A stretch of 47,583 nt of DNA from Clostridia bacterium (GTDB lineage: Bacteria > Bacillota > Clostridia > Christensenellales > Borkfalkiaceae), in assembly GCA_017626305.1 (NCBI GenBank), contig JAGAIW010000017.1, forward strand, positions 1 through 47,583, written 5' to 3'. Each line of letters begins with the position of its first letter. Within the stretch, counting starts at the first letter, position 1. A program made the translations under genes and the position numbers. A model generated the notes under the pieces. That model made no database searches. It was not told the DNA's origin and was given only the letters and a program-made list of their open reading frames with translations. Positions 1-47,583 of this stretch are shown one piece after another.

Positions 1-1
1 A

Positions 2-706
2 GGACAAGATTTTGGACAAGCAAGAATGAAAAGTGAAGAAATTTTCTCCACTTTAGAAGAAATAGTCTTGTCTACTGAGACAGGAACTTTCTATGTGTTC
101 TACGACAAATTGCAGTTAGTTCAAAGTTTCAATGTGCCAAAGTTTATCGAAAATGCAGATTGTAGATTGACTTTATATAAAAACTGTAGAAACACAAAGA
201 AGATAGCTGAAACGTCTTTTAAACCTATAGGAAAAACGCCAAAACTTTTTGATTTTGCTATACACGGCGTTCTCCCCGAAATCTCTTTTGTTTCGGAAGA
301 AGATATTAAAGAGCGCATTGATTTAATTATAAAACAAGCAAATGCTAACGGCATTAAAGATATTCAAATATTAAGTTGTGTCCCTAGTGGCGAAAGTATG
401 TTAGAGAGTTATCTTGAAAATGATTTTTATAACTATAAAGGGCAAAAAATACCATTTACTACTTGTAGAAAATTTAAAGGCTTAGAGGCTGATAAGATAA
501 TTCTTGTGGATGTTAATAAAAATTCGATTATAGATAACAATAAGTTGTTCTACGTTGGTTCATCAAGAGCAAGGTTTGAGTTAAGTATTTTGGCAACTCT
601 TTCTTATAGCGATTGTGTTGAAATCTTACAAAGCCTTAACTCTATCGTCAAGAAAAATAATCCACAATTAACCCTCTCAAAAGTATTGGGTTGTAAAATG
701 ATATAA
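2..706 (+). CDS. Superfamily 1 (UvrD/Rep-like) helicase, C-terminal part, cut by window edge
   Basis: The frame is open to the left window edge, so the 5' part of the gene is missing; the first internal ATG is at 26. The first visible residues are GQDF, which fit the end of a Walker B / motif II of the DEGQDF type. FYVFYDKLQ followed by LTLYKNCRNTKKI matches helicase motifs III-IV (the D-x-x-Q and N-x-R-N-T blocks), FTTCRKFKGLEADKIILVD matches motif V, and LFYVGSSRARFEL matches motif VI of the UvrD_C_2 type (usually YVALTRA). The protein is therefore an ATP-dependent DNA translocase or helicase, with roughly 230 residues visible. Its AT-rich composition and its position in an island suggest a mobile-element or defence helicase, but the missing N-terminus (NERD, nuclease or other domain) would decide that. 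A strong hairpin terminator follows at 724-766. Confidence 0.8.
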   Translation, partial: GQDFGQARMKSEEIFSTLEEIVLSTETGTFYVFYDKLQLVQSFNVPKFIENADCRLTLYKNCRNTKKIAETSFKPIGKTPKLFDFAIHGVLPEISFVSEEDIKERIDLIIKQANANGIKDIQILSCVPSGESMLESYLENDFYNYKGQKIPFTTCRKFKGLEADKIILVDVNKNSIIDNNKLFYVGSSRARFELSILATLSYSDCVEILQSLNSIVKKNNPQLTLSKVLGCKMI

Positions 707-723
707 TAAAATTGCAATAGTAT

Positions 724-766
724 GGTTGGTTAAACATTTTCAAAATGGATGTTTAACCAACCTTTT
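724..766 (+). terminator. Rho-independent terminator of the helicase gene
   Basis: Arms GGTTGGTTAAACAT (724-737) and ATGTTTAACCAACC (749-762) form a perfect 14-bp stem followed by TTTT, 18 nt after the helicase stop codon. Confidence 0.85.
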
Positions 767-773
767 ACTTATC

Positions 774-806
774 AAAAATTGCCGTTTTGGAGCAGGATAA
801 CGGCAA
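774..806 (-). terminator. Terminator of the minus-strand island operon
   Basis: On the minus strand TTGCCGTT and AACGGCAA (positions 806-799 and 786-779) form an 8-bp stem followed by five T residues. It lies just downstream of the 55-residue gene and would end the three-gene minus-strand unit. Confidence 0.6.
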
Positions 807-812
807 ACCTGA

Positions 813-844
813 CCGCCTATCACTTCTTAGGCGGATTTTTATTT
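813..844 (+). terminator. Second plus-strand hairpin terminator
   Basis: CCGCCTA (813-819) pairs with TAGGCGG (828-834) and is followed by ATTTTTATTT on the plus strand. It overlaps the stop codon of the minus-strand 55-residue gene. It probably backs up the helicase terminator and protects the convergent gene from read-through. Confidence 0.55.
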
Positions 845-987
845 AGTTGTTCTTTTTTCCAGTTTTCAAACGCCTTTTTTCCTTCCTCCGTTTCAAAATA
901 TTTCTGTATCGCTGGTAATAATGCTCTTGCCAACGAATCCAAGACAAAATCAGGTATCCCCGTTTTGTTCGTCTTCTTTCTCGACAT
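820..987 (-). CDS. Small 55-residue protein of the island operon, function unknown
   Basis: An ATG at 987 opens a 55-codon frame ending in TGA at 820, overlapping the end of the upstream 399-residue gene by 38 nt in another frame. The product starts MSRKKTNKTGIPDF and continues with an amphipathic helix (SLARALLPAIQKYFETEEG) and a very basic tail rich in Lys and Asn. AAAGAGG lies 3 nt before the ATG, close but usable. The composition (balanced helix, no low-complexity shadow pattern) and the overlap with the upstream gene favour a real, translationally coupled gene. No family was recognised; small helical proteins of this kind are common as accessory genes of clostridial integrative elements. 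Confidence 0.6.
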   Translation of the reverse strand: MSRKKTNKTGIPDFVLDSLARALLPAIQKYFETEEGKKAFENWKKEQLNKNPPKK

Positions 988-2149
988 TTGCCTCTTTTTC
1001 GGGTGTTATCCCTAAAATTTTCTCAACCGTATCGATTGAAAAACAACGAATATTGATTTTCTTTGAAAAGAGTTCTTGGATAAAAGGTATTTGATGTTCA
1101 AAACAAACGATAGCGTCTACTTGCGTGCCTTTTTTCATTTGTTTCTTCATATAAAGCAACGATGCAACGTCGCAGTCTAAAAAATTGTAATAAAATGTTT
1201 TTCCGTTATCAACAGCAAAACGGTTATCCGTAGTTAACCAAGCACATTCTTTAGGGCAAATCTTTCTTGCAAGAATTTCTTGCCAATCCCCCAAATGAAA
1301 CAACCGTAAAATACGCATACCGTCAGACGATAAAGGAATCGCATATACGTGCCGATAGAAACTGCTTTGCGTATAATCCTTATGCTTGTTTGCTCGTTTG
1401 TTATAAACGTATCGCAAAGTATTGACAACGTGCATTTCATTTTCCGTAAACATAATACAAGCAGGCGACTTTTCTAAAAATCCACCACCATTGTTTCTGT
1501 TTATAATGAATAAATTATCTTTCATCTTGGTTTCGGAATTTTCCCAAAGCTTTGCCATATCGCCACCAATATTATATAACGTTGTAAATTGTCCGTTAAA
1601 AAAGAATGCCCCCGTTGCTCTTGTAAAAACCGTTTCCTTCATTTCGTAATCTTTATCGCCTTTAATAGCACGAGCCGTATAGAAGCAAGGTTGTTCCTCA
1701 AACTCTACCGGAAGCGTTTCCGAACCTTCTGCTAAATCGGGGAGATGCGCTGGATTATACGCAAACTCTGCACCTCTACACATAGCAAGCGTTTCAGCAA
1801 TCTTGAAATTTCTATCACGGTGCTTTTCTCCGCCAGAAAAATTATTTTGACCGAAAATTGTATCGTAATACTCATATAATTTCGTCCATTTCAATAGAGT
1901 TTCTGCACCTTTCAAAAGACGAATACCACGCCTTTTACCTTTACCTACAATGGTTAAAACTCTTGCCGTTACGGTTTCTTTGGTATAATCGTTGAGATAA
2001 GTTTGTTCTTCCGTCATTCTCGCAACCGTAGCACGATACATACGCCTGTTCCCAAGCATACCTAATCTATGTAAAGGAAACTCGCCTACGATTGCAACGA
2101 CTTTTAGAATTTCAAAGGTTTGACAATTAGCGTTCAGGTGGATGGTCAT
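950..2149 (-). CDS. Island protein of 399 residues, possibly replication-relaxation-like
   Basis: The start is set at the ATG at 2149 (MTIHLNANCQ), which follows AAAGGAGG by about 7 nt; the frame stays open to 2182 but has no site there. It overlaps the upstream gene by 23 nt, so the two are coupled. The first 110 residues read like a winged-helix segment (QTFEILKVVAIVGEFPLHRL, then a basic stretch KGKRRGIRLLKGAETLLKW). The middle and end look like a mixed alpha/beta domain with HRDRNFKIAETLAMCRG and VDAIVCFEHQIPFIQEL. That arrangement resembles replication-relaxation proteins of plasmids and integrative elements, but I do not recognise a defined family. There is no signal peptide or membrane segment. 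Its AT-rich composition agrees with an accessory origin. Confidence 0.7.
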   Translation of the reverse strand: MTIHLNANCQTFEILKVVAIVGEFPLHRLGMLGNRRMYRATVARMTEEQTYLNDYTKETVTARVLTIVGKGKRRGIRLLKGAETLLKWTKLYEYYDTIFGQNNFSGGEKHRDRNFKIAETLAMCRGAEFAYNPAHLPDLAEGSETLPVEFEEQPCFYTARAIKGDKDYEMKETVFTRATGAFFFNGQFTTLYNIGGDMAKLWENSETKMKDNLFIINRNNGGGFLEKSPACIMFTENEMHVVNTLRYVYNKRANKHKDYTQSSFYRHVYAIPLSSDGMRILRLFHLGDWQEILARKICPKECAWLTTDNRFAVDNGKTFYYNFLDCDVASLLYMKKQMKKGTQVDAIVCFEHQIPFIQELFSKKINIRCFSIDTVEKILGITPEKEANVEKEDEQNGDT

Positions 2150-2792
2150 ACCAAATCCTCCTTTCCTTACGCCAAGCATCAAAATCGGTTTCAGGGATAA
2201 CGTAGATATTCGTGCGGTTTTGCTTGCCAGCTTTGCTTACGTACACGTGCGAGCATACGTAAGGGCTGTCATCACGAAGGACAAACAACGCAATCATATC
2301 GGTTACGGTATTGATTTCTATGTTATCGTGATCTCGCCATTCTCTTTTCGGGATACGATGGTGATAGATATGCTCGTAGATAAGAATACATTTACCGAAT
2401 CTTTGTATATTCTTATCCTTGCAATATTCGGAAAGTGCGTCATGCACGATTTCACGAATATATTGTGCGTTTCCTTTCTCTTTTCTGGGGAGCAAGGCAG
2501 GGATGGAGAGCACAAACCATCCTTCTTTTGTAAAATTAATTTCCACAGGCGCATTGTCTTGTATAGCCTGTTTTACGGCTTGTTCCGAACCTTTTCCGCC
2601 CTGACAGATTACTAAATCTCTCGAAAGGGGAACAAGCCTCTCTACCGTGCGCTCATATTCTAATGATAAATCATAAACGCTGTTTTCATCGTTGTAAGCC
2701 ACGGCTTGTTGAATATCGCTCATTATTGTATTGGCTTTATTCAAATTGCGAATGTTTTTATTGATTAAATTTATATAAGTTTTTTCTATCAT
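2127..2792 (-). CDS. Island protein of 221 residues, unknown function
   Basis: This is the first gene of the minus-strand island unit. AGAGGA lies 9 nt before the ATG at 2792. The N-terminal 70 residues (NLINKNIRNLNKANTIMSDI, then YDLSLEYERTVERLV) are predicted helical and may form a coiled coil. The C-terminal 150 residues are mixed, with LVICQGGKGSEQAVKQAI, HHRIPKREWRDHDNIEIN and repeated aromatic strands, and suggest a compact soluble domain. Conserved-looking His/Arg/Asp residues (YEHIYHHRIPKREWRDHD) could be catalytic or metal-binding, which is only inference. It probably belongs to one of the uncharacterised families that accompany clostridial integrative elements. The upstream 190 nt contain an operator-like palindrome pair (2913-2960). 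Confidence 0.7.
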   Translation of the reverse strand: MIEKTYINLINKNIRNLNKANTIMSDIQQAVAYNDENSVYDLSLEYERTVERLVPLSRDLVICQGGKGSEQAVKQAIQDNAPVEINFTKEGWFVLSIPALLPRKEKGNAQYIREIVHDALSEYCKDKNIQRFGKCILIYEHIYHHRIPKREWRDHDNIEINTVTDMIALFVLRDDSPYVCSHVYVSKAGKQNRTNIYVIPETDFDAWRKERRIWYDHPPER

Positions 2793-2912
2793 ATTTTTAT
2801 ATCCTCTTTGTGTTATTATTTCAGCGCTTAACCCATTGCTGTGGTTGGGTAGGATTTTAACGGTTTATCCTAAAACCGAAATGTGATTTAATTCTAAACC
2901 CTAAAAACATAT

Positions 2913-2960
2913 TACGAATACCGTTTAATGACACGAGTTATATAAAACGAATATCGTTTT
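2913..2960. promoter_or_regulatory. Operator-like pair of palindromes
   Basis: AAAACGAATATCGTTTT (2944-2960) is a perfect 7+7 palindrome with a 3-nt spacer. The related TTACGAATACCGTTTAA (2912-2928) shares ACGAATAYCGTTT and lies 33 bp away, about three helical turns. Both are upstream of the 221-residue gene (start 2792). A repressor or a plasmid-type initiator binding two helical faces is a reasonable reading; no regulator gene is visible in the window. Confidence 0.45.
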
Positions 2961-2983
2961 CCATCCTAATACTGATTTTTGAA

Positions 2984-3435
2984 AATAAAAAAACGACTCT
3001 CCAAATAAAATGAAAAGTCGTGTTTTGAGCATAATATGCCCCTATCTTAAATTATATTTTGATGCATTTAATTGCATCCCTTAAAAATTATAGCGTAAAC
3101 GCTTTTGATACATACGTGCAACTTTTATAAGTTGCCTAAAAATTCTAATACTTTATTAAGATTACATTAATAATTTCTTGCAACACAAAGTTGCCCTATA
3201 AAACAAAAAAGGCAATTATCCCCTAGGGTAATTGACACATTTTAATCGCTTAAGGGCATACTATCCCTTAGCAATTCTTACAATGACACTTTGTAACTCT
3301 GATAACGATTTCTTCCCTTTAGGAAAATCTGATACTCTTTTCGCCTTGCGAGATGCTGATACTGTGATACTTCTGATAACTGTATTCTTCTCAATGGAAG
3401 AATGTGAAACTTTACTACAAGACTGACATCTTGTG
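2984..3435 (-). ncRNA. Large hairpin-rich non-coding RNA candidate
   Basis: A consensus promoter (3441-3469) would start a minus-strand RNA near 3435. The RNA would end at a hairpin with a 10-bp stem (3021-3012 with 3002-2993, G-U pairs included) followed by TTTTTTTATTTT. In between, about a dozen short stems follow one another, for example CAAGA/TCTTG near 3430, ATTCTTC/GAAGAAT near 3390, TTACAA/TTGTAA, TTGCTAAGGG/CCCTTAAGCGA, CAATTA-CCC/GGGG-TAATTG, GCAAC/GTTGC, GCAACTT/AAGTTGC (3135-3118), AGCG/CGCT and GATGCA/TGCATC (3078-3061). The motif TATCAG occurs four times, with a near copy TATCAC, between about 3380 and 3295. No frame in it has a credible start site. At about 450 nt it is in the size class of ornate large RNAs such as ROOL and GOLLD, but I cannot assign it to a known class by eye. 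Confidence 0.7.
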
Positions 3436-3440
3436 CATAT

Positions 3441-3469
3441 ATAATAGCAAAACAAAAAAGTATTGTCAA
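3441..3469 (-). promoter_or_regulatory. SigA-type promoter of the large ncRNA
   Basis: TTGACA (3469-3464), a spacer of exactly 17 nt, then TATTAT (3446-3441) on the minus strand. The -35 is perfect and the -10 has one mismatch. No coding frame begins within the next 400 nt, so the product is an RNA. Confidence 0.8.
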
Positions 3470-3589
3470 TCGGAAATGATTGTATTTATAAAACTTTTTG
3501 AAAGAAAATATTTTTTATGACTGCCGGGGGAGTAGCTGCTTTTTCTTATCATTTTTATCTCGGTTTTAGATATACACCCTAACCCCAAA

Positions 3590-3890
3590 ATTATCCCTAT
3601 ACCCATAATTATCTATATCGAGAATGTAGTATTCTTCTTTTGTTGCGAATACAACAAAGAAGAATTGATTATTTATACCGAGAGAGATAAAATTATATCC
3701 CCGCCCTCACTTTGTTCGGGCGGGGATATGCTTATATAATTCGTTTCGCACAGATTATGTCTCTCTCGGGCGAACATCGCCAATTTTTAGTCAAGGTCAA
3801 ACATCCAAAAAGTTCTTTATTTTCCTACATTTTTAGGGGTTTTTTATATTCTCTTTTGCATATGTAAGAAAAATTTGGCGATTTTTTGCA
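3590..3890. repeat. Nested inverted repeats between ncRNA and ssrA
   Basis: No gene is seen from 3470 to 3942. Within it are: an imperfect hairpin ATTCTTCTT/AAGAAGAAT (about 3630-3665); an outer pair CCGAGAGAGA (near 3680) with TCTCTCTCGG (near 3768); inside that a perfect 12-bp stem ATATCCCCGCCC/GGGCGGGGATAT (about 3697-3731); and a further pair ATCGCCAATTTTT (near 3777) with AAAAATTTGGCGAT (near 3882). ATTATC is also directly repeated near 3590-3612. The stretch could be a second structured RNA, a transfer or replication origin, or the recombination end of the island. Confidence 0.55.
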
Positions 3891-3942
3891 TTTTTTACAG
3901 GTGTTTTTGGCTCCATCTTTTAGGTGTTTGGAGATAAAAAGT

Positions 3943-3985
3943 AAATCCGAACCATTCGCTTGTTACAAGAATTTGGTTCGGATTA
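3943..3985 (-). terminator. Terminator of ssrA
   Basis: On the minus strand ATCCGAACC and GGTTCGGAT form a 9-bp stem, with further pairing in the loop, followed by TTACTTTTTATC. It starts about 9 nt after the tmRNA CCA end. Confidence 0.8.
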
Positions 3986-3993
3986 TACTGACT

Positions 3994-4356
3994 TGGTGGA
4001 GCTGGTCGGAGTTGAACCGACGTCTTACGCGGCTGCCAAAAAACTTTCTACATACTTAGTTTATCTACTTTCTTAACCGTATACCGCGGGTAAACACGCT
4101 TTACACGGCGCAGGAAGCTAAATAATCTCCAAAAAACACTTCCCGATTTTAAGAAGATTTTTCCGTCTAATTGACGCCGCGACCCTATCCGACGGATAAA
4201 ATAGGCGCGACGCTCGTTTTAAAAAACGAAGTTACGCTGCAAGAGCGTATGCATTATTATTTGCATTTAAATTTAGGTGGAATGTTTTTGCGCAGGCACT
4301 CCGTCTGCGGTATGCTTATCCTTTCGCTCACCGGCAATCGAATCCGGTACAGCCCC
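3994..4356 (-). ncRNA. ssrA: tmRNA (transfer-messenger RNA)
   Basis: The minus strand begins GGGGCTGTACCGGATTCGAT (4356 downward) and ends GTTCAACTCCGACCAGCTCCACCA-type sequence at 3994. GGGGCTG pairs with CAGCTCC as the acceptor stem, and CCA is encoded. The tag frame begins at resume codon GCA (4264-4262) and reads ANNNAYALAA then TAA (4234-4232). It ends in ALAA, as needed for recognition by ClpXP-type proteases. tmRNA rescues ribosomes stalled on non-stop mRNAs with SmpB. The 3' end is a common integration target, which fits the AT-rich accessory DNA immediately downstream of it. A precursor leader of about 45 nt contains a hairpin AACAACGC/GCGTTGTT just before the mature 5' end. Confidence 0.97.
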
Positions 4357-4402
4357 ATATGAACAACGCCCATTTTTTAAGCGTTGTTATTTTTACGATA
4401 TT

Positions 4403-4431
4403 ATTATACACGTCTTTTACGAAAAAGTAAA
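4403..4431 (-). promoter_or_regulatory. Promoter of ssrA
   Basis: TTTACT (4431-4426), 17 nt, TATAAT (4408-4403) on the minus strand, about 47 nt upstream of the mature tmRNA 5' end. It lies just after the plsY stop codon. Confidence 0.75.
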
Positions 4432-4449
4432 CGCTTTTGAGAAAAAAAC

Positions 4450-5166
4450 TTATTTTTTCTTATGCAGCATTTTCTTAAACGAAGTATGGTGTTCTTCCCC
4501 AGCAAACAGCCGAACCAAATTTTCCTTATGCGCAATCCATGTAATTGCCACAATCGTAAACGGCAACAGGTATGCAAGACATAAAAACACGTCGCCTATC
4601 AAATAGGTATAACGGAAGAAGAACACGCAAATTTGAGCGATACAAAACAGCGAAACGCCCAACAGCGAACCCAAAGACCCCCATTCCGAAACGTAAATAA
4701 AAGCTACGACAACCAAAACGGTGCAAGCGCCAAATAAAATCCACAGTAAGTTTTCACACGAAAGCGCCGCCCAAAACAAACCGAACGTCGACGCTATTCC
4801 CTTACCGCCTTTAAAGCCAAGCGTTATAGGAAATACGTGACCGATAATGACGAACAATCCGCAAAAATACCTTGCGACGTCGCTAACGTACACCGCCGTA
4901 TGCGCAAAAAACTGACCTTGATAGATAAGGTGCGCCGCTACGACGGGGATACCCCCTTTCAAGGCGTCGCAAATAAACGTCAACGCGCCAAGGCGCAACC
5001 CAAAGTTACGGAACATATTCATTGTTCCCGGGTTACCGCTACCCATTTTCGTGATATCGCCGCGGTTTGCCCGCGAAATGAGTTTAGCAAAATTCACGCT
5101 GCCGACGAGATAGCAAACAACCGCCATTATGACGAACTGCCACCAGCTTTGTTCCATTGAAAACAT
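4450..5166 (-). CDS. plsY: Glycerol-3-phosphate acyltransferase PlsY
   Basis: PlsY transfers an acyl group from acyl-phosphate to glycerol-3-phosphate at the membrane, the first step of phospholipid synthesis with PlsX. The 238-residue protein has the family's multi-pass pattern and three conserved blocks: NFAKLISRANRGDITK near the N-terminus, MGSGNPGTMNMFRNFG around residue 45, and GHVFPITLGFKGGKGIAST around residue 110, which is the acyl-phosphate/G3P site region. It is somewhat longer than usual (about 200) because of a C-terminal extension of about 25 basic residues. AGGAG lies 8 nt before the ATG. It is the last gene of the lgt-to-plsY operon, 19 nt after der. Confidence 0.93.
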   Translation of the reverse strand: MFSMEQSWWQFVIMAVVCYLVGSVNFAKLISRANRGDITKMGSGNPGTMNMFRNFGLRLGALTFICDALKGGIPVVAAHLIYQGQFFAHTAVYVSDVARYFCGLFVIIGHVFPITLGFKGGKGIASTFGLFWAALSCENLLWILFGACTVLVVVAFIYVSEWGSLGSLLGVSLFCIAQICVFFFRYTYLIGDVFLCLAYLLPFTIVAITWIAHKENLVRLFAGEEHHTSFKKMLHKKK

Positions 5167-5185
5167 ACTTCAAACTCCTTAAAAA

Positions 5186-6499
5186 TCAATCGTCGTCTTT
5201 CTTTTCTCTAACGGAAATTTTAATGGGCGTACCCGAAAAATCGTAAGCGCGGCGAATGGTGTTTTCCAAATACCGTTGATAGGAAAAGTGCAACAGCCGT
5301 TCGTCGTTGACAAACAAGACGAAATGCGGCGGACAGGTTGCCACCTGCGACGAGAAAAATACGCGCATTCTTCTGCCTAAATAGGACGGCGGTTCTTGCA
5401 AACGCACCGCGTCGCCGATTAAATCGTTCAATTCCCCCGTAGGAACGCGGAAGGACGCGTGGGCGTAGGATTCTTCCGCCGCCGCCAAAATTTTCTCTAC
5501 GCGTTGTCCCGTTTTCGCGGAAATATACACCGATTTGTAATAGTCCATAAACTTCAAATCTTCTTTCAAGATTTCTTCAAAACGGTTGACGGTGTGCGTA
5601 TCCTTCTCCACCAAATCCCACTTATTCATGACGATAACCGACGGTTTGCCCTGTTCGTGTACGTAACCGATAATCTTTACGTCCTGTTCGGTAAGCCCTT
5701 CTTCGCTATCCACCACCAAAAGACAAACGTCGCTGCGGCGTACGGCGTCAAACGCGCGCATATTGCTGTAATATTCCACGTTATCGTCGACGCTCTTTTT
5801 CTTGCGAATACCTGCCGTATCAATAATAGTATACGCCTTATCGCCACGGTAAAACAGCGTATCAATAGCGTCGCGCGTCGTGCCCGCCATAGGCGTTACG
5901 ATACTGCGTTCGCTGCCGATAAGCTTATTCACTAAGCTCGATTTTCCCGCGTTAGGTTTCCCCACCACCGCAATTTTCAAGGACGCGACGGGTTCTTCCG
6001 TCGTATCGGGGAAGTGCGCGATAGCTTCGTCGAGTACGTCGCCTATTCCTTGCGAATGTTCCGCCGAAACGGCAAACGGTTCGCCAAGCCCAAGCGAGTA
6101 AAACTCAAATACCTTTTCAGGCGAATAGTCGTCGATTTTATTAACGACGAGAATGACGGGTTTTTTACTGCGGCGCAAAATATCCGCCACGTCGTAATCG
6201 GACGGATGCAGCCCGTCCTTACCGTCCGTGAAAAACAAAATCACGTCCGCCGTTTCAATAGCGACGTCCGCTTGCTTGGCGATTTCTCTCCACATAACGT
6301 CTTCCGATTTGAGCTCTAACCCGCCCGTATCGACCATGGTAAAATGCTTGTCGCGCCAAGTGGCGTCGGCGTACAACCGATCGCGCGTGACCCCCGGTCT
6401 ATCTTCCGTGATAGAGATTTTTCTCCCTGCTACTTTGTTGAAAAAGGTGCTTTTGCCGACGTTCGGCCGCCCCACCAAGGCGATTAAAGGATTTGCCAT
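5186..6499 (-). CDS. der: Ribosome biogenesis GTPase Der (EngA)
   Basis: Der is a double GTPase needed for 50S subunit maturation. The start is set at the ATG at 6499 (MANPLIALVGRPNVGKS) because AAAGGAG precedes it at good distance; the frame opens earlier (6520) but lacks a site. Two G domains are visible: G1 GRPNVGKST and DTGG in the first, then GKPNAGKSS, DTAG and NKWD in the second. The KH-like C-terminal domain ends with a lysine-rich tail (REKKDDD). Length 437 matches the family. It follows the DUF512 gene by 17 nt, a neighbourhood conserved in Clostridia. Confidence 0.97.
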   Translation of the reverse strand: MANPLIALVGRPNVGKSTFFNKVAGRKISITEDRPGVTRDRLYADATWRDKHFTMVDTGGLELKSEDVMWREIAKQADVAIETADVILFFTDGKDGLHPSDYDVADILRRSKKPVILVVNKIDDYSPEKVFEFYSLGLGEPFAVSAEHSQGIGDVLDEAIAHFPDTTEEPVASLKIAVVGKPNAGKSSLVNKLIGSERSIVTPMAGTTRDAIDTLFYRGDKAYTIIDTAGIRKKKSVDDNVEYYSNMRAFDAVRRSDVCLLVVDSEEGLTEQDVKIIGYVHEQGKPSVIVMNKWDLVEKDTHTVNRFEEILKEDLKFMDYYKSVYISAKTGQRVEKILAAAEESYAHASFRVPTGELNDLIGDAVRLQEPPSYLGRRMRVFFSSQVATCPPHFVLFVNDERLLHFSYQRYLENTIRRAYDFSGTPIKISVREKKDDD

Positions 6500-6516
6500 A
6501 TTTCTCTCACTCCTTT

Positions 6517-7827
6517 TCACGTATTCTCTTTACAGAGTATTTCCACCAGCCCAAAGCCGCCGCCGCGATTGACGCGAATGGCGTTTGTGCCTAACGTCTT
6601 TTTCATTTCGTCCAACGTCATACCGCAAAGGAAGACGTCTTCAAATTCCTTCATGGTGTTCCCTGCAAGCAAAATTTCGTCGTACGTATTGCCGTTTTTC
6701 GTGTAATTTTGCACCGCCGAAACGATATCCCGCCCCGTCAACAGTCCCGTACAGGTAACCGTTTCTCCAAAAAAAGTATTGACGACGGGCAATAGCTTTA
6801 CCCGCAAGCCCGTAATGGCTTTTTCACATTGTTCCACGATAGGCGCAAGCGTTTTCGCCGCCGAAACGCCGCAAATAAGCAAGCTCGTCTTCGGCGTTTT
6901 TAACGCGCAGCTTTCCTGCCGTAAGGCTTGGTTGACTTCGGATAAGAACTTACTCGTCAGCCCGACGCCGTTTTCGATTTGTTCAAAATCGCCGTAAAAT
7001 GCCGTTTCCTTGACGGGCAAGCCTGCTTTAACGAAGTATTCGTCCGCAGGAAGGACGAAATTAACGCCGAATTCTTCGTTCAATTCGTCCACGATTTTCA
7101 AAAGCTTTCGACTATATTCCCCGTCAATATCCGCAATAGGATACAAGCCGTCGCGATAACGGGTAAGCCCCGTCGGCACGCAAGCCAAATCGCGTACGGT
7201 GGGATAGTACTTAAACAGCGCTCTTGCCGTGTATTTCAACTCTTCACCGTCGTTTTCGCCCGGCACGACCACCGCTTGACAATGCAGGCTTATCCCCCCT
7301 TTTGCCAACGTATCGATTTGCGAAACGATTTTTCCCGCAAAGCGGTTTCTCATGAGCTTTACGCGCAACTCGGGGTTCATGGTATGTACGGAAACGTACA
7401 ACGGGGATAATTTTAAGCGCACGATACGCTGAATTTCTTCGTCTGAAACGTTGGTTAAGGTAACGAAGTTTCCGCAGGTAAAACTCATGGTATAGTCGTC
7501 GTCCTTGACGTACAGGCTTTCGCGCATATTACAGGGCATTTGGTCAACAAAGCAAAACACGCAACGGTTATGGCAGGTACGGATTTTTTCCGTCTTTTCT
7601 ATCTCCACGCCCAAATCTTCGTCTTCGTCCTTTTCTATCTCCACCGTCATTTGTTTACCGCTACGGTGATCGCGCAGCGTCAAAGAAAAGCTTTCCATGC
7701 CCATATAGTAAAGATAATCCAGCTCGTCCACGCAAGGAAAATTGTCGAGCGCGATAATCTCGTCCCCGACTTCTATGCCAAGCTCTTTGGCAAGGCTACC
7801 GCGTTTTACCTTGGTGATTTTTACCAT
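6517..7827 (-). CDS. DUF512 protein: PDZ domain plus radical-SAM-like core
   Basis: The N-terminal 60 residues form a PDZ-like domain (GSLAKELGIEVGDEIIALDN). A radical-SAM-like core follows with a cysteine cluster CHNRCVFCFVDQ near residue 85 and CGNFVTLTN a little later, and then a DUF512 C-terminal domain. The spacing C-x3-C-x2-C fits a [4Fe-4S] cluster. Members sit next to der in many Firmicutes. The reaction is not established; a tRNA, ribosome or metal-cluster role has been considered for the family. The ATG overlaps the stop of the preceding pseudouridine synthase gene as TAATG, so the genes are translationally coupled. Length 436 is typical. Confidence 0.9.
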   Translation of the reverse strand: MVKITKVKRGSLAKELGIEVGDEIIALDNFPCVDELDYLYYMGMESFSLTLRDHRSGKQMTVEIEKDEDEDLGVEIEKTEKIRTCHNRCVFCFVDQMPCNMRESLYVKDDDYTMSFTCGNFVTLTNVSDEEIQRIVRLKLSPLYVSVHTMNPELRVKLMRNRFAGKIVSQIDTLAKGGISLHCQAVVVPGENDGEELKYTARALFKYYPTVRDLACVPTGLTRYRDGLYPIADIDGEYSRKLLKIVDELNEEFGVNFVLPADEYFVKAGLPVKETAFYGDFEQIENGVGLTSKFLSEVNQALRQESCALKTPKTSLLICGVSAAKTLAPIVEQCEKAITGLRVKLLPVVNTFFGETVTCTGLLTGRDIVSAVQNYTKNGNTYDEILLAGNTMKEFEDVFLCGMTLDEMKKTLGTNAIRVNRGGGFGLVEILCKENT

Positions 7828-8780
7828 TATACTATCCCTTCTAATTCCTTTTCTTCTATCGCAAACCGCTTACAAAGCTTACGCAAAATTTCGGCAAACG
7901 CCGTAGGCAGGGGCGCGTTGAACGTCATTTCTTCCCCTGTCGTGGGGTGCGTTAAGCAAAGCTGAAACGCGTGCAAAAGCTGTCCGTTAGCGGCAAGCTT
8001 TTGTTTCTTAAAACCGTACACGGGGTCGCCTGCAACGGGGTGTCCCATGTGCTTGGCGTGTACCCTGATTTGGTGCGTTCTGCCTGTTTGCAAATCAAAT
8101 CGGCACAGCGTAAATTCTTTCCCAAAACGGATTTTCACTTGAAAATCGGTGACGGCGATTTTGCCCGTTCCGTCGGGCAACACCGCCATTTTCAAACGGT
8201 CGGTGGGGTGTCTGCCGATATCCGTAACGATACGGCCGCTATCTTCCTTGACTTCCCCTTCCAGCAGCGCATAGTAGCTGCGTTTGCAGGTTTTTTGCGC
8301 GATTTGCGCGGCAAGACTTGCGTGCGCGCGGTCGTTTTTCGCCACGACGAGCAACCCCGTCGTATCCTTATCAATGCGGTGCACAATCCCCGGACGGAGC
8401 ACGCCGCCGATACCGCTTAAACTGTCCAAATGGTATAAAAGCGCGTTGACGAGCGTTCCGTTTACCACGCCGTTGCCGATATGCACCGTCATGCCCTTGG
8501 GCTTATCCACCACGGCAAAATCGCCGTCTTGATAGACGATAGTAAGCGGAATGTTCTCCGCCTTTACGGCGTATTCCACCGCGTCGGGTACGGTTAAAAC
8601 AATCTCGTCGCCCGCCTTAATATCCGCGCCCGCTTTGGTTTGCGGTTTACCATTGATAGTAACGTTCCCTTCTTCCACCAGCTTTTTCAAACGGGAACGA
8701 GTAAATTCGTCCGTTTGCTCGCTTAAAAAAGTATCCAAGCGTTTGCAAGGCGTTTCCGCAACGAAAAAACGTTTATCCAT
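7827..8780 (-). CDS. RluA-family 23S rRNA pseudouridine synthase (RluD-like)
   Basis: An S4 RNA-binding domain occupies about residues 10-60 (RLDTFLSEQTDEFTRSRLKK). The catalytic domain has the family signature HRIDKDTTGLLVVAKN, with the Asp after HRI being the catalytic nucleophile, and QTGRTHQIRVH further on. At 317 residues it matches RluD/YlyB-type enzymes, which isomerise uridines in 23S rRNA. In Firmicutes a homologue usually follows lspA, as here. It overlaps the lspA end by 8 nt and the DUF512 start by 1 nt. The exact target uridine cannot be read from sequence. Confidence 0.93.
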   Translation of the reverse strand: MDKRFFVAETPCKRLDTFLSEQTDEFTRSRLKKLVEEGNVTINGKPQTKAGADIKAGDEIVLTVPDAVEYAVKAENIPLTIVYQDGDFAVVDKPKGMTVHIGNGVVNGTLVNALLYHLDSLSGIGGVLRPGIVHRIDKDTTGLLVVAKNDRAHASLAAQIAQKTCKRSYYALLEGEVKEDSGRIVTDIGRHPTDRLKMAVLPDGTGKIAVTDFQVKIRFGKEFTLCRFDLQTGRTHQIRVHAKHMGHPVAGDPVYGFKKQKLAANGQLLHAFQLCLTHPTTGEEMTFNAPLPTAFAEILRKLCKRFAIEEKELEGIV

Positions 8781-9396
8781 GTTTCTTCGCCTGCTTTTCC
8801 GCTTTCTTTTTATCCGTTTCTTCTTGGGCTTCTTTGGCGAGCGCCTTATATTTTTTCCCTATGGGGCAAAGCGCGTCTTTATCAAAGAAGAAGAGCGCGA
8901 AGAACAGCGCGATTGCACCGCCGACGATAAAGAAGTCGGCGAAGTTACACACGCCAAACCCGAACACGCTTAAATCGACCATATCGCGCACGCCGTAGCC
9001 CGACGGTATCCAAATTTGGTAATAGATACGGTCGATCAAATTGCCCACGCCGCCCGCCACGATAAACACAAGCGCGTTTCTCAACCACGCGCGGCGTTTA
9101 TCCAAACGGAAATACAACACGGAAAGGGCAAGCATCATCACCGCCGTAACGGCGATAACGATTATTTTCACCGTGCCGTCCGCACCGCCAAGCATGCTAA
9201 AAGCAATCCCCGAATTGTAGCTTAAACACCACCAAATCAAGTTGGGGATAAGCTCTACCTTGGTATACGTATCTTCACCAAAATAGACTACGGTTAATAG
9301 TTTTGTCAGTTGGTCAATGAAAACGAGCACGAGAAAAATGAGTACGCCCCACCATCTTGAACCCTTCATAGACGTTTTTACTTGCTTATTTTGCAC
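8773..9396 (-). CDS. lspA: Lipoprotein signal peptidase II
   Basis: LspA cleaves the signal peptide of diacylglyceryl-modified prolipoproteins at the membrane. Four membrane segments are visible. The two catalytic aspartates lie in GGVGNLIDRI and NFADFFIVGG, and YNSGIAFS is the conserved N-terminal-half block. I place the start at GTG 9396 (residues VQNKQVK), one base after the pncB stop, since AAAGGGG precedes it; an upstream ATG at 9438 would lie inside pncB without a clear site. The C-terminal tail of about 35 Lys/Glu/Ala residues is longer than usual. Lgt, the enzyme acting before it, is encoded in the same operon. Confidence 0.93.
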   Translation of the reverse strand: MQNKQVKTSMKGSRWWGVLIFLVLVFIDQLTKLLTVVYFGEDTYTKVELIPNLIWWCLSYNSGIAFSMLGGADGTVKIIVIAVTAVMMLALSVLYFRLDKRRAWLRNALVFIVAGGVGNLIDRIYYQIWIPSGYGVRDMVDLSVFGFGVCNFADFFIVGGAIALFFALFFFDKDALCPIGKKYKALAKEAQEETDKKKAEKQAKKHG

Positions 9397-9397
9397 C

Positions 9398-10852
9398 TTA
9401 ATTTTTCCCCTTTTTCGCGTTTTCGCGAATACCGTCAATCATGCCGATTTTCAAGGTATGCAGCGCGTTGGACAAGTCCACCTTATACAGCTGCGGCATA
9501 TCCAAACGCAGATATTCTTCCCAAAACTTTGCAAGCTCTGCCTTGGAAAACGCCTGCACTTCCATAAGCGTCGGGAATTCGTACACGAGCTTACCGTTTT
9601 TGACGATAGTGTGTTGCAATTCTTCTGCGTAGAAGTTGTCCACTTCGTGCTTTTTCCACGTTTCTACGGGGTGGAACAGCGTCAACGGTTCGCTCTCGTC
9701 CACGACTTCTTCGCGCAGCGTAATCAAATCGGCAATCGCCATACCGTTTTCTTTATCGTACAAACGGTATAACCGCTTAAACGACGGGTTGGTGATTTTC
9801 GCCGTATTGTCCGAAAGCTTGATTTTCGGCATCATACTCCCGTCCTTACCAACGACCGCCGCCAGCTTATACACGCCGCCAAGCGCAGGCAAATCTTCGG
9901 ACGTAATCAGCTTTGTGCCTACGCCCCAAGAATCGATTTTCGCGCCCTGTTGAATGAGTGAGTTAATCGAGCGTTCGTCCAAATCCCCCGAAACGCAAAT
10001 TTTCGCTTCGGGAAAACCGGCTTCGTCCATCATTTTGCGCGCTTTCTTGGAAAGATATGCCAAGTCGCCGCTATCTAGACGAATACCCTTAGGCGTGTAC
10101 CCTGCGGCTTTGAGTTCCTTAAAAACCTTAATGGCGTTGGGAACGCCGCTACGCAAAGTATCGTACGTATCGACAAGCAGCATACAATTTTCGGGATAGG
10201 CGTCGGCGTACGCGCGGAATGCGTCGTATTCCGTGGGATAGTCCATAATCCAGCTATGCGCCATCGTCCCTGCAACGGGTACGTTGAATTTTTGTCCCGC
10301 GATTACGTTGGACGTAGAAGAACAACCGCCGATAATCGCCGCTCTTGCGCCGTTGATACCGGCGTCAGGGCCTTGCGCTCGGCGCAAACCGAACTCCATA
10401 ACCATGCCGTTTCCTGCCGTCGCACGGCAAATTTTAGACGATTTGGTTGCAATCAGCGTTTGATGGTTGATAATGTTGAGCAGCGCCGTTTCGGCAAATT
10501 GCGCTTGAATAAGGGGCGCTTTTACCGTCAAAATGGGCTCGCCGGGGAATACGGGCTCGCCTTCGCGTACGGCGTACACGTCGCCCGTGAATTTCATGTT
10601 TTTGAGATATTCCAAAAACCCTTCGTCAAACAGGTTTAACGAGCGAAGATACGCGATATCTTCGTCGTCGAAATGCCAGTTCAAAAGATAGTCCATTGCC
10701 TGTTCAAGACCAGCGAACAGGGAATAGGTAATCAAGTCGTTTTTACGAAAAAACAAGTCGAAGACCACTTCTTCTTCGTGTTTGTTTTGACGGTAAAAGC
10801 CGTAGCCCATCGTCAATTGATACAAGTCGGTAAGTAAAGTTAAATTTCTCAT
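9398..10852 (-). CDS. pncB: Nicotinate phosphoribosyltransferase
   Basis: PncB makes nicotinate mononucleotide from nicotinate, PRPP and ATP in NAD salvage. Recognisable blocks are LTDLYQLTMGYGFYRQ at the N-terminus, FGLRRAQGPDAGI, GTMAHSWIMDY and the phosphoribosyl-binding region GIRLDSGDLAYLSKKAR with VSGDLDE. The 484 residues match the long Firmicutes form. It overlaps the end of lgt by 4 nt (ATGA) and is followed one base later by lspA. A cytosolic salvage enzyme between two lipoprotein-processing genes is an unusual order and looks like operon insertion rather than a functional link. Confidence 0.95.
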   Translation of the reverse strand: MRNLTLLTDLYQLTMGYGFYRQNKHEEEVVFDLFFRKNDLITYSLFAGLEQAMDYLLNWHFDDEDIAYLRSLNLFDEGFLEYLKNMKFTGDVYAVREGEPVFPGEPILTVKAPLIQAQFAETALLNIINHQTLIATKSSKICRATAGNGMVMEFGLRRAQGPDAGINGARAAIIGGCSSTSNVIAGQKFNVPVAGTMAHSWIMDYPTEYDAFRAYADAYPENCMLLVDTYDTLRSGVPNAIKVFKELKAAGYTPKGIRLDSGDLAYLSKKARKMMDEAGFPEAKICVSGDLDERSINSLIQQGAKIDSWGVGTKLITSEDLPALGGVYKLAAVVGKDGSMMPKIKLSDNTAKITNPSFKRLYRLYDKENGMAIADLITLREEVVDESEPLTLFHPVETWKKHEVDNFYAEELQHTIVKNGKLVYEFPTLMEVQAFSKAELAKFWEEYLRLDMPQLYKVDLSNALHTLKIGMIDGIRENAKKGKN

Positions 10853-11829
10853 TCTTCTTTCTCCTTAGGCGGTTCTTCCGTCTTGTTTTCTTCTTTTTCG
10901 TACAGCTCGGGATAAATCGTGCAAACCAAGTTGAGCTTATCGTATTTGGGCTTTTCCGATTTACTTTCCCCGATAAATTTGGTGATAGCGCAAGGGTCGC
11001 CTTCTAGCGAGCCGAACAGCTTGCCTTCCTTTTTCTTGTTGGTCAGCAGCACGTAAACGAGCAAGCCGATACCCGCCGCAAGCAACACAAGCGAGAATAC
11101 GAACGACCAAGGAATACCGCTATTGCCCGGCTCTTTACCCAAAATGTAGGTGGGGTCGCGCAAAGGTTCCATAATCGAACGGACAAGACCGTAAGTGATA
11201 AAGTAGCACGCCGTGTTAATGCCGTTGGGCTTGTTGGAATTTTTCCAAGCGTTGATAAACATCAACACCGCCGCCGTAAAAGTGGCTAAGCTTTCATAGA
11301 AGAAGAAGGCGTAATGCCAGCTTTGGTCGGCGTCGATAAATACCGCAAACGGAAACCATTGCAGGGCGGGATTATCCACCACCATGCCGTATACTTCTTG
11401 GTTGGCAAAATTCCCCCATCTGCCGATAGACTGCGCAAGCAGTAAGCCTACGACGATACAGTCCCCTGCGCGGAAAAAGTTGACTTTTTTGAAAAAGCAC
11501 ACGCCGACGACGCTTGCCGCACCGCCGATAATGCCGCCGATAATCGACAAGCCGCCGCTGCGAATAGACTCAAAGGAAAACCATTCTTCTATGGGCATGG
11601 CGCTTGTGATACAGTAAAAAAGGCGAGTGGTGACGATCGCAATCGGCAAACAAATGCAGAAAAAGGTCAAGAATAAATCGGTGGACATATTTCTGCGGCG
11701 GAATAACAGCGAGATAACGAAAAACGCCGCAATCATACCCGTGACGATAATCAATGCGTAGGCGTAAATCTTAAACCCGAAAATTTCGATATGCGGATTG
11801 TCCGCATTCAACAGCCAAAGTGTGTTCAT
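10849..11829 (-). CDS. lgt: Prolipoprotein diacylglyceryl transferase
   Basis: Lgt transfers diacylglycerol from phosphatidylglycerol to the lipobox cysteine of prolipoproteins. The protein is 326 residues with about seven membrane segments and the signature GRWGNFANQEVYG, in which the Arg and Asn are functionally important; GGLSIIGGIIGG precedes it. A hydrophilic C-terminal tail of about 70 residues, rich in Lys and Glu, is an extension. AAGGAG sits before the ATG. It is the first gene of the operon ending with plsY, with a promoter at 11861-11889. The DUF4430 lipoprotein at 18553 is a predicted substrate in this window. Confidence 0.95.
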   Translation of the reverse strand: MNTLWLLNADNPHIEIFGFKIYAYALIIVTGMIAAFFVISLLFRRRNMSTDLFLTFFCICLPIAIVTTRLFYCITSAMPIEEWFSFESIRSGGLSIIGGIIGGAASVVGVCFFKKVNFFRAGDCIVVGLLLAQSIGRWGNFANQEVYGMVVDNPALQWFPFAVFIDADQSWHYAFFFYESLATFTAAVLMFINAWKNSNKPNGINTACYFITYGLVRSIMEPLRDPTYILGKEPGNSGIPWSFVFSLVLLAAGIGLLVYVLLTNKKKEGKLFGSLEGDPCAITKFIGESKSEKPKYDKLNLVCTIYPELYEKEENKTEEPPKEKEE

Positions 11830-11860
11830 AAACTTTGCTCCTTATAAGGTATACACGGTT

Positions 11861-11889
11861 ATTATACCATATCAAAAAAAAATCGTCAA
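11861..11889 (-). promoter_or_regulatory. Promoter of the lgt-pncB-lspA-...-plsY operon
   Basis: TTGACG (11889-11884), 17 nt, TATAAT (11866-11861) on the minus strand. The -35 box lies inside the terminator hairpin of the upstream folate transporter gene, so termination and initiation signals are interlocked. Confidence 0.8.
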
Positions 11890-11908
11890 CAGTTGTCAAC
11901 GATTTTTT
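11872..11908 (-). terminator. Terminator of the folate S-component gene
   Basis: AAAATCGT and ACGATTTT (11906-11899 and 11886-11879) form a stem, extended by TTGAC/GTTGAC-type pairs in the loop, followed by nine T residues on the minus strand. It is 26 nt after the gene's stop. Confidence 0.8.
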
Positions 11909-11933
11909 ATAAGTTTTCACATACTTACCCTTA

Positions 11934-12533
11934 TTAAAGGGTAATTTTTAACGCTTTTACGCGTGCAAGCGCAGGCACGGCGATACAAAACAACGCGTAA
12001 TTGACCAAGCTATTGTAAATTTGCCCCTGCACTACCAAGCGGGAAACAAGGTAGGTAAAATACTCCACCTTAGGCGCATACAACAGCCAAAACGCCGTCG
12101 TATTTACCGCCACCGTACACAGCAAAAAGGTGAGCGCGCAGGAAAGCGCAAGCTTTATCGCAAGCCATAACCGACCTTCTTTTTGTACGCCGTTGACGAT
12201 AAATCCCGTAATCATAGCCGCAAGTCCTAGCGCAATACCTATCCACGGCATATACGCATACCCTGCGTTGTGATATAAAAAGCCGACTAAATCCCCTAAA
12301 AAACAGGCGGCAAACCCAAACAGCGGACCGATAATCACACCCGTGAGCATGGACACGACTAAGGTAAAGGAAAACTGCGTTTGCGCCAGCTTGAACTCGA
12401 AAAACATGTTGACAATGACAATCAGCGCCGTCATAACGGCAATATACGCTATTTTGTGCGATTTGTTTTTGTGCTCTAACGTGGCGGAAAAGAGCAGTCG
12501 TTTCCAAGAAAACGTAGCTTTGGTATCCTGCAT
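11934..12533 (-). CDS. folT: ECF transporter S component, folate type (FolT-like)
   Basis: The 199-residue protein has about six hydrophobic segments of the ECF S-component pattern, including IAYIAVMTALIVIVNMF, the A-x3-A helix that contacts the T protein, and GPLFGFAACFLGDLVGFL. The start at ATG 12533 (MQDTKATFSW) follows AAAGGAGGG by 9 nt; the open frame extends upstream without a site. The leader carries a tetrahydrofolate riboswitch (12629-12740), so the substrate is most likely folate. Such S components work with a shared energising module EcfA-A'-T encoded elsewhere. A strong terminator follows. Confidence 0.85.
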   Translation of the reverse strand: MQDTKATFSWKRLLFSATLEHKNKSHKIAYIAVMTALIVIVNMFFEFKLAQTQFSFTLVVSMLTGVIIGPLFGFAACFLGDLVGFLYHNAGYAYMPWIGIALGLAAMITGFIVNGVQKEGRLWLAIKLALSCALTFLLCTVAVNTTAFWLLYAPKVEYFTYLVSRLVVQGQIYNSLVNYALFCIAVPALARVKALKITL

Positions 12534-12596
12534 AAAAGAAAACCCTCCTTTGTGGAAAAAGAGAGTCCGCGAAAATTGTGAAGACGGCATAAAATA

Positions 12597-12626
12597 CGGT
12601 GAACGCATACATGCCTACCCCATTTT
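12597..12626. repeat. Copy of a 30-nt motif shared with the bioY start region
   Basis: Plus-strand CGGTGAACGCATAC, then ATGCCTACC, then CCATTTT. It is identical at 25 of 30 positions to 38048-38077, inside the bioY 5' coding region; a shorter version lies at 18531-18550 at the start of the third S-component gene. Here it is in the folT leader, between the riboswitch and the ribosome binding site. Confidence 0.5.
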
Positions 12627-12628
12627 TT

Positions 12629-12740
12629 GTAGCGGACGCGCCCAAGTCGCCGCAGAAAACCATATCTAACCGCGTTTTCTTTCGTGCGCCGACAACGTCC
12701 CGTTCGTCGCCACTTTACGCGTCAAGGGCTACTCATACAT
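12629..12740 (-). promoter_or_regulatory. Tetrahydrofolate (THF-I) riboswitch
   Basis: Read on the minus strand, the leader shows the THF consensus blocks in order: GAGTAG (12734-12729), GCGTAAAGTG, GGGACGTTGTC, ACGAAAG, ACGCGGT, and a 3' GCGTCCGCTAC block that pairs back to GTAG. The 3' arm after CGCGGT is longer than usual. GTCCGC at the aptamer's 3' end can also pair with GCGGAC (12570-12565), which is followed by TCTCTTTTT, so a competing terminator-like hairpin is possible just before the ribosome binding site. It would repress folate uptake when reduced folate is plentiful. Confidence 0.8.
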
Positions 12741-12753
12741 ACTTGTTGTTTAC

Positions 12754-12782
12754 ATTATACTAAAAACGTGAAAAAAACGCAA
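12754..12782 (-). promoter_or_regulatory. Promoter of the THF riboswitch-folT transcript
   Basis: TTGCGT (12782-12777), 17 nt, TATAAT (12759-12754) on the minus strand, about 15-20 nt before the aptamer. Confidence 0.65.
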
Positions 12783-12846
12783 GCGTTTGAAAGGCGCTCT
12801 ATCAAAATAGCCGCATAATTTTTAAGCAATTACGCACAATAAGCGT

Positions 12847-13533
12847 ATGGGACTTTTATTTATCCGCACCACGATTATATTCCTTGCGACGCTTGTCGTT
12901 ATGCGGCTGATGGGCAAACGGCAAATCGGGGAAATGCAGCCGTACGAGCTTGTCATTACGCTGATTATCGCAGACCTTGCCTGTATCCCCATGGCGGATA
13001 ATTCCGTCCCCCTTTTATACGGCATTATCGCCATACTCACGGTGTATTTGATACACCAAATTATTTGCTTAATCGACTTGAATTTTGCCAAAGCAAAAAC
13101 GCTGATTAGCGGCAGCCCGAGCATTGTTTTGAATAAAAACGGCATAGACGATACGCAGCTGAAAAAGAACAACTTGGACGTTTCCGATTTGATTGAAAGT
13201 CTGCGCGTGGAAGGGTATTTTTCACTCGACGCCGTAGAGTACGCTTTGTACGAATCGGAAGGCACGTTTTCCGCTCTACCCAAAGCCGATTATGAAAAAC
13301 TGCAAACGTCCTTGCCCGTCATTTTAATCGACGAAGGCAAATGGGATAAGCAAAACGTAGAACGGACGGGTCGGGATATTGCGTACTATGAAAACGCGTT
13401 GCGTTCGCAAGGGTGCACGGATATAAAAAAGGTACTCGTCATGACGGTAGACGGCAACGGCAAAACGTATTTACAGCTAAAAGGCGAAAAGTACAAGGTA
13501 TTCCGTTTGCATTGGGAAAAAGCGGTATGGTAA
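12847..13533 (+). CDS. DUF421 (YetF/YdfS-family) membrane protein
   Basis: Three N-terminal membrane helices (about residues 3-70) carry the family signature VMRLMGKRQIGEMQPYELVITLIIADLA. Two cytosolic DUF421 repeats follow (around SPSIVLNKNGIDD and LPVILIDEGKWDKQNV), with the DLIESLRVEGYFSLDAVEYAL block. Length 228 is normal. Family members such as YetF act at the membrane of Bacillus and some are tied to spore properties, but no enzymatic activity is established. No good ribosome binding site precedes the ATG, so the start is chosen by alignment to the family N-terminus. It is 16 nt from the DUF4363 gene, a common pair. Confidence 0.9.
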   Translation: MGLLFIRTTIIFLATLVVMRLMGKRQIGEMQPYELVITLIIADLACIPMADNSVPLLYGIIAILTVYLIHQIICLIDLNFAKAKTLISGSPSIVLNKNGIDDTQLKKNNLDVSDLIESLRVEGYFSLDAVEYALYESEGTFSALPKADYEKLQTSLPVILIDEGKWDKQNVERTGRDIAYYENALRSQGCTDIKKVLVMTVDGNGKTYLQLKGEKYKVFRLHWEKAVW

Positions 13534-13549
13534 GTAAAGGAGTGAAAAC

Positions 13550-13927
13550 ATGATACGAACGGCAATTAGCATTTTCGTGGCGTTTGGGTTGATACTCGGC
13601 GTTGCCATTTATGAAACCAACCATATTGAAAGCGTGTTTACGCTCTTTCGCAACGCGGTAATTGCGCTATACGACAAAACGGAAGGCAAAACCGCCACTT
13701 ACGAAGACGGTACGGCGGTAGAACGGCTTTGGGAAGAACAAAAACGCACGCTGCACGTTTGGATTCCGCATACGTCCATTCAAGAAGTGGACTATCAATT
13801 ATACGACGCCGTGGGATGCTTGTATATGCAGGACTATGAAAACGCTTTACCCAAATTAGAAGTGTTACTCGGCATGTGCGAAAATATCCCTTCGGCATAC
13901 ACCTTCCGTATAGAAAATATCTTTTAA
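13550..13927 (+). CDS. DUF4363 family protein
   Basis: The 125-residue protein has one N-terminal membrane anchor (TAISIFVAFGLILGVAIY) and an extracytoplasmic helical domain with VERLWEEQKRTLHVWIPHTSI and YDAVGCLYMQDYENALPKLE. This matches DUF4363 proteins, which are usually encoded directly downstream of a DUF421 gene, as here. AAAGGAG precedes the ATG. The two proteins probably act together at the membrane. The function is unknown. Confidence 0.8.
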   Translation: MIRTAISIFVAFGLILGVAIYETNHIESVFTLFRNAVIALYDKTEGKTATYEDGTAVERLWEEQKRTLHVWIPHTSIQEVDYQLYDAVGCLYMQDYENALPKLEVLLGMCENIPSAYTFRIENIF

Positions 13928-13930
13928 GAT

Positions 13931-13964
13931 AACCGCCCAAGGTCGATTAGCCTTGGGCGGTTTG
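13931..13964. terminator. Bidirectional terminator between convergent genes
   Basis: CCGCCCAAGG (13933-13942) pairs with CCTTGGGCGG (13951-13960), 10 bp, followed by TTTGT on the plus strand and preceded by AA on the other side. It separates the DUF4363 gene from the convergent putative anti-sigma gene. Confidence 0.8.
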
Positions 13965-13966
13965 TA

Positions 13967-15601
13967 TTATGGTTCGGGTGTAAAGCTTGCGTATTTTTCA
14001 TACTCCGTATGCACGTTGTCCGTCGTTACTTCGCCGTAGGCGTATTCCCACACCAACTGTTTACCGCGGATTTTGAATAGGTTGATGTCGCATTTGCCGT
14101 TTTGCAGATATACCGTCAGCGTTTCTTCTAAAACAATCACGGGCCCCCAGTCGGAAAACTCCCGTCTTGTATACGCAATACTACGCTGTAACTCCCCGTT
14201 TCGATACAGCTCGCAAACGCCGTTTTCTCGCAAAATAAGCTTTGTGTTCGCGGTATCGATTAGTTCATAGCGTTCCCCTGACGCATCTGGGGTATGCGGC
14301 TTGGTTTGCCAACCGCTAAAAGAATACGGCGTATCGAACGTTAGCGTAGGCGCAAGCAAATCTTCCGTCCAACCGTTTCCCCAGTAAATCGTAGCGGTCG
14401 CTTGCATGAGATAATAGGTAAAATTGTGATATCCTACTTTATATAAACTTCTCGTTTCGATATCGCTTCGCGCCGTTTGCTGTAAATCGCCCGTTACCGC
14501 GCCGCTGTTATCGGCGTATAGCGTAAACGCTTGCAGTCCAAGATGCGGATATTTTTCGTCCAGCACGACAAAAATTTTATTTTCTAGCGCATACCATTTT
14601 CCACCGCATTCTAAGCCGAAAAGCCAGTTTTCCGACGAACGGAAAGAAAGACTTCCGTTCTCTTGCAAATCAAGCTGTAATCTCACCTGCGCGCGGCTTA
14701 GGGAAACGTTTTGCATAGGGAATAACCGCCAAGAAATACCGCCGCCCGAAAGCGTACTTTCATACGGCACGGGCATAGATTTTGCCGCATACTCCACAAT
14801 CGTCGTTTCAAACTTTCCCCCGCCAAAGGGTAGCTTTTCGTTTTCCGCAAGCAGCTTATAATAACAAGTGATATATTCTAATCCGTCTTCCGTCAAATAG
14901 CCCGTATTCCGTATAGCAGAAAAACCGTATTCCGTTATCGGTACGCTTTCAAACAAAAGATAGGAATATACGCCGCTCATTTGGTCTTTCACGCATTGTA
15001 AGACAATATCGCCCACCGCCACAAAATCGCAAGCCAAAACGATATCGTTCGTGCCGCAATAGGATTGCGTTTCGTCAATCAAATACCAGTCGAACGTAGC
15101 GCCGCGCGTACCGCCTTCGTTTTGCCGTATATCAAAGCACGTCCACACCCCGCTTTGCACTTGCATATCTTCTACAACGTTCAACGTTTTTTCTATTTTT
15201 TCTTCTTTCAGCGTACCCGAAAGCTCTGCTTTATCCCCTGTAAAGCGTACGGAAAGCTCGTCGCCTTTATAATCGGAAAGCACCGAAAGCGTGAATACGT
15301 CCGCGCGTTTTTCGGAAAGCGTGCAAGGATACACCCTTTCCCCTACGGTCAACGCAGCGTTATTGCCGTCGAGTATTTTTAAACGGGTATCCCCGTTGGA
15401 CGTGGCATAAGAACGCATATACGCCTTATACGCTTGCGACGCAAAAACGTCTTCAAAGGTGAAAATATTGCTGTATGCAATCAAGAAGGTAAGCAACGCG
15501 ACCACGCCAAGGAGAATTCCGCCGCGAATTTTTCTACGCCGCTTTTTGGCACGGACGGATTTTTGTAAAACGTCTTGCGTAAACGCTTCAATCGGCTTCA
15601 T
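13967..15601 (-). CDS. Membrane-anchored protein paired with ECF sigma factor, putative anti-sigma factor
   Basis: The 544-residue protein begins with a basic cytosolic segment of about 28 residues (KSVRAKKRRRKIRGG), a single membrane helix (ILLGVVALLTFLIAYSNIF), and a large exported domain of nearly 500 residues rich in beta strands, Tyr and Trp. The gene overlaps the ECF sigma gene by 14 nt, and AAAGGAG lies inside the sigma gene, so the two are translationally coupled. That arrangement is typical of sigma/anti-sigma pairs, in which a short cytosolic segment binds sigma and the outer part senses a signal. The cytosolic part is too short for a classical zinc anti-sigma domain. No family was recognised for the outer domain. 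Confidence 0.75.
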   Translation of the reverse strand: MKPIEAFTQDVLQKSVRAKKRRRKIRGGILLGVVALLTFLIAYSNIFTFEDVFASQAYKAYMRSYATSNGDTRLKILDGNNAALTVGERVYPCTLSEKRADVFTLSVLSDYKGDELSVRFTGDKAELSGTLKEEKIEKTLNVVEDMQVQSGVWTCFDIRQNEGGTRGATFDWYLIDETQSYCGTNDIVLACDFVAVGDIVLQCVKDQMSGVYSYLLFESVPITEYGFSAIRNTGYLTEDGLEYITCYYKLLAENEKLPFGGGKFETTIVEYAAKSMPVPYESTLSGGGISWRLFPMQNVSLSRAQVRLQLDLQENGSLSFRSSENWLFGLECGGKWYALENKIFVVLDEKYPHLGLQAFTLYADNSGAVTGDLQQTARSDIETRSLYKVGYHNFTYYLMQATATIYWGNGWTEDLLAPTLTFDTPYSFSGWQTKPHTPDASGERYELIDTANTKLILRENGVCELYRNGELQRSIAYTRREFSDWGPVIVLEETLTVYLQNGKCDINLFKIRGKQLVWEYAYGEVTTDNVHTEYEKYASFTPEP

Positions 15602-16145
15602 AGACGATATTCTCCTTTTCGAGTATTTCTTTCAGCGTCGACTTCGCCCGTTGCAATAAATTATACACCTGCTTTTTATTTTTTCGCAGTATCTTTGCAA
15701 TATCGTCTACGGACAATTCTTCATAAAAACGGAGCAAAAGAACATCCCGATATTCGCCCTTCATTTTCCCGATTGCGGCAACCACAGCCCTACGCCGTTC
15801 TTCGCGGACAAGCGCCGATTCGGGCGTTTCCCCTTCGGATATACTTTCCTGTTCCAAAGGCACGCGCTTATTCTTGCGAAGATAGCTAAGCGCCGCATTT
15901 TTCCCCATGGAAAATAAATACGTTTTAAAATGCGTTTCATTTTTCATTTTCGGGCGTTTGATAAGCAACGTTGCAAACGCGTCGCTTGCTAAATCTTCCG
16001 CCACGTCAAGATTGCGTACGTAGCCGTTGATAAATAACACCAACCCCGTCCTATGTAGCGCGGCAAGTTCTGCCACGGCTTCCCGTTCTCCGCGGAAAAA
16101 GCGCGCATATATGGATACAGTTGTACTACTTTCTCTTTCCGCCAT
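15588..16145 (-). CDS. ECF-type sigma-70 family RNA polymerase sigma factor
   Basis: The 185-residue protein has region 2 (YVRNLDVAEDLASDAFATLL, then THFKTYLFSMGKNAALSYLRKNK) and region 4 (YRDVLLLRFYEELSVDDIAKIL, then KKQVYNLLQRAKSTLKEIL), with no regions 1 or 3, which defines an extracytoplasmic-function sigma factor. GGAG lies 8 nt before the ATG. It is co-transcribed with the membrane protein that overlaps its end, and probably controls that operon and a small envelope regulon. A promoter upstream is not clear by eye. Confidence 0.92.
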   Translation of the reverse strand: MAERESSTTVSIYARFFRGEREAVAELAALHRTGLVLFINGYVRNLDVAEDLASDAFATLLIKRPKMKNETHFKTYLFSMGKNAALSYLRKNKRVPLEQESISEGETPESALVREERRRAVVAAIGKMKGEYRDVLLLRFYEELSVDDIAKILRKNKKQVYNLLQRAKSTLKEILEKENIVYEAD

Positions 16146-16210
16146 GATTTCACTCTCCGTATATTAGACGCGCCTATTCTGCTTTTTACTCACTCGAATA
16201 ACAACTTTTT

Positions 16211-16247
16211 CCAAAAAATCGGCGCTGTGCTACGCACAACGCCGATT
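16211..16247 (-). terminator. Terminator of the UDPGP operon
   Basis: AATCGGCG and CGCCGATT (about 16217-16224 and 16240-16247) pair, with an inner TGTG/GCACA stem, followed by six T residues on the minus strand. It lies 12 nt after the 117-residue gene. Confidence 0.8.
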
Positions 16248-16258
16248 TTATTTCCTTT

Positions 16259-16612
16259 TTATGCCAAACCGTAGGCGTGAACGATATTTACCGTCGCTTG
16301 GAAAATGTTTTTCAAAAACCTTTTCACCGCGTCGCCCGTTACCTTGTCAAACCGTTCGTTTTCGTCGCTTTTTACCATGGTGACCACGGCGTTGAAGTTT
16401 TGACGAATGGTTTGCATGTCTTCTTCTATCGCCGTATACGCGTCTTCTTCGCCGACGCTTTGAATGGCGTACATTTCTTCCACCACGCCGTTCATGGTTT
16501 GCAACAGCTTAATATCCCCCGTCTTTAAGGCGTCCACCGTCAAGTGGTTGAGCTGCGCAAGCAAAGCGATAAAGCGTTGCAGTTTTTCATTCCCGACGAG
16601 ATCGGTTGCCAT
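16259..16612 (-). CDS. Small helical protein downstream of UDPGP, unknown
   Basis: The 117-residue protein is predicted almost entirely helical (KLQRFIALLAQLNHLTVDAL, VGEEDAYTAIEEDMQTIRQN, AVKRFLKNIFQATVNIVHAY) with no signal peptide or membrane helix. Its ATG overlaps the stop of the UDP-sugar pyrophosphorylase gene as TAATG, so it is coupled to it and is the last gene before a strong terminator. A role with nucleotide-sugar metabolism is only suggested by this arrangement. I do not recognise the family. Confidence 0.75.
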   Translation of the reverse strand: MATDLVGNEKLQRFIALLAQLNHLTVDALKTGDIKLLQTMNGVVEEMYAIQSVGEEDAYTAIEEDMQTIRQNFNAVVTMVKSDENERFDKVTGDAVKRFLKNIFQATVNIVHAYGLA

Positions 16613-17841
16613 TACAGCTCTACTCCGTTGAGTTTCAAAAGCTCACGCGCGGATTCTACGCTGTCTACGCCCGTCTTATTCTTAATGGGAGCAAATTCCT
16701 TCTCACGAACGACTTCAAAAGGCAAAACGCTGCCCATGGGCTTGATCAGGTCGACGGCAAGCGTTTCAAACTTTTTACCGTTTTCCTTTTCGGGCTTTCT
16801 CGTAACGCCGTCTGCGCAAACGCTTTCAATCTTCTTTTCTACGATATGCACGGGAATTTTTTGGCTAACGATTTCTTCCAGCTTGGAAAGACGGAACAAA
16901 TAGTTCATGATTGCGCCGTAAATGTACGCCAAATCACCGTTTTCATCCTTCAAGTTCGCCATTTCTTCCGTGAGCTCGTAATATTCAATAATATCGGGCT
17001 TATCACCGTCCATGCAAAGCACGCCTACCTTTTCGTAAGGGTTGTTTTTGCAAATAACCTTCGCGCCGCAGTTTACGCCGCTGTCAATCGTCGCGCCGAC
17101 GAATACGGGGTCGGCAATACGTTGCAATACGTTATCCACCGCGTAAATATTCAACCATTCTACGCCGCGTTTATGCAAGTCTTCGCCCAAGCCCGCGCGT
17201 ATTAACGAACCGAACCAACCGCCGTTGCCGTTGGGGGATAATGCGGGAGTGTCTTTCGTTTCCAACAAAATTTTGCCGTCAAAATCTACGGCAGGCGCCA
17301 TGTCCTGCTTGAAGAACTTGACTTCCGTTTCGGGATAGCCAAAGTAGCCGTGTTCCTTCCAAAAGCTAGTCGTTTGTTCGTGGTTTTTATCGCTGGTCAT
17401 GATATACAAAGGCACGAATACACCGCACTTGTCGTTGACTTCTTGCAGGTTTTTCATTTGTTGCTCGAAAATGTACAAAGGCTTGGTAACCCCGATATCG
17501 TACGCGCCCTTAGGTCCGTCTACACCCAAACGCGTACCCATACCGCCTGCAAGCAATACGGCGGCAACCTTGCCTGCCTTAATCGCCTCGACGCCGAGTT
17601 TTTCGTATTCCGCTTTCTTTTGTTCAATCGCGCTAAGACGCAACCCCGAAATGGGTTTGATATCTCTGCCCTTACCGCTCATGTCCACGGGGTTCGCCAA
17701 AGCGTCTTCAAAATCCCAGTTCAAGTTTTCAATAGCGTTGAGCAGCTTTTCCTTGCCCGCCGCGTCCAGCTCGTCATAATAACGCAAAAGTTGCGTTTGT
17801 TTTTTGTTCTCTAATAAAGCTTTTGCCTGTTCGTACGTCAT
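16612..17841 (-). CDS. UDPGP type 1 family UDP-sugar pyrophosphorylase (UAP1-like)
   Basis: The nucleotide-binding block AAVLLAGGMGTRLGVDGPKG followed by AYDIGVTKPLYIFEQQ is the signature of the eukaryote-like UDPGP/UAP1 family, distinct from bacterial GalU or GlmU. Further conserved parts are PLYIMTSDKNHEQT, SPNGNGGWFGSL and WLNIYAVDNVLQRIADPVF. The 409 residues match bacterial members. These enzymes make UDP-glucose or UDP-N-acetylhexosamine from UTP and the sugar-1-phosphate. AAGGAG precedes the ATG, and a promoter lies at 17875-17903. The sugar specificity cannot be read from sequence. Confidence 0.9.
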   Translation of the reverse strand: MTYEQAKALLENKKQTQLLRYYDELDAAGKEKLLNAIENLNWDFEDALANPVDMSGKGRDIKPISGLRLSAIEQKKAEYEKLGVEAIKAGKVAAVLLAGGMGTRLGVDGPKGAYDIGVTKPLYIFEQQMKNLQEVNDKCGVFVPLYIMTSDKNHEQTTSFWKEHGYFGYPETEVKFFKQDMAPAVDFDGKILLETKDTPALSPNGNGGWFGSLIRAGLGEDLHKRGVEWLNIYAVDNVLQRIADPVFVGATIDSGVNCGAKVICKNNPYEKVGVLCMDGDKPDIIEYYELTEEMANLKDENGDLAYIYGAIMNYLFRLSKLEEIVSQKIPVHIVEKKIESVCADGVTRKPEKENGKKFETLAVDLIKPMGSVLPFEVVREKEFAPIKNKTGVDSVESARELLKLNGVEL

Positions 17842-17874
17842 AACAGTAAAATCTCCTTGTTTTTTAGTAATTAT

Positions 17875-17903
17875 ATTGTAACAAATTCCACCGTCGATTG
17901 CAA
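17875..17903 (-). promoter_or_regulatory. Promoter of the UDPGP operon
   Basis: TTGCAA (17903-17898), 17 nt, TACAAT (17880-17875) on the minus strand, about 30 nt before the start codon. An overlapping TATAAT one half-turn downstream could also serve as the -10 box. Confidence 0.65.
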
Positions 17904-17988
17904 GTTTTTTAGCGTAAGTTTTAAAAAAAATCTTTCCCTGTTTTTTGGTTTTCTTTCGCTTTGACTTTTCTTGAAATATTCCGCAATC

Positions 17989-18537
17989 TTATAACCGTCC
18001 CTTAGCAAGCGAAAACGCCTTATAAAGCGGCATAAACAACGCCGCCGTCGAAAGCGCGGCGCACGCCGTATGCACTCCCATAGCGGGCAACGACGCGTAT
18101 ACGTATAACTGCCAAGCTTTCGCCGAAAAGGATAAATACAGCGGCGTAATGATATCGTCCAAAAGAGTAAAGCAAACGGTGCAAATACTCACGGCAAGCA
18201 CGATAAAAACCAAGCCCTTTAACGGATTTTTAACCACTCTTGCCAGCATGCCCATGACAAGAGAAAACGCATTGTAATACATCAAATACAGGATAAGCGC
18301 AGGCAGGGAAAAGCCGAAGATTAACATACGCAAAAGGGAAAACGCCGTTGCGGCTATCATACCGCGGCGCGCGCCAAAGACGTAGGCGTACGCGGCGAAT
18401 AGCACCGTCACCAGCTCTATTCCCACGGCAACGGACAGCGCGGCTTGCACGGCGATAACCGCCGCGATAAATACGCCGATATACGCGCATTCCTTTGCGC
18501 TGTTTTTCCAAAAGGCTTTTGCTTTCATCTTATACAT
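17989..18537 (-). CDS. ECF transporter S component, candidate for cobalamin
   Basis: The 182-residue membrane protein has six predicted helices. CAYIGVFIAAVIAVQAALS near the N-terminus is the A-rich helix of S components, and YVFGARRGMIAATAFSLLRML is a typical second block. It lies 15 nt after the DUF4430 lipoprotein gene and shares its cobalamin riboswitch, so a corrinoid substrate is the simplest inference (compare CbrT-type S components). No good ribosome binding site precedes the ATG, and the region 18531-18550 around it carries a sequence shared with folT and bioY. Energising components are not in the window. No clear terminator was found downstream (17904-17988). Confidence 0.78.
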   Translation of the reverse strand: MYKMKAKAFWKNSAKECAYIGVFIAAVIAVQAALSVAVGIELVTVLFAAYAYVFGARRGMIAATAFSLLRMLIFGFSLPALILYLMYYNAFSLVMGMLARVVKNPLKGLVFIVLAVSICTVCFTLLDDIITPLYLSFSAKAWQLYVYASLPAMGVHTACAALSTAALFMPLYKAFSLAKGRL

Positions 18538-18550
18538 GCCCGTCCATTTT
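18531..18550. repeat. Shorter copy of the S-component-associated motif
   Basis: Plus-strand TATACATGCCCGTCCATTTT. It matches the 3' part of the bioY copy (CATACCTGCCCCGTCCATTTT) except for two substitutions and one missing C. It spans the start codon of the S-component gene (minus-strand CAT complement at 18535-18537). Confidence 0.45.
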
Positions 18551-18552
18551 AC

Positions 18553-18984
18553 TTAAAAAGACCAAAAATCGTAAGAGAGAATAACCGTTTCCCCTTGGGC
18601 AACCTTTAAGCCGTCCGCCCCAAAAGCGGCGCTGTAACATACGGTATCTCCATACGTTTTACTGCCGTATTCGGCATACGAAAGCTGAGTGTTCGACGTA
18701 TAAATCATCCAAGAATACCCGCTGTTGGCGCTTTCCGTACGGTTTTGTTTGCCATTGATAGACGTAATCATTCCGCCCGATATCGTAACGGTAAGTTTGC
18801 CGTCCGTTTGCAAAGCATCTAGCACCTGCGTAAGAGCAACTTCGCCGTGCGTTTCGTCTATGGAAATGACGATACGCTCTTCTTCCGTCGCCAAAACGGT
18901 GGCTTTCGCCGTCGTTTGGTTGCAAGCAACCCCCAAAAGCAAGCACAAAAGGGCAAGTAAGAATACAGCCATTTTACGTTTCAT
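18553..18984 (-). CDS. DUF4430 lipoprotein, candidate corrinoid-binding protein
   Basis: The start at ATG 18984 follows AAAGGAG; the frame opens earlier but runs through the riboswitch terminator. The 143-residue product has a lipoprotein signal peptide (MKRKMAVFLLALLCLLLGVAC) with Cys21 as the predicted lipid-modified residue. The lipobox -3 residue is Gly, which is unusual. The rest is a DUF4430 domain: LTQVLDALQ, SGYSWMIYTSN, and GADGLKVAQGETVILSYDF. DUF4430 is related to the C-terminal domain of transcobalamin and intrinsic factor. Control by a cobalamin riboswitch and the following S component support surface capture of B12 or a related corrinoid. Confidence 0.85.
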   Translation of the reverse strand: MKRKMAVFLLALLCLLLGVACNQTTAKATVLATEEERIVISIDETHGEVALTQVLDALQTDGKLTVTISGGMITSINGKQNRTESANSGYSWMIYTSNTQLSYAEYGSKTYGDTVCYSAAFGADGLKVAQGETVILSYDFWSF

Positions 18985-19001
18985 GATAAACACTCCTTTA
19001 T

Positions 19002-19040
19002 AAAAAAATTCCAAATCCGCGTAGAACCGCAAATTTGGAA
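19002..19040 (-). terminator. Expression-platform terminator of the cobalamin riboswitch
   Basis: On the minus strand TCCAAATTTGCG and CGCGGATTTGGA form a long stem followed by ATTTTTTTAT, 18 nt before the DUF4430 start codon. This placement indicates transcriptional attenuation by the upstream aptamer. Confidence 0.85.
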
Positions 19041-19069
19041 AAAGCGTACGTAAAAACATCGCCGTTTGG

Positions 19070-19297
19070 CGCGTAACGTCCTTTCCGTATCTCCGCAGAA
19101 ACTCCGTATAGCGTAAAGGTAGGTCTCCCGACTTACGACGTCTTGCAAAAGCGCAGTCCTTTTCCTTCCCACGTTTGCAGTGAAAAAGGACGGACGTCCT
19201 TACGGTTGCGGATACAGCGGAGCAACCCGTTACAAAAACGGTTTCTCTCTTCCCTATTAAACTTCTTTCGCAAAAGAAGTGCCTTTATGCTTTGTAG
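19070..19297 (-). promoter_or_regulatory. Cobalamin riboswitch
   Basis: The minus strand carries the cobalamin aptamer blocks in order: a 5' hairpin ACTTCTTTTGCGAAAGAAGT, AATAGGGAA (near 19259-19251), GCTCCGCTGTATCCGC, CACTG, GTGGGAAGG and the B12 box AAGTCGGGAGACCTACC (near 19132-19117). It is followed by an intrinsic terminator. It should reduce expression of the DUF4430 lipoprotein and S component when adenosylcobalamin or a related corrinoid is abundant. Confidence 0.95.
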
Positions 19298-19301
19298 GTA
19301 A

Positions 19302-19330
19302 AGTATACATCTTTTCCTTTCAAAATGCAA
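19302..19330 (-). promoter_or_regulatory. Promoter of the cobalamin riboswitch transcript
   Basis: TTGCAT (19330-19325), 17 nt, TATACT (19307-19302) on the minus strand, directly upstream of the aptamer. Confidence 0.7.
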
Positions 19331-19386
19331 GCAATTTCACACAATTATTTTTTCTTAAATTTTTATAACTTTTTTTCTTAAAAGAC

Positions 19387-19415
19387 TTGAAAAAATCGCG
19401 CAAATACATTATAAT
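19387..19415 (+). promoter_or_regulatory. Promoter of the pgm/manB-tkt transcript
   Basis: TTGAAA (19387-19392), 17 nt, TATAAT (19410-19415), about 70 nt upstream of the phosphohexomutase start. It is divergent from the riboswitch promoter. Confidence 0.8.
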
Positions 19416-19488
19416 AGTAATATACTTGTCATTTTCTTTGTTTCTTAAAGAAAACAAGTATAAAAAACGCTGTAAGGAATAAACGAAA

Positions 19489-21090
19489 ATGAGTACGGAA
19501 ACCTATTTGAGTTTACGCAACGGAACGGACGTACGCGGCGTCGCCTGTGAAGGCGTGGAAGGCGAACACGTCAATTTGACGGGAGAAATCGTTTCCAACA
19601 TTGCAAAGGCTTTTTGCGTTTGGCTGATTTCCCGCACGGGAAAAACGCAAGTAACGATTGCCGTGGGATACGATTCCCGTATCACTTCCCCTGCTCTTTG
19701 TCAAGAAGTAGTAAACGCCGTCATTTCCACGGGACATAACGCGGTGGTTACGGGGCTTTCTACGACGCCGAGCATGTTCGCCCTTCTCAAAGACGAAACG
19801 CGCATGCAAGCGCATTATTGCCACGGTTCGATTATGATTACCGCAAGCCATTTGCCTTTTAACCGCAACGGCTTGAAGTTCTTCTCCCACGACGGTTGTC
19901 TGGAAGGCGAAGACGTAAAGGAAATTTTATCTATTGCCGCCGATTACCGCTTTGCGGAAGTGAACACCTACGGGCAACAGCTCACTTTGCCGTACTTAGA
20001 CGATTACGCGGCGGCGCTGGTGGAAAAGGTACGTATAGCCACGGGCGAAGAACAGCCCCTTTTAGGCAAACGTATCGTGGTAGACGCAGGCAACGGCGCA
20101 GGTGGATTTTTCGCCGATAAAGTACTCGTTCCGCTTGGCGCGGACACGACGGGCTCGCAATTCTTAGACCCCGACGGCAGTTTCCCTAACCATATCCCCA
20201 ACCCCGAAAATGCCGACGCTATGCGCTCCGTTTGCGAAGCGGTGAAAACAGCAAACGCGGACTTTGGGATTATCTTTGATACCGACGTCGACAGAGCGGG
20301 CGCTGTGGATAAAGACGGCGCGGAAATCAACCGCAATCGTCTTATTGCTTTAATTTCGGCTATTTTGCTTTCCGAAAAACCGGGCGCGACGATCGTCACC
20401 GATTCGGTTACGTCGGACGGTTTAACGGCGTTTATTACGGGACGGGGCGGCAAGCACCACCGCTTTAAGCGCGGTTATAAAAACGTTATCAACGAAGCCA
20501 TTCGCTTGAACCAAGCAGGCGAATACGCTCCACTTGCCATTGAAACGAGCGGGCACGCCGCTTTAATGGAAAATTACTTTTTGGACGACGGCGCGTATTT
20601 GATTACGCGACTGCTCATTGCCATGGCAAAAGAATCCAAGGCTGGCAGGAATCTCACCGATATGATTTCCACTCTGCTTTTACCCGAAGAAGAAAAGGAA
20701 ATCCGTATTAAATTCGTACCCGATTGCGATTTCAAAACGCTTGGAAAAAAAGTCATTGACGAGTTCACGGCGTACGGGAACGCTTTATATTACGCAACGC
20801 CCGCCAAGGATAACTACGAAGGTTTCCGACTTCGCTACGACGAGCAGCACGGCGACGGTTGGGCGTTGATGCGCATGAGCTTGCACGACCCTATTTTGCC
20901 CATCAACGTCGAAAGCGACGTTTGCGGCGGCGCAATCCGTATTATCAAGGATTTATATTACTTCTTGAAGAAATACGAGTTCTTAGACCTTTCTCCTATG
21001 GAAAAGGTAATCACCGCTTGGAGAGCGGACAAGCTTGACGTCGTGAAAGGAAAACTTACGGCAATCAAAGCGCACAGAAAACAACGTTAA
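19489..21090 (+). CDS. Phosphomannomutase/phosphoglucomutase family protein
   Basis: The 533-residue protein has the alpha-D-phosphohexomutase blocks: NGTDVRGVA at the N-terminus, the phosphoserine loop ITASHLPFNRNGLKFF (the Ser of ASH is phosphorylated in the cycle; the usual Asn-Pro is Leu-Pro here), the metal loop FDTDVDRAGAVD near residue 260, and the sugar loop ETSGHAALMENYFLDDGAYL. It interconverts hexose 1- and 6-phosphates. Whether it acts on glucose, mannose or glucosamine cannot be decided by eye. AAGGAAT precedes the ATG. Transketolase follows by 24 nt on the same transcript. Confidence 0.9.
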   Translation: MSTETYLSLRNGTDVRGVACEGVEGEHVNLTGEIVSNIAKAFCVWLISRTGKTQVTIAVGYDSRITSPALCQEVVNAVISTGHNAVVTGLSTTPSMFALLKDETRMQAHYCHGSIMITASHLPFNRNGLKFFSHDGCLEGEDVKEILSIAADYRFAEVNTYGQQLTLPYLDDYAAALVEKVRIATGEEQPLLGKRIVVDAGNGAGGFFADKVLVPLGADTTGSQFLDPDGSFPNHIPNPENADAMRSVCEAVKTANADFGIIFDTDVDRAGAVDKDGAEINRNRLIALISAILLSEKPGATIVTDSVTSDGLTAFITGRGGKHHRFKRGYKNVINEAIRLNQAGEYAPLAIETSGHAALMENYFLDDGAYLITRLLIAMAKESKAGRNLTDMISTLLLPEEEKEIRIKFVPDCDFKTLGKKVIDEFTAYGNALYYATPAKDNYEGFRLRYDEQHGDGWALMRMSLHDPILPINVESDVCGGAIRIIKDLYYFLKKYEFLDLSPMEKVITAWRADKLDVVKGKLTAIKAHRKQR

Positions 21091-21114
21091 AAATAATTTT
21101 TTAGGAGAATATAC

Positions 21115-23115
21115 ATGGACGTACAAAAAACTACCATCAACGCGCTTCGCGTATTATCCGCAGAAGCTATCGAAACCGCTAAATCCGGTCACCCCGGTTT
21201 ACCCTTAGGCTGCGCCCCTATCGCGTACGCGTTGTTTCAAAACTTTTTGAAATTCAACCCCCGCGACCCGAAATGGGATAACCGTGACAGATTCGTGCTT
21301 TCGGCCGGTCACGGCTCGGCGCTGTATTACACGCTGTTGCACCTTTACGGTTTTGGGCTTGCAAAAGAAGATTTAATGCAATTCCGTCAGTTGGGCTCGA
21401 AAACCCCCGGTCACCCCGAATACGGTCATACCGTAGGTATCGAAACGACGACAGGACCTTTGGGACAAGGGATTGCCAACGCCGTCGGTATGGCGCTTGC
21501 CGAAGCGCACCTTGCGGCAAAATACAACAAACCCGATTTCCCCGTAGTCGACCACTACACCTACGCGCTTTGCGGCGACGGTTGTTTGGAAGAAGGCATT
21601 TCCTACGAAGCTTGCTCGTTTGCAGGCACGCACGGACTTGGCAAACTCATTCTCCTGTACGACGATAACGATATCACCATTGAAGGGGATACCGACGTTA
21701 CGTTCAAAGAAAATATCGGCGCGCGCTTTGCGGCGCAAAACTGGCAGGTGTTGCACGTCGACCTTGTATGCTCTCCCGACGATATCGACGCCCTTTCCGC
21801 GGCGATTGAAAAAGCGAAGGCAAATACCGAAAAGCCGTCCATTATCATTTGTCATACCCGTATCGGCTACGGCTCGCCCTTGGAAGGCAGCGAAAAGAGC
21901 CACGGCGCGCCCCTTGGCGTAGAGAACTTAGACAAAACCAAGCAAAACTTGGGTTGGGAATATCCCCCCTTCGAATGTCCGCAGGAAGTCTTCGACCATT
22001 GTGCAGAAGCCGCAAAAGCTGGCTTAGACAAGGAAGTAGCTTGGAAGAAAATGATGGTGGACTACGACGCAACCTATCCCGAGCTTGCGGAAGAATATCG
22101 CGCGGTAATGGCAGGCGAAAAGCCCGACCTTGCCAACATGGACGAACTTTATCATTTTGAAAAGCCCATGGCTACCCGTCAAACTTCGGCAAAGGTATTG
22201 AATATGTTGGCGGCGAAAATGCCGCAGCTTATCGGCGGTTCGGCTGACCTTGGTCCTTCCAACCTTTCGGAAATGAAAGATACGGACGAAATCCAATACG
22301 GTCATTTCTCCGCAAACAATTTCGCAGGCAGAAACCTGCACTACGGTATCCGCGAACACGCAATGGCGGCTATGGCGAACGGTATGCAACTCCACGGCGG
22401 TGTGCAAGCGTATACGGCAACCTTCTTCGTGTTCTCCGATTACTGCAAGCCCGCTATGCGTTTGTCGGCGCTGATGAAACTCCCCGTAACGTATATCATG
22501 ACGCACGATTCTATCGGCGTTGGCGAAGACGGCCCTACCCATCAACCCGTTGAACAGCTCATCATGCTCCGTTCTATCCCCGGTTTAAAGGTTTACCGTC
22601 CTGCGGACGGCAAGGAAACGGCAGCAGCTTGGGTATCCGCGCTCAGCGGTAACGAACCCACCGTGCTCGTTTTAACCCGTCAAAACCTGCCGCAATACGA
22701 AAACAGCGGCAAAGACGCATTAAACGGCGGTTACGTGTTGGAAGACTGCGAAGGCAAAGCGGACGTACTGTTAATCGGTACGGGTTCGGAAATCGAGCTT
22801 TGTGTGAAAGCCAAAGCCGCTTTGGCGGAACAAGGCGTTAACGCGCGCGTAGTATCCATGCCTTGTATGGAAGAATTTGAAAAGCAATCGGCGGAATACA
22901 AAGCAAGCGTGCTCCCTGCCGACGTAAAGGCAAGAGTTTGCGTAGAAGCAGGCTCGCCTTACAGCTGGTATAAATACGCAGGCGACAACGGCGAAATCGT
23001 AGCCATGAATTCCTTCGGCGCGTCCGGCCCTGCCAGCAAGCTGTTCCCCCACTTCGGATTTACCGTAGAAAACGTTGTGGAAAAGGCGCTTGCGTCTATT
23101 GCGAAAAACAAATAA
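21115..23115 (+). CDS. tkt: Transketolase
   Basis: The 666-residue, full-length enzyme uses thiamine diphosphate to transfer two-carbon units in the pentose phosphate pathway. Visible blocks are SGHPGLPLGCAPIAYALF, FVLSAGHGSALYYTLLHLYG, GPLGQGIANAVGMALAE, the ThDP/Mg site CGDGCLEEGISYEA with DDNDI, and the pyrimidine-domain IREHAMAAMANGM with HDSIGVGEDGPTHQPVEQL. AGGAG precedes the ATG. A strong terminator follows at 23127-23164. Confidence 0.97.
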   Translation: MDVQKTTINALRVLSAEAIETAKSGHPGLPLGCAPIAYALFQNFLKFNPRDPKWDNRDRFVLSAGHGSALYYTLLHLYGFGLAKEDLMQFRQLGSKTPGHPEYGHTVGIETTTGPLGQGIANAVGMALAEAHLAAKYNKPDFPVVDHYTYALCGDGCLEEGISYEACSFAGTHGLGKLILLYDDNDITIEGDTDVTFKENIGARFAAQNWQVLHVDLVCSPDDIDALSAAIEKAKANTEKPSIIICHTRIGYGSPLEGSEKSHGAPLGVENLDKTKQNLGWEYPPFECPQEVFDHCAEAAKAGLDKEVAWKKMMVDYDATYPELAEEYRAVMAGEKPDLANMDELYHFEKPMATRQTSAKVLNMLAAKMPQLIGGSADLGPSNLSEMKDTDEIQYGHFSANNFAGRNLHYGIREHAMAAMANGMQLHGGVQAYTATFFVFSDYCKPAMRLSALMKLPVTYIMTHDSIGVGEDGPTHQPVEQLIMLRSIPGLKVYRPADGKETAAAWVSALSGNEPTVLVLTRQNLPQYENSGKDALNGGYVLEDCEGKADVLLIGTGSEIELCVKAKAALAEQGVNARVVSMPCMEEFEKQSAEYKASVLPADVKARVCVEAGSPYSWYKYAGDNGEIVAMNSFGASGPASKLFPHFGFTVENVVEKALASIAKNK

Positions 23116-23126
23116 TCGGTAAGGAT

Positions 23127-23164
23127 AACTCCCGTTGCGGTTTTTCCGTAACGGGAGTTTTTTC
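23127..23164 (+). terminator. Terminator of tkt
   Basis: AACTCCCGTT (23127-23136) pairs with AACGGGAGTT (23150-23159), with an inner GCGG/CCGT stem, followed by a run of T. Confidence 0.85.
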
Positions 23165-23270
23165 GTTTAACTATCACATTTTCAAAACATATTCAACGCA
23201 AACGTGCATTATACTGTAATCATTAAGCGACCTACCCGTTTCCTTCCAAGGAACACCTCCATATAATAGC

Positions 23271-23307
23271 AAAAGCGTACGGTTTTTACCGTACGCTTTT
23301 GTTTTTC
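23271..23307. terminator. Perfect 12-bp palindrome, terminator-like
   Basis: AAAAGCGTACGG (23271-23282) pairs with CCGTACGCTTTT (23289-23300) and is followed by GTTTTTC on the plus strand. A TATAAT sits just before it (23262-23267). Nothing else recognisable lies between 23165 and 23270. It may be a bidirectional terminator between tkt and the convergent protease gene. Confidence 0.6.
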
Positions 23308-23316
23308 TTTATGCCA

Positions 23317-23412
23317 CAATATACGAAGTGTATTTGATATCCGTAGGATATTTCATAATCTTATTATTTCACTTATGCCGTCAGGCATAAATTCCATTGA
23401 AAAGCTGCGCTT
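23317..23412. repeat. Cluster of four short palindromes (REP-like)
   Basis: Four hairpins follow one another: AATATAC/GTGTATT, ATATCC/GGATAT with loop GTA, TTATGCC/GGCATAA with loop GTCA, and GAAAAGC/GCTTTTTC with loop TGC. They are joined by related linkers TTTGAT, TTTCAT and TTCCATT. They sit directly behind the S41 protease stop. Such clusters resemble the repetitive extragenic palindromes dispersed in many clostridial genomes. Confidence 0.5.
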
Positions 23413-23414
23413 TT

Positions 23415-24722
23415 TCAGGAAAACAACGCTTGAATGGCTGCCGTCAATTCTCCGTCGTTTTCGGGGGCTTCTTTCACCGTTTTCGTGCCGTCTTGCGGTA
23501 AAATCCCACGCCCGTGAATACAATTCCCTTTCGGCCAACAAATTTGCGCCGTCGTCAGCTTTACCGCTTCGCCCGTAAACCCAAACAACGGATAGGTGGT
23601 TTGCATAATACCTTTACCGTAGGTACGGGCTTCGCCGTCCCGTTCCACCAAACAAATATCCCCGTACGCCGTCGCGCCGTAGTCAATCATGACGCCAAGC
23701 AGGCATTCCGACGCCGACGCCGAATTTTTATCGGCTATCACCATCACGCGGCTGTCCGCATCAAAATATTGCGTATATACGTTACCCGCCGCCTTATAGT
23801 ATTCTTTATATTCGCCAAAATCGGCAATCGCCGCGACGGGGTCGTTGACCGTTGCGCTCTTGCAAAAGTATTTACAGATTTTTTGCATAACGTCTAAATA
23901 CCCGCCGCCGTTATCGCGTAAATCCAGCACCAAATGCTTTTTGCCGTCCGCGCGGAATCGTCCCATTGCCGTATCAAATTCTTCCGCCGCCGCGCCGTTA
24001 AACCGCGTTAATCGGATATACGCCGCGTCACTAGGCAAAGAAGATAAGGGCTGACCGCGCTCTATAAGCTTAGACGCGTCCTGTCCCGTAAAGCCGTACG
24101 CGCTCGTCGACGTTTTATAGTATACGTAGCTTTCCACGTACGCGCGTTTGGTAAGCGCTACTATGCGCGTTTGTCCCGAAAATCCAAGTACGTTGACGTA
24201 AAATTGCGTCCCCGACGTCACGCCGTCCACAAACGCCTTGAATACGTCAAAGTCCACGCAAGGGGTTATATTTTCCGCCGCTGTTCCGTAGCCTATAATA
24301 AACTCCCCTGCGGTAAGCCCTGATTCTTCGGCAGGCGAATTGCCGATAACGGACGATATCAAAAGCTGCTTTTCCCCTTTCCCGTTTTCGGTGAGAAAGG
24401 TAATCCCCACGCCTTCCTGCGCGCCCGTTGCGCTTTGCTGCATAGCGGCGTATTCTTCCGCCGTAAGATATTGTGAATAGTCGTCTAAAATTTCACGATT
24501 GACGGCGTCGAACAGCACCTTGTAAAAAGCGGTGTCGTCCACTTCGTAATAATACTTACTTTGGATTTCTTGTTTGAGCCGCATAAGCGAGCGCATTTCC
24601 TTGTCCATGGTAAGCTGAAAGGTGGCAAACCCGACGAAAAAGGAACAGACGGCAATGAAAATTGCCGCCGCAGTATATACGATAATTCTTTTTTTGTTTG
24701 TCTTGGGCGTTTGGTTTTCCAA
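23415..24722 (-). CDS. S41 family carboxy-terminal processing peptidase (CtpA-like)
   Basis: The start is taken as TTG at 24722 (residues MENQTPK in the mature reading) since AAGGAG lies 8 nt before it; a GTG at 24731 sits directly on that site. One N-terminal membrane anchor (IIVYTAAAIFIAVCSFFVGF) puts the domain outside. A PDZ domain spans about 110-200 (SSVIGNSPAEESGLTAGEFI). The S41 core has LVLDLRDNGGGYLDVM, the nucleophile in NSASASECLLGVM and the general-base Lys in YGKGIMQTTYPL. The order matches CtpA/Prc-type proteases that trim exported proteins. The preceding PucR-type regulator gene ends 12 nt upstream, and its stop overlaps the ribosome binding site. Confidence 0.92.
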   Translation of the reverse strand: MENQTPKTNKKRIIVYTAAAIFIAVCSFFVGFATFQLTMDKEMRSLMRLKQEIQSKYYYEVDDTAFYKVLFDAVNREILDDYSQYLTAEEYAAMQQSATGAQEGVGITFLTENGKGEKQLLISSVIGNSPAEESGLTAGEFIIGYGTAAENITPCVDFDVFKAFVDGVTSGTQFYVNVLGFSGQTRIVALTKRAYVESYVYYKTSTSAYGFTGQDASKLIERGQPLSSLPSDAAYIRLTRFNGAAAEEFDTAMGRFRADGKKHLVLDLRDNGGGYLDVMQKICKYFCKSATVNDPVAAIADFGEYKEYYKAAGNVYTQYFDADSRVMVIADKNSASASECLLGVMIDYGATAYGDICLVERDGEARTYGKGIMQTTYPLFGFTGEAVKLTTAQICWPKGNCIHGRGILPQDGTKTVKEAPENDGELTAAIQALFS

Positions 24723-24734
24723 AAGCGTCACTCC

Positions 24735-25751
24735 TTATTTTCCTAAAAGATGATAAATGACCGTCAAGACACGGAAGGAAACGGCGTCTGAAAACGAACG
24801 AATATTCAAGCCCGTCGCCTTTTCCAGCTTATCCAAGCGGTATAAAAGGGTGTTGCGGTGCATATATAAATTGCGCGACGTTTCGCTGACGTTCAAGCTA
24901 CAACGCAAAAATTCTTCTGCCGTGGATAACATTTCGTCGTCTTCAAACACTTCCCGAAAATTTTCATCCGTTAAATCGGAAAGGTATTCATTCAGCTTGT
25001 GTTCGGGAATATCTTCAAGCAGCTTGACCATGATATATTTACGGTAAGAATGTACCCGTTCGTTCATACCAAACACGTCCGCATAGCGCAAGGCGTTTTC
25101 CGCGCGGGCATAGGATAAAGCAATATCCCGCAGCTCGCGTACGGTCGGACCTACGCCCACTTCTACGTCTAAACCCAGCTCTTCTTTTAACGATTGCGCC
25201 AAAAACTCCGCATAGTCCACGGACGATTGATATTCGTTGTCCGTCTTATCGATAAATTTGACCAGCACGCAGGTGTCGTCACCCATTTGCACGGCGGTAT
25301 CCAAGCTGTTTCCGCCGTACTGTTCGATAACGGCAAGCGTTTCTTCCATCATTTTCGGCACGCGGAGCACTAAGGCAAAACAGGACGAACCGCGGACGGA
25401 AAATTTGGTGGCGTATTTATACACGCCCATGGAAGAACATTCCCCAAGCAATATCTTTTTGAGAAATTCCGTTTTGGAAAGCTCGTTTTCCCGTTCGTTA
25501 AAGCTTTCGATATACGTAGGCAATAACGCGGCGTAGTTGCGTTCTACTTCCCCCACGCCTTCGATTGCACCGATATAGCCGACGCCTTTGAAAGTGAAAC
25601 GGAAAAAGGTATAGCTGCCGTCGTCGGTAACCCCTTCAAACGTCTTTTCGCAAACGGGTACGTCCGTAGGCTTACTTTTTTCAGGGTAATAGGTAAGCGT
25701 AATCCCCAGCTTTTGCGCAATTTCTTTTATGCTCTTTTGTAAATCGGTCAT
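24735..25751 (-). CDS. PucR/CdaR-type transcriptional regulator
   Basis: The C-terminal helix-turn-helix of the PucR type is clear: LRCSLNVSETSRNLYMHRNTLLYRLDKLEKATG, with the invariant HRNTL-x-YRL block (given here in parts). The middle has a degenerate GGDEF-like domain (CFALVLRVPKMM, VGVGPTVRELRDIALSYARAENAL). I set the start at ATG 25751 (MTDLQKS) because the promoter TATAAT lies at 25790-25785; the longer frame would begin upstream of the transcript. The product is 338 residues. It is co-transcribed with the S41 protease and divergent from the unknown membrane protein at 26040, either of which could be a target. The effector is unknown. Confidence 0.88.
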   Translation of the reverse strand: MTDLQKSIKEIAQKLGITLTYYPEKSKPTDVPVCEKTFEGVTDDGSYTFFRFTFKGVGYIGAIEGVGEVERNYAALLPTYIESFNERENELSKTEFLKKILLGECSSMGVYKYATKFSVRGSSCFALVLRVPKMMEETLAVIEQYGGNSLDTAVQMGDDTCVLVKFIDKTDNEYQSSVDYAEFLAQSLKEELGLDVEVGVGPTVRELRDIALSYARAENALRYADVFGMNERVHSYRKYIMVKLLEDIPEHKLNEYLSDLTDENFREVFEDDEMLSTAEEFLRCSLNVSETSRNLYMHRNTLLYRLDKLEKATGLNIRSFSDAVSFRVLTVIYHLLGK

Positions 25752-25784
25752 ATTTTGTTTCCGCCCTTTTAACTTTACCTTTCT

Positions 25785-25813
25785 ATTATACCCCAAAATG
25801 AAAAAAAATTCAA
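25785..25813 (-). promoter_or_regulatory. Promoter of the PucR regulator-S41 protease operon
   Basis: TTGAAT (25813-25808), 17 nt, TATAAT (25790-25785) on the minus strand. It fixes the regulator's start codon downstream of 25778. Confidence 0.8.
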
Positions 25814-25926
25814 GGATTTTTACGGGAATACCAACCCACTATCTTAAAAAGGTAAAAAACTTTTCTTTTAAAGGAAAAAAACGCCAAAGTTTTTGCAAAA
25901 AAACCGAAAAAAAATTCTGATTAGTA

Positions 25927-25955
25927 TTGACATATTTTCATAAAAGTGTTATAAT
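25927..25955 (+). promoter_or_regulatory. Perfect SigA consensus promoter
   Basis: TTGACA (25927-25932), 17 nt, TATAAT (25950-25955), with no mismatch in either box. It predicts strong constitutive transcription of the membrane protein gene at 26040. A leader of about 80 nt follows, with a short TTTCG/CGAAA hairpin near 25980-26003. Confidence 0.9.
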
Positions 25956-26039
25956 ACTATAAAGTTAATATTTTTGTTTGTTTCGCCTATCTAAAACGAA
26001 ACGCAAAAGAGAACAAATAAACATTTCAGGAGATTGGTT

Positions 26040-27440
26040 ATGAGTAACAATACCCCCGTTTTCGAGTACGACGCTCCCGTTGTAGACGAACCCGAAGTTC
26101 TCGCACCCGCGCAAACGGAAGAACCCGCAGCTGCCCCCGTTAAGAAGAACGTAGCAGCCCGTATTTTTGCAGGTTTGTTCGTCGTCTTGGCGATTGCATC
26201 CCTTGTATTGCCTTTGTCTTTCATTAAGGGCGCTACTTTGGAAAGCGGTAAGCTGCTTGGGCTTTTATACCTGTTTATGGACACCGTCACCGCAAGCGAT
26301 AAGCTGTTTGGTATCGTTCCCACACTCGTGGAAACCGGCGGGCTTTTAGGTCAGCTTGCAGCAGCGTCCGTTTACGTGTTGGCGCTTTGCCTTGTACTTA
26401 CTATCGTTTGCGGCGTAATCGCTATCTTCTCTACGAAGAACGCTCCGTTAAGACTTCGCGCAGCCGTATTCTTCTTTACCTTTGGTTTCGCGTTCTACGC
26501 AGCTTGCACCTTTGGTATGCTCAAAGCGCGCGGCAACGAATGGACGGCTTGCTTTGAATATATATCCTTGGCAGCGGCAGGCGTAGGTCTTCTTACCTAT
26601 TTCGTGCTTGGCGCGGCAAAAGGTAAGAGAGCATGGGTCAACCTTGTACAACTCCTGTTTACCGTTGCTGTTTCTGGCGTTGTAGGCGTGTTCGTAACGC
26701 AAACGGGCAGCGCAGCGAAAGAACTTGTTTCTACGCTTGGGCTTGGCTCGGCTTGGGATATCGTCGTTATGGCGATTGTGGCGGTGCTTGTACTCAACGT
26801 AACGATTGCCTTCCTTCGTTTGCAAACCAAGAAAGGTCTTGCGCTTGACTTAGTCCGTTATATCCTTGAAGTTCTTCTTGCAGGCGTTATCGTTGCGGCG
26901 GCGTTTATGTACACCACCGAAGATATGCTCAAATACGCGGCAATCGGCGCGGCGGCGGTAAGCGTACTCCAAATCGTTATTTGGATTTTCCAAAGAAAGT
27001 GCGCTAGCAAAGCTACGAAGGTTGTGGAAGAAGAAACCGTGGAAGAAGAACCTGCTCCCGTAGAAGAATTCGTTCGCGAAGAATTTGCCGAAGCGTTGCC
27101 TTATGAAGGCGGCCCTGTGGAAGGCGTAGAAATCGCGCAAGAAGTTACCCCTACCGTTTGCGTTGCTCCCCCCGTGGAAGTGCAAACCGCTGGCTACGAC
27201 TTCTACAACAGCAAGAGCTTTGATCCGTTTATCGCTATACTTACCAGCGAAGAAAGAAATCAATTCACCGAACTTTTCATTTTGAAATACAAAGGTGCTA
27301 TGCCTGAAATTCCCGACTACGTAGTCGGCGGCGACAACAAGCAATTTTTCAGAAAGCTGTTTATCTATCTCGGTCAATACCGTGATATCATTCCTGACGG
27401 CTTGCTTGCGAAGATTTATAAATTCGCCGTAAGAATGTAA
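26040..27440 (+). CDS. Multi-pass membrane protein with acidic linkers, unknown
   Basis: The start at ATG 26040 (MSNNTPVFEYD) follows AGGAG by 7 nt. The 466-residue product has an acidic, Pro/Ala-rich cytosolic N-terminus of about 38 residues, about eight hydrophobic segments between residues 40 and 320 (for example IFAGLFVVLAIASLVLPL and YVLALCLVLTIVCGVIAIF), an acidic linker (VVEEETVEEEPAPVEEF), and a C-terminal soluble domain of about 80 residues (FIAILTSEERNQFTELFILK, then FFRKLFIYLGQYRDIIPDGL). I do not recognise the family. The perfect promoter and strong ribosome site suggest an abundant protein. It stands alone between a divergent regulator and a terminator. Confidence 0.85.
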   Translation: MSNNTPVFEYDAPVVDEPEVLAPAQTEEPAAAPVKKNVAARIFAGLFVVLAIASLVLPLSFIKGATLESGKLLGLLYLFMDTVTASDKLFGIVPTLVETGGLLGQLAAASVYVLALCLVLTIVCGVIAIFSTKNAPLRLRAAVFFFTFGFAFYAACTFGMLKARGNEWTACFEYISLAAAGVGLLTYFVLGAAKGKRAWVNLVQLLFTVAVSGVVGVFVTQTGSAAKELVSTLGLGSAWDIVVMAIVAVLVLNVTIAFLRLQTKKGLALDLVRYILEVLLAGVIVAAAFMYTTEDMLKYAAIGAAAVSVLQIVIWIFQRKCASKATKVVEEETVEEEPAPVEEFVREEFAEALPYEGGPVEGVEIAQEVTPTVCVAPPVEVQTAGYDFYNSKSFDPFIAILTSEERNQFTELFILKYKGAMPEIPDYVVGGDNKQFFRKLFIYLGQYRDIIPDGLLAKIYKFAVRM

Positions 27441-27457
27441 GCTTATAACCAAAAGCA

Positions 27458-27490
27458 AACTCCCCGTTTCAAAACGGGGAGTTTTTTGTT
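27458..27490 (+). terminator. Terminator of the unknown membrane protein gene
   Basis: AACTCCCCGTTT (27458-27469) pairs with AAACGGGGAGTT (27472-27483), 12 bp, followed by TTTT. It can also act for the convergent mntP gene, with a weaker T run on that side. Confidence 0.85.
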
Positions 27491-27512
27491 TGTCTTTTTT
27501 TGGCTTATTCAC

Positions 27513-28100
27513 TTAGCCGATTAAACCTGTAATAAAAATTTCCAAACCGATTGCAATTAAAATGACGCCACCAAAAATGGACGCTTTGCCCGCAAGCTTC
27601 GTGCCGAATTTCTTTCCAAGATACAGCCCCGCCAAGCAAATTCCAAAAGTAACCGCGGCGATAATGCCTGCCGTAACCAGCGCCATCAGCCATTCGTATT
27701 CCGCAATCGTAAAGCCGACGGACAACGCGTCAATGGAAGTAGCTACTCCTTGCACGAGCAACGCCGTCAACCCAACGCCGCCCTGCGCGCAAGGGTCTTC
27801 GTCCTTGTTTTTTATGCCTTCTATCAGCATTTTGCCGCCGATAAATCCAAGTAAGCCCAACGCAATCCAAGGTATCCAAGCCGCAAACGCTTGAAAATAC
27901 TGCACGATCGTATGTACGCATATCCAGCCGATCATAGGCATTAACGCTTGAAAAAAGGCAAATACGCCTGCGATAGAGCACGTTTTCTTCTTGCTCATGC
28001 ACGGTTCGTGCAAGCCGTTGGCAAGCGACACCGAAAAGGCGTCCATGGCAAGCCCTGCGCCTAATAGCACCGCCGTGGAGAAAAACCGAAAATCCCACAT
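27513..28100 (-). CDS. mntP: Manganese efflux pump MntP
   Basis: The 195-residue protein has six membrane helices in two three-helix repeats, each with the family's Asp-containing motif: LAMDAFSVSLANGL in the first and ATSIDALSVGFTIAE in the second. These residues carry Mn2+ out of the cell. In many bacteria mntP is controlled by a yybP-ykoY Mn riboswitch, but none is seen in the 70 nt upstream, which hold only a hairpin. AGGAG lies before the ATG. It follows the sigma-factor module on the same strand and may be partly read from it. Confidence 0.92.
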   Translation of the reverse strand: MWDFRFFSTAVLLGAGLAMDAFSVSLANGLHEPCMSKKKTCSIAGVFAFFQALMPMIGWICVHTIVQYFQAFAAWIPWIALGLLGFIGGKMLIEGIKNKDEDPCAQGGVGLTALLVQGVATSIDALSVGFTIAEYEWLMALVTAGIIAAVTFGICLAGLYLGKKFGTKLAGKASIFGGVILIAIGLEIFITGLIG

Positions 28101-28127
28101 ACTACTACTCCTTTACATTAAAATATT

Positions 28128-28152
28128 CCAAGCATAGCTTGGCTATACTTGG
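28128..28152. repeat. Palindrome between the sigma module and mntP
   Basis: CCAAGCATAGC (28128-28138) pairs with GCTATACTTGG (28142-28152) with one mismatch. The CATAG core is shared with palindromes at 47452-47495. There is no strong T run, so it may be an mRNA-stability or repeat element more than a terminator. Confidence 0.45.
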
Positions 28153-28170
28153 AAAGATGTTTTTTCTTTT

Positions 28171-28527
28171 TTATTTACGAATAATTACCTGCACCGTACC
28201 GTCTTCCAAAACGATACGCTTTTCGCAAATGCTATCCACCAAAAACAATCCCCTACCGTTTTCCGAGTATACATCCGAGCAAGCGCTTTGTTTGGGCGGC
28301 GTAGTACACACGGACGAATACACGTTGATTTGGATAAACTCACCTTGTAATACGATTTGCAATTTCGCCGTGGCTTTGGCGTGGCGGAATACGTTGCCCA
28401 CCAGCTCGGTTGCGGCAAGACGGCTGTGAAAAACGCCGTGCTCGGACGCGCCGTTTTCCGTAAGGAAACGACACAAATGTCCAAGAGCCGTATGCAAATG
28501 TTCGTGCGTTTGTATCTCGAAAATCAT
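28171..28527 (-). CDS. HATPase_c_2 anti-sigma serine kinase (RsbW/SpoIIAB-like)
   Basis: The 118-residue protein has the GHKL ATP-binding signature: N-box LAATELVGNVFRHAKA and a G-box ENGRGLFLVDSICEKR. It is compact, without the usual clear DxGxG G1 box. Such proteins bind and inhibit their sigma factor and phosphorylate the STAS antagonist. It follows the sigma gene by 8 nt and is the fourth gene of the module. No ribosome binding site is visible before the ATG; TATAAT in the end of the sigma gene lies just upstream, so a separate short transcript is possible. Confidence 0.85.
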   Translation of the reverse strand: MIFEIQTHEHLHTALGHLCRFLTENGASEHGVFHSRLAATELVGNVFRHAKATAKLQIVLQGEFIQINVYSSVCTTPPKQSACSDVYSENGRGLFLVDSICEKRIVLEDGTVQVIIRK

Positions 28528-28535
28528 ATGCTATA

Positions 28536-29273
28536 TTATATACTGTCTTTGAGTGTGCTTTTCAGCTTTGCCAGCAGCTTTCTTTCCATACGGGAAACGA
28601 ACATTTGGGAAACACCCAAACGCTTTGCCGTTTCGCTTTGCGAAAGCTCGTCTTGATAACGGAATTTGATAAGCTGCATTTCCGTTTGGGAAAAGTCCTT
28701 CATTGCCGCGCGCAACGTTTCTTTGATTTCAAACTTTTCAAAATTATCTTCTTCGTCAGGCACGAGCGCGTATAAAGAGCGTTCTTCGTCGTCTTCCGCG
28801 CTTGCCGCCATACCGTCTAAGGAGAGCGTTCCACCGATTTCCAACGCTTTAACGACGTCTTCTTCGGACAGCCCCAGCCCTTCGGCAATACGTTTTACCG
28901 ACGGTTTTTCGCCCGTTTTCGATTCTTCTTCGGCGGCAAATTTCTTCGCGGCGGCATGAATTTCACTCAGCCTTCTCGGCAATTTTACCATACGCGATTT
29001 ATCGCGGAAGTAGTTTTTAATTTCCCCCGTAATCGTCGGCGTGATAAAGGTGGTAAACTGCATACCAAGCTCGGGGTCGAAACGGTCAATGCCACGCAAA
29101 AGCGCGTACGACGCCACTTGTTTCAAATCGTCGTACTCCACGCCCCGTCCCACGAACTTCTTGGCGAGAATATCCGCTATGTAGAGATAATGCTCGGCGA
29201 TTTTATTGCGCAAAGCAATATCGCCCGTCTCTTTGTACCGCGCAAACAGCGCGTTGATTTGTTCTTCCGCCAT
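28536..29273 (-). CDS. SigB/SigF/SigG-type alternative sigma factor
   Basis: The 245-residue protein has region 2 (LKQVASYALLRGIDRFDPEL, then FTTFITPTITGEIKNYFRDK), region 3 (LSEIHAAAKKFAAEEE, KRIAEGLGLSEEDVV) and region 4 (LRAAMKDFSQTEMQLIKFRY, LSQSETAKRLGVSQMFVSRM). The ITGEIKNYFRDK...VKLPRRL segment is characteristic of the SigB/F/G group, whose members are controlled by partner switching. STAS and HATPase genes on both sides agree. The order STAS-HATPase-sigma equals spoIIA, but the extra HATPase gene behind it and the degenerate one in front differ, so I do not call it sigF. Confidence 0.92.
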   Translation of the reverse strand: MAEEQINALFARYKETGDIALRNKIAEHYLYIADILAKKFVGRGVEYDDLKQVASYALLRGIDRFDPELGMQFTTFITPTITGEIKNYFRDKSRMVKLPRRLSEIHAAAKKFAAEEESKTGEKPSVKRIAEGLGLSEEDVVKALEIGGTLSLDGMAASAEDDEERSLYALVPDEEDNFEKFEIKETLRAAMKDFSQTEMQLIKFRYQDELSQSETAKRLGVSQMFVSRMERKLLAKLKSTLKDSI

Positions 29274-29275
29274 AC

Positions 29276-29632
29276 TTAGCCTTCAAATACAATCTTACGC
29301 AACGCGCCCGTTTCGTCCTTTTCAAAGTCCACTTTCCCCAAAAGTGCGGTAAGCAACGCATAGGAGAGCTCGTCTTCCATATTCTTTTCCGCTTGTGTAT
29401 AGCAATCTTCGCCCGTAATCGCGCAGCCGAGCGCTTCGCCTACCGTAAATTCGATACGCGCGCTGGCATAGCCGTTCCGCTTGAAAATGAGCAAGCTTTC
29501 GGTTACGCAGACCTTATAATCTTCCGCGCTGTCGACGTCAAAGCCGACAAGCGAGCAAAGCCCGCCCGTCGTCAAACGTACGGTGGTAAGATATTCGCCC
29601 GTTAAAGGTAAAGTTACCGTAAATTTTTCCAT
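29276..29632 (-). CDS. Degenerate HATPase-like protein of the partner-switching module
   Basis: The 118-residue protein resembles RsbW/SpoIIAB in length and in the opening pattern (TGEYLTTVRLTTGGLCSLVGF, then YKVCVTESLLIFKRNG), where the N-box Glu is kept but the Asn position is not. No G1 or G2 box can be found in the C-terminal half (EDCYTQAEKNMEDELSYALL). It has probably lost ATP binding. The start is ATG 29632, with GGAG 10 nt before it; a TTG lies at 29641. It sits between the STAS and sigma genes, the place of spoIIAB. It may still bind sigma or the STAS protein as an adaptor. Confidence 0.75.
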   Translation of the reverse strand: MEKFTVTLPLTGEYLTTVRLTTGGLCSLVGFDVDSAEDYKVCVTESLLIFKRNGYASARIEFTVGEALGCAITGEDCYTQAEKNMEDELSYALLTALLGKVDFEKDETGALRKIVFEG

Positions 29633-29633
29633 A

Positions 29634-29942
29634 TCAAGCAATCTCCATAATGCTGTCTAACGAACAAATGACGAAAAGTTTTTTAATCTTTGCCTGCAAG
29701 CCCGTCAATTTCATGGAATGTCCGTTGGTTTTCAACGCTTTGAGAATTTTAACAAACGTACCAAGAGTGGTACTGTCGATAAAATTCAGCTCGTCGCAAA
29801 CAAAACGTACGTTGGCAGGCGTAGCCTGATACGCCGTTGCAACCGCCGTATAAAACGCTTCGGCGTTACTCAAATCGATATCCCCCGAAAGCTGAATGGT
29901 AAGCGCGCCGTTTTCGACGCCTAAAACGTTTACTTGTTCCAT
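29634..29942 (-). CDS. STAS domain anti-anti-sigma factor (SpoIIAA/RsbV-like)
   Basis: The 102-residue single STAS domain has the pattern LTIQLSGDIDLSNAEAFYTA and FVCDELNFIDSTTLGTFVKIL. The Ser in IDSTTLG is the predicted phosphorylation site used to switch binding between kinase and sigma release. It is the first gene of the four-gene module, with AAGGAG before the ATG. A SigA-like promoter is not crisp upstream (29943-30004). Confidence 0.92.
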   Translation of the reverse strand: MEQVNVLGVENGALTIQLSGDIDLSNAEAFYTAVATAYQATPANVRFVCDELNFIDSTTLGTFVKILKALKTNGHSMKLTGLQAKIKKLFVICSLDSIMEIA

Positions 29943-30004
29943 ACTATTCTCCTTAGATACTACAAAGGTTATATTTATATATAACGAAAAATTTGTCTAT
30001 TTAA

Positions 30005-30937
30005 TCAAATGGGCAATAAATTGCACAGCATACCCACGGCAACGGACACGAAATAGGACGTAGCCAAAAGCAAAAGATTGCGTTTCCACTTGCGTGTATT
30101 TTTCAAGAGTACCACAAATCCCATGCCCGCATTCGCGCAAAGCCCTGCCACGAACGAACCAAACGCGATACCGCCGCTTAAAAACGTTTCGGTAATCACG
30201 ACGCTGGACGCGCAGTTGGGAATAAGCCCTACGGCGCAAGTGATAAACGGTTGTAAAAATTTACTGCTTTGCATAAACGCCGCAAAGGCGTCTTCGCCTA
30301 CCGTGTGCATGATTGCCGTCAAAATAAAGTTGACTATGAAGATGAACGCCCCTACCTGCAAGGTACGCAAAATAGGCGAAAGCACGTACTTTCTCCAAGG
30401 CGAGCCTTCCCCGTGCGTTCTTCCGCACGAGCAGACCACTTCAACGTCCCGTTCTTCTTGAAAACGAGCAATAAAAATCTCGTGCGTAGTGGTCAGCGCG
30501 TTTTCTTCCGCTTTTGGCATTTCCACCACCGATTGCGTCTTTCCTATCGCTTTTAACAAAGCGTCCATGCCGTAGCCGATTGCTACGCCGATAAGCACCT
30601 TCACGGCAAGCGTAGGCAACACCCACACCGCGCCCGTACCCGACGAAAGCAATAGAATAAACGCTTCGTCGCTGGTAGAGAAGAATACGGCAAGCAACGT
30701 ACCTACCGTGATATATTTTTTCTCAAACAGCTTTGCCGCCATAACGGAAAAACCGCATTGTGGAATCAGCCCCGTCGCCGAACCGATCAGCGGTCCAAGC
30801 GCGCCGTTTAGCCTTGCGGACGTAACGTCCGTACGACTTTCCAACAGCTCCACGACGATATACATTAAGAGTATCCACGGCAGCATTGGCCACGTATCTT
30901 GCAGGGCGTGTATAAAAAACTCTAAAACGTGTTCCAT
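30005..30937 (-). CDS. Putative arsenic/metal permease with duplicated GLIPxC motif
   Basis: The 310-residue membrane protein has two homologous halves, each with a Gly-Leu-Ile-Pro-x-Cys motif: ATGLIPQCGFSVMAAKLF near residue 55 and AVGLIPNCASSVVITETF near residue 240. They are separated by a hydrophilic loop with VVCSCGRTHGEG. This is the layout of the family annotated as putative arsenic efflux or manganese transport permease, related to ArsP-type carriers. The paired prolyl-cysteines could bind a soft metal or metalloid. The gene starts 3 nt after tsaD and is probably co-transcribed with it. The substrate is unproven. Confidence 0.8.
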   Translation of the reverse strand: MEHVLEFFIHALQDTWPMLPWILLMYIVVELLESRTDVTSARLNGALGPLIGSATGLIPQCGFSVMAAKLFEKKYITVGTLLAVFFSTSDEAFILLLSSGTGAVWVLPTLAVKVLIGVAIGYGMDALLKAIGKTQSVVEMPKAEENALTTTHEIFIARFQEERDVEVVCSCGRTHGEGSPWRKYVLSPILRTLQVGAFIFIVNFILTAIMHTVGEDAFAAFMQSSKFLQPFITCAVGLIPNCASSVVITETFLSGGIAFGSFVAGLCANAGMGFVVLLKNTRKWKRNLLLLATSYFVSVAVGMLCNLLPI

Positions 30938-30940
30938 TTT

Positions 30941-32008
30941 TTATTCCTTTTTCTTTGCCGCGCGGCTTTGCACCGTTTCCAATGTAGCCGCTAAGGGAAT
31001 GGACGCTTTCGCCGTCAACGAATACTCGGCAAAATTGCCCAACCCGTACTGTATCAAGCCTTCGGCGGCAATCATTGCCGCGTTATCCGTGCAATACCGA
31101 CGCTCAGGAAGTACCAGTTTTAAACCGTTTTTCTCGCAAGCCGCGCTCAGCGTTTGACGGAGATAGCCGTTGGCGACCACGCCGCCGCCTGCCGTGACGG
31201 TGTTGACGCCGCGTTCCTTCGCCGCTTCCACCGACTTTTCCACCAGCACGTCTATTGCCGCGCTTTGGAAGGACGCCGCTACGTCCGCCTTGTCGATTCC
31301 TTCACCCTTTTGTTCTTTGTTATGGCAATAGTTAATCACCGCCGTTTTTAAACCGCTATACGAAAAATTATATCCGCCGTTTCCCTTTAACATTCGGGGC
31401 ATGGGTACGGACTTTTCGCCGCCGCTTGCGCAACGTTCGATATGCGGACCGCCGGGATAAGGCAAACCCAAAACGCGCGCTACTTTGTCGAACGCTTCGC
31501 CCACCGCGTCGTCTAACGTCGCGCCTAAAATTTCAAACTCCGTTTCCGATTTGGTATGCAAAATCGCCGTATGACCGCCGCTTGCCAGCAGGGTGATAAA
31601 CGGGGGCTTTAACCGTTCGTCCGCTAAATACGCCGCCGCCAAATGCCCACGGATATGATTGACGGCAATCAGCGGTTTTTTTAAGGCATAAGCAAACGCC
31701 TTCGCAAAGGATACGCCGACAAGCAACGCACCCAAAAGCCCTGCCCCGTACGTAACCGCTACGGCGTCGATTTCGCCGTAGGTTATCCCTGCATTTTTCA
31801 CGGCGCGTTCTACCACCTGCGCGATAGCGTCCGTATGCGCGCGGGACGCAATTTCAGGGACAACGCCGCCGTACAACGCCTGTATGTCCGCCGACGACGC
31901 AATTTCGTCAGAGAGAATTTTTCTACCGCGAATGACCGCCGCCGCCGTTTCGTCGCAGGACGATTCTATCCCCAAAATAATCGGTTGTTTTTTATTGAGC
32001 TCATACAT
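30941..32008 (-). CDS. tsaD: tRNA N6-adenosine threonylcarbamoyltransferase
   Basis: TsaD transfers the threonylcarbamoyl group to A37 of ANN-decoding tRNAs, with TsaB and TsaE. The 355-residue ASKHA-fold protein shows ILGIESSCDETAAAVI at the N-terminus, the metal-binding motif SRAHTDAI, the second metal histidine region VNHIRGHLAAAYL, and the glycine-rich ASGGHTAIL. GGAG lies upstream of the ATG. A terminator separates it from the preceding prfB gene. Confidence 0.97.
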   Translation of the reverse strand: MYELNKKQPIILGIESSCDETAAAVIRGRKILSDEIASSADIQALYGGVVPEIASRAHTDAIAQVVERAVKNAGITYGEIDAVAVTYGAGLLGALLVGVSFAKAFAYALKKPLIAVNHIRGHLAAAYLADERLKPPFITLLASGGHTAILHTKSETEFEILGATLDDAVGEAFDKVARVLGLPYPGGPHIERCASGGEKSVPMPRMLKGNGGYNFSYSGLKTAVINYCHNKEQKGEGIDKADVAASFQSAAIDVLVEKSVEAAKERGVNTVTAGGGVVANGYLRQTLSAACEKNGLKLVLPERRYCTDNAAMIAAEGLIQYGLGNFAEYSLTAKASIPLAATLETVQSRAAKKKE

Positions 32009-32027
32009 GGTAGTCAGCTACTCCTGT

Positions 32028-32056
32028 TTACAAAAGAGCGGCGAGTGCCGCTCTTT
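32028..32056 (-). terminator. Terminator of the secA-prfB operon
   Basis: AAAGAGCGGC and GCCGCTCTTT (32056-32047 and 32042-32033) form a 10-bp stem with a 4-nt loop, followed by TTGT on the minus strand, 3 nt after the prfB stop. Confidence 0.75.
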
Positions 32057-32058
32057 GA

Positions 32059-33156
32059 TTACGCTTTTTTCAAATAGTCGATAATAAACCCGTGGATTTC
32101 CCCGTCCATAACGGCTTGGATATCCCCTTTTTCAAAACCCGTACGGTGGTCTTTTGCCATAGTGTACGGACAGAAGACGTACGAACGGATTTGCGCGCCC
32201 CATTCGATTTTCTTTACGTCGCCCTTCATAGCCGCCGCTTCCGCTTGGCGCTGTTCGATTTTCTTTTCCAACAGCTTTGAACGGAGCATGTTAAAGCACA
32301 TGGCTTTGTTTTGGAGCTGCGAGCGTTCGTTTTGGCATTGTACTACAATCCCCGTGGGGAAGTGGGTAATACGCACGGCAGATGCAACCTTATTTACGTT
32401 TTGTCCGCCCGCGCCGCCCGAGTGATAAATATCGATACGGATATCGTCGTCATTGATTTCCACTTCGTTGTCGTCTTCGACTTCGGGCATAACTTCCAGC
32501 GAACAAAAGGATGTTTGACGGCGTTTGTTGGCGTCGAAAGGCGAAATACGCACCAAACGGTGTACGCCCATTTCCGCTTTCAAATACCCGTACGCGTTTT
32601 CCCCTTCCACGCGGAAGTCTACGCTTTTGAACCCTGCGCCGTCGCCAGCTTCTCTATCCAGCTCGTATACCTTAAAGCCCATTTTTTCACAGTAGCGGCA
32701 ATACATACGGTATAACATTTGACACCAGTCGCACGCTTCCGTACCGCCCGCCCCTGCGTGCAGGGTAAGCATAGCGTTATGGTTATCGTACGGTCCTTTC
32801 AAAATGGCGCGAATACGCATATCTTCGATATCTTTTTCCGCCGCCGCAAGCATTTCGTCCAGCTCGGCAATCAGGCTTTCGTCTTCCGTTTCTTCGATAA
32901 GGTCGATAACGTCGTCCGCGTCGGCAAGTGCCGTAGCGCCCTTTTCGTACGCGTTGATTTTATTGCGAATACCTGCAATTTCTCTGCCGATTTTCGTGGA
33001 ACGTTCCAAATCCTGCCAAACGTCGGGATTTTGTTGCTCGGTTTCGAGTTCTGTCAATCTCGGGCGGAGATGTTCGATATCCAAGGCGTATTCCGCTTCT
33101 TTGAGCGTAGCGCGCATGGCTTGAATTTTTAATCTGTAATCGTCTGCTTTGAACAT
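32059..33156 (-). CDS. prfB: Peptide chain release factor 2
   Basis: RF2 releases peptides at UAA and UGA codons. The 365-residue protein has the SPF tripeptide (RISPFDANKRRQTSF) that reads the stop codon and the GGQ motif (HSGGAGGQNVNKVASA) that triggers hydrolysis. The reading frame is continuous from the ATG: the region corresponding to the programmed +1 frameshift site (around residue 25, EAEYALDIEHLRPRL) has no in-frame stop, so the usual autoregulation is absent. It follows secA by 14 nt, a conserved pair. Confidence 0.96.
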   Translation of the reverse strand: MFKADDYRLKIQAMRATLKEAEYALDIEHLRPRLTELETEQQNPDVWQDLERSTKIGREIAGIRNKINAYEKGATALADADDVIDLIEETEDESLIAELDEMLAAAEKDIEDMRIRAILKGPYDNHNAMLTLHAGAGGTEACDWCQMLYRMYCRYCEKMGFKVYELDREAGDGAGFKSVDFRVEGENAYGYLKAEMGVHRLVRISPFDANKRRQTSFCSLEVMPEVEDDNEVEINDDDIRIDIYHSGGAGGQNVNKVASAVRITHFPTGIVVQCQNERSQLQNKAMCFNMLRSKLLEKKIEQRQAEAAAMKGDVKKIEWGAQIRSYVFCPYTMAKDHRTGFEKGDIQAVMDGEIHGFIIDYLKKA

Positions 33157-33170
33157 ATACTTATCCGTTA

Positions 33171-36143
33171 TTATTTTTCTTGATTATCCGTCGTTTCCGC
33201 AGCGTTTTCTTGCGCAGCTTTCGCACGTTCCATGGCTTCTTTATACGAATTCATGTTGGTAATCGACGTCGGCATTTGACGGCGGAAGGGACGGCGCGCA
33301 GGTTCAGCCACAGGCGCGGGCGCAGGTGTTTGCGAAGGCGCAACGGCGACTTTTACGGGCGCTTGCGCGGGGCGCATTTCAATTTTTACCTTCAACAAAA
33401 TGCTAATCGTCGTGCGTTGGATACGTTCAATCATTTTGTCGAACATATCAAACCCTTCTTTCTTGTAGGAAATAATCGGGTCAACCTGACCGTACGCGCG
33501 GAGCGAAATCCCCTTGCGGAGTTGGTCCATAGCGTCGATATGGTCAATCCAGTTTCTATCTACCGTCATCAGCAGTACTCGACGTTCAATTTGCGAGAAG
33601 TCTACGCCCTGCTCTTTCAGGTCGACAATTTTCTTTTCGTATTCCTTTTCTACTTTGCGGGAAATTTTCTTCAACGCAAGCTCGTAATCCCACTTCATCA
33701 AGCGTTCACGCGTGACGTAATTCGTGCCTTCGGGCAGGAGTTTTGCTTCTAACGCAGCGTTGAGCTCCGCTTCATTCCAAAGCTCGGGCATGTCTTCTAC
33801 GTTGACCGCCGCCGACAAGGTTTCCGCCACGTAATCGGGAATATATTTAAGCACCTGTTCGTGTACGTTTGCGCCGCGTAAAACGTTCATACGTTCTTCG
33901 TACATAACCATACGTTGTTTGTTCATGACGTCGTCGTACTGCAATACGTTTTTACGAATACCGAAGTTTCTGCCTTCAATCGTCTTTTGCGCGTTTTCAA
34001 TACCGCGGGAAAGCATTTTCGATTGCAAACAGGTGTCTTCGTCGATTTTGAAAAGCTGATACAAGCTCTTCATTCTTTCGCCGCCAAAGCGCATAACCAA
34101 ATCGTCTTCCAAGGACAGGAAGAATACCGACATACCGATATCCCCTTGACGGCCGCTTCGACCGCGGAGCTGATTGTCAATACGACGGGATTCGTGGCGT
34201 TCCGTACCGATAATGCAAAGGCCGCCTGCCGCCATAACCTTTTCCTTTTCAGCGTCCGTTTCCGCCTTATAGTATGCGTAAACTTTCTTATATCTTTCTC
34301 TCAAAGCCGCGATTTCTTCGGGGATATCGGTGATATACATACTCATAGCAAGCTCGATATCTTCGTGTTTCGCGCCTTCTTCACGCAAACGCTTTTTCGC
34401 CAAATATTCAGGGTTACCGCCAAGCAAAATATCCGTACCGCGCCCTGCCATGTTGGTAGAAATGGTAACGGCGTTGAGTCTGCCTGCTTGGGCGACGATT
34501 TCCGCTTCGCGTTCGTGGTTTTTTGCGTTGAGAATGTTATGCTTTACGCCGTTGCGTTTGAGCAAACGGGAAATTTCTTCCGATTTATCCACCGACGACG
34601 TACCTACCAAGATAGGCTGACCGCTTGCGTGGCGTTCCATAATCTCGTTGACGATAGCGCGTTTTTTACCGTCTACCGTGGCGTATACCATATCGGGCAA
34701 ATCGACACGCTTTACGGGACGGTTGGTGGGAATTTCCACAACGTCCAGCGAATAAATCGTTCTAAATTCCGCTTCTTCCGTCTTTGCCGTACCCGTCATA
34801 CCCGACAGCTTGGAATACAAACGGAAATAGTTTTGGAAGGTGATGGTTGCGTACGTCTTGTTTTCACTTCTGACTTCTACGCCTTCCTTCGCTTCAATCG
34901 CTTGGTGCAATCCGTCGGAATAACGACGACCGATCATCAAACGACCCGTAAATTCGTCGACGATAACCACTTCCCCTTCGCTAACGATATAGTCTTCGTC
35001 CAGCTTGAACAACTTATGCGCTTTAAGCGCTTGTTGAATGTGGTGGTTCAAATCGGCGTGCTGAATTTCCGCAATATTGTCGATATGGAAAAACCGTTCG
35101 GCTTTTCTTGCGCCGCTGTCGGTAAGCTCTACCGTCTTTTCCTTGCGGTTGATGATATAATCCCAGTCCTTAGACGCCGCCAAAGACTTCTTGCCTTCGG
35201 GCGCGGCTGCAAGCGCAGCGGCGCGTTTTTCCGCCAGCTCCGCCTCGTAATTTGCCTGTTCTTCCAAGGTCATTTGCGTATAGTCGACAAACTCTTCTTC
35301 GTCGTCTTCGACGTCTTCCGCTTTTACCTTTTTCTTATTCTTCTTTTGCGTACGGAGCGCGTTATACGCAGCGTCTTCCGCTTCTTTAAGCTCGTCGTCA
35401 AACCCACCCGAAAGCGTACGCACAAGCTTATCTACCTGCCCGTACAAATCGGACGATTTTTCGCCCTGACCCGAAATGATAAGGGGGGTTCTTGCTTCGT
35501 CGATTAAAATGGAGTCCACTTCGTCGACGATGGCAAACGTTAAATCGCGCTGCACCATTTTAGTAAGGTCGGTTTTTAAGTTATCGCGCAAATAGTCGAA
35601 ACCGAATTCGTTATTCGTACCGTATACGATATCGCATTTATACGCTTGGCGTTTTTGTTCGTCGTCCATACCGGGTACGACGACGCCGACGGTAAGCCCC
35701 ATAAACTTATGGACCTTCCCCATCCATTCCGCGTCACGCTTAGCAAGGTAATCGTTTACCGTAACGACGTGCACGCTCTTTCCCGTGAGCGCGTTAAGAT
35801 AAGCAGGTAAAGTAGAAACGAGCGTTTTCCCTTCACCCGTACGCATTTCCGCAATACGCCCCTGATGCAAACAGATACCGCCGATAATCTGCACGCGGAA
35901 GTGACGCATACCCAAAACGCGGCGAGCCGCTTCTCTAAGTGCCGCAAACGCGTCGTACAAAATATCGTCCAACGTTTCGCCTGCCGCAAGACGGTCTTTC
36001 AAAACCTGCGTTTGCGCTTTCAGCGTTTCGTCGTCCATGACCTTGTATTTTTCTTCCAAAGCTTCGACGGCGTCCGCCATCTTATTGAGTTTTTTCAGGC
36101 TGTTTCTTCCGTCGCCGCCTAACAAATACTTAAAAAGTCCCAT
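33171..36143 (-). CDS. secA: Protein translocase ATPase SecA
   Basis: The start at ATG 36143 (MGLFKYLLGG) follows GGAG; upstream frame to 36224 has no site. The 990-residue protein has Walker A MRTGEGKT at about 100-107, the DEVD of motif II at 207-210, GMTGTAKTEEAEF, NMAGRGTDI and the RGRSGRQGD helicase motif. It drives export through SecYEG. About 80 charged residues (roughly 246-326, Lys/Glu/Ala-rich, KKNKKKVKAEDVEDDEEEF) are inserted in the first nucleotide-binding domain region. The C-terminus is Pro/Ala-rich and lacks the cysteine zinc motif. prfB follows on the same transcript. Confidence 0.97.
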   Translation of the reverse strand: MGLFKYLLGGDGRNSLKKLNKMADAVEALEEKYKVMDDETLKAQTQVLKDRLAAGETLDDILYDAFAALREAARRVLGMRHFRVQIIGGICLHQGRIAEMRTGEGKTLVSTLPAYLNALTGKSVHVVTVNDYLAKRDAEWMGKVHKFMGLTVGVVVPGMDDEQKRQAYKCDIVYGTNNEFGFDYLRDNLKTDLTKMVQRDLTFAIVDEVDSILIDEARTPLIISGQGEKSSDLYGQVDKLVRTLSGGFDDELKEAEDAAYNALRTQKKNKKKVKAEDVEDDEEEFVDYTQMTLEEQANYEAELAEKRAAALAAAPEGKKSLAASKDWDYIINRKEKTVELTDSGARKAERFFHIDNIAEIQHADLNHHIQQALKAHKLFKLDEDYIVSEGEVVIVDEFTGRLMIGRRYSDGLHQAIEAKEGVEVRSENKTYATITFQNYFRLYSKLSGMTGTAKTEEAEFRTIYSLDVVEIPTNRPVKRVDLPDMVYATVDGKKRAIVNEIMERHASGQPILVGTSSVDKSEEISRLLKRNGVKHNILNAKNHEREAEIVAQAGRLNAVTISTNMAGRGTDILLGGNPEYLAKKRLREEGAKHEDIELAMSMYITDIPEEIAALRERYKKVYAYYKAETDAEKEKVMAAGGLCIIGTERHESRRIDNQLRGRSGRQGDIGMSVFFLSLEDDLVMRFGGERMKSLYQLFKIDEDTCLQSKMLSRGIENAQKTIEGRNFGIRKNVLQYDDVMNKQRMVMYEERMNVLRGANVHEQVLKYIPDYVAETLSAAVNVEDMPELWNEAELNAALEAKLLPEGTNYVTRERLMKWDYELALKKISRKVEKEYEKKIVDLKEQGVDFSQIERRVLLMTVDRNWIDHIDAMDQLRKGISLRAYGQVDPIISYKKEGFDMFDKMIERIQRTTISILLKVKIEMRPAQAPVKVAVAPSQTPAPAPVAEPARRPFRRQMPTSITNMNSYKEAMERAKAAQENAAETTDNQEK

Positions 36144-36239
36144 TATAAATCTCCGAACCTTATTTTTGACAAATGTATTTTTCGTGAAGAAGAGCTTTTC
36201 GCGCGCCTGCGCATAAACACCCATTTTCCACTATCTTCT

Positions 36240-36267
36240 ATTTTACAATATTTCCGCTAAAATGCAA
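36240..36267 (-). promoter_or_regulatory. Promoter of secA-prfB
   Basis: TTGCAT (36267-36262), 16 nt, TAAAAT (36245-36240) on the minus strand, about 95 nt before the secA ATG. From 36268 to 36446 I see no gene or clear site, only AT-rich spacer. Confidence 0.6.
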
Positions 36268-36446
36268 AGCGTTTTCGACCCTTTTTTGAGAAAAATCCCT
36301 TCAAATCCCCGCGGTTTTTGTAAAAAACGTCCATCCACTCTCTCTTATACCCTTTTTTCAACGACGGAAAACGTTTTACATAGTAAAACAAAAACGTTTA
36401 ATAATTTATTTTTTCGATAAATAAACGCGTTTCGATTTGTTTTTTG

Positions 36447-36475
36447 TTGACAAATCGTGTGCGGTATGATAAACT
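36447..36475 (+). promoter_or_regulatory. Promoter of asnA
   Basis: TTGACA (36447-36452), 17 nt, TAAACT (36470-36475). The transcript would start near 36482, leaving a very short leader that still contains AGGAG (36483-36487). Confidence 0.75.
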
Positions 36476-36497
36476 ATGTATATAGGAGCATAGCGTT

Positions 36498-37505
36498 ATG
36501 AGTAAAATTATTCTTCCAAAAGACTACCGTTCGACGCTGAATATGTACGACACGCAAACGGCAATCGGCTTGATTAAGCGTACGTTTGAAGAACGGCTTT
36601 GTTTGGCGCTCAATTTAAAGCGCGTTTCCGCGCCCTTATTCGTCGACCCGAACACGGGTTTGAACGACGATTTAAGCGGCGTTGAACGCCCCGTCCGTTT
36701 TTCCTTAAAGGAAACGGGTAAAGACGCCGTCGTGGTACATTCGCTTGCCAAGTGGAAACGTATGGCGCTTGCCGCGTACGGTTTTTCCGCCGGCGAAGGG
36801 TTATACACGGACATGAACGCCATTCGCCGCGACGAAGAAATGGATAACCTTCATTCCGTCTACACCGATCAATGGGACTGGGAAAAAATCATTACGCGCG
36901 AAACGCGGACGATAGACTATTTGAAAAAAGTGGTACAGGGTATCGTCGGGGCGATTTGCGATACGCTGGACTTTCTCAAATGCCGCTATCCCCAGCTCAA
37001 CGTGGTTTTGAAACGCGAAGTCAAATTTATCACTTCGCAGGAGCTGGAAGATTTATACCCCGACTTGACTTCCAAAGAACGGGAAAACGCCCTTTTGCAA
37101 GAACACAAAACGGCGTTTATTATGCAAATCGGCGACAGGCTGCAATCGGGCAAGCCGCACGACAACCGCGCGCCTGACTACGACGACTGGCAGCTTAACG
37201 GCGATATCTTGTTTTGGGACGATATTTTGGGCTGCGCTATGGAAATTTCGTCTATGGGTATCCGCGTAGACGAGAAATCGTTAGACGAACAGCTGACGAA
37301 AGCCAACGCCAACGAGCGAAGAATACTCCCCTTCCACAAAGCCTTACTTGCAGGGCAGCTGCCGCTGACTATGGGCGGCGGTATCGGACAGTCCCGATTA
37401 TCCATGCTATTGCTTGGCAAAGCGCATATCGGGGAAGTGCAGGTTTCCCTTTGGGACGACGACACCAAACGCGCTTGCAAGGAAAACGGTATCGTACTCC
37501 TATAA
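36498..37505 (+). CDS. asnA: Aspartate-ammonia ligase
   Basis: AsnA makes asparagine from aspartate, ammonia and ATP, unlike the glutamine-dependent AsnB. The 335-residue protein has the class II aminoacyl-tRNA-synthetase-like fold blocks: YDTQTAIGLIKRTFEERLC, VSAPLFVDPNTGLNDDLSGV, YTDMNAIRRDEEMDNLHS, VYTDQWDWEKII and the C-terminal GGGIGQSRLSMLLL motif. AGGAG precedes the ATG at 9-10 nt. It stands alone between its own promoter and terminator; the short leader leaves no room for a T-box. Confidence 0.97.
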   Translation: MSKIILPKDYRSTLNMYDTQTAIGLIKRTFEERLCLALNLKRVSAPLFVDPNTGLNDDLSGVERPVRFSLKETGKDAVVVHSLAKWKRMALAAYGFSAGEGLYTDMNAIRRDEEMDNLHSVYTDQWDWEKIITRETRTIDYLKKVVQGIVGAICDTLDFLKCRYPQLNVVLKREVKFITSQELEDLYPDLTSKERENALLQEHKTAFIMQIGDRLQSGKPHDNRAPDYDDWQLNGDILFWDDILGCAMEISSMGIRVDEKSLDEQLTKANANERRILPFHKALLAGQLPLTMGGGIGQSRLSMLLLGKAHIGEVQVSLWDDDTKRACKENGIVLL

Positions 37506-37508
37506 AAC

Positions 37509-37534
37509 AAACACCGCCAAACGGCGGTGTTTTC
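37509..37534 (+). terminator. Terminator of asnA
   Basis: ACACCGCC (37511-37518) pairs with GGCGGTGT (37523-37530), then TTTT. It overlaps the end of the convergent bioY gene. Confidence 0.75.
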
Positions 37535-38102
37535 ATATCGAAAGGTACTTTTTTAATCTTCCCGAAAGCCATACGGCAAGTAAGAGCTTGGCAATATCCG
37601 CAGGAATATACGGCAATACGCAAGTGACGATTGCCGCCCAAAATCCGTTTAACGTAAAGCCCGTTACGATAACGCTAAAATACAGCGCGCCCAAAAGATA
37701 CGTAACGGCAAGCGCAAGCACCGCGCCTAAGGTTTTTCCTAAAAACGTGCGTTTGGAAAAGAGCGCGACGATACAAACGAACGGCAACGCGGCAAGCAAA
37801 TATCCGCCCGTAGGCGACAGCAGCTTTTCCGCTCCGCCCGTAAAGCCCGCAAACACGGGTACGCCGCAAAACCCCAAAAGCAGATACGCCGCTACGGCGG
37901 CAAGGGATAGCCGCACCCCCAAAAGGAGCGCAATCAAGCACAGGGCGAATATTTGCAGAGTATACGGCACGCCGCCAAAGGGTATCGCAATCCAAGAGCA
38001 AACGCTAACAAGCGCCACCGCCACCGCGGCATAGCATACCCGTTTTGCGGTGAACGCATACCTGCCCCGTCCATTTTGTTGTTTTTCCGTCTTCTTTTCC
38101 AT
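37533..38102 (-). CDS. bioY: Biotin ECF transporter S component BioY
   Basis: The 189-residue membrane protein has six helices and BioY-type blocks: IPFGGVPYTLQIFALCLIAL, LGFCGVPVFAGFTGGAEKLL and SPTGGYLLAALPFV. The last is the conserved family segment. It binds biotin and needs a shared ECF module encoded elsewhere. No ribosome binding site is seen before the ATG at 38102, which lies directly behind the metK terminator hairpin, so the start is uncertain. The 5' coding region carries a 30-nt sequence (38048-38077) nearly identical to one in the folT leader. Confidence 0.92.
   Translation of the reverse strand: MEKKTEKQQNGRGRYAFTAKRVCYAAVAVALVSVCSWIAIPFGGVPYTLQIFALCLIALLLGVRLSLAAVAAYLLLGFCGVPVFAGFTGGAEKLLSPTGGYLLAALPFVCIVALFSKRTFLGKTLGAVLALAVTYLLGALYFSVIVTGFTLNGFWAAIVTCVLPYIPADIAKLLLAVWLSGRLKKYLSI
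38048..38077. repeat. Copy of the 30-nt motif shared with the folT leader
   Basis: Plus-strand CGGTGAACGCATAC, then CTGCCCCGT, then CCATTTT; 25 of 30 positions match 12597-12626. Here it encodes residues about 9-18 of BioY on the minus strand. Confidence 0.5.
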
Positions 38103-38109
38103 AGTAAAA

Positions 38110-38147
38110 GGACGCCGAGCGGCATATCCGCTCGGCTGTTTTTTTAT
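38110..38147. terminator. Hairpin between metK and bioY
   Basis: GCCGAGCGG (38114-38122) pairs with CCGCTCGGC (38128-38136). On the plus strand a TGTTTTTTT run follows; on the minus strand, the direction of both genes, the T run is only CCTTTT. It overlaps the metK stop and sits just before the bioY ATG, so it may only partly terminate metK transcripts. Confidence 0.6.
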
Positions 38148-39307
38148 ACGTATTTCTTCAAGTCTTCCGCTTTATCCGTGCGTTCCCACGTAAAGCCTTT
38201 ATAGCCGAAGTGTCCGTAAGCCGCCGTCTTTTTGAAGACGGGTTTTCTCAAATCGAGCGAACGGATAATAGCGTACGGACGCAAGTCGAATTCTTTCTTG
38301 ACGATTTCCGCCAAGCGTTCGTCGTCCAGCTTACCCGTGCCGTGGCTATCGACGAATACCGAAACGGGGTTGGCTACGCCGATTGCGTAGGCGACTTGAA
38401 TTTCCAGCTCGTCCGCAAGCCCTGCCGCCACCATATTCTTGGCGATATATCTGCAATAATACGCCGCACTTCTGTCCACCTTCGTCGGGTCTTTTCCCGA
38501 GAACGCGCCGCCGCCGTGCGCGCATCTTCCGCCGTAGGTATCTACGATAATTTTTCTACCCGTCAAGCCGCTGTCCCCTTCCGGACCGCCGATTTCAAAA
38601 CGACCCGTGGGGTTGATATAGATTTTAGTATTTTCGTCCATAAGCTCGGACGGAATAATTTCGTCGATAACGTATTTTTTGATATCTTCGTGGATTTGAT
38701 TTTGTTCCACTTCCTTATCGTGTTGCGTGGAAACGACGACGGTATCCACACGCTTAGCAACGCCGTCTACGTATTCTACGGTCACCTGCGTTTTTCCGTC
38801 GGGGCGCAGGTACTTTAAAAGACCTTGCTTTCTCACGTCCGTCAAGCGTTTGGCAAGACGATGGGAAAGAGAAAGGGTCAAAGGCATAAGCTCTTTGGTT
38901 TCACGACAAGCATACCCAAACATCATGCCCTGATCGCCCGCGCCGAGCTGATCGGCTTCGTCGCCGCCGCTTATCTTACGTTCCAACGACGCGTTGACGC
39001 CCATGGCGATATCGGGGGACTGTTGGTGGATTGCCGTCATAATTTTGCATTTGTCATACGCAAACGTACCGAAATCGTAGCCGATATCCTTAATAATTTG
39101 ACGGGCTGTTTTTTCATAATCTACGTTTGCCGAAGTGGTAACTTCGCCCATAATGAGCAAAGTGTCAAACGCCGCCGAGCACTCGATTGCCGCGCGTGCG
39201 GTAGGGTCGACGGCTAAAATAGCGTCTAAGATACCGTCGGAAATGTTATCGCAAACCTTATCGGGATGCCCTTCGGTGACGCTTTCGCTGGTAAAAAACT
39301 TTTTCAT
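38144..39307 (-). CDS. metK: S-adenosylmethionine synthetase
   Basis: MetK makes SAM from methionine and ATP. The start at ATG 39307 ([20 protein letters not shown]) follows AGAGGA; the frame opens 22 codons earlier without a site. The 387-residue protein has the signature [30 protein letters not shown] and the HP motif in TEGHPDK. The leader (39320-39408) has no recognisable SAM-I S-box but can form a pseudoknot. A consensus promoter lies at 39414-39442. bioY follows closely on the same strand. Confidence 0.97.
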
Positions 39308-39334
39308 GTAAAAAATCCTCTTTTTAACGATAGT

Positions 39335-39408
39335 TCTTCTCCGCGCTTGGGATTTGCGGACAAGTTCCCACAAAAAGCTTTATCTTTGGCAATATTCTTC
39401 TTCGGGAA
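39335..39408 (-). promoter_or_regulatory. metK leader with H-type pseudoknot potential
   Basis: From the predicted start near 39407 the leader first forms ATATTC/GAATAT. It then carries GGGA (39369-39366), TCCGC (39360-39356), TCCC (39352-39349) and GCGGA (39344-39340) in the order needed for an H-type pseudoknot: GGGA with TCCC, TCCGC with GCGGA. The second stem ends about 30 nt before the start codon. The stems are short, so chance is possible. Confidence 0.4.
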
Positions 39409-39413
39409 TATCT

Positions 39414-39442
39414 ATTATACCCTTTTTTATTGTGCTTGTCAA
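39414..39442 (-). promoter_or_regulatory. Consensus promoter of metK
   Basis: TTGACA (39442-39437), 17 nt, TATAAT (39419-39414) on the minus strand; both boxes match fully. Confidence 0.9.
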
Positions 39443-39466
39443 GTTATTATCATAGGCGAAAGTCGC

Positions 39467-39495
39467 TTGCAAAAAAAAATCGCTTATGATATAAT
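39467..39495 (+). promoter_or_regulatory. Promoter of the radical SAM gene
   Basis: TTGCAA (39467-39472), 17 nt, TATAAT (39490-39495). The -10 ends only 8 nt before the ATG at 39504, so the transcript would begin at or within two bases of the start codon. Confidence 0.75.
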
Positions 39496-39503
39496 AAATA
39501 AGT

Positions 39504-40376
39504 ATGGATAACAAGTGGCAGGAAAATTGCATACTTTGCCCCGTGGAATGTGGCGCAAACCGCCTTAACGGCGTGGGCGCGTGCGGCGTAAAAGGACTTC
39601 GGATAGCCAAATACTATCTCCACCCCTTTGAAGAACCGTGTATTTCCTTTGAAAAGGGCAGCGGCACTATCTTCTTTTGCGGCTGCAATCTTCGCTGCGC
39701 GTATTGTCAAAATTACGAAGTGTCCCGCGCTATGCGCGGCAAGGAAGTTTCCCCCAAGGAGCTTGCGGATATTTTCCGAGAATTAGAAGATATGGGCGCG
39801 GACAATATCTCTTTGGTTACCCCTTCCCACGTCGTACCGCTAATCGTACAGGCGCTAAAATTGTACAAGCCTAAAATCCCGTTGGTATATAACAGCGGCG
39901 GTTACGAAAAGGTGGAAACGCTCCGTTTAATCGATAAGTACGTGGATATTTATTTGCCCGACGTGAAGTTTTATTCCCCCGCCCTTTCCAAGCGGTACTT
40001 GGGCAAGGAAGACTATTTTGAAGTCGCCAGCAAAGCGGTAGCCTTTATGGCGCAAAAGCCCCTTTCCATGACGAAAGAAGGCAAAATGCTGTCGGGTTGT
40101 ATCGTGCGCCACTTGGTTATGCCGTTATGCACGGCGGATTGCAAGCGCATACTCAAATGGTTTTCCGAAGAACTCCCCAAAGACACGTATTTAAGCGTCA
40201 TGAGCCAGTATACTCCGTTTGGGAAGATAGACGGCTTTGACGAGCTTTCGAGAAAAATCACGGCAAGGGAATACGACGCCGCGGTGGAAACGGCGTTTGC
40301 CTTGGGTATACCAAACTTGTTTATCCAAGAGCGTACTTCCGCCAAAACGGAATATATCCCGTCGTGGGATTTTTAA
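39504..40376 (+). CDS. Radical SAM protein, pyruvate-formate-lyase-activating-enzyme-like
   Basis: The 290-residue protein begins with a cysteine-rich segment (CILCPVECGANR, then GACGV) typical of this group, followed by the radical SAM cluster motif FCGCNLRCAYCQNYEVS with C-x3-C-x2-C near residue 58. SLVTPSHVVPLIVQAL and YLPDVKFYS are further family blocks. It resembles stand-alone PflA-like proteins of unknown substrate. No ribosome binding site precedes the ATG and the promoter leaves no leader, yet the conserved cysteines at residues 9-16 require this start. It is divergent from metK. Confidence 0.9.
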   Translation: MDNKWQENCILCPVECGANRLNGVGACGVKGLRIAKYYLHPFEEPCISFEKGSGTIFFCGCNLRCAYCQNYEVSRAMRGKEVSPKELADIFRELEDMGADNISLVTPSHVVPLIVQALKLYKPKIPLVYNSGGYEKVETLRLIDKYVDIYLPDVKFYSPALSKRYLGKEDYFEVASKAVAFMAQKPLSMTKEGKMLSGCIVRHLVMPLCTADCKRILKWFSEELPKDTYLSVMSQYTPFGKIDGFDELSRKITAREYDAAVETAFALGIPNLFIQERTSAKTEYIPSWDF

Positions 40377-40495
40377 CGGATCGCCGATTTTAAACGGACG
40401 ATTTCCCCCGTCAAATAAGCGGCGCGCTTGGGATTTGCAGCGGAAAGCTCCCCTTCCAAGCGTTTGATTTTCAATAATACTTTTTCTTGTTTCAT
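40373..40495 (-). CDS. Possible 40-residue helical protein
   Basis: An ATG at 40495 opens 40 codons ending at TAA 40373. The product (starting MKQEKVLLKIKRLEGELSAA) is a single basic amphipathic helix with heptad-like Leu/Ile spacing. It converges on the radical SAM gene, overlapping its stop by 3 nt, and fills the otherwise empty 150-nt gap. No clear ribosome binding site is seen, so it may be chance. Nothing similar is recognised. Confidence 0.35.
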   Translation of the reverse strand: MKQEKVLLKIKRLEGELSAANPKRAAYLTGEIVRLKSAIR

Positions 40496-40526
40496 ATCTT
40501 TACTTTGCGTCAAAAGGAGCGCGATT

Positions 40527-42416
40527 ATGCTTATACAAGCCAACAACGTATGTTTCGGATTTCAGGGCGGTTCTCTTTTAGAAAACGTCACGTTTACGCT
40601 GTCCGAAAACGAGCGCGTGGGGCTGATCGGCGGCAACGGCGAAGGCAAAACGACGCTCATTCGGTTGATGCTTGGCGAGTTAGAAACGGAAAGCGGTACG
40701 CTCGTCCAAAAAAACGGGATACGTATCGGTTATTTGGCGCAAAACGGCGGCTACGATTCGGATAACACCGTGTACGGCGAAATGCGCGAAGTGTTCGCCG
40801 AAGATATCCGCTTGTTAGACCAGCTTAGCGAAGTGGAAAACGCTATCGCTTTGGTGGACGCAAACTCCGCGGAGTACCGCGCGCTTTGCAGTAAGTACGA
40901 AAATCTCAATAAGCGCATAGCCGCGCGGGACAGCTATCACTTCGACGTAAAAATCCGCACGGTGCTTGGCGGTATGGGCTTTGAAAATGCCTACGAACAA
41001 ATTATTTCCACCATGTCGGGCGGAGAGAAAACGCGCTTAAAGCTTTGCCGTTTGCTTTTGGAAGAACCCGAGCTTTTGATTTTGGACGAGCCCACCAACC
41101 ACTTGGATATGAAGACGCTCTTTTGGTTGGAAGAATACCTTTCTTCGTTCAAGGGCGCAATACTCACCGTTTCGCACGATCGGTATTTTTTGGACAAGCT
41201 CGTTACGCAAATTTACGAGCTCGAAAATAAAAAACTGTCCGTTTTTAAGGGCAATTATACCAAGTATAAACAGCTCAAAGCCGAAAGGGTTGCCTATCTT
41301 TTGAAGGAATACGAAAAGCAACGGGAAGAACGGGCGCATATGCAGGACTACGTGGATAGAAATCTCGTTCGCGCGTCCACCACCAAAATGGCGCAATCGC
41401 GTAGAAAGGCGTTGGAGAAAATGGAGCTTATTGAAAAGCCGTCCCTGCCCCCTACGCCGCCGCGGTTTAGCTTTACCTACGCCGAAAAGCCGTACGAAAA
41501 CGTGTTGGAAGTAAACGGCTTACAGCTAAAAGCAGGCGAAAAGATATTGCTTTCCGACGCGTCTTTTTCCATAAGACGGGGTGAAAAATGCGCTATCGTC
41601 GGGGATAACGGCACGGGAAAATCCACGCTCGTCAAATTACTCGTTGAAAACAAAAACCCCGCCGTTCGCTTTGGTAGATTTGTTAAAGTCGCCTGTTACG
41701 ATCAGGAAAACGCCAACCTTTTTCCAAACAATACCGTTTTGGAAGAACTGTGGGGTCGACACGTCACTTGGGAACAAACCAAGGTTCGCGGCATTTTGGC
41801 GCAGGCAGGACTCCCCGCCGAAGATATGGATAAAAAGGTGCGTATGCTTTCCGGTGGCGAACGGGCAAAGCTCGCCTTGGCGGTATTCGAGTGTGAAAAC
41901 GGCAACGTCCTTATCTTGGACGAGCCCACCAACCATCTTGACCTTGCCGCGCGCGAAAGCTTGGAAAACGCCCTGCAAACCTTCGACGGCACGCTTTTAT
42001 TCGTTTCGCACGATCGGTATTTTATCAAGGCGTTGGCAGGAAAAATTATAGAGCTGGAAAACGGCAACGCCTACGCCTTTACGGGCAGCTACGAAGAATA
42101 CACGGCGTATAAAAACGAGCAAAAACAAAACGTTGCACGCATACATGCTCCCGTCGTTTCCCCTTCCACCGAACCGAAAAACAACTATCACCGCTCTAAG
42201 GAAGACCGCGCCGCAGACGCACGCAAGCGGACGCGTATCAAAAAGATAGAAGACGAAATCGCCGCGCTTGAACGGGAAGAAACGGATATCAACGCCGCTC
42301 TTTCTACCCCCGAAGTAACGTCCAACTTTGCGCTCTTGCAAGAAAAATGCAACCGCTTGGAAAAAATCAAAACGCTGTTGGATACGCTCTACGAAGAATA
42401 CGAAACGCTCATTTAA
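40527..42416 (+). CDS. ABC-F family ATPase (ribosome-associated)
   Basis: The start at ATG 40527 (MLIQANNVCFGF) follows AAGGAG; the frame is open further upstream without a site. The 629-residue protein has two ABC domains and no membrane segment. Domain 1 has Walker A GGNGEGKTT, signature MSGGEKTRL and Walker B LLILDEPTNHLD; domain 2 has GDNGTGKST, LSGGERAKL and VLILDEPTNHLD. A charged linker with RASTTKMAQSRRKALEKME lies between them, and a C-terminal coiled coil follows (RKRTRIKKIEDEIAALEREE). ABC-F proteins bind the ribosomal E site and help translation or give antibiotic protection; which applies here cannot be decided. Confidence 0.93.
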   Translation: MLIQANNVCFGFQGGSLLENVTFTLSENERVGLIGGNGEGKTTLIRLMLGELETESGTLVQKNGIRIGYLAQNGGYDSDNTVYGEMREVFAEDIRLLDQLSEVENAIALVDANSAEYRALCSKYENLNKRIAARDSYHFDVKIRTVLGGMGFENAYEQIISTMSGGEKTRLKLCRLLLEEPELLILDEPTNHLDMKTLFWLEEYLSSFKGAILTVSHDRYFLDKLVTQIYELENKKLSVFKGNYTKYKQLKAERVAYLLKEYEKQREERAHMQDYVDRNLVRASTTKMAQSRRKALEKMELIEKPSLPPTPPRFSFTYAEKPYENVLEVNGLQLKAGEKILLSDASFSIRRGEKCAIVGDNGTGKSTLVKLLVENKNPAVRFGRFVKVACYDQENANLFPNNTVLEELWGRHVTWEQTKVRGILAQAGLPAEDMDKKVRMLSGGERAKLALAVFECENGNVLILDEPTNHLDLAARESLENALQTFDGTLLFVSHDRYFIKALAGKIIELENGNAYAFTGSYEEYTAYKNEQKQNVARIHAPVVSPSTEPKNNYHRSKEDRAADARKRTRIKKIEDEIAALEREETDINAALSTPEVTSNFALLQEKCNRLEKIKTLLDTLYEEYETLI

Positions 42417-42520
42417 CAAAGCACATACGAAGGGCGTACTGAGCCAAAGCGAAGTATCTCCTAATACGCAAGTCCGTTTTCCCGTTTTTAAAAAAATAAA
42501 AAAAATTTTTTCTAAACCCC

Positions 42521-42549
42521 TTGACAACTCCGCAAAAATGTGATATTAT
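42521..42549 (+). promoter_or_regulatory. Promoter of the SPFH-RHH genes
   Basis: TTGACA (42521-42526), 17 nt, TATTAT (42544-42549). AGGAGG follows at 42570-42575. The 100 nt before it, after the ABC-F stop, hold AT-rich sequence with no clear terminator. Confidence 0.85.
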
Positions 42550-42585
42550 TTTGATATCAAAACCATACAGGAGGTTTAGTAGGTT

Positions 42586-43614
42586 ATGGAAGAAATTTTA
42601 TTAAAGAACAAGAAACACGGTATGCAAACGCTGCTTGCGTGTATTGCGTTGGAATTGATTTGCGTTGCGGCAATGGTTTGCGGCGGCATCATTATGGAGC
42701 AAATGCCCGATATATTTACGCTTGGCGTCGTTTTGCTGGTAGTCGGTATCGTCGGAGCGTGTATCGCATGGATACCTTTGGTTGGTCTTCGCATTTTAAA
42801 ACCGCAAGAAGCGCTCGCTTTGACTTTATTTGGAAAGTACATAGGCACGATAAAAGGCGAAGGCTTTTACGCCATTAACCCTTTTTGCGTAGCGGTAAAT
42901 CCTGCGGCTCAAACCAAGCTCAATCAAAGCGGCGACGTCAAACACTCGCAAGCGCAACCCAGCGTGAATGCTGATTTGAACATCTCGTTTGAAATCCCCA
43001 ACAAAAAGCTTTCGTTAAAGATTATGACGCTGAATAATAACCGTCAAAAGGTCAACGATTGTTTGGGTAACCCCGTAGAAATCGGTATTGCCGTTATGTG
43101 GCGTATCGTCGACACGGCAAAAGCCGTATTCAACGTGGATAACTATAAAGAATATTTGTCCTTACAATGCGACAGCGCATTGAGAAACGTGGTACGCATT
43201 TATCCCTACGACGTAGCCCCCGGCGTGGATACGACGGGTGACGGCGTAGCCGACGACGGCAGTTTGCGCGGTTCTTCCGACGTAGTAGCTTCGCGCATCC
43301 GCGACGAAATTCAAGCGCGCGTAGACGAAGCCGGTTTGGAAATTATCGAAGCGCGTATCACCTATTTGGCGTATGCGCCCGAAATTGCAGCGGTTATGTT
43401 GCAACGTCAACAGGCGTCGGCGATTATCGACGCAAGAAAAATGATTGTAGACGGCGCAGTCGGTATGGTAGAAATGGCGTTGGAACGCCTGAACGAAAAT
43501 CAGCTTGTAACGCTGGACGAAGAACGCAAAGCGGCAATGGTATCCAACCTTTTGGTGGTGCTTTGCGGCAACCACGACGCGCAGCCTATCGTCAACACGG
43601 GTAGCTTGTATTAA
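42586..43614 (+). CDS. SPFH (stomatin/prohibitin/flotillin) domain protein
   Basis: The 342-residue protein has two N-terminal membrane helices (LLACIALELICVAAMVCGGI and TLGVVLLVVGIVGACIAWI), then the SPFH domain from about residue 75 (ILKPQEALALTLFGKYIGTI, YAINPF, NPVEIGIAVMWRIVDTAKAV, SLQCDSALRNVVRIYPYD) and a helical region after it (VASRIRDEIQARVDEAGLEI, then APEIAAVMLQRQQASAIIDA). SPFH proteins form ring or raft-like membrane assemblies that organise proteases or lipids. A small ribbon-helix-helix protein follows 81 nt later, which is a recurrent pair in Firmicutes. Confidence 0.92.
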   Translation: MEEILLKNKKHGMQTLLACIALELICVAAMVCGGIIMEQMPDIFTLGVVLLVVGIVGACIAWIPLVGLRILKPQEALALTLFGKYIGTIKGEGFYAINPFCVAVNPAAQTKLNQSGDVKHSQAQPSVNADLNISFEIPNKKLSLKIMTLNNNRQKVNDCLGNPVEIGIAVMWRIVDTAKAVFNVDNYKEYLSLQCDSALRNVVRIYPYDVAPGVDTTGDGVADDGSLRGSSDVVASRIRDEIQARVDEAGLEIIEARITYLAYAPEIAAVMLQRQQASAIIDARKMIVDGAVGMVEMALERLNENQLVTLDEERKAAMVSNLLVVLCGNHDAQPIVNTGSLY

Positions 43615-43630
43615 GCAATATAAAAATATT

Positions 43631-43666
43631 TTGCGGCGTACGCCGCAAGCGTTTGTAAACAAACGC
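43631..43666. repeat. Two adjacent hairpins between SPFH and RHH genes
   Basis: TTGCGGCG/CGCCGCAA (43631-43638 with 43641-43648) and GCGTTTG/CAAACGC (43649-43655 with 43660-43666) are directly adjacent. No T run follows, so they more likely affect mRNA stability or differential expression of the two genes than termination. Confidence 0.5.
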
Positions 43667-43695
43667 AAAAAATCCAAGTTAGGCAGGTAAACCAC

Positions 43696-43899
43696 ATGAA
43701 CGACAATCAAAAAAAACAAGTCCCCTTGCGATTATCCCCCAAACTGTATAACGCCATAGCGGCGTGGGCGGAAGACGATTTTCGCTCGGTAAACGGACAA
43801 ATCGAATACCTGCTTTCCGAATGTGTACGCCAACGTAAAAAGAACGGCAAGTACGTTTCGGACGAAATCGACGTGCCGCCTGAGTTGGATATACAATAA
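43696..43899 (+). CDS. Arc-like ribbon-helix-helix protein
   Basis: The 67-residue protein begins with a basic tail and an Arc/MetJ-type strand [20 protein letters not shown], followed by a second helix [20 protein letters not shown]. This is the ribbon-helix-helix DNA-binding fold, with an acidic C-terminus ([12 protein letters not shown]). It is encoded behind the SPFH gene. It could regulate that gene or act as a structural partner. There is no toxin gene nearby, so a toxin-antitoxin role is not supported. Confidence 0.85.
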
Positions 43900-43902
43900 C
43901 AA

Positions 43903-43937
43903 ATTACCCCGCTTCATAACGAAGCGGGGTCTTATTT
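43903..43937. terminator. Bidirectional terminator between RHH gene and dnaJ
   Basis: ACCCCGCTTC (43906-43915) pairs with GAAGCGGGGT (43921-43930). CTTATTT follows on the plus strand and AATTTG on the minus strand. Confidence 0.8.
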
Positions 43938-43945
43938 CCCTTATT

Positions 43946-45091
43946 TTACTTAAACGGTTTTTCACCGTACAACGCTTCTACGCCGTCCGAATACCGTTTC
44001 ATGCGTTCGCATTGTTTGAGTTCAAACTCTTTATCCAGCCGTTCAATCTCTTTCTTTTGGTCTTTGGAAAGCTTGGTGGGCACTTCGACGATCACGCGGA
44101 GAATTAAATTCCCCGTGCCGCGCGTTGCGGTGCGGATACCCTTACCGCGTACGGTAAAGATTTGTCCGCTTTGCGTACCTTCGGGAATGGTAAACTCAAA
44201 CGTATCGTCAATGGACGGTACTTTCACCGTGCCGCCAAGCGCCGCCGTCTTAAAGGATATCGGCAAATCCAACCGCAAATCGAATTTTTCTCTTTGAAAA
44301 AGCTTGTGCGGCTCTACCTTAAACACGATAATCAAGTCCCCGGGAATACCGCCCATAGGCGCGGCTTGCCCAAAGCCCTTCTTTTTCATGTAGCTGCCCG
44401 TGTCCACCCCCGCAGGAATGTCGATAGTCACCGTCGTTTCCTTTCTCAGCGAGCCTTTACCCTTACATTCGGGACATTTTTCCTTAATCGTTCTACCGCT
44501 ACCGCCACAATCGGGACAAACGGATTGACGAATCGTCCTGCCGAACATGGTGTTTTGAATTTGCTGTACCACCCCTTGTCCGTTACATTTAGAACAAGTC
44601 GTATATTCCGTACCGTTTTTCGCGCCCGTACTCTTACAAGCCGCGCAAGGTTCGTTACGCATATACGAAAAAGTCTTTTTGCAGCCCTTTGCCGCGTCCA
44701 TAAACGAAAGACTCATTTCCCGTTGGATATCTTCACCCACTTCCGAACGCGCCGAACGCGCGCCGCCGCCAAAACCGCCGCCGAAAATGTTACTGAAAAT
44801 ATCACCAAGGTCTTCAAACCCGCCAAAACCGCTTGCGCCACCGCCAAAGCCGCCAAAACCGCCCATTCCGGGGTGTTCCAGCTCGTAATCGTACGCCGCG
44901 CGTTTTTGTTGGTCGGACAGCGTTTCGTTGGCTTCGTTAATTTCCTTAAAACGTTCTGCCGCTTCGGCATTCCCCTGATTCCTATCGGGGTGGTATTTCA
45001 TTGCAAGCTTTCTATACGCCGCTTTAATTTCTTCGGGCGTAGCCTTTTTATCCACGCCGAGAATATCGTAATAATTCTTTTTATCCGCCAT
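43946..45091 (-). CDS. dnaJ: Chaperone DnaJ
   Basis: The start at ATG 45091 ([20 protein letters not shown]) follows AAGGAT. The 381-residue type A co-chaperone has the J domain with HPD ([10 protein letters not shown]), a Gly/Phe-rich region ([16 protein letters not shown]), four zinc motifs ([32 protein letters not shown]) and the C-terminal substrate-binding domains. It stimulates DnaK ATPase activity. It is 81 nt behind dnaK on the same strand, with a hairpin (45114-45137) between the genes. Confidence 0.97.
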
Positions 45092-45113
45092 AATGTATCC
45101 TTGATAGCGTATA

Positions 45114-45137
45114 CGGGTTTGGCATAAACCAAACCCG
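45114..45137 (-). repeat. Intergenic hairpin between dnaK and dnaJ
   Basis: CGGGTTTGG and CCAAACCCG form a 9-bp stem with a 6-nt loop and no T run on the minus strand. It probably acts in mRNA processing or stability and could set the dnaK:dnaJ ratio. Confidence 0.5.
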
Positions 45138-45172
45138 AATAGCACTTTGTTTTACTTGATTATCTTTTGCGA

Positions 45173-47023
<1,851 letters not shown>

Positions 47024-47138
47024 TTATATGTACCCATACCAAAACACGCTTAAACAAAAAAACAAAAAAAATTTTACGAACGTTTTTCTTTTTTCTTTCA
47101 TATATTGATAGTACATCAAACGTTAAGGCGGTGCAGTC

Positions 47139-47438
47139 ATGGAAATTAGCTTTTCACAGCTTAGAGCAAAAGAAGTTATCAATACACAAGACGGAAGAAA
47201 GCTGGGGAAGGTTTGCGACGTGGTGCTTTGTTACCCCGAAAATAAATGGCTGGGTATCGTTGCGCCTAACGGCAGGGCTTTCGGCTTGAAGAAAAACGGG
47301 CTATTTATCGAGCTTAGGCAAATCGTCAAAATCGGCGACGACGTCATTTTAGTCAACGTCGACGCGCCGAAAAAACACGGCGACAGACCGGATTTTTGTC
47401 CCCCGCCCGACAGGCGTTCGTTTGAAGAATACGAATAA
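47139..47438 (+). CDS. YlmC/YmxH-family PRC-barrel protein
   Basis: The 99-residue protein is a single PRC-barrel domain: LRAKEVINTQDGRKLGKVCD, then NKWLGIVAPNGRAFGLKKNG and IVKIGDDVILVNVD. This matches the YlmC/YmxH family found mainly in spore-forming Firmicutes and named for sporulation, although a direct role is not settled. A Pro/Arg-rich tail follows (KHGDRPDFCPPPDRRSFEEYE). AAGGCGG precedes the ATG. A -10-like CATATATT lies about 45 nt upstream; whether it is used by SigA or a sporulation sigma cannot be told. Confidence 0.88.
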   Translation: MEISFSQLRAKEVINTQDGRKLGKVCDVVLCYPENKWLGIVAPNGRAFGLKKNGLFIELRQIVKIGDDVILVNVDAPKKHGDRPDFCPPPDRRSFEEYE

Positions 47439-47449
47439 TCAAAATAAAT

Positions 47450-47477
47450 ATCCACTGGCATAGCCAGTGGTTTTTAC
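47450..47477 (+). terminator. Terminator of ymxH
   Basis: CCACTGGC (47452-47459) pairs with GCCAGTGG (47463-47470), then TTTTT. Its core GGCATAGCC recurs in the next palindrome. Confidence 0.8.
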
Positions 47478-47583
47478 TTTTCGGGCATAGCCCTAATACT
47501 ACCAGCAGGGCACAAGTGCCCTTTCGGGATGCCTGGCAGCGTGCTTTAATTACTTGCCACCCTTAAAAGGGTCATGTGGGTCA
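47478..47583. repeat. Palindrome-rich intergenic repeat at window edge
   Basis: After the ymxH terminator come CGGGCATAGCCC (about 47482-47492), AGGGCACAAGTGCCCT (about 47507-47523), a pair CTGGCAG/TTGCCA and CCCTTAAAAGGG (about 47562-47573). The first shares the GGCATAGCC core with the preceding terminator stem. No coding frame is evident. It looks like a REP-type cluster or the edge of an unidentified element or RNA, cut by the window. Confidence 0.45.

Follow-up and report, generated by a model that had tools for sequence, protein, structure and literature searches.

A putative new leader–terminator family in mobile elements of Clostridia, with what looks like an enlarged member beside ssrA

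Introduction

The closest described systems are found in mobile DNA. In the part of the Tn916 report on which we draw, terminator T1 is described as insulating the element genes from host promoters, and canT, a 452-nt RNA, as letting polymerase pass terminators (PMC11658703). For pLS20, the excerpt that we cite attributes terminator passage to the conAn2 RNA together with the ConAn1 protein (PMC8955417). Large ornate RNAs form a further group, for which the cited section gives stems P1 to P19 in ROOL and a length often above 800 nt in GOLLD (PMC12286853).

The locus considered here lies in a 47,583-nt stretch of DNA from a Clostridia bacterium (assembly GCA_017626305.1, contig JAGAIW010000017.1), which was analysed as a whole and is called the window below. 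An earlier reading made from the letters alone (the sequence-only reading) had proposed that positions 2984 to 3469, on the minus strand, hold a large structured RNA with its own promoter and terminator, of the ROOL or GOLLD kind or of a new class.

Results

Layout of the window leader

The feature is a noncoding operon leader upstream of a DUF6100 gene, and all of its parts lie on the minus strand. Its promoter, TTGACA-17-TATTAT (3469-3441), scored 11/12 in the promoter scan and is the same in two genus relatives, G013 and G338. Behind it, folding places a 7-bp hairpin with TGTCAG in its loop (3417-3434), followed by an array (3330-3411; site search and local folding) in which five sites of the AGT(A/T)TCA type, at 3411, 3381, 3371, 3363 and 3336, alternate with hairpins (3403-3384 and 3355-3339, by folding). 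Another folded hairpin (3311-3327) comes after the last AGTATCA site and is followed by the core CAGAGTTACAAAGTGTC, an exact sequence match at 3285-3301; in the window and G013 only, folding adds an extra hairpin (3244-3276) to the interval between core and T1. T1 (3200-3236) is a terminator-like hairpin (3236-3211) with a T run to 3200, kept in G013 and G338, while the interval from T1 to T2 (3027-3199) is poorly conserved and longer in the window, as judged from the alignment. T2 (2987-3026), supported by the alignment and by terminator scanning, which lists it at 3021-2993, is an intrinsic terminator. The sequence GAGTTACANAGTGTC has one exact occurrence in the window's genome.

T1 is weak in the window (-6.4 kcal/mol, short of the -8.5 cut-off of the terminator scan) and stronger in the relatives, for which that scan gives -9.9 kcal/mol (G013) and -10.7 (G338); a simpler terminator scan does not list it at any of these three loci. 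Because this hairpin (3236-3200) lies inside the feature, the unit likely runs from the promoter to T1, about 237 nt, and is followed by T2 and then by the genes, namely the DUF6100 gene (221 aa, 2127-2792, E=4.1e-25) and the gene of a second protein paired with it (about 399 aa, 950-2149), which has no Pfam or NCBIfam match, both on the minus strand. Between T2 and DUF6100, no sense promoter of at least 9/12 was found in G013 or G338, and the only one in the window overlaps the start codon.

The sequence-only reading had identified the promoter and the closing terminator correctly, as it had the TATCAG repeats. Among the sequences compared, four exact copies of TATCAG within about 80 nt occur solely in the window and G013; clusters elsewhere have two. 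Of the self-contained transcript that it pictured, the promoter, the terminator and the noncoding character hold up, but not the single independent large RNA, the internal T1 having been missed.

Its statement that the feature holds no credible gene was borne out. The window and G013 share an open frame of 63 codons, but it starts within the promoter and was rejected as a coding region; in G338 it stops after 26 codons, its peptide has no match in a Pfam search, and the codon changes between the window and G013 are, by eye, mostly non-synonymous. No frame kept together with a start and a ribosome site was found in the window feature, and candidate leader peptides ahead of T2, which read MLKTTFH in both G013 and G338 and come from a longer frame in the window, were set aside for their weak ribosome sites.

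The hairpin-rich structure was confirmed, with differences between its parts. The entire 461 nt have z=-4.27, with 0/100 shuffles folding as well, and the 5' array, treated as short local hairpins (span 40), has z=-3.36 (0/200 shuffles) in the window, 1 shuffle reaching the observed fold in G013 and 54 in G338. With no span limit the array is ordinary: it has z=-1.48 in the window, where 25/300 shuffles match it, which is not significant, and 24 (G013) and 162 (G338) shuffles reach the fold in the relatives. The interval between T1 and T2 folds strongly in the window only (1/300 shuffles; G013 167, G338 97), and the long-range pairing of the window fold was dropped because G013 does not have the same fold.

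On the far side of the promoter, the gap between ssrA and the leader (3480-3980, minus strand) is rich in local hairpins (z=-4.19, 0/200 shuffles) and contains a GC-rich inverted repeat at 3687-3737.

Relatives in the genus

In G013 and G338 the leader stands at the same place as in the window, before DUF6100 and the second protein. A blast search of 57 genomes with the G013 RNA gave matches in four, namely the window's genome, G013, G338 and one with a 21-nt match only. Searches with the window RNA (matches in 3/61 and 17/296 genomes), the G338 RNA (20/398) and the first 278 nt of the G013 RNA (2/391) agree with this in that the long matches of all leader blasts come from the window, G013 and G338 only, the others being short stretches. 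Distant blastn searches of plasmids and phages with the window RNA and one family copy gave no result, nor did searches of viral contigs by exact pattern or by protein.

The promoter hexamers and the spacing of 17 are kept in all three loci, even though spacer identity is only 65%. Over the 241 columns that run from behind the -10 box to T1, identity between the window and G013 is 95%; elsewhere it is 55% (150 nt upstream), 58% (T1 to T2), 48% (DUF6100) and 45% (next gene). G013 and G338 show the reverse pattern, with 53% in the array and 81-95% in the downstream parts. Since a piece of 95% identity lies between neighbours of 45-58%, and the pattern is reversed for G013 and G338, the stretch from the start to T1 looks, in these alignments, to have been exchanged as a cassette.

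A family of short leaders

A covariance model of the window and G013 arrays (R1) was searched in 301 genomes and had matches in ten, among them G350 (E=7.4e-7), G338 (0.014) and G013, here at a second place (0.031); reading of the G350 sequence and of the second G013 place showed that the core continues into the terminator. Matches in G484 (E=3.8e-5) and G014, whose sequences were read, and in G321, G621, G154 and G406, judged from alignments, were not accepted. A motif search of viral contigs led to an IMG/VR contig (L158) with two copies 8 kb apart; of the motif matches there (16 stretches in one search, 10 in another) only the two L158 copies have, by eye, a promoter and a terminator, and the others were rejected.

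A second model (R2), made of the core and T1 from five copies (alignment A8), found eight places in five of 311 genomes of the class: one in G897, three on one contig of G679, 9-10 kb apart, two in G889 at a distance of 9 kb, and a single place in both G947 and G879. The last two are without promoter and sites and were rejected, but are still rows in alignment A10. In 57 genomes of the genus R2 had matches in seven, those in G032, G008 and G000:C188 being rejected by eye on the same grounds. A partial R2 match, L196 (G002:C37:4810-4847), has a AGAGTGTC terminator before a 471-aa gene.

Ten short members were accepted, 83-92 nt long, in five genomes and the one IMG/VR contig, with at most three per contig. 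All ten have a promoter-like match of 9-11/12 that ends 6-9 nt before the leader, and the 5' end of the leader reads AGTTTCA or AGTATCA in eight, with variants in G350 and G013:C22. Behind this 5' site lies a hairpin of varying sequence, P1, which in a test by mononucleotide shuffles of a stretch of our own choosing beats shuffles at p<0.05 in 9/10 members. AGTGTC at the end of the core is invariant in all ten. The best core form is CAGAGUUACANAGUGUC, in the short members the last core bases are the 5' arm of T1, and CAGAGTTACANAGTGTC is exact in three short members as well as in the window and G013:C16.

At 11 loci of the leader family, Rfam at gathering matched no family except tRNA, and the family was found neither in the Rfam copy nor by word searches of the literature, which miss unnamed motifs. 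Within the window feature, Rfam 15 has no match at gathering, and its matches up to E=5 (4227 families) are all below gathering, with ROOL, GOLLD, OLE and HEARO not among them; the kinship that the sequence-only reading had suggested is thus not supported, and its other suggestion, a new class, agrees with this result. On the best reading, the leader–terminator family in mobile elements of Clostridia is new and not in the Rfam copy searched.

Covariation, which had been proposed as a check on the structure, came out differently for these three loci and for the wider family. The window, G013 and G338 alone offer no pair with two-sided changes, but the T1 stem of the wider set of relatives does. 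In the five rows of A8, two of 12 T1 pairs change on both sides, with shuffles reaching the covariation score in 7/500 cases and the pair count in 69/500. In A10, whose 13 rows were fitted to the model, include G338 and the doubtful G947 and G879 and leave out the window, 5/10 T1 pairs show two-sided changes, 96.9% of cells are paired as against at most 55.4% when slid, and of 500 shuffles none reached the covariation score and two the pair count. Compensatory changes in the T1 helix are therefore present in the leader family as represented by A10, without the window.

The window copy shares with the short members the kind of promoter and has the exact core and five AGT(A/T)TCA-type sites with hairpins; it departs from them in that a 5' hairpin precedes the sites and another hairpin parts the core from T1. 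Under R2 it scores 18.5 bits (E=0.54) and G013:C16 22.6 bits (E=0.063), and the R2 genus search lists neither. Its apparent membership is thus argued by the exact core and by R1, and not by R2. The window array looks like the single AGUWUCA-hairpin unit of the short members set in tandem, and such tandem units would account for the TATCAG repeats; judged on these sequence comparisons, the window leader looks like an enlarged member of the family, an 83-92-nt element with tandem hairpin units.

Genes behind the leaders

The genes identified behind short members are of mobile-element types. Copy a of L158 is followed by an SSB-like gene (Pfam SSB, E=5.7e-5, below cut-off) and copy b by a 378-aa gene and then a YqaJ gene; by eye, similar-looking genes recur, SSB-like behind L184 and L185 and of about 380-400 aa behind L183, L188 and L189. 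The second G013 copy precedes a gene encoding a phage-integrase domain (Phage_int_M, E=3.3e-8), and DUF6100 follows the leader in three islands (window, G013 and G338). The G350 sequence runs out with its contig, and for the third copy in G679 the gene that follows was not classed. For eight short members the gene start could be placed, 125-295 nt from the 5' end of the leader, and in five of these eight a further terminator-like hairpin lies between leader and gene.

The islands

The sequence-only reading had also placed the feature in mobile DNA at ssrA, and this gene (tmRNA) is indeed present at 4356-3994 on the minus strand. It is the probable integration site of the window island; its 3' flank varies among 30 genus loci, as expected of an integration site, and G017 has the same flank as the window. 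DUF6100 occurs in three of 57 genus genomes, those of the window, G013 and G338, and a larger element in the window's genome contains another DUF6100 gene, for which blastn finds no such leader. The G013 and G338 islands carry genes matching defence models.

A DUF6100 profile scan of genome contigs gave 46 loci. With the window added, a DUF5697-type gene precedes DUF6100 in 32/47, as in a longer conjugation operon, and is absent in 15, one of which ends inside DUF6100. The terminator scan covered 13 of these 15, L049 and L060 being too near a contig end, and a sense terminator lies ahead of DUF6100 in 10/13 islands (shuffles 0 or 1), a count that includes differing leaders and also L045, where the terminator may belong to the upstream gene. 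The leaders of L040, L046, L054, L055 and L059 have terminators and one common TATCAG, are otherwise different and were not taken as members; they are similar to one another, and their strong hairpin and its T run lie 26-43 nt ahead of the DUF6100 start. In L045, L050, L053, L057 and L029, short TTGGCA-type direct repeats, seen by eye, lie upstream of the leader before the promoter region and are perhaps recombinase or replication-protein sites.

Three observations concern the surroundings of the window island and its site. At the contig end, positions 26-706 (plus strand) encode a helicase C-terminal fragment whose best PADLOC match is RTasNERD-Hel (E=1.1e-10); since this model represents a helicase from defence systems that use a reverse transcriptase, a system of this kind may be located past the end of the contig. 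The ssrA 3' end with its terminator-like flank (window 3934-4017) recurs at 80% identity at about 1501-1584 of L103, behind a tRNA-Gly-like gene of the same genome, perhaps as a shared element end. In six genus relatives (L129, L130, L136, L139, L140 and L144) the common sequence TCCAGCACACGTCACTAACC lies directly behind ssrA and is perhaps the end of a different element.

Discussion

We demonstrate a family of leaders with a common layout, covariation of T1 and recurrence before several gene types. A promoter, a conserved part overlapping a terminator arm, terminators and then genes make up the layout of a regulated-termination leader, and we regard it as about an even bet that its members are leader terminators through which regulated termination governs operons of integrative elements, with the window copy as an enlarged member. 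The conditional read-through itself, the factor, the trigger and the continued working of the window copy are what we infer beyond these observations. A strong promoter would yield a transcript that carries AGUWUCA at its 5' end or close to it, followed by a variable hairpin, the core entering T1, often a second terminator, and then the genes. By default, transcription would end at T1 or T2, so that the element genes are off, and the two terminators would also shield these genes from upstream transcription, here that of ssrA. Once the element is mobilised, a factor recognising AGUWUCA, the hairpin or the core might block T1 or let RNA polymerase pass, and the operons that carry the leader would be switched on together. 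Repeated copies in one element suggest that such a factor is common to them.

A more speculative extension, which we think unlikely, is that the leader constitutes a shared regulatory RNA code, in which several operons of large elements are targets of one element-encoded factor; small defence-carrying islands would have copied the leader so that a helper's factor switches them on, and the extra AGUWUCA-hairpin units of the window and of G013 would increase the affinity for this factor or, as a decoy, divert it from the helper.

The exchange of the start-to-T1 piece as an apparent cassette (95% between the window and G013, with neighbours at 45-58%), ended by a terminator, would also suit a free-standing trans-acting small RNA of 80-240 nt that targets other transcripts or serves to titrate a protein, in which case its position before operons would be incidental. 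We consider this improbable, as copies within one element precede different genes at a similarly short distance (125-295 nt in eight members) and complementarity to the downstream leader is not consistent (67/200 shuffles for the window, 3/200 for G013).

Terminators alone could be plain insulators, and an insulating role has a precedent in T1 of Tn916, as given in the part of that report cited here (PMC11658703); terminators also stand ahead of DUF6100 in leaders of different sequence. A constitutive insulator, whose strong terminators block incoming transcription with no regulated read-through while the genes use other promoters, would however need no promoter of its own, and each short member has a strong one just before T1; the conservation of the core and of the 5' sites likewise speaks against this explanation, which we rate as quite improbable.

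Direct repeats near a mobilisation-type operon might instead mark a DNA-level site, an origin of transfer or a set of replication-protein binding sites, that resembles RNA by chance, but the repeats are irregularly spaced, the covariation of T1 is that of a helix, and promoter and terminators keep a fixed order, so that this is very doubtful. A large ornate RNA of the ROOL or GOLLD kind, brought to mind by mobile DNA beside a tRNA-like gene and by a whole stretch that folds better than shuffles, is scarcely credible given that none of these families is among the Rfam matches to E=5, that a terminator-like hairpin lies inside the feature, that the long-range fold of the window is absent from G013 and that the short members are below 100 nt.

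If regulated termination is indeed the function, the leader could give small islands a route to listen to helper elements. In any case, an RNA family missing from the Rfam copy searched marks where operons of mobile elements begin in gut Clostridia, where it may serve as a sequence tag for finding such elements, and the question becomes testable whether one factor reads the same leader before several operons and thereby couples their expression to mobilisation.

Like ROOL and GOLLD, the family consists of noncoding RNAs that belong to mobile DNA and often lie near tRNA genes, but a short leader differs from the many-stem RNAs described in the cited section, and no model matches here (PMC12286853). 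Terminator-type attenuators have the same order, with a promoter, then a conserved stretch of leader that overlaps the terminator's 5' arm, then genes, whereas the conserved part here matches no Rfam family. The conAn2 RNA of pLS20, likened by description only, lies close to the beginning of a conjugation operon in which terminators have to be passed; according to the excerpt cited, it works with the ConAn1 protein, whereas the leader family is known here from the RNA alone (PMC8955417). A tested parallel, likened by function only, is Tn916. As described in the part of the report used here, canT occupies a single 452-nt region at the opposite end of the element and is processive (PMC11658703), whereas the leaders are mostly 83-92 nt long, stand before several operons and overlap a terminator arm; common to both T1/canT and the leader family are a noncoding RNA and intrinsic terminators before genes for DNA processing or transfer, an arrangement in which, in Tn916 as there reported, termination controls expression (PMC11658703).
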